Positions 1 to 24,154 of a DNA stretch of 24,154 nt are shown in pieces. A program made the position numbers and the translations under genes. Positions within the stretch are counted from its first letter, which is position 1; the number at the start of each line of letters is the position of its first letter. The stretch is from a virus, in IMG/VR virus record IMGVR_UViG_3300030098_000083, positions 1 to 24,154 of that record. The stretch is one strand, 5' to 3'. Below the pieces are notes generated by a model. That model searched no databases. It was not told the DNA's origin and saw only the letters and a program-made list of their open reading frames with translations.

Positions 1-241
1 TTTTGTCATTTAATACTGTTTCTAAATTAGTTATCTTTTCTTCAAATACATTTAAACGACTTTCATAGCCAGATAAATCTGGTGGCTCATAAGATTTTAT
101 AACTTCTTTCATATCCATGTAATCTTTATACACTTCAAATGCACCATAAGCACCACCTACTAATGTTGATAATGCTATTAATATACCTACTAATTTCCCA
201 CCTCTAAATTTAATACCAGCAAATTCTAATTCATTACTCAT
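1..241 (-). CDS. Small membrane/coiled-coil protein, 3' end outside window
   Basis: Only the first 80 codons are inside the window. The frame starts at ATG 241 with a 4-nt ATGA overlap on the methyltransferase stop codon, so its translation is probably coupled. The protein begins MSNELEFAGIKFRGGKLVG. One hydrophobic segment follows at about residues 18-34, and then a charged helical part (EVYKDYMDMKEVIKSYE, later NVFEEKITNLETVL) that looks like a short coiled coil. There is no cleavable signal peptide, so I infer an inner-membrane protein with a coiled-coil tail. Small proteins of this shape are common beside phage lysis genes, as holins, holin partners or spanin-like proteins. I cannot assign a function. 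Confidence 0.75.
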   Translation of the reverse strand, partial: MSNELEFAGIKFRGGKLVGILIALSTLVGGAYGAFEVYKDYMDMKEVIKSYEPPDLSGYESRLNVFEEKITNLETVLNDK

Positions 242-780
242 ATTTCATTCCCCCAACAATCCCAACCGTCTGTTTTTTGTCTAGCAAAAAGTTCTATGCG
301 TGGTAAATCACCGCATAAATCTACAATTCTATTTCTTACACAATCTGGTTTTTTTGAATGACTTTCTATAGGGGTGTCTACTACAGAACGAATAGACGCA
401 TTAATTCTTTTAGGCTTACCTTTAGTCGCAAGTAAACACAATTCTGAATTAGCCCTTGTCCAATTACCCATACCCATAAACCAAGTATCCGTTTTTTTAT
501 TTTTTTTTACCCAATTAAAAGCACAAGTTTTATATTCAAAACCCCATTCTTCCATTAGCTTAAAACATTCGTTTAGTTTAGGCATAGTAACCCATAAAAA
601 TAATATACATTCTTTATTAGCAATATCTTTTACTGGTAAAGAGTTTAACCATTCATTTGATTGTGTTGGGTATTTACAGATAGCACCCCTATTACCAGCC
701 AATGCTTTATCTCTATATGACCACGGAGGGTCTGCATAGATAATGTTATATTTTTTGTTTGGTAAAGGTATCTCACTCAT
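238..780 (-). CDS. Orphan MT-A70-type N6-adenine DNA methyltransferase
   Basis: About 180 residues, a compact member of the MT-A70 family. These enzymes transfer a methyl group from S-adenosylmethionine to adenine N6. The catalytic DPPW motif is near residue 17 (YADPPWSY). A second family hallmark is at the C-terminus (ELFARQ, then GWDCWGNE). I start it at ATG 780 because GGAG lies six bases upstream (787-790). A TTG at 792 in the same frame would add four residues but has no clear ribosome site. The start overlaps the end of the preceding gene by 8 nt, and the stop overlaps the next start by 4 nt. No cognate endonuclease is seen, so it is probably an orphan enzyme that shields phage DNA from host restriction, or marks it. 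The target motif is not predictable. Its place after the lysis genes, rather than among replication genes, implies late expression. Confidence 0.9.
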   Translation of the reverse strand: MSEIPLPNKKYNIIYADPPWSYRDKALAGNRGAICKYPTQSNEWLNSLPVKDIANKECILFLWVTMPKLNECFKLMEEWGFEYKTCAFNWVKKNKKTDTWFMGMGNWTRANSELCLLATKGKPKRINASIRSVVDTPIESHSKKPDCVRNRIVDLCGDLPRIELFARQKTDGWDCWGNEI

Positions 781-2515
781 ATTGTGCTCCAATCATTTGC
801 TCAAACACTAAACTATCTCTGACTCCATAGTATGCACCTAATTGGTCTTGTAATATAGTATTTGCATATATTTCTTTTGATTCATACCACGTTGGTTGCA
901 CTTGTGTTGGCACTTGTTGGTATGTTGTAATGTCAGCACCTAAAGCATTAACCAATGCTAATGTTGTTAATTGTGCTACTGCATCATATTGACTATCAAA
1001 ACTTTGCATAATCTCTTTAGCTTTTTCTTGTTTAGCTTCTTGTTTTTTAGTGGGTTTATCTTCTGCTTTAGCTTCTTTTACTTCTTCCTCTTGTTTAGGT
1101 TCTTCTTTTACTTCCTCTTTTATTTCTTCTGGTTCTTCTTTAGGCTCATTCTCAGCTACTTCTTTTTCTTGAGGTTCTGGCTCTGGTTGTTCCTCTACTA
1201 CTTCCTTTGGTTCTTCTTTAGTTTCTTCTACTGGCTCGTCATTAGACGCTGTTTCTGTGGTAGGGTTACTATCCTCAACCTCCTCTACTGGCTCTGTAGG
1301 AGCTTCTGAGGGCGTTTCTATATCCTCATTTACTGGTTCTTCAGGTGTATTTGCCACTATTTCTGGTTCTGGCTGTGATTCTACCTCTATTGACTCTGGT
1401 TCTTGTTGAGCTATTTCTGGCATTTCTATTGGGTCATTATTTGTTTCTGTTGCCATAGGTTCTATGGGTTCAGATATTTCTGGTAAATTCATAACTTCTG
1501 CTATTTCTTCTGTAACTGCTTCCATAGTTATAACTGGTTCAAAAGAAACAGTAGTATCTTCAAATGTTGTCTCTATAGGCATAGTTTCTTCAATAGGTAC
1601 TATCTCTACCATTGGTTCACCTAAATTCATTGTCATATCTGGTAAATCTGGCATTTCAATAACTTCTACTAAATCTTGTACTTCTTCTACTGGTGTTGAG
1701 GTATCTTCTAAAGTATCTATAGGATTATATGTATTCATAATATCTAAAGTTGTTGTTGTATCTTGTTCTTGTTGTGCTATTTGCATCCAAGTTTCTACTG
1801 TTGTTGTGATATGATTATAAACAACATTATATTGAAACTCGTCCCAGAAATATTCTCCATAACCGCCAATTTCTATATAAACTTTATCTAACTCATTAGC
1901 AAAATCATGACTACCAGTAACTGTATTTACCCAATTCGTATTATTATTATAGTTATAAGGATTTTGTGTAAAAGTTGTTTTATCTATCGTTACCAATCCT
2001 GTTTCCCATTGTAATACATTATCATTATATCCTTTAGTTTGAACATAAGCAGTTTGCCCAGAGTTTTGATACATACTATTTGGAAAAGCAAAAAGAAACT
2101 CATAATTAACTTCTCCGCCTTCTTCAATACCAAAAGAATTAAGATCAACATATTGTCGCCAAGTTGTTAAACTGTTTGTTCTAGCATGACCGCAAGCTGA
2201 AGTACGACCATCTGTACCAGTTGCAGGAAAACCACTTGCTGCATCAGTACAACTTGTATGCGAATACACCGATCCTGCCCCACCCCAATCTATATCAGCA
2301 TCACCCTCGTATCTACTCTGTACGACACCTGTATCGCCATCTAATACATCACCAGTATCTTTATGTTCAATCGTTACAGTTGTTTCTGTAATTTCTTCTA
2401 CATCGCCTTGTTGTTCTATTTCTGTAGTTGTTGTTGAACCTTCATCTAATAATTGTGCATTAGAGTAGTAACAATAAGAAAAGTACACTAAAAATGCCAA
2501 AAGCAGTCGTGTCAT
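773..2515 (-). CDS. Exported protein with beta domain and long P/E-rich stalk
   Basis: 580 residues, function not recognised. Residues 1-20 look like a signal peptide (MTRLLLAFLVYF, cleavage after SNA). A Thr/Glu-rich linker follows. Residues about 65-236 are rich in aromatic, Gly and Asn residues with alternating strand patterns, as in a beta-sandwich, and carry two cysteines (C89, C108) that could form a disulfide. Residues about 268-500 are low-complexity Pro/Glu/Val, becoming Lys/Glu-rich at the end, which would form an extended stalk. A compact mostly helical tail (about 505-580) closes the protein. The layout recalls periplasm-spanning proteins such as TonB, in composition only. An AGGAGG-like site lies about 10 nt before ATG 2515. 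The first 56 nt overlap the upstream gene in another frame. I infer a periplasmic or outer-membrane-reaching protein made late in infection. A virion role is possible but less likely given the signal peptide. Confidence 0.85.
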   Translation of the reverse strand: MTRLLLAFLVYFSYCYYSNAQLLDEGSTTTTEIEQQGDVEEITETTVTIEHKDTGDVLDGDTGVVQSRYEGDADIDWGGAGSVYSHTSCTDAASGFPATGTDGRTSACGHARTNSLTTWRQYVDLNSFGIEEGGEVNYEFLFAFPNSMYQNSGQTAYVQTKGYNDNVLQWETGLVTIDKTTFTQNPYNYNNNTNWVNTVTGSHDFANELDKVYIEIGGYGEYFWDEFQYNVVYNHITTTVETWMQIAQQEQDTTTTLDIMNTYNPIDTLEDTSTPVEEVQDLVEVIEMPDLPDMTMNLGEPMVEIVPIEETMPIETTFEDTTVSFEPVITMEAVTEEIAEVMNLPEISEPIEPMATETNNDPIEMPEIAQQEPESIEVESQPEPEIVANTPEEPVNEDIETPSEAPTEPVEEVEDSNPTTETASNDEPVEETKEEPKEVVEEQPEPEPQEKEVAENEPKEEPEEIKEEVKEEPKQEEEVKEAKAEDKPTKKQEAKQEKAKEIMQSFDSQYDAVAQLTTLALVNALGADITTYQQVPTQVQPTWYESKEIYANTILQDQLGAYYGVRDSLVFEQMIGAQYE

Positions 2516-3023
2516 CGCTTAAAAACTCCTCCTCTTTTACATCATTTACTTTTAACCACTCGTCATAATCTGGTCTTTTTTCTGGATTATTCGCCCATTC
2601 TTGAGCTGCTTCTAATCCTATTTTACCCATATATGGACAAGGTGTACCTGCCATTTCCATCGCTTGAAAAATTCTAGCGTCTTGACATAACATGGCAACT
2701 GCACCTACTTTCATACCCATACGAAATAATGCTCGACTTAATTTTAATCGTTCACAATTTAAATCTCTAATAGCACCACCACCTGCTAAACCTAATATTT
2801 GGGTTTGTAATGCAGCACTAGCAGCAAAACTACAGACATCTTGATTATTGATGACAACGCTTGGGGCTGACGCTGTAGAGGGAGTTCTATCTACTGTAGT
2901 TGTGCCACTTACTGTTGAACTTGTACTTGATACAGTATTCGTTTGTGCTTTTGCTATACTACACCAAGATAACAAAGACAAGAAAAATACTACAAATAAT
3001 ATTGCCCATAATTTTCCTGTCAT
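2460..3023 (-). CDS. Exported four-cysteine protein with C-terminal membrane anchor
   Basis: 187 residues. Residues 1-26 form a signal peptide (MTGKLWAILFVVFFLSLL, SPase I-like AKA before Q27). Cys21 is preceded by Trp, so it is not a good lipobox. A Ser/Thr-rich linker (27-52) leads to a helical domain with four cysteines (C64, C90, C113, C129), which could pair in the periplasm. Recognisable blocks include NCERLKLSRALFRMGMKVGA and MAGTPCPYMG. I believe this domain recurs in other marine phages as an unnamed protein, but cannot check that here. The last 14 residues (FGIFSVLFLLLLL) are a membrane anchor coded by the same bases as the signal peptide of the next protein. Its start forms an ATGA overlap with the endolysin stop. 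Function unknown; it likely works with the 580-residue protein it overlaps. Confidence 0.85.
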   Translation of the reverse strand: MTGKLWAILFVVFFLSLLSWCSIAKAQTNTVSSTSSTVSGTTTVDRTPSTASAPSVVINNQDVCSFAASAALQTQILGLAGGGAIRDLNCERLKLSRALFRMGMKVGAVAMLCQDARIFQAMEMAGTPCPYMGKIGLEAAQEWANNPEKRPDYDEWLKVNDVKEEEFLSDDTTAFGIFSVLFLLLLL

Positions 3024-3484
3024 TCTTCAATCCAATCTCCTAATAACATCATATCAGATAATCGTTTACTTCTTCTTTTTGTTTGTCTTGCCCAGTTACT
3101 ATCTAACATTTCTTTACTAGCTGTTCCATAATCTTCATTAGCTAACGCTGTAAACATTTTTGCCCACATAGTAGGATTAAATCGTGTTATACCCATATTA
3201 AATGCCATATCTATTATTATAGCTCTACGTGCTTCGTTTAGATGTTCTATTGGAAAGTTCTTGATTTCTTTTTCTACTCTTTCTATATCATTCATAAGCA
3301 TAAATTCTGCTTCTTCTTGTGATATACCTAAACCATCTTTTGCTACATTTCTGCCTACACCTATTGTTGGGTGTCCTATAAGTATATCTCCTGCTCCTAC
3401 TTCTTGACCAGTAGCATCATCATATACTTTTAAAATTATACCTTCATGGTTAGATATTAAATCTACTAATTTTTTTTTATCCAT
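3020..3484 (-). CDS. Endolysin, T4-lysozyme type (GH24 muramidase)
   Basis: 154 residues, against 164 in T4 lysozyme. The enzyme cuts the beta-1,4 bond between N-acetylmuramic acid and N-acetylglucosamine. Aligning by eye to T4 Glu11, Asp20 and Thr26 gives Glu14 (SNHEG), Asp23 (KVYDD) and Thr40 (PTIGVGRN). The Glu-Asp spacing is conserved exactly. About 11 extra residues sit between Asp23 and Thr40, and the family GIGH becomes GVGR. The helical lobe follows (AFNMGITRFNPTMW). There is no signal peptide or signal anchor, so it needs a holin to reach the wall. The start overlaps the SAP/HeH-like gene by 8 nt, and the stop overlaps the next start by 4 nt. Confidence 0.92.
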   Translation of the reverse strand: MDKKKLVDLISNHEGIILKVYDDATGQEVGAGDILIGHPTIGVGRNVAKDGLGISQEEAEFMLMNDIERVEKEIKNFPIEHLNEARRAIIIDMAFNMGITRFNPTMWAKMFTALANEDYGTASKEMLDSNWARQTKRRSKRLSDMMLLGDWIEE

Positions 3485-3650
3485 TTTTAATCGCTTTTTG
3501 TATTTGTTTAATAAGTTTATCTTTTTTTAATCGTCTATCTAGTTCAATGCCTAACTTTCTACCTTTAGCTTCTAATTGTAACTTTGTAAGTTTATTTAAA
3601 TCTACTTCTTTAGGTGTTGGCGTAAACCAACCATTTAGCCATTCAAACAT
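3477..3650 (-). CDS. Small basic protein with SAP/HeH-like helical motif
   Basis: 57 residues. An AGGAGG site sits four bases before ATG 3650, one of the best ribosome sites in the window. A Trp-rich N-terminus (MFEWLNGWFTPTP) precedes a helix-extended-helix pattern, LTKLQLEAKGRKLGIELDRR followed by LKKDKLIKQIQKAI. This resembles the SAP/HeH/Rho-N class of small nucleic-acid-binding folds often found in phage proteins. Nucleic-acid binding is an inference from that resemblance and the net positive charge. It sits between the nuclease and the endolysin, overlapping the latter by 8 nt, so it is expressed with the lysis genes. Confidence 0.75.
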   Translation of the reverse strand: MFEWLNGWFTPTPKEVDLNKLTKLQLEAKGRKLGIELDRRLKKDKLIKQIQKAIKNG

Positions 3651-3659
3651 AGTTCCTCC

Positions 3660-4019
3660 TTATACCCAGGGTTCTTTAGGTCCATAACCAAAATAACTTC
3701 TAGCATGACCTTCTTCTATTAATTGCTCACATATATTAACACCTTCAACTAATGGTATTCCTAATATTCTGCCAAACTTTCCTTTACCATCTTTTTCTGT
3801 TCTTACAATAAAAGTCTTTGGCAAGAGTTCTTTAAGCCGAGTTTTCGAAGCCAAACCTAACTTCTTTTCTTCCAAGTTTCTTGTTCTGCTTTCAGGCGTG
3901 TTAATGCCATATAATCGCACTCGTTCTTTCTGCAACCACACTTTAAATCCCAAATCAATATCAACATCTATTGTATCACCATCAATAACCCTTCGTAATG
4001 TGCAACGATATTCGTACAT
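3660..4019 (-). CDS. Staphylococcal-nuclease-like (SNc/TNase) protein
   Basis: 119 residues covering most of a thermonuclease OB-fold domain. Motifs in order: RRVIDGDTIDVDI (Asp15 matches the Ca-binding Asp21 of staphylococcal nuclease), RVRLYGINTPESR (Arg35 and Glu43 match the catalytic Arg35 and Glu43), and GKFGRILG (Arg84 matches Arg87). The Ca ligand Asp40 of the staphylococcal enzyme is Asn40 here, a change also seen in other family members. No signal peptide is visible, so it should act in the cytoplasm, perhaps on host DNA or RNA late in infection, or be released at lysis. It shares one base with the preceding o-spanin stop (TAATG). Activity is likely but not certain because of the Asn substitution and short C-terminus. 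Confidence 0.87.
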   Translation of the reverse strand: MYEYRCTLRRVIDGDTIDVDIDLGFKVWLQKERVRLYGINTPESRTRNLEEKKLGLASKTRLKELLPKTFIVRTEKDGKGKFGRILGIPLVEGVNICEQLIEEGHARSYFGYGPKEPWV

Positions 4020-4219
4020 TACTCACATAACCTTTCATATATTTCATTATGGATTAATAAGTCGTCAACAAGTTCGTCAGATATAACGTCTATATCTGCA
4101 TCAGTAGGATTAATCGGACTAGATATTATACAATAGCCTTTATTTCCGCTTCCTATACTTCCGCAACTTGCTACGCTTAGCACTAGCAGTAGTAGCATTA
4201 ATTTTCTTTTTAACTTCAT
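4019..4219 (-). CDS. Rz1-like outer-membrane lipoprotein (putative o-spanin)
   Basis: 66 residues. A basic N-terminus and hydrophobic core end in a lipobox, LSVASC, with Cys19 as the lipid-modified residue, so the mature protein is only about 48 residues. The body contains YCIISSPINPTDAD and ends NEIYERLC, a Cys...PI...D...N...C pattern typical of small lipoproteins beside phage lysis genes. The first 80 nt lie inside the preceding gene in another frame, the classical Rz/Rz1 nested arrangement. Its role would be to pair with the inner-membrane spanin and disrupt the outer membrane after wall degradation. It lacks the proline-rich body of lambda Rz1, so the call rests on the lipobox, size, overlap and neighbours. 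Confidence 0.75.
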   Translation of the reverse strand: MKLKRKLMLLLLVLSVASCGSIGSGNKGYCIISSPINPTDADIDVISDELVDDLLIHNEIYERLCE

Positions 4220-4346
4220 CAGCTACCCTTATATCGTCTAATTGTTCTTTCATTACATCAGCTTGGACTGCTTTCCGCATCATCATAAAGCCAAATAATT
4301 TTGCTCCTAATTTAGCTATACCACCTAATGCAGAAAGCCAACCCAT
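4140..4346 (-). CDS. Putative i-spanin (Rz-like) membrane protein
   Basis: 68 residues. An N-terminal Gly/Ala/Leu-rich segment (GWLSALGGIAKLGAKLFGFM) is a plausible membrane anchor. It is followed by a charged helix (RKAVQADVMKEQLDDIR, then VKKKINATTA) and a very basic tail (KRSKLRKYRKRK). An anchor plus periplasmic helix matches short i-spanins, and the lipoprotein gene begins inside its 3' end (80-nt overlap). It starts on the TAATG junction with the holin candidate. An alternative is a holin-associated membrane protein, since the anchor is only weakly hydrophobic and could be amphipathic. Confidence 0.6.
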   Translation of the reverse strand: MGWLSALGGIAKLGAKLFGFMMMRKAVQADVMKEQLDDIRVADEVKKKINATTASAKRSKLRKYRKRK

Positions 4347-4540
4347 TATTTATCGTCCTTGTTTTTATTTTTTCCAATATTACCAGCAACTAAGTTAAGT
4401 ATGCGTAGTATAAAAGAAATTGCTTTATCGTCTGTTTTTGTAGGTGTTAGAGCTGTAATTGCTGTTGCTGCTGTAACTAATGCTGTAATTGCACTAACCC
4501 AAGCAGGTGCTCCATCTACTAAGTTTAATATTGTGTCCAT
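4346..4540 (-). CDS. Putative holin, single-segment type
   Basis: 64 residues. A hydrophobic Ala/Thr-rich segment ([18 protein letters not shown], about 14-31) is followed by a second moderately hydrophobic helix ([14 protein letters not shown]) and a charged tail (KNKNKDDK). Small size, one or two membrane helices, a hydrophilic C-terminus and a place directly before the spanin pair and endolysin all suit a holin. These permeabilise the inner membrane at a set time and release the endolysin. A strong AGGAGG-like site lies just before ATG 4540, inside the 9-nt gap after the preceding stop. The XhlA-like protein at 5295-5468 is a rival or partner. Confidence 0.6.
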
Positions 4541-4549
4541 ATTATCCTC

Positions 4550-4855
4550 CTATTCCGCACTAAATGTGCCTAGTTGTGACCATAAGCTACCAGGTGCTGT
4601 TGTTCCATTTTGTTTTCCCAACTGCCCCATAGCTTCGTTCACATTTGTAAATGGTCCACTTCCCCATTCAGAAACGTCCCATTGAGCATTATCCCATGCA
4701 CTACCTTGTGCATTGGTATATGCTAACATCTTTTCAGAAAAAGTTCCTGTTGTAAATCCAGAATCGGCAAAAACTTTATCCCAATCTTCATTATAAGTAC
4801 CTGTTGTTTCTGTTGCTTCTCGGCAACTTGCTTGTCGTAATGATTGTTGGCTCAT
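4550..4855 (-). CDS. Small protein, tandem paralogue 2
   Basis: 101 residues, function unknown. It is clearly related to the gene just before it. Both share an R-rich N-terminal helix, then TTG..NEDW, GTF.E..LAY.N, TNVN.A and a C-terminal LGTF block. This copy has an insertion rich in Trp/Asp (GSAWDNAQWDVSEWGSGPF) absent from its partner. A similar Trp spacing occurs in the beta-rich tail protein (EWDTATWDEATWGG). It starts on an ATGA overlap with the first copy. There is no signal peptide or membrane segment. Its place after the fibre genes suggests a small virion or fibre-associated protein, by inference. Confidence 0.75.
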   Translation of the reverse strand: MSQQSLRQASCREATETTGTYNEDWDKVFADSGFTTGTFSEKMLAYTNAQGSAWDNAQWDVSEWGSGPFTNVNEAMGQLGKQNGTTAPGSLWSQLGTFSAE

Positions 4856-5103
4856 GGTGTAAATGTCCCCATACTTGAAAAGTTATAATCATCTTGGTCT
4901 GTTGCAAATGCTTGTAGAGCTAAATTTACATCAGTATATGACGCACTTAACTCACCATTAATATATGCTAATAGTCTTTCGTTAAAAGTTCCTGCTGGTA
5001 TAGAACGAGCAGTAAACAATGCCAACCAATCTTCATTTACCATACCTGTGGTAGAAGTTACTGTTCTTATAGCTATTTGTCTAGCTTCGCTATTAGTTGC
5101 CAT
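4852..5103 (-). CDS. Small protein, tandem paralogue 1
   Basis: 83 residues, function unknown. Visible blocks are SEARQIAIRTVTSTTG, VNEDWLALF, AGTFNERLLAYINGEL, YTDVNLALQAFA and a C-terminal MGTFTP. These line up one by one with the next gene, so the two arose by tandem duplication. This is the shorter, simpler form. No strong ribosome site precedes ATG 5103; the upstream stop is only a few bases away, so translation may be coupled. It is soluble by appearance and is probably late-expressed with the fibre genes. Confidence 0.75.
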   Translation of the reverse strand: MATNSEARQIAIRTVTSTTGMVNEDWLALFTARSIPAGTFNERLLAYINGELSASYTDVNLALQAFATDQDDYNFSSMGTFTP

Positions 5104-5105
5104 TA

Positions 5106-5285
5106 TTACGCTTTCTGGTCATGGTCAGTTCTTCTAACAACATAACCTGTATATTTATTCAAACCACTTGTTATTCTTCTTTTTTCCTCTCGTAGATTTC
5201 TTTTTCCTTTTGAAGTATATGCTCTTTCTGCATCTACTCTACCAAGTTCTTCTAATCTATTTGTTGTACTTGTATTATATTTCAT
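5106..5285 (-). CDS. Small basic protein of unknown function
   Basis: 59 residues. The ribosome site (TAGGAG) overlaps the stop codon of the preceding gene and lies about seven bases before ATG 5285, which supports this start. The protein begins MKYNTSTTNRLEELGRVDAE. It is rich in Arg, Lys and Glu, predicted helical, and ends near VVRRTDHDQKA. There is no membrane segment. I do not recognise a family. Confidence 0.65.
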   Translation of the reverse strand: MKYNTSTTNRLEELGRVDAERAYTSKGKRNLREEKRRITSGLNKYTGYVVRRTDHDQKA

Positions 5286-5294
5286 TTTAAGCTC

Positions 5295-5468
5295 CTACAG
5301 TTGCTTTATAATTATTGTTACTAACATTAGCATAGTTGCACCACTAAATGCAATAAAGATAGCTTCTAGGCGTTTTATACGCAGTATAGTTTCTTTCCAC
5401 CTTTCAGCACATACAGCTTCATGAGTGTCTAATTTAGCTTGTACTCTTTCTGCTGATACTCTTGCCAT
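5295..5468 (-). CDS. XhlA-like coiled-coil plus membrane-anchor protein
   Basis: 57 residues. The first about 36 residues are a charged amphipathic helix (RVSAERVQAKLDTHEAVC, then ERWKETILRIKRLE). Residues about 37-55 are a membrane segment (IFIAFSGATMLMLVTIIII-like), with KQL at the end. This matches XhlA-type proteins, which sit by their C-terminal helix in the inner membrane and assist holins in phage lysis. It starts two bases after the preceding stop. It could belong to the lysis set although five genes separate it from the endolysin. The topology is clear; the family name is an inference. Confidence 0.65.
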   Translation of the reverse strand: MARVSAERVQAKLDTHEAVCAERWKETILRIKRLEAIFIAFSGATMLMLVTIIIKQL

Positions 5469-5470
5469 GA

Positions 5471-6112
5471 CTATCTTCTATGTTGCTTTACATCTTTATC
5501 GTCTGTCCAACGATTTACTCTTGCTACAACATCTACTGTGCCATCACCTTTATATGTATCATTGTGCAATGCAATAAAAGCATCTAAATCACTAGCACCA
5601 TCAATAGCATCACATATCGCTTTATGGTCGGTTCTTATTGATGCCATATATGTAACCACATCTGAAGGGATTGCAGTATCAGCAGTAACTTTGCGTTGTA
5701 TTAGCCAGTCAAAATCTTTAAGCAATCCATTAGCATCAGATGTTGCTTTTCTTTTAGCTATAGTTTTTAATCCATAGTTAATAACTTTAGAACCATCATC
5801 ATGTAAAAGTTGATTACCATCTTCATCTTTAGCATCTTCGTCATCTAATTTTTTATCGGCTGCTTTTTCTCCAATAGTTCTTACAACACTATTTTTATCA
5901 CCTGCTATAGCAAATGCTTCATCTTTTTCTATGTAATAAGCACTATTAAGAGGTGTGCCACTGGTCGTTACTGGTAATATTCCAATAGCTTTTCTTTCGG
6001 CATCTGTCCAAACACTAAATAATGCTCTAGGGTGTCGAACATCATCTATTACCATTTCTTTTGGACTAGATATTATTTCTTCTATTTTATTACTTTTTAC
6101 TAACGCCCACAT
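5471..6112 (-). CDS. Putative tail-fibre-associated or assembly protein
   Basis: 213 residues. The N-terminal part is mixed alpha/beta (MWALVKSNKIEEIISSPK, later RALFSVWTDAERKAIG), with an acidic Asp/Glu-rich stretch near 85-110. The C-terminal part has a helix pattern common in proteins encoded just after phage fibres: LLKDFDWLIQRK, AIPSDVVTYMASIR and AICDAIDGASDLDAFIAL. This D-W-...-R/K-...-P..V..Y...R motif is typical of fibre-assembly or fibre-tip accessory proteins. The start has AGGAG about seven bases upstream. It follows the receptor-binding fibre by 10 nt, so a chaperone or tip-attachment role is likely but not shown. Confidence 0.7.
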   Translation of the reverse strand: MWALVKSNKIEEIISSPKEMVIDDVRHPRALFSVWTDAERKAIGILPVTTSGTPLNSAYYIEKDEAFAIAGDKNSVVRTIGEKAADKKLDDEDAKDEDGNQLLHDDGSKVINYGLKTIAKRKATSDANGLLKDFDWLIQRKVTADTAIPSDVVTYMASIRTDHKAICDAIDGASDLDAFIALHNDTYKGDGTVDVVARVNRWTDDKDVKQHRR

Positions 6113-6122
6113 TGTTTTTCTC

Positions 6123-8645
6123 CTATCTTGCTGTTGCGTATTTAAATGGATTTTTTGCCATTGCTAAAAATACAATCGTATACCCACTTCCATTTAAACC
6201 TTCCCATGTTGTTCTAGGTTTAAAACCATTACTTAAAAAATCAATGTTATAAGTTGAACCACTTGCTTCTGCATTTGTAGAATTAGCTCTTAAATTTTTA
6301 TTAGTAACATTATAACCATCTCTTTCATCATCTAATACAACCCATGATTCTCCACTTCCTGTATATTTTACCATAACAAAAGCTGGTTTAAATCCAGTAT
6401 AAACAAATGAACCATCTGCATTTCCATTTCCAACGTATTCTCCTACTTTAATGTACCCTTCACAGTTTGAAAAAAAGTAAGCAAGCATAGAATACCCACT
6501 ACCATTTTGCTCTGTTGCATTTTCTAAAGTCATTAAAGAAGCACCTGCATTGGCAGTAAAAGACCTTCCACCTTGATAAAGTCCACCTTGGGCTGCCGCT
6601 CCATCATTAAGACTCATATATTGGTCATTCATATATGATGTACCTGCTGTAAACATCCAATCTTTAGTACCATCTGTGCGTTTAAATATAGCTGCTATAG
6701 GAGCTTGTGATAAATGGTGTGCAACAGTTTGATTTCCTGTTCCACTACCTGTATAAGTTACTACAGAAAAACAACCAGAAGGATCAACTTCTCCTACAGA
6801 AGTAATATCTCCACTAGCATCACTTGATGTTGTCCCACCATTTGCAACCCATCTATAATTTACATAAGTATTACTACTTCCATTAACTTGACCATAAGCT
6901 GTTAATGTTAAAGCACTAGCTGTTGGATCAGCAGTATAAGGACCATTAGAACCTTGATTTGCGTTCCATGCTCCATCAGAATTAAATTCTCCAAAGGAAT
7001 CATAATCTCCACTATTATATCCTTGTGTCCATACATTCCAACCATTAGAACTATTACGTTGTTTAATAACACTAAGAGAAGGTTTTTTTGCTCCAGATAT
7101 AGTTATTGATCTACCTGAATTACCATCACCTGTCCATAGTTGAGCATCAAATAATTGAGATGGAAAATTATCATCAGTTTCAGCCGGATTAATTGCATCT
7201 GCTATTGGTAGATTACCAGAACACATAGCTAAAAATCCTGAAGGTACAGAATATTTAAAGTTACCATAACCTGTTCCATCACTATTTCCACCTGCTGTAA
7301 CATTTCCAGCAAAAGTTCCATCTTGTCCAAAATTAAGAATTGTACTACATGGACCACTTCCTCCTGTATAACCCATATAACAAAAGAACTCTTCATCAAG
7401 AGTAGATATACTTATAGTTCCTTGTCCAGAACCATTTTTATAAAACTGTAAAGTATCAGCATCTCTATCAACAGCTATACTTATAATATCACCTGTAGTC
7501 CAAGTATCACCATAAGACGACCTAGTGCCTTTTAATATACTATTTCCATTAATAGAATAATAAACAAGTCCTAAATCATTTTGTTCTTGATTAATAGTAA
7601 GGTCAGTATTTGCAGGCATAACTCCTACATATACTCCATGATCTGTAGCTATATTGTCAATATCAATTTCCCAATACCATTTACCAGTTAAAGGAACTTG
7701 CCAATTAGTCATAATTCCATTATCATCTGAAGTTAGCGTAGCTTTTAAATTACCTTCTGAAAGAGCTAAACCACTAGGTGGTTTTAATAAAGGATTATAT
7801 GTAGGAAAATTACCACCATTAGAATTAGAGTTGAAGGTAGGAGTATCTAACATTTGATCGTGTGCTGATAAATTATTAACCGTAAAATTATTACTATTCC
7901 CACTATAGTCCTTCCCAATATCAGAACTATCGGAAAATTTTAAATGATACCCTTCATCACCATAGCTCCCTGAATATTCTACAGGTCGCCAAACTCCGTT
8001 ATGAAATTCACCAAAAGTATCGGCAGTTCCAACTACTCCATCAAGAAAAATATAATCTGCAAGTTGTGTATCTTCTAAACCATTTGACCATGCTAAATAT
8101 GAAATTTTTGCAGTACCATTATTTACAAAACTAAATTCATAATCTTGTGCCATTTGAGTAGAAACTGCCAATGTTTGAGCTTCTCCATTAATCCAAAGTT
8201 TTTGTCTATTTGTTGCTGTTGATTGTGTTGTGTCTATAGCAAGCACAACATGATACCACGCACTAGGATCACGAAATTTTCTTTCATTAGTACCATCATC
8301 TATAGAAAAAGCACTTTGTGTTGAACCACTTGTTTCTTCAAATTTAAAGTCATCCTGATGAGCAGCATTACTAGAGTGTCCTTGAAATCCCCAAAAAACA
8401 TAAGTAGCACCACCTGTACTATAACCAGACAACCAACTTCGTTCTCCATTAGTTGTGTTGTTTATCCAATTCTTTTTAGTCCATATACTATAAGTCCAAG
8501 TTCTTCTGTTGCCAGCAGATAAACTGGTATTTGACAAATAACCATTTGCTCCAGTTGGAAACCTAAGACTGTGAGCTATTTGATAGCTATAAAAATCACC
8601 ACCTGCTCCATCTGCTGGTTTTTGCCATAATTCATTATTAAACAT
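6123..8645 (-). CDS. Receptor-binding tail fibre with LamG-like and SPRY domains
   Basis: 840 residues. About 25-215 is a concanavalin/LamG-like domain (SLRFPTGANGYLS, RTWTYSIWTK, AWYHVVLAIDTT, KLWINGEAQ). About 290-445 is a SPRY-like domain (GKWYWEIDID, VYVGVMPAN, ISIAVDRDADTLQFYKNG). From about 505 there are three copies of a beta module with the pattern Y/W-x-G-x-G, P-x-hydrophobics-K, and W (cores near 504-540, 631-665 and 738-772). It ends in a short conserved-looking tip (NGFKPRT, YTIVFLAMAKNPF). There are no Gly-X-Y repeats. LamG and SPRY domains bind sugars or proteins, so this is the likely host-recognition fibre or appendage. No enzyme motif is visible. It starts 11 nt after the preceding fibre gene, with which it probably assembles. 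Confidence 0.88.
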   Translation of the reverse strand: MFNNELWQKPADGAGGDFYSYQIAHSLRFPTGANGYLSNTSLSAGNRRTWTYSIWTKKNWINNTTNGERSWLSGYSTGGATYVFWGFQGHSSNAAHQDDFKFEETSGSTQSAFSIDDGTNERKFRDPSAWYHVVLAIDTTQSTATNRQKLWINGEAQTLAVSTQMAQDYEFSFVNNGTAKISYLAWSNGLEDTQLADYIFLDGVVGTADTFGEFHNGVWRPVEYSGSYGDEGYHLKFSDSSDIGKDYSGNSNNFTVNNLSAHDQMLDTPTFNSNSNGGNFPTYNPLLKPPSGLALSEGNLKATLTSDDNGIMTNWQVPLTGKWYWEIDIDNIATDHGVYVGVMPANTDLTINQEQNDLGLVYYSINGNSILKGTRSSYGDTWTTGDIISIAVDRDADTLQFYKNGSGQGTISISTLDEEFFCYMGYTGGSGPCSTILNFGQDGTFAGNVTAGGNSDGTGYGNFKYSVPSGFLAMCSGNLPIADAINPAETDDNFPSQLFDAQLWTGDGNSGRSITISGAKKPSLSVIKQRNSSNGWNVWTQGYNSGDYDSFGEFNSDGAWNANQGSNGPYTADPTASALTLTAYGQVNGSSNTYVNYRWVANGGTTSSDASGDITSVGEVDPSGCFSVVTYTGSGTGNQTVAHHLSQAPIAAIFKRTDGTKDWMFTAGTSYMNDQYMSLNDGAAAQGGLYQGGRSFTANAGASLMTLENATEQNGSGYSMLAYFFSNCEGYIKVGEYVGNGNADGSFVYTGFKPAFVMVKYTGSGESWVVLDDERDGYNVTNKNLRANSTNAEASGSTYNIDFLSNGFKPRTTWEGLNGSGYTIVFLAMAKNPFKYATAR

Positions 8646-8656
8646 TTATATTTTCC

Positions 8657-9715
8657 TTATGCAAATGCAAGTTGTGGTGCTCCTAATTGTATAGAACCAG
8701 ATGCTTTAACAAAATATGGTATAATATCAACAGCACTTGCTGCCGTTGATATAGTTAAACCACTACCCCCTGCTGTTTCATAATCTGTTCCTAAACTTAA
8801 TGTACGACTTCCTGTTCCATCTTGAATAAATACAATTATACCAGATTGACCTGCTGCTTCCGTACTTGGATTTGCTAATGTAACATTACCAGTAGCCGTT
8901 AATATAAAGTTTTGATAAGTAAAATCTAATGTTGTTGAACCAGTAACACTTGCAGTTGATGTGCGACCTTGTTGTGCTGCTGCCCATGTATTAGCTGCAT
9001 TTAACTTACATATTGTACTATCAACACTTATTGTTACAGTATCAGTAGCACTTGCTGCTGTATCTATACCAGTTCCTCCTGCTATATCTACTGTATTACC
9101 ATCACTAATTGTTTGATTAGAACCACTATCACCAGATAATGTCCAAGAGCTCATAGAACCTGCTGAAGTACCTAATTGTGATAACATCTGAAAAGATGTA
9201 CCATCATATATTACAGATACAATAGCATTTTGTTCTATATCACCTGCCGCAATATCTTGATCGTTTTTCTTTTTAATATTCTTAGCACCTAGTCCATTAA
9301 CATTTAATGTTGACGCACCAGACGAAGCATTTGCTGCTTTAAAGTGAAAGACTTGTCCTGCAACATATCCTGTTACTGCTGGTGTTAATGCTATAGCATA
9401 AGTATTTGCACTACCACTATCTGTAGCTTGGAATATTAATCCGCCATCTTGTATCTGACCAGCATTTACACCATCTGTATGTGCTGTACCATCGGCTAAT
9501 GCTGTTATCTTTTGACTACCTAAATCGGCAGCTCCTGTAAAAGCATTTGATCCGTCTTTATTAATACAAGAATTTATGCCTGTTGCTAAATCGTTATCAT
9601 TAGTATCGTGTCTATCCGCAACAATTTTAGTACCTGCATCTCTATCTTGTTGCCAGATTGACGTACCTGTGTGAACACCATTTGTTCTTGTAAATGTACC
9701 ACCTGACCAACCCAT
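8657..9715 (-). CDS. Tail fibre / virion-attachment protein
   Basis: 352 residues. The N-terminus (GWSGGTFTRTNG, WQQDRDAG, RHDTNDNDLATGIN) resembles the tail-attachment region of podovirus fibres. A repetitive Thr/Ser/Gly/Ala-rich body follows (FTGAADLGSQKITALADGTA, STLNVNGLGAKNIKK). This is the spacing of trimeric fibre shafts in which strands are short and polar. The C-terminal part is beta-rich (SGIIVFIQDGTG). It would join the tail tube to the distal 840-residue fibre. AAGGAG lies about seven bases before ATG 9715. The 58-nt gap upstream is among the longest intergenic spaces in the window and holds only this ribosome site and a seven-codon ORF that I do not call. Confidence 0.82.
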   Translation of the reverse strand: MGWSGGTFTRTNGVHTGTSIWQQDRDAGTKIVADRHDTNDNDLATGINSCINKDGSNAFTGAADLGSQKITALADGTAHTDGVNAGQIQDGGLIFQATDSGSANTYAIALTPAVTGYVAGQVFHFKAANASSGASTLNVNGLGAKNIKKKNDQDIAAGDIEQNAIVSVIYDGTSFQMLSQLGTSAGSMSSWTLSGDSGSNQTISDGNTVDIAGGTGIDTAASATDTVTISVDSTICKLNAANTWAAAQQGRTSTASVTGSTTLDFTYQNFILTATGNVTLANPSTEAAGQSGIIVFIQDGTGSRTLSLGTDYETAGGSGLTISTAASAVDIIPYFVKASGSIQLGAPQLAFA

Positions 9716-9773
9716 TATTTTTCTCCTTTGTTTGTCATTGTTATAATACTACTTATTCTTAAATTAATTTCCA

Positions 9774-11966
9774 CTAATTTCTTAAAGCATCTACTAAAGT
9801 TCTTTTAGAAAAATTATATATTTCACCTGGTCTACCTTCACCTGCACTAACAATAGACGCAGCTCCTGCTAATTGATTTTGTCTAGCTAATCTTAATAAT
9901 AATTTTCTTTTATCTTCTTCTGATAATAAAATTCTACCTTTTGATGCTCTATCTAAAATTTCTCTTATTTTAGTAGGATTTGTTTCTAATAATAAATTTG
10001 CCATTTGCTCTCTATTAGGAGCTGTTGGTTTAAAAATACCATAACCTTCATCTATTTTTTTAGCAAAATCTGAAATTAATCTTGTACCTCCTAATAATCT
10101 TGCTACATCACTTCCAGTAGCTAAATAAATTAAATCATCAGCAAATTCCATTTGTTTCATAATTTCTGCTGTAGGACTTCCTCCTAAAACTTTATTAGCT
10201 GTATCTCCCATTTTAGCTTCTGTTTTTAAAAAATTAACAAAAGTTGAATATTGTTTTTTTCCTTTAGCAGAATCTCCAAACAACATTTTTAAAGATTGTT
10301 GATAACTGCGTGATTTTAATAATCTATTAATTACAGTTTTAGGATTTATAGCATTATTAATCATTATCTCTATTTGTTTAGTTGCTCCTAATACAAACGC
10401 AGCTCTTTCATCTGTTGTTAATTCTTCTACCCTATTTATAAATAAATCAGGGTCTTTATTAGAACCGCCTTTCATAAAACTCATACCTAATTCCATAGCA
10501 TCTAATTGTTTTGCTTTTCCAGCCCATGCAGCCCTTGCAATTTTGTATTCTGGCACTTGTTCGTCTATTAATTTTAAAAATCTACGCTGTAATTTTAAAA
10601 TATATTTAGCTTCTTCTGATTTTAACATTAATTTACCAGTAGTTTTATCTCTAAATTTTTCTAAAACACCATCTAAACCTTTCTTTATAATATTAGCTTT
10701 TTCTACATTAAGTTTATTACTAATTAACCTTGCTACTCCATTTTTATCCACTACAAACATATCGTCTAAAAGTTTAACATTAAAATCAGGGTTTATTCTT
10801 AAAATCTTATTAGCTGCTGTATATGCCTCTTTCATAGCTGGGTTATTTCGTAACAAATTACCCAATTCCCCATCTAATCTTATTGGTATGCCTAATATTG
10901 GTTTGTATAATTTTTTTGATATTTCTTTTTGTTTTAACATAAGATCGGTATAATTATCTCTATAAGAACTTTTAACACCAAACAATTTTTTTGTTGTATT
11001 TATTACTCTGTCTTGTACTTTTTCGTTTCTATTTGTTAAAAATTTTTCAATTTTTGCTCTAGCTTTTCCTGGATATTTTCCTATAACTCTAAGCATATCT
11101 GTTGCATTTATACCTATAGATTCGGCTAATGTTAAATGATCTGCACCTTTTTTTGCTGTTAATATACTTGATGGTGTTGCAACATCTTCATTTATTAACC
11201 TTCCTAATGTTTTTTCTGCTGTCGTTAATGGTTTTTTATTTGCTATATTTCCATACAAATCTTTTGCTTTATTATACGCAAATTTACCTACTCCTGGCAC
11301 AGCTTTTATACCCCCATAAAATGCAGGTGCTGCAACTGCTCCTATAACAACATTCTTAACTACATCTTTTCCATCTGAACTTCCTGCACCATATAAACCT
11401 CCTTGAGCTGATAGAGTTAAAGGTTTTAACACCCATCTAGCTAATGCAGGTAATTTATTTATTTGTTTAAATGCTGTTCTAGTAATTCCACCAGGAGTTA
11501 CTATACCACCTGCAATTTCTGCTGCTAAAGCAGATTCTGGATTTTCTTCTGCATATTGTTTCATTTCTTTTCTAATATCTTTTAAAACAGTATCGTAATC
11601 TCTATCGCCTATTTGCGATCTTATTAGAGCTTCTAAATTATCATTAAAACCAAAAGTAGCTCCTTTTGCCATAAATCTAAGTTGGTTAGGTTCTGGTCTA
11701 TTTACATTGTATGGGTCAGCTACCCCTCCCCAACCTCCAAATTCTGTTGATTCTATTAATCTACTATCATCTCGTTTATCTGTTATTAAAGGTTGAACTG
11801 TAGTAGATGTATCTATATTACTAACATTAGGGTTAGTTTCTCCTAAATCTTCGTAAGTTATATCTGCAAAAGGTTTTTTAAATCTTTTTTCTAAATTTTT
11901 AATTATATAATCATCTGAAAGAGTATTATAATTAGGTCTAAGATTTCTATAAGATTGAATATCCAT
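9774..11966 (-). CDS. Internal virion / DNA-ejection protein
   Basis: 730 residues. The N-terminus has a motif seen in many ejected phage proteins (SYRNLRPNYNTLSDDYIIKN, then LEKRF). Residues about 100-160 hold another recurring block (GATFGFNDNLEALIRS, ENPESALAAEIAGGIVTPGG). Residues about 170-230 are Gly/Ala-rich and hydrophobic (LPALARWVLKPLTLSAQGG, VVIGAVAAPAFYGGI), suitable for membrane insertion during genome delivery. The remainder is long, basic and helical. No lytic transglycosylase motif is visible. By size and place, third in the ejection-protein block before the fibres, it corresponds to the large ejection proteins of P22/T7-like phages, such as those that form the trans-envelope channel. 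It starts on a TAATG junction. Confidence 0.75.
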   Translation of the reverse strand: MDIQSYRNLRPNYNTLSDDYIIKNLEKRFKKPFADITYEDLGETNPNVSNIDTSTTVQPLITDKRDDSRLIESTEFGGWGGVADPYNVNRPEPNQLRFMAKGATFGFNDNLEALIRSQIGDRDYDTVLKDIRKEMKQYAEENPESALAAEIAGGIVTPGGITRTAFKQINKLPALARWVLKPLTLSAQGGLYGAGSSDGKDVVKNVVIGAVAAPAFYGGIKAVPGVGKFAYNKAKDLYGNIANKKPLTTAEKTLGRLINEDVATPSSILTAKKGADHLTLAESIGINATDMLRVIGKYPGKARAKIEKFLTNRNEKVQDRVINTTKKLFGVKSSYRDNYTDLMLKQKEISKKLYKPILGIPIRLDGELGNLLRNNPAMKEAYTAANKILRINPDFNVKLLDDMFVVDKNGVARLISNKLNVEKANIIKKGLDGVLEKFRDKTTGKLMLKSEEAKYILKLQRRFLKLIDEQVPEYKIARAAWAGKAKQLDAMELGMSFMKGGSNKDPDLFINRVEELTTDERAAFVLGATKQIEIMINNAINPKTVINRLLKSRSYQQSLKMLFGDSAKGKKQYSTFVNFLKTEAKMGDTANKVLGGSPTAEIMKQMEFADDLIYLATGSDVARLLGGTRLISDFAKKIDEGYGIFKPTAPNREQMANLLLETNPTKIREILDRASKGRILLSEEDKRKLLLRLARQNQLAGAASIVSAGEGRPGEIYNFSKRTLVDALRN

Positions 11967-13687
11967 TATTTATCTTCTTCCCAAGGATTTCCATTATTAT
12001 ATAAAAGACCTTCTGGGTCTATTAATTTAATAGAATTTCCTAAAATAGCTTGGTAACTAAGTTCATTTGTTGCTGGGTTATCTCTGCTTTTCCATATAGC
12101 AATTCTATCTGCATTAGTTTTTAATTCATTTTTATATCTATCTTCAATACTTTTAAACATAATATTAGCAGTTATAGATATTCCTTGCCTTACTTGCTCC
12201 CCTATTTTTTCTCCATCTTCTAATCCTTGTAGCCAAGTTGCTATACCTTCTGAAAATCCTGCTGAATTCATTGTTTGTTTTACTTCTGGATCACGAACTA
12301 CTGAATCTTCATCTAGCATTTTATTAAATAAGAAAATAGTTGCCCAATCCATTATACCAGCCGATACCGCTTTTGCATCGCCTGATTCTTCTATAGATTT
12401 TTCAAAACTTGCTAATGTGTTTTTACTTAATCCTAATGTGTTTTTTACAAATTTTGCAAATTCTTCTGGTTTATCTTTAAGAGTTACCTGCATATCTCTA
12501 ATAGCATTTAATTTTCCTATTTGATTTGATGCGTCATTGTATGTTTTTACAATAGGGGTATCTTTCCAGTCTTTATTTACTTTCATTTCAAAATCTTCAA
12601 CTTGAAATGGCTGTAAAGCATCAACTTTTTTATAGTTTAATGTGCTTACTTTAACTAACTCACCATTAACTACTGCCATTCCTGTCATTGCTCCTTCATG
12701 GTCATACTGCATTTGAGCTTTAGCTGGTACACCACCATTTGGAGTGGTAATTAAAACATCTGTTAAACCAGAGTCATATGTAAAAGAACCTTCTTCTGGT
12801 TTTTCAAAAGTAAATTGATTAGGGTCTTGTTCAAGCTCTCCTGTTTGTATGTTCATTAATACATTGCTAGTAGTTCCATCACTATTAACAACCAAATATC
12901 TTTGTGCTCTTATTTCTTGATTAGTATTTTTATTATATAAAGTAAGTTCTCCGCCCATTGGTTTGTATTCTGGGGGTTTTTTAGCATTTAATAATTTTTG
13001 ATTTTGCATATACTGCATATATTCTAAAGGTTCATACCCTGCACCTCTTAATGCTTGTGATAATGCTACATTTGCATTTTGGTCTAATGTTACTGGTTCT
13101 TCTTTACCACTTAAAAATCTAGTTAACTCATTACTATCTTCTGGAAATTCCTCCCCAACTGTTACTGTTGCAGCTTGTGGTGCGTATGGTATGCCTAATG
13201 GTGCTTCTGTTGTAGCTTCAAATTCAGAACCAACCATAGGAACTTCTACTCCCCTACTTCTTAGTCTTTCCATCATTTCAGGGTCATTTCTTAAAGTATC
13301 TATTTGTTGTTGTGATTGTAATATGTCAGGTCTAGTAAATGTAGACACTCCCCCACCTTCAACATCTGTTGGTAATGTTTCAAATGTACCTTGTGGACTT
13401 ATAGATACTTGACCAGGCATTAAGTTTGTGCCCATACTTGTTATTCGTGTTACTGCATCTGCGTAATCATCTTGTCTTTTAATTTTTTCTTCTTGCCTTC
13501 TTCTTTCACGACCTGCTAACATTCCTCCTACAAGACTATTCGCTAAACTACCCCAGGGCACACCTAAAGCAGACTCTCTTGTGTATGCTTCTTGGGGAGT
13601 TTGTGCTTGTTGTAATAACCTTGCTAATAACTCCTCATCTAAACGAGTTAATGCTGGTCGTCTTGTTGGTGGTGCGTTTACTGCCAT
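11966..13687 (-). CDS. Putative internal virion protein
   Basis: 573 residues, no family recognised. The N-terminus is basic and helical (RRPALTRLDEELLARLLQQA, SLANSLVGGMLAGRERRRQE). The middle (about 60-300) is polar, with many Thr, Pro, Gly and acidic residues and beta-type stretches (FTYDSGLTDVLITTPNGG). The C-terminal third is helical (IGKLNAIRDMQVTLK, FAKFVKNTLGLSKNTLASFE), ending NPWEEDK. It lies between two likely ejection proteins, joined to both by TAATG overlaps, so co-translation and a shared role inside the head are likely. A tail-tip role cannot be excluded. Confidence 0.65.
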   Translation of the reverse strand: MAVNAPPTRRPALTRLDEELLARLLQQAQTPQEAYTRESALGVPWGSLANSLVGGMLAGRERRRQEEKIKRQDDYADAVTRITSMGTNLMPGQVSISPQGTFETLPTDVEGGGVSTFTRPDILQSQQQIDTLRNDPEMMERLRSRGVEVPMVGSEFEATTEAPLGIPYAPQAATVTVGEEFPEDSNELTRFLSGKEEPVTLDQNANVALSQALRGAGYEPLEYMQYMQNQKLLNAKKPPEYKPMGGELTLYNKNTNQEIRAQRYLVVNSDGTTSNVLMNIQTGELEQDPNQFTFEKPEEGSFTYDSGLTDVLITTPNGGVPAKAQMQYDHEGAMTGMAVVNGELVKVSTLNYKKVDALQPFQVEDFEMKVNKDWKDTPIVKTYNDASNQIGKLNAIRDMQVTLKDKPEEFAKFVKNTLGLSKNTLASFEKSIEESGDAKAVSAGIMDWATIFLFNKMLDEDSVVRDPEVKQTMNSAGFSEGIATWLQGLEDGEKIGEQVRQGISITANIMFKSIEDRYKNELKTNADRIAIWKSRDNPATNELSYQAILGNSIKLIDPEGLLYNNGNPWEEDK

Positions 13688-14880
13688 TATACTTTTTCCA
13701 TTCTGACATCTAGTTTACTGTAATCTACCATTAAATATCCAAATATATTAGATAATACAGCTTGTGGTTTAATTTTCTGAACTTCTTGAGCTATTACACC
13801 TCTAAAGCGTTCTGGACTCCATAAATAATTCCATTCATAAATATTAAATCCTAATGGTGATTGTCCTACTTTAACTATGTTTTCTTTTAAGATTTTATCA
13901 GACATTGCCATAGCTGCTCCTGCTAGATTTCCTAACATACCCATACGAGCACCATATCCTGCCATTTGCTGGTTATATCTATTCATAGCATCAGCTCCTT
14001 GTGCTTGTGTCGCACCAAATATTGGTGGTGGAGCAATACTTACACCTGGCACATTTAATCCAGTAGTAGCTGTACCTAAACCTGCTGCTCCTATACTTGG
14101 AGAACCTGTTAATGTTGCTAATTCTTCCATAGGTAAACGTCTTTCTAATAAAGCGTCAGCTAATGCTGCTTGTCGTGCTTGATTTTGCATTTGTTGCATC
14201 ATAGTGGCTTCTGCTAATTGTGCTTGTCGCATAGATTGTGCTTCGCCTGCTAATCCTGCTCTCATACGCTGACCTTCGGCTATAGAAGATTGGGCTAATC
14301 CTGTTAAAGCATCAGAATGAGCCATTTCTAATCTATTCATTTGGTCATTATACGCTACTGAGCCAGGTGGTAAACCAGAATTAATTAACTGCGTGTGTAA
14401 CTGTTGTTTTTCCATATCTTGAGCTGGTTTTAACCTATTATATGCTCTATTATAATAAGCAGTTTCACTACGAGTTGCATAATCTGATAAATCATCAGTA
14501 GTTGCTAATGGTGTAAATCCTGTTGTATCTACTCCTGCTTGGTAAGCAGGTAAAGCTCCAAAATCAAATTGTCCACTAGGTAATTCTCCTAATCTCTGTC
14601 CTGCTACATCTAAATATTGCCCACCTATTGCCGCTTGTTTTTGTCTTTGCGTTTCATATTCTGGTCGTAATGTATATTGTGCTTCAAATCTTGGTTTATC
14701 TGCTGTACCTAAATCTGTCCATTTTGTTATATCATAAGGACTATAAACATCTGGTCTATTCATAATACCTTCTACAATAGCGGTTTCTTTATTTGCCGCA
14801 CCTTGTGCTCGTGCTGCTCCTGTATAATCTGGAGCTGGTGGTGGTTTAGGTGGGTTAAATATTTGACTAATAAATCCCAT
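13687..14880 (-). CDS. Internal virion protein with C-terminal S74-type chaperone domain
   Basis: 397 residues. The N-terminus (MGFISQIFNPPKPPPAPDYT) and the following Ala/Gln/Met-rich helices (QLAEATMMQQMQNQARQAAL) resemble small ejection proteins of podoviruses. Residues 327-397 match the intramolecular chaperone auto-processing domain (peptidase S74): SDKILKENI, GFNIYEWNY, FRGVIAQEVQ, VDYSKL. The Ser327/Lys332 pair has the same spacing as the catalytic Ser/Lys dyad of the endosialidase chaperone, so cleavage just before Ser327 is predicted. S74 domains usually trimerise fibres. Here the domain sits on a protein that, by sequence and position, belongs to the internal/tail module. TAATG junctions tie it to both neighbours. 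Confidence 0.8.
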   Translation of the reverse strand: MGFISQIFNPPKPPPAPDYTGAARAQGAANKETAIVEGIMNRPDVYSPYDITKWTDLGTADKPRFEAQYTLRPEYETQRQKQAAIGGQYLDVAGQRLGELPSGQFDFGALPAYQAGVDTTGFTPLATTDDLSDYATRSETAYYNRAYNRLKPAQDMEKQQLHTQLINSGLPPGSVAYNDQMNRLEMAHSDALTGLAQSSIAEGQRMRAGLAGEAQSMRQAQLAEATMMQQMQNQARQAALADALLERRLPMEELATLTGSPSIGAAGLGTATTGLNVPGVSIAPPPIFGATQAQGADAMNRYNQQMAGYGARMGMLGNLAGAAMAMSDKILKENIVKVGQSPLGFNIYEWNYLWSPERFRGVIAQEVQKIKPQAVLSNIFGYLMVDYSKLDVRMEKV

Positions 14881-15215
14881 TATACTTCCTTTCGCAATAA
14901 TACTGCTTTTTTGTTATATCCATTTAAAACTTTTTCCCAACCTTTGCGTCCTAAAATATCAATATATTTATAATTACGCTTTTTTGCATATTTTTCAATT
15001 TTTTTCGTAATTTCTTTAATAGTAACTAAATTTCCACCACCTATACCTATACGTAATATTTGTCCATGATGTGCAGTAATAATAGCACTATTATCTTTTG
15101 TAAACAGTTGGTATTCTCCACTTTGTATCATTTGTTCTAATTGTTCTCTCGTTACTTCATGTGTTGATTCTATAGCTGGCTCTAACACTTTCCATATTTT
15201 ATCTGTTATATACAT
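14880..15215 (-). CDS. GNAT-fold-like small virion-module protein
   Basis: 111 residues. The C-terminal half (IEKYAKKRNYKYIDILGRKG, WEKVLNGYNKKAVLLRKEV) looks like the end of a GNAT-type acetyltransferase fold, as in short phage proteins found between tail and internal-protein genes. The middle strand pair (LFTKDNSAIITAHHG, LRIGIGGGNLVTI) also fits. I do not see a clear acetyl-CoA-binding Q/R-x-x-G-x-G/A loop, so it may be a structural or catalytically dead relative. It is connected on both sides by TAATG overlaps. It could modify or assist assembly of neighbouring tail proteins; this is an inference. Confidence 0.6.
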   Translation of the reverse strand: MYITDKIWKVLEPAIESTHEVTREQLEQMIQSGEYQLFTKDNSAIITAHHGQILRIGIGGGNLVTIKEITKKIEKYAKKRNYKYIDILGRKGWEKVLNGYNKKAVLLRKEV

Positions 15216-16741
15216 TATAAACCACGCCCTCTTTCATACATTACATCAGTAGCGTGCCATTTTATAGATTGTGCAGTTGTACTTGTTCTTATTCTTATTG
15301 CTGCGTTCCACCCTATATCTGCAATACTACGCCAAACTTTTTGTGTTTGTATTGTACCACCCCATGTAGCTTCGTCCCATGTTGCTGTGTCCCATTCTGA
15401 ACCAGTAGTTGTTGCAGAACTAGGAGTATACACACTTGTGCCATCATTAAAGTCTACGTCAAAGCCAATACTTACTGGCAAATCAGCATTACTACCCATA
15501 ACAGGTCTTATTGCTGTAAATCTTTTTGGCGAACCTCTGCCACCATAATATATAAATGCTGTTTTTGCATCTCCTTGTATTGCTGAACCTCCATCATTTT
15601 GACCATTATCTGCTTGATGAACTTTAGTATTTCCACCAAAATATAAATCACCATTTAATGTTGCCCAACAATACGCATTTTGTCCTGTAAATCTTGCCCA
15701 TGCACCAGTTGTTAGATTTACCACATATTGTTCAAAATCTCCTACACTTGAAGTTGGTACGTTAAATAACCCATATTGCCCTCTTGGGTATAATACTGCT
15801 TCCCAACCAAATATAGATTTGTAACTATTTACTGCGGTATTTATACTACCACTTATTTTGTCAGATATAGCTACAGCAGGTGCATTTTCACCAGTAACCA
15901 AAGTTTGTGATAAAGGCATAAATCCTTGTTCTGATATTAACACTAAATCTGAATTAACATTAATAAAACATCTTTTTCCAATAGGTCTTGGTAGTTTAAA
16001 TGTACCAACTATTGACCATTTTGCCGCATCAGAAGGATCAGAACCACTATAAATTGCTGCTTCTCCATGATTTGTAATAAATACAATATAATCATCTGGA
16101 CCACTTCCACCATCTCTTGTCCATTGTCCTATAGCTTGTATGTAACCGCCCATGTTAAATATACTACCTAAATTAAAAGTAGCTACTGTTCCTGCAACAC
16201 TATTTATTGGTAAATAACCAAAACTTAATGAATTATTAATACAGAAAAATAATCTTTCTTTAAAAACTGTTACATTATTAATAGTAGTACCTGTAACACC
16301 ACTTAATGTAGGAGTTGCCCAAGCACTACCATTGTAATGTCTTGGTGCATCTGCTCCATTTACTATAAATAAATATCCCCCACCAGAAATAGTAAAATTA
16401 ACATGCTGAAATTGTGCGTTACTTAATGATGTAACAACAGCACTACCTACTGAGCCACTACTTGTAACATCATAAATATTTGAGCCACTAGCTGCAAATA
16501 ATTTATTTGTAGCTCCAGAAGAATAAGGCATTAATGATTGTATAGTGCTAGGCAATCCTGTTACATGGTCTGTATAACCACTTCGTAACGATACATCGGT
16601 GCTGCCAGGAAAAAAATTATCCAAACGAATAGCATCTTGTTCTGGCATCATATCTACTGCATCTCTAGTATTTAAACCGCCAATAGGAGCAGGAACTGTT
16701 GTACTTTCTCCTGTTGGTTGAAATATAGAATCAAAAGCCAT
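15215..16741 (-). CDS. Tail stabilisation protein (P22 gp10-like tail hub)
   Basis: 508 residues, close to the 472 of P22 gp10. The N-terminus has the typical block PAPIGGLNTRDAVDMMPEQD followed by AIRLDNFFPG and LRSGYTDHVTG. Repeating beta blades follow (NKLFAASGSNIYDVTSSG, YLFIVNGADAPRHYNGSAW, ERLFFCINNSLSFGYLPI), consistent with a beta-propeller-rich tail ring. Near the end is a Trp-rich stretch (EWDTATWDEATWGG). It probably extends the tail tube beyond the gp4-like adaptor, which lies two genes earlier. It is held in the TAATG-coupled series. Confidence 0.78.
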   Translation of the reverse strand: MAFDSIFQPTGESTTVPAPIGGLNTRDAVDMMPEQDAIRLDNFFPGSTDVSLRSGYTDHVTGLPSTIQSLMPYSSGATNKLFAASGSNIYDVTSSGSVGSAVVTSLSNAQFQHVNFTISGGGYLFIVNGADAPRHYNGSAWATPTLSGVTGTTINNVTVFKERLFFCINNSLSFGYLPINSVAGTVATFNLGSIFNMGGYIQAIGQWTRDGGSGPDDYIVFITNHGEAAIYSGSDPSDAAKWSIVGTFKLPRPIGKRCFINVNSDLVLISEQGFMPLSQTLVTGENAPAVAISDKISGSINTAVNSYKSIFGWEAVLYPRGQYGLFNVPTSSVGDFEQYVVNLTTGAWARFTGQNAYCWATLNGDLYFGGNTKVHQADNGQNDGGSAIQGDAKTAFIYYGGRGSPKRFTAIRPVMGSNADLPVSIGFDVDFNDGTSVYTPSSATTTGSEWDTATWDEATWGGTIQTQKVWRSIADIGWNAAIRIRTSTTAQSIKWHATDVMYERGRGL

Positions 16742-17175
16742 TATGCTCTACCTCTTAATAATGCTATTAAATTAGCTAATTCTTCTTCTGTCATATCTTG
16801 TTGGTTTATACCATACATATTTGCATTACCTCCTATATTTCCTACTTCTCGTCTAGGAACAGTATATATAGGCATTGTTACCATATCTGGAGATTTAAAA
16901 GTATTAGTGCTTGGTTTCCAAGAAGGTCTGTTTTTTTCTTCTTTTTCTAAATCTCTTTTTACTGGATTAGGAGGTGCTTTATTAGGATCACCCATTGGGT
17001 CAACTTGTAAATTTTGTCCTATCTCTGCCATATTTGGAGAAGGAGCTTCTTTTAAAATTCTAGCTATTAAATTACCTTTTGGATCATAAACTGGATTAAG
17101 CAAACTTTGTGCTATATCCTGCCAACTTCCAGATTCAGGTGTTACCCCAAAAAGTTCATCTTGCCAATACGCCAT
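16741..17175 (-). CDS. Uncharacterised neck/tail-module protein
   Basis: 144 residues, not recognised. It starts MAYWQDELFGVTPESGSW, continues with a helix (WQDIAQSLLNP), and has a long Pro/Asn/Lys-rich central part that looks disordered (about 55-95). It ends in a Glu/Leu helix (MTEEELANLIALLRGRA). The central disorder with terminal helices would suit a plug, tether or tail-needle adaptor, but no motif supports a specific role. It starts and ends on TAATG junctions, between the 42-residue basic protein and the tail stabilisation protein. Confidence 0.65.
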   Translation of the reverse strand: MAYWQDELFGVTPESGSWQDIAQSLLNPVYDPKGNLIARILKEAPSPNMAEIGQNLQVDPMGDPNKAPPNPVKRDLEKEEKNRPSWKPSTNTFKSPDMVTMPIYTVPRREVGNIGGNANMYGINQQDMTEEELANLIALLRGRA

Positions 17176-17303
17176 TATTTTTTGCCTTTCCCATAACCAC
17201 TAGCATATATTGCTCGACCTTGTTTTGTAGCTTTAGATTTACTTTTATATGTTTTTCCTTTGTTACCCCATTTGTAACCACCTTTTACTTTTTTAACTGG
17301 CAT
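17175..17303 (-). CDS. 42-residue basic protein
   Basis: Very small and strongly positive. It begins MPVKKVKGGYKWGNKGKTY, continues with KSKATKQGRAIYASGY and ends GKGKK. A GGYKWG...GKxY...QGRAIYASGY pattern is, to my recollection, seen in small proteins of many phages with no assigned role. Both junctions are TAATG, so its frame is fixed by the genes on each side, which supports it as real in spite of its size. It may bind DNA or RNA, or be a small virion component. Confidence 0.7.
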   Translation of the reverse strand: MPVKKVKGGYKWGNKGKTYKSKSKATKQGRAIYASGYGKGKK

Positions 17304-18010
17304 TATAATGTATAATTCCCTTCTGGCTCATTTACAGGTAAAAATGCTCTATTTCTCCCTGTCAATCTAATTATTTGTTTTGCACCATCTTTTGCTTGTT
17401 TTTCCGATAATTTTATTTGATATTCTTGTAATTGATTGTCATAAGGCAACCCTTTTTGCTTTAAAAATCTCCATATTACACCTAATGTAATTAAATCTTC
17501 GTCTAATATTGTAGTATTTGAATCTGCTGCATAACTTGTTGCATTAGCCGAACCATCTCCTGTTGTATCTACCCAATTTTTTTGTATATATTCAAAAAAT
17601 AATTTTTGTCCTGCTGTAGGTGTAGGGTTTAATAATAATTTATTTCCTCTTATACGAAAATAATTAGTTACTCCGTTTACTACTATGCCTTTTAAAGTTT
17701 GCCATTCAGTATTATTTAATGGTCCATAAAATTTTCTATTTGTTGTTCTATTCCACATTGTGTCATTAGAAAATCGTAAAAAATCCGTAGCTATACTTGT
17801 CATAGCTCCTTGATCTTCTTGTGCTAATAATGTGTGTTCTTCTTCTTTTATTAAGACTTGCCAATCATATCCAGCTACTAAATTTTTACCTTCTCTATTG
17901 GCGGCTGCCAATAATTGAATAACTGTTGTATCTGTAGAACCCACTACAGTATTAGGAGAAGGTACTCCTATTTCATTTGCGGCATCTTGGCATATTGTTA
18001 ATAATGTCAT
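17303..18010 (-). CDS. Head-tail adaptor (P22 gp4-like tail accessory protein)
   Basis: 235 residues. The N-terminal helix block (LLTICQDAANEIGVPSP, LLAAANREGKNLVAGYDW) is characteristic of gp4/gp11-type portal adaptors. A beta region follows (MTSIATDFLRFSN, WQTLKGIVVNG, YFRIRGNKLLLNPTPTAG, LFFEYIQKNW), then C-terminal helices (LITLGVIWRFLKQKGLPYDN). The protein would form a dodecameric ring on the portal and carry the tail. It is longer than P22 gp4 (166). It starts directly after the previous stop without overlap, and its own stop begins the TAATG chain. Confidence 0.8.
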   Translation of the reverse strand: MTLLTICQDAANEIGVPSPNTVVGSTDTTVIQLLAAANREGKNLVAGYDWQVLIKEEEHTLLAQEDQGAMTSIATDFLRFSNDTMWNRTTNRKFYGPLNNTEWQTLKGIVVNGVTNYFRIRGNKLLLNPTPTAGQKLFFEYIQKNWVDTTGDGSANATSYAADSNTTILDEDLITLGVIWRFLKQKGLPYDNQLQEYQIKLSEKQAKDGAKQIIRLTGRNRAFLPVNEPEGNYTL

Positions 18011-18412
18011 TTATCCTACTACCTGTTCTGGTTGTATATCATATTTTTCTGCTAAATAGTCTTTTGCCATTTTTCGTAAATCTAAAGTGCCTTTGCCTAA
18101 ACCATGACACGCACCATCAGATAAACTTGCTAATTCTTCAACAGATTTAATTCCTTCTAATTTTAATACATCTTCTTTTCTTTTTCCTAAATCTTTTAAC
18201 ACATTTAAAGGTGTTGCTTTAGGTGTTTTTTTTGCAGGTTTTACTTTAAAATATTCTGCATATTCTTTAGGAAATTGCTCTTTAAGCTGTTCTTCTTTAT
18301 CTTTTACTCTGTAAATAACTGTATTAGGGTCGCCTATAAGTTTTAATTCTACTAAATCAACCCCATTATCTGATTTATAAAAATTTGCTCTTAAATTAGA
18401 TTGTGTAGCCAT
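18011..18412 (-). CDS. Helix-hairpin-helix-like protein between capsid and neck genes
   Basis: 133 residues, function unknown. The first about 40 residues look like beta strands (VDLVELKLIGDPNTVIYRV). A Lys-rich linker follows, then a C-terminal helical part with an HhH-like pattern (LKLEGIKSVEELASLSDGAC, HGLGKGTLDLRKMAKDYLAE). Its ribosome site GGAGAG (about 18419-18424) lies inside an alternative hairpin described separately, so its translation may be controlled. It may be a head-completion or neck protein given its place between the putative decoration protein and adaptor; that is an inference. Confidence 0.7.
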   Translation of the reverse strand: MATQSNLRANFYKSDNGVDLVELKLIGDPNTVIYRVKDKEEQLKEQFPKEYAEYFKVKPAKKTPKATPLNVLKDLGKRKEDVLKLEGIKSVEELASLSDGACHGLGKGTLDLRKMAKDYLAEKYDIQPEQVVG

Positions 18413-18417
18413 TTATA

Positions 18418-18458
18418 TCTCTCCTAATATTAGGGAGAGAAGCAAAACCTCTCTCCCT
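18418..18458 (-). promoter_or_regulatory. Three-arm alternative hairpin covering a ribosome site
   Basis: Read on the minus strand, arm A (AGGGAGAGA, 18450-18458) pairs perfectly over 9 bp with arm B (TCTCTCCCT, 18432-18440) across a 9-nt loop. Arm B can instead pair through seven bases with arm C (GGAGAGA, 18418-18424), which is the ribosome binding site of the next gene. Arm A begins 7 nt after the stop codon of the preceding gene, within reach of a terminating ribosome. No U-run follows either hairpin on this strand, so it is not a normal intrinsic terminator. It could act as a translational switch or an RNA processing site. Confidence 0.6.
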
Positions 18459-18465
18459 TTTGTTA

Positions 18466-18930
18466 TTAACCTGCAAATTGGCAAGCTATTATTTTTGCTG
18501 ATGCGTCTATTGCAAATGCACATACAGGCGAAGTTGCCGCCGCAGTTACATCTAAAGTTCCATCACCAGCACCTGTTGGAGTTAATGGATCACCATCAGC
18601 TCCTGCTGTTAAAGCGATAGATAAAGTAGCTGTTCCACCTATCTGTACCCAACAATATTGTCCGTCTGTTGGAGCAGATTGTAAAACACCACCACCTACC
18701 TCATTAGAGTCAGATAAATCGCTAGTTACTACATTTACTGCACCAGCAGAAGCACCAGATGGTGCGTAGTAATAAGCAACTTGTCCACTTACTGCTGCAA
18801 CACTTCCTGCACCAGTATCATATTGGACATATTTAAAAGTATTTCCAGATACATCTATGCCTTTTTGACCAAGTGCAAATGTAGCAGTATCACTTACTTC
18901 TGTTACGTCCATTCCAGTAATATAAGCCAT
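18466..18930 (-). CDS. Putative capsid decoration protein
   Basis: 154 residues, dominated by small and polar residues with beta-type spacing (FALGQKGIDVSGNTFKYVQY, GQVAYYYAPSGASAGAVNVV, YCWVQIGGTATLSIAL). No helices, signal peptide or membrane segment are apparent. It follows the major capsid gene by 17 nt, and its codons are richer in G and C than most of the window. This resembles small head-decoration or cement proteins encoded next to major capsid genes in many phages. The role is inferred from position and composition. It could also be a head-fibre subunit. Confidence 0.65.
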   Translation of the reverse strand: MAYITGMDVTEVSDTATFALGQKGIDVSGNTFKYVQYDTGAGSVAAVSGQVAYYYAPSGASAGAVNVVTSDLSDSNEVGGGVLQSAPTDGQYCWVQIGGTATLSIALTAGADGDPLTPTGAGDGTLDVTAAATSPVCAFAIDASAKIIACQFAG

Positions 18931-18947
18931 AATAATTTACTCCTTTA

Positions 18948-19901
18948 CTATGCTTGTATGATGCCTTGTCTTGCTCTGTTTGAAACAGTCATATTTCCTG
19001 CCCAAACTACTGGCAATACCATTGCATCTTGGTTAACAGATGCCTTTTCCCCTAGTGGAGTAAACTCTCTGCCACTTGCAGGTCTAAGGAATAAATAGTC
19101 CGTATTAAGCATATACATTTTGCTTGCTGGACATTGATCGTCATAATACACAGGTGCGTCCATGAACATTAAATTCATAAACCCAGCACTTGCTTTATCA
19201 TCACTTGTAAACCTTTGGTTTGTTTGTAATGATGCCCAATAATATTGGAAATAAGTGCTGTCTGCTACAATGCAATCTGGTTTATCTGCACCTCTAATTG
19301 TTGCCAACCAAAGTGTGTTCATAGCAGTTTGTATTGTAGTAGCACTAGGTGTAACACTTTCTGTACTAAAATCGTAAACTTGATTTTGCCAGAAAGAATA
19401 AGTTGTTGAGTTAATCCCACCAACTGTGTTTCCTACTGTGCCAGGGACTAGAAGTTGTAACCCTCCTAATTCTTTACCACTTGTGCCTGTTCCGTCTGCA
19501 TATAATGCAGTAGCCATTGTGTTTTTTAATGACTTTTCAAGATTTTTAACTCTTGATTTTAAAAGATTAAACACAGCTTCTTTTCCTGAATTTTCAACTT
19601 GTTCTAATCCAGAAATAACAACATTTCCAGCTAACTGTTTATAATTAAACTCGGCTGCTGTAAATACGTTACTTGTTGATGTGTCTAATACTTCGTAACC
19701 GCTATACCATTTTGTAGTGCTATTTGTTGCATATTCAAGTTCTTGCACAATAGTTCTACCACCAGCGACTACTTTATTGCCTTTCTCCTGTATTGAGCGA
19801 AGTAAAGCATTGTTATTAGTGATGTTATCTGCCATCGTTCTGCTGTAATTAGCGAGAGTGGTAGTAACAATCTCTGTATAAGTGCTATTTGGCGATGCCA
19901 T
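18948..19901 (-). CDS. Major capsid protein (HK97 fold)
   Basis: 317 residues. Characteristic stretches are NNALLRSIQEKGNKVVAGGR, YKQLAGNVVISGLEQVEN, LLKSRVKNLEKSLKNTMATA, DCIVADSTYFQYYWASLQ and APVYYDDQCPASKMYMLNTD. These follow the order N-arm, E-loop, spine helix and A-domain expected for an HK97-type coat protein. It directly follows the scaffold gene, as in P22-like phages. A perfect AGGAGG (19907-19912) five bases before ATG 19901 is the strongest ribosome site in the head module and fits the high demand for coat protein. Confidence 0.88.
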   Translation of the reverse strand: MASPNSTYTEIVTTTLANYSRTMADNITNNNALLRSIQEKGNKVVAGGRTIVQELEYATNSTTKWYSGYEVLDTSTSNVFTAAEFNYKQLAGNVVISGLEQVENSGKEAVFNLLKSRVKNLEKSLKNTMATALYADGTGTSGKELGGLQLLVPGTVGNTVGGINSTTYSFWQNQVYDFSTESVTPSATTIQTAMNTLWLATIRGADKPDCIVADSTYFQYYWASLQTNQRFTSDDKASAGFMNLMFMDAPVYYDDQCPASKMYMLNTDYLFLRPASGREFTPLGEKASVNQDAMVLPVVWAGNMTVSNRARQGIIQA

Positions 19902-19939
19902 AATATCCTCCTATAATTTGTTATTACCCCACAAAAACA

Positions 19940-21058
19940 TTACCGAGTTATCCCTGCTCCCTCAATATTTGTCATCAACAAACTATCCAAATCGGAAGTT
20001 TTTACAGAACCTCTAGGTGGATTTGCAGAGGTTTTTGGCTTTACCTTACGAGCTTTTTCTACCGCAAGTTTACGCTTTTTTTCTTCCTCTTTTTTTGCTT
20101 GAGCTCTTTGGGTTTTTAAGGTTTCTTCATACAAATCATCATCTAATCTTAATGCTTTATTGTATGCTTCTTCCATATTTTTAGCTTCTCCTGCATCTAT
20201 TAAATTACCCATTTTCACACGCAATTTATCAAAATGTGGGTGCTTTAAATTCCCATTAGCATCTTTAGTTTCAGCAAATACCTGTATTTGGTTTTCTGTC
20301 TCATTTCTCGCTGTTTGAAAATTATGTTGCTTAAATTGATTGAGTTCACCTTGTACTTCTTGTAGTTGTTTTTGTAATTGGGCGTATTGTGGGTCTGGAT
20401 CATTCCAGTCCTCACTCTCATTTAACGACTCCAGATTAATTCCATATCCTTGTGCAAGTTGTCGAAGTGCCATTTTAGGGTTAGCTCTGAGGGCTTGGTC
20501 TGCTCCTAGCAATCGAGAAATATACTCTGCTTCTGAAATTCCTGTTGCTTGAATTGCTTGTTTAGCTGGCTCTATAACCTTTTGTAATGCTTCTAAATCT
20601 TTACGTTGGGTGGCTAAATCTTGTGTCTTTCTTGTGTAATCTGCTGTCATCTCTTTTTCTCTTTTTAGCAATCTTTCTTTTGCATTATGAGGTAGAGAAT
20701 CAAACATTTCACGATCTTCAGAGTTCCAATTTTCTGGAGCAGACAAAGATGTATCTTGCGATTCCTCTGTTTCTTCTGCTTCTTCTATTGTTTCTTCTGA
20801 AGTTGAAACTTCTTCATCAGGTGTTTCTTCTTCCTCGCCAGTAGCTTTCTGGTCAAGTTCTTCCGAGCCCTCTGCTTCCGTTTCGGTTTCTTCTTTAGGT
20901 ATATCTGGTAAAGACGATGTTTGTGTTTCTTCTTTTGAAGGAACTGGATCACCTTCACCTTTGTCTAAAACTTCTCCAATACTACCCTCTAATATTGCGT
21001 CAAGAGTAGTTGCTTCCGTAGCTGATTCCTGTACTTCAGGAGTGCTTTCTTCTGCCAT
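19940..21058 (-). CDS. Scaffold protein
   Basis: About 372 residues. I start it at ATG 21058, where AAGGAG (21065-21070) lies six bases upstream. The same frame is open to a TTG at 21091 with no ribosome site. The first about 120 residues are highly acidic and likely disordered (runs of Glu, Thr and Ser). The middle is helical coiled coil (LLKREKEMTADYTRKTQDLA, YAQLQKQLQEVQGELNQFK). The C-terminus is basic (EEEKKRKLAVEKARKVKPK), the usual coat-binding end of scaffolds. It sits between portal and major capsid, as in P22. The protein directs assembly of the capsid shell and then leaves. No protease gene is seen nearby, so release without cleavage, as in P22, is likely. Confidence 0.87.
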   Translation of the reverse strand: MAEESTPEVQESATEATTLDAILEGSIGEVLDKGEGDPVPSKEETQTSSLPDIPKEETETEAEGSEELDQKATGEEEETPDEEVSTSEETIEEAEETEESQDTSLSAPENWNSEDREMFDSLPHNAKERLLKREKEMTADYTRKTQDLATQRKDLEALQKVIEPAKQAIQATGISEAEYISRLLGADQALRANPKMALRQLAQGYGINLESLNESEDWNDPDPQYAQLQKQLQEVQGELNQFKQHNFQTARNETENQIQVFAETKDANGNLKHPHFDKLRVKMGNLIDAGEAKNMEEAYNKALRLDDDLYEETLKTQRAQAKKEEEKKRKLAVEKARKVKPKTSANPPRGSVKTSDLDSLLMTNIEGAGITR

Positions 21059-21078
21059 AGTTTGCTCCTTTTCTAGCA

Positions 21079-21333
21079 TTATTGACCCCAATTTTCAGGT
21101 TTTGCACTATTCGTCTGTGCTTTTCCTGCCCAATCGTTGCCTATTTGTTTTACACCATGTCGGCTTTCATGTGCCCTTAACTGAGATCGGCTACCTATAA
21201 CTGATCTGTCTATTGGACTCACAAACTCTTGTATATCAGACATAACTTGATAAGACTTATATCTTTTTTTCTTTTTTTTAGGAATCTCAGTATTTCCCCA
21301 TTCTATGTCATCATAATTTTCTCTGTAACTCAT
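21079..21333 (-). CDS. Small protein between portal and scaffold
   Basis: 84 residues. A Tyr/Asp/Glu-rich start (MSYRENYDDIEWGN) and a Lys run (KKKKKRYKSY) precede a compact block, VMSDIQEFVSPIDRSVIGSR followed by SQLRAHESRHGVKQIGNDW. The same block type (DI..F.SP.D...I.SR...R.H...HG....GND) is, as I recall, common in small phage proteins encoded right after the portal. The His/Arg pattern hints at a metal or nucleic-acid site but has no cysteine pairs. It starts on an ATGA overlap with the portal stop, and the scaffold begins 20 nt after its stop. Confidence 0.75.
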   Translation of the reverse strand: MSYRENYDDIEWGNTEIPKKKKKRYKSYQVMSDIQEFVSPIDRSVIGSRSQLRAHESRHGVKQIGNDWAGKAQTNSAKPENWGQ

Positions 21334-23255
21334 TGCAATTTCTCTGCTACTTTTAAATCAGCTTCCATTAAAGCTAATCTTTCTTTTGCTTCTGTGCGTT
21401 CTCTTGATTGCTGTTCTTCACTTGCTATTTTTGTTAATGCAGCTCTTTCTTTAGATTGTATATCCGCCATTTTACCTTGTTGTTTCATTTGCTCTTTCAT
21501 TAGTTCTGCTTGTACTTTTTCTTTTGTCATCATTTCTTCTGGTGAAGGTTGTGGCGGAGCTTGCATTGCTTGCTGTGCTTGTTGTGTTATTTGTTGTTCT
21601 GTCATATCTATTGTATCTTCAAAATCTCTACCTACTTTCCAAGCTCCTACTAAAAATCGTAGTGATTGAAAAGCAATAGGTGTTAATAACGGATTAGCTG
21701 TAGCAATCTGTACTGCTCTTTCTAAATAACTTCCCATAGTATTTAAAAATTCTATACGAGTACGTTTTTCTTCTTCTTCGTCCATAAAAACAGTAGAGTC
21801 TGTTTCTACATCTATAGAATAACTACGCAATTTATCATCTCGCATAATTTGTATCATTTCAGGCATTACTTGCAATCCTGTAATATTTTGCAATATTTCA
21901 GGTTCGTAATGTTCTGCTACTATTTCCGCTTTTATTCTAAATAAATCACGAATATATGTTTCTATATCTTCTTGTCTTTTACGCATACGCATACTGCCAA
22001 AACGAGCTTTTAATTGTTGAGCAGTAGCAGTTTCACTAGCTTTTGTAGACCCTCTAATTAAATCGGATATACCTGTTACTTCGTATATTGTTTCTAAAAT
22101 TTGTTGTCTTTGTGTGTATAATCCCTGTAAAACTGTGCTTATTGGTGTAATATCTTCTTGTTGAAAAACCGCAGCTAACCCTCCTTTTTGTGCTAATTGC
22201 GTAAAATTTTCACTAGGGACAAAATCATTATCACCTGCTTCTGCTAAATGTGATAATTCTGGCACAGAAGCATCGTATACTCCACGCCTTTTTAATCCTT
22301 CAATTAAATTAGCAATACGAGTTGTAACACGATCTAATTCATCAGCTTGGTCTTGATATAATGTGTATTCTGGTATTGGCACATTTGTATCATTAGTGCG
22401 TACTGCAACAAGGGGAGTAGGTGTAGGAAAAAAATGTTCTAACCCATAAGGATCGTCTGTTTCCATTAAAATTTTTGGGTAACCTTTTGATACATAATAT
22501 CTTTTTAATTTTGTTTTGTCCCAGATTTCCCATATTTCTGCTCTTTTAAAAACTTCATCATAATCTTCTTCTTCGCTATCTGGACTCCAATTTAACGGAA
22601 TATCATAAGCGTCATCAAATCCTCTTTCGTCTAATTCGTCTCTTGTCCATAAATGTCTACGAGCTTTCCATGATACATCTTCTGGTCTTTTTGCAACATT
22701 TTCTCTGTAATCTTCCCAATGCACATATTCAAAATAACAACGTTGTTCTGCCACTCTTTCTTCTTCTACTTCTGTAATAACAACTTCACCAAATTCATTA
22801 ATTGATTCTGTTTGTACTGTTTCTTTAACAAAAACTGGATCATATACTACCCAAACAACACCACGACCAGGTAATAAATAATCTTCTAATGCTGATTGTA
22901 CTGTTTTCTTTTCATCATATATATCCATGCCATAATCTAAAACTCTTTCTATAACTTTAGATATTTGGCGTGTTATAGGGTTGCCATCTGGAAAACGTCT
23001 ACGCACATCTGGTTTTGCCATTTTAGCAAATAGTGCACCTTTTAGAGTTTCTGTATTACTCCATAATATATTAAATTTTTTATCATAATCTGTTAGAACA
23101 TTTACATTACGTTCATCTCTATAGCGTTCTACTACTTGATGTCCTCGCCTACGCCAATCATCTTCTGCGGCATCTGCTGCATCTAATTCCATTTGCCAAT
23201 ACTTTGATGTTCCTTGCGAAACTTCTATTTCATCTCTTGTTTCGTTTTCTGCCAT
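21330..23255 (-). CDS. Portal protein (P22-like)
   Basis: 641 residues, against 725 in P22. Twelve copies form the ring at the DNA-packaging vertex. Recognisable features are a helical N-terminus (KYWQMELDAADAAEDDWRRR), the wing region (FNILWSNTETLKGALFAK, YCYFEYVHWEDY-type aromatic stretch), the tunnel helix region (LYTQRQQILETIYEVTGIS, then DLIRGSTKASETATAQQLKA) and a Gln/Lys/Glu-rich coiled-coil tail after about residue 555, matching the barrel helix of P22-type portals. Its start overlaps the preceding small ORF by 31 nt and lacks a strong ribosome site, so it may depend on translational coupling. Confidence 0.9.
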   Translation of the reverse strand: MAENETRDEIEVSQGTSKYWQMELDAADAAEDDWRRRGHQVVERYRDERNVNVLTDYDKKFNILWSNTETLKGALFAKMAKPDVRRRFPDGNPITRQISKVIERVLDYGMDIYDEKKTVQSALEDYLLPGRGVVWVVYDPVFVKETVQTESINEFGEVVITEVEEERVAEQRCYFEYVHWEDYRENVAKRPEDVSWKARRHLWTRDELDERGFDDAYDIPLNWSPDSEEEDYDEVFKRAEIWEIWDKTKLKRYYVSKGYPKILMETDDPYGLEHFFPTPTPLVAVRTNDTNVPIPEYTLYQDQADELDRVTTRIANLIEGLKRRGVYDASVPELSHLAEAGDNDFVPSENFTQLAQKGGLAAVFQQEDITPISTVLQGLYTQRQQILETIYEVTGISDLIRGSTKASETATAQQLKARFGSMRMRKRQEDIETYIRDLFRIKAEIVAEHYEPEILQNITGLQVMPEMIQIMRDDKLRSYSIDVETDSTVFMDEEEEKRTRIEFLNTMGSYLERAVQIATANPLLTPIAFQSLRFLVGAWKVGRDFEDTIDMTEQQITQQAQQAMQAPPQPSPEEMMTKEKVQAELMKEQMKQQGKMADIQSKERAALTKIASEEQQSRERTEAKERLALMEADLKVAEKLQ

Positions 23256-23374
23256 GTGTTTTTTTCTTTTTGTTTTTTACCAATTTTATTTTTTTTTATA
23301 CTTTGTCTTGACATTTGATAAAAAGTATAATCCATATTTTTAAAATTGCCATCATATTTTTCAATTTTTTCCAT
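23225..23374 (-). CDS. 49-residue basic protein between terminase and portal
   Basis: It starts at ATG 23374 on a TAATG junction with the terminase stop, and its last 31 nt overlap the portal start. The protein (MEKIEKYDGNFKNMDYTFYQ at the start, then MSRQSIKKNKIGKKQK) is Lys-rich with no membrane segment. It fills nearly all of the otherwise empty 118-nt gap, and its end reaches past the portal start, which would deliver ribosomes to a portal start lacking a ribosome site. That is the main reason to call it. Function unknown. Confidence 0.55.
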   Translation of the reverse strand: MEKIEKYDGNFKNMDYTFYQMSRQSIKKNKIGKKQKEKNTWQKTKQEMK

Positions 23375-24154
23375 TATATTCTTAGTTGTCTTTTCTTTTT
23401 TTCTAACTTTAAGTGCATTTGTACCATTTCGTCAAGCGTTGGTTTTTTATTTAAATCATCTAAAGGGTCTTTTTGTTTTGGTTTAGGTTGTATATTTTTG
23501 TATGCCATAGCTAAATATCTAAAGCTATCTGATGCGTGTGATGCCCAATTATGCAAAGGTGTTCTTTTAAATACTCGTTTTATATCGTCCCAATCTCTTT
23601 GGTAATTTCTTAACGCATTAAGTCCATCTTCGCATTTTTCTTGGTCAAAATAACAATGTTGTAATAATAATCGTACAGCATTTATGCCATCATCAACTTT
23701 ATGGCTTGGCACAATACGAGGGCGTCTACCCATATTTATTAAAGTTTCTGCCCTCGTCCTCCCAGTTCCTAATTCTCGTACTTTGGCATCATGGGGTAAA
23801 TAATCATCGCCATAATAACTATAAGGCAATTCTTCCATCATTTTAACATAATGGTCTAATCCAACTCCACCACTTTCATAATAATCAATAACTCGTATTT
23901 CTCCCATAGTTACTTGGAAAAACCATAATGCACAACTATCCGATATTCCTAAATCCCATGCCACATGAACTGGCAATGCTTCATCATATTCTATTTTTGT
24001 AATACGACCTTCTTGTTCTGCATCAATAATTAAATTACCATAATACGACCCTTTGATAGCCGCAGCCCAACTACATTCAAACTCTTGCATATATTCATCT
24101 TCACCCATTTGTTGTTTTGCTGCTTCTAATTCTTTAGGGTCTACAACTTTTGTT
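23374..24154 (-). CDS. terL: Terminase large subunit, C-terminal part (5' end outside window)
   Basis: About 259 residues are visible. The frame stays open through the window edge, so the Met at 24108 is internal. The visible part is the end of the ATPase domain and the RNase H-like nuclease domain. PVHVAWDLGISDSCALWFF holds the first acidic metal ligand, YLPHDAKVRELGTGRTRAE a second, and NWASHASDSFRYLAM the last. These acidic residues bind two metals and cut concatemeric DNA at the start and end of headful packaging. A basic/acidic helical tail (LDEMVQMHLKLEKKKRQL) likely contacts the portal, encoded next. The Walker motifs lie outside the window. Confidence 0.92.
   Translation of the reverse strand, partial: TKVVDPKELEAAKQQMGEDEYMQEFECSWAAAIKGSYYGNLIIDAEQEGRITKIEYDEALPVHVAWDLGISDSCALWFFQVTMGEIRVIDYYESGGVGLDHYVKMMEELPYSYYGDDYLPHDAKVRELGTGRTRAETLINMGRRPRIVPSHKVDDGINAVRLLLQHCYFDQEKCEDGLNALRNYQRDWDDIKRVFKRTPLHNWASHASDSFRYLAMAYKNIQPKPKQKDPLDDLNKKPTLDEMVQMHLKLEKKKRQLRI

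Follow-up and report, generated by a model that had tools for sequence, protein, structure and literature searches.

Two small adjoining phage genes, designated A and B herein, are true paralogs, and we consider it reasonably likely that they encode free-standing helical docking domains located at the portal and tail region of a short-tailed P22/Mx8-type phage, with a loop in B that would serve for contact with the tail. The genes reside in a virus record of 24,154 bases, and we use the term "window" for this entire stretch of DNA, which carries phage tail and lysis genes on its minus strand (Table 1). The evidence for this reading comes from the relationship between the two genes, from the large proteins of other phages that begin with the same domain, from the places that the domain gene occupies, and from a Trp-Asp element in the loop of B.

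Table 1. Positions of the features discussed in the text, numbered along the window
Feature	Position	Strand	Description and basis
Gene A	4852..5103	-	Four-helix anchor-like domain as a free-standing copy, 83 aa (ORF)
Gene B	4550..4855	-	101 aa, paralog of A bearing the Trp/Asp loop (ORF, homology to A)
A/B four-base overlap	4852..4855	-	End of A and start of B (coordinates)
B insert AWDNAQWDVSEWGSGPF	4649..4699	-	Residues 53-69 (A53-F69), between helices 3 and 4 (alignments)
Core of B insert, W54-W64	4664-4696	-	
WDTATWDEATW motif	15362..15394	-	Residues 450-460 of the tail stabilization (tail tube B) protein
Tail stabilization (tail tube B) protein	15215..16741	-	508 aa (tblastn, PHROG 5107)
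Tail-fiber-like protein	8657..9715	-	PHROG tail matches
Small basic 59-aa gene	5106..5285	-	Directly upstream of A
64-aa gene	4346..4540	-	Follows B as the first of the lysis-side genes; matches PHROG 9685 (unknown function) with E 5e-8
213-aa gene	5471-6112		Close to the A+B pair, next to fiber genes
Spanin PHROG 1275 match	4019-4219		
Major capsid protein	18948-19901		Identity to ppBjS10J-1, Mx8 and Mx9 proteins

The paralogs and their conservation as a pair

In the window, A and B are located between the 213-residue gene and the lysis genes and have no obvious passenger, by which we mean a C-terminal part joined to the domain; this lack counts against the idea that the two proteins are anchors. 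The 213-residue gene gave no PHROG or Pfam match and presumably resembles a tail-fiber assembly protein, and the 64-residue gene after B is one that we take to be holin-like. The major capsid protein encoded in the window shares 49% identity with that of Bradyrhizobium phage ppBjS10J-1 and 42-44% with those of the Myxococcus phages Mx8 and Mx9. Section 3.8 of PMC10386132 describes the Mx8/Pr-like module as no major contributor to oceanic metagenomic lineages, and the Mx8/Mx9-like capsid protein of the window stands in possible contrast to that statement.

The original prediction was that A and B arose by tandem duplication, with shuffled sequences as the yardstick for this claim, and the comparisons bear it out. 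BLASTP aligned A with B at 22/47 identities (E 4e-14 in a single comparison), and their local alignment score of 112 is far above the mean (25.7) and the maximum (57) of 5000 shuffles of B, none of which reached the observed score (z 18). The sequence blocks that had been named as common to the two proteins align in the same order. Likewise, the Trp/Asp-rich insert that had been noticed in the second copy is present as ~17 extra residues between helices 3 and 4 of B, which also carries ~4 extra residues near TAPG, toward its end. The insert is found neither in A, nor in the aligned fused and single relatives, nor in 27 further copies of the domain recovered with a second DNA pattern (see below). 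Because it is absent from A and from all relatives aligned, the simplest reading would be that B gained the insert rather than that the other copies lost it. Both genes appear to be under purifying selection, with a median dN/dS of ~0.13 for A (28 pairs of 8 sequences) and again of ~0.13 for B (25 usable of 28 pairs), at dS values that are high, near 1, for both.

Query scans of IMG/VR gave 56 and 68 loci, and later alignment scans gave the best 80 of 115 and then 59. A collection of 161 loci was assembled from IMG/VR (loci are denoted by L and a number), with some contigs contributing several. Among these 161 loci, an A of 83 residues is followed by a B of 101 residues in 119 and by a B of 102 residues in 23. 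We also counted distinct contexts, each defined as the domain region plus 60 bases on each side, over loci L001-L342. A precedes a Trp-Asp-bearing B in 84 of these contexts, and the others consist of 13 fused forms (12 contigs or records), 10 cases of A alone, 3 cases of B alone, and 1 cut pair. All three B-alone contexts start at contig ends, and no B without A was seen where the contig had room for both genes. Among the A-alone contexts, six are intact (L107, L108, L110, L181, L195 and L221); in L106, L056 and L207 the stretch runs out within the locus, and the match of L223 is confined to the beginning of the domain. Further cases of A without B came up among later loci. Because B is missing in L107, L108 and L110 despite A proteins that are ~70% identical to that of the window, A evidently does not need B; these B-less loci also count against the anchor reading.

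The order A then B is kept across the pairs, and the four-base overlap of the two genes recurs in 59 of 63 distinct junction sequences, suggesting translational coupling. The four deviating junctions comprise two with starts placed 25 bases inside A, one with a 1-base overlap, and one with a 49-base offset in the opposite direction. The genes beside the pair are more varied. Upstream ORFs of 83 distinct pairs form six recurrent groups of 9-14 loci each, between which there are no BLASTP links at 1e-4 and into two of which a single locus may fall. The downstream ORFs form groups of 27, 27, 12 and fewer. Because the ORFs on both sides fall into different groups, the A+B pair is a constant unit among changing neighbors.

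The downstream groups bear on a possible role of A and B in lysis control, such as that of antiholin-like partners, given the holin- and spanin-type genes beside them. The group of the window's 64-residue gene directly follows B in 27 of the 83 distinct pairs, a group of 127-residue genes follows it in another 27, both groups look holin-like by eye, and the spanin match in the window is nearby. Nevertheless, we consider this role highly improbable, since no transmembrane stretch is evident by eye in A or B, the domain is fused to large passengers elsewhere, and its gene has a portal-side place in 11 of 24 other loci, including the A+B pair of L271.

Two further observations concern these neighborhoods. 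In L107, L108, L110 and L167-L170, a gene of ~230 residues upstream of A takes the place of the window's 213-residue gene, and we take it to resemble a 2-oxoglutarate/Fe(II) oxygenase. Contig IMGVR_UViG_3300030116_002682 (62,884 bases) carries two A+B pairs (L004 and L076) that are ~37 kb apart, and perhaps represents an assembly that merged two related phages.

A single duplication and then a single gain of the loop would be the simplest account of this history. In a tree built from ~80 columns without the insert, for which the A copy of L271 was left out and its B copy entered as a single form, A and B form a group that excludes the fused and single forms (84/86), and one branch has A on one side (91/81); both values are below the safe-branch level of the tool. 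A single B clade is compatible with the data (p-AU 0.403, or 0.265 with the L271 copy included). It counts against this account that B falls into two parts in the best tree, where the Trp-Asp copy of L271 pairs on a long branch with single-copy L181 rather than lying within the A+B group.

The domain, its passengers and its gene positions

AlphaFold2 models A with a mean pLDDT of 92.4 as four helices (residues 4-16, 22-32, 40-52 and 59-69). The model of B has the same four helices at low confidence (mean pLDDT 56.7), and residues 52-66 are below a pLDDT of 50, with the insert unstructured in the model. Neither protein matched Pfam, and the A family as a whole gave no match in Pfam, PHROGs or the PDB at useful scores. 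Profile searches of solved structures returned nothing with E under 0.1, and Foldseek on the PDB gave no match under E 2.7, and so none up to E 0.001. A further structure comparison gave two VIA rows with Z of 2.0-2.1, which are designed toroids. The lack of a matching solved structure counts against the anchor reading. One outstanding match did emerge from BFVD, namely A0A6J5M495 (629 residues, TM 0.94, 51% identity), and this protein would fit a fused form of the domain. Several lesser matches were set aside: PHROG 33564 reached only E 0.066 with B, six PHROGs that each match a single protein of the 11-member family alignment (E 0.012-0.32) were treated as chance, and so was an Aeromonas phage portal protein with E 0.2 in the search of isolated phages. 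Among titles and the opening parts of abstracts, with few subscription papers included, we found neither the A domain nor the tail tube B motif described.

A search for single-copy relatives had been proposed as a check, and such relatives exist in both fused and free-standing form. The only isolated-phage record with a homolog of A is that of ppBjS10J-1, in which the domain is the N-terminus of a protein of 527 residues. The same phage is matched by a relative of B, and B itself has no match among isolated phages. Overall, the domain of ~80 residues begins proteins of about 315-1050 residues. The fused proteins first collected range from 329 (cut) to 878 residues in IMG/VR, and one of 685 residues is encoded in a Rhizobium bangladeshense contig. 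Their passengers belong to at least four unrelated groups. For example, the proteins of L162 and L163 are 94.7% identical over their first 75 residues and have no BLASTP match beyond that point at E 1e-3. Some passengers match PHROGs for an esterase (8480; L166, L186 and L209), a hydrolase (16653; L162) or a tail protein (5939; L164 and L165), and the passenger of L163 matches no PHROG. Reading the passengers by eye, we take some to be LamG-like, beta-helix-like or propeller-like.

A second DNA pattern, based on a different block of the domain, picked up 39 stretches, of which 30 were newly found and 27 of those encode the domain. These 27 copies consist of 14 fused, 4 short-tailed and 6 free-standing forms, plus 3 that are cut or degenerate. 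The fused copies among them range from 265 (cut) to 1053 residues; one (L348) shares its contig with L165, and six differ little from each other. In total, the domain is N-terminal in multi-domain proteins in 13 fused contexts (12 contigs or records) and in 14 fused stretches, on the assumption that translation starts at the conserved Met; it counts against this assumption that in L351, L354 and L366 the frame stays open upstream for another 212-257 residues. In L350 and L357, and more loosely in L355, a short repetitive tail like LLLEDGTSFLLLEDG comes after the domain, giving proteins of ~110 residues.

Bacterial genome contigs yielded no homolog in a first scan and two loci in a second. The domain is matched in 2 of 297 genomes of one family and in 1 of 398 genomes of one phylum, with the center genome included each time.

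Proteins of the window served as queries to survey gene position in 24 picked loci (15 of the 27 copies and 9 found earlier). In 21 of them, the same stretch carries one or more core structural genes, at distances from adjacent to several kilobases, and the other 3 show none. The domain gene adjoins the portal gene in 11 of the 24, with ~280 bases between the two in L345, and the A+B pair of L271 is located between the terminase and portal genes. In 3 loci, the domain gene is upstream of the scaffold gene, within 400 bases in two and at ~2 kb in L221. In 7 loci, it is downstream of fiber or S74-type genes; it is adjacent to them in L165 and L194, half a kilobase away in L357, and several kilobases away in the remaining cases. 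The fused genes of L194 and L165 directly follow a homolog of the window's tail-fiber-like protein. Thus, in P22/Mx8-type podophages, the domain family has two locations within a single structural module.

The portal-side place might also suggest that the domain is an internal (ejected) virion component or a neck component near the portal, in which case the fused forms would be virion-borne enzymes rather than receptor-binding tips. A helical domain is compatible with such a role, as are the esterase and hydrolase matches of some passengers. However, the tail-protein passengers and the fiber-side position in other loci fit an external site better, and we therefore regard an internal or neck component as unlikely.

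The Trp-Asp loop and the tail tube B proteins

The original prediction also noted that the Trp spacing of the insert resembles EWDTATWDEATWGG, which corresponds to residues 449-462 of the window's tail stabilization protein, and it proposed that the insert may be a borrowed interaction loop. By tblastn, this protein is related to proteins in 21 phage records, with names including 'phage stabilization protein' and 'tubular tail B protein', and the tail stabilization protein of L271 is 59% identical to it. Searches with the protein or with profiles found no solved homolog. PHROG 5107 matches the window's protein with E 2e-117 and is labeled as an amidase (lysis) in the PHROG library. The amidase label is also attached to the tail stabilization protein in four RefSeq records of related phages, and tail tube B proteins appear to have been mislabeled in this way.

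Positions W450, D451, W455 and W460 are invariant in 7 aligned tail stabilization proteins, with extra residues before the last W in L224, and the WDxAxWDxxxW element is also present in the window's B. The exact element occurred in none of 200,000 shuffles of B, and the relaxed form W[DG]x3W[DG]x3W occurred in 26. A DNA scan with the strict motif gave at least 120 stretches, from which we obtained 115 newly found loci and 116 motif ORFs. Among the matches listed, 91 of the 116 ORFs fit the tail stabilization profile, 4 are B proteins, and 21 are others. With the motif masked, 83 of the 116 listed ORFs still fit, and a profile retrained on 77 of the masked-matching ORFs found 91 of the 116 masked ORFs, a partly circular result. 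These data indicate that the Trp-Asp element belongs mainly to tail tube B proteins. B is not itself one of them: apart from the loop, its 101 residues are homologous to A, and full-length homology to tail tube B proteins was not found, with the comparison to the tail tube B motif profile covering just the motif stretch of B.

In that motif-region profile, the window's B scores above all 10,000 shuffles, and the B of L271 comes next and is likewise above all of them. Chance resemblance between loop and motif can be considered excluded for the window's B on these sequence comparisons. The claim of resemblance thus stands for this B, supported by shuffles and profile, and the loop may have been borrowed by recombination or have arisen independently.

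It is an even question whether the loop is instead an independently evolved Trp-Asp turn, of a kind common in phage structural proteins, rather than a copy from tail tube B. At first pass, the 21 others among the 116 motif ORFs in the matches listed fit neither tail tube B nor B. We looked up 18 ORFs not assigned to tail tube B, namely 16 of these 21 plus L235 and L261, whose match was lost when masked. Ten match virion, head or tail PHROGs (two of these, L229 and L261, also match PHROG 5107 weakly), one matches a terminase, two match families of unknown function only, and five match nothing. In addition, the B proteins of L052 and L167 do not exceed the best of 10,000 shuffles in the profile test, which counts against a tail tube B origin of the loop. 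On the other side, the strict motif, its spacing and the small residues preceding it in the window's B all agree with the tail tube B consensus.

A candidate anchor for parts of the virion

That A and B are in the virion, that they dock at the portal or tail hub, and what the loop does are inferred from sequence and gene order. A and B would each be a small domain of helices for docking, by which parts are fastened to the portal and tail region. In related phages, the domain precedes a large receptor-binding or enzyme-like part that can be exchanged, and it would keep this part attached to the virion; in the window's group, the domain would have been duplicated and kept without a passenger. 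The loop of B, with its tail tube B signature, probably would make a contact in tail assembly. Attachment to the virion had been suggested from the start, as an alternative to a hetero-oligomer of the two proteins. Virion attachment receives indirect support from the N-terminal placement of the domain before unrelated C-termini and from its portal- and fiber-side gene positions, and an A-B hetero-oligomer is possible.

A and B are presumably smaller than the intermediate anchor (3A) of Klebsiella phage KP34. As described in PMC8262889, the KP34 anchor is a stand-alone protein without an enzyme part that attaches a separate receptor-binding protein; A and B, in contrast, form a coupled pair, and the likeness is one of description. 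A conserved N-terminus with an exchanged C-terminus is described for tail fibers and spikes in PMC10386132 and PMC8262889, and the same sources (section 3.2 of the former) present such exchange as a sign of a tail-hub anchor. Because exchanged C-termini mark tail-hub anchors and the KP34 protein offers a precedent for one that stands alone, we hold A and B to be candidate stand-alone anchors.

Comparison with other known systems gives a similar mixture of likeness and difference. The anchors of podophage receptor-binding proteins (tailspikes and fibers) share with the A domain a conserved N-terminus, exchanged C-termini, and a gene in the structural or fiber region. The A domain differs in that it has only ~80 residues, is all-helical in the model, lacks a Pfam, PHROG or PDB match at useful scores, and often stands alone. 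The P22 gp10-like tail stabilization or tail tube B proteins (PHROG 5107) have the WDxAxWDxxxW element in common with B, but they have ~500 residues and no overall homology to A or B that we could find. Phage Phi-GT1 also has a paralogous pair, its dual tail tube A proteins, which belong to a related podophage lineage and, according to PMC10386132, are thought to bear on fiber attachment. These tail tube A proteins are larger than A and B, and the comparison is one of description.

A more elaborate scheme, which we consider rather doubtful, is that an anchor-plus-passenger protein was split into two stand-alone anchors and that the Trp-Asp docking element of the tail tube was grafted onto B. 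B would then occupy or imitate a tail-tube contact, and A and B might form an asymmetric adaptor ring that joins the tail hub to the fibers.

It has also to be asked whether A and B are present in the finished particle at all. They could be assembly helpers, chaperone-like or active in fiber maturation, with the fused forms being self-chaperoned fibers; their small size and the nearby 213-residue gene, with the fiber-assembly resemblance that we presume for it, would agree with this. Intramolecular chaperones of fibers are typically C-terminal, though, whereas this domain is N-terminal to its passenger. Moreover, the ORF beside A changes while A and B stay, and the domain gene is on the portal side in 11 of the 24 loci surveyed. 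For these reasons, we judge it improbable that A and B are assembly helpers, and we prefer docking domains that remain on the virion.

A compact anchor-like domain unmatched in Pfam, PHROGs and the PDB flags unannotated receptor-binding or enzyme-like proteins of podophages. If the domain is indeed an anchor, then the variable parts behind it would point to host-recognition genes that are now annotated as hypothetical. Furthermore, the motif that B has in common with tail tube B proteins is a concrete site to inspect in structures of podophage tails. Proteins marked by the domain include those of prophages of alphaproteobacteria and of many uncultured phages. Another case is L375 (genome G070, of the same family as G001), where a diverged copy of the domain stands alone near a frame that looks terminase-like by eye; this locus is probably a prophage.
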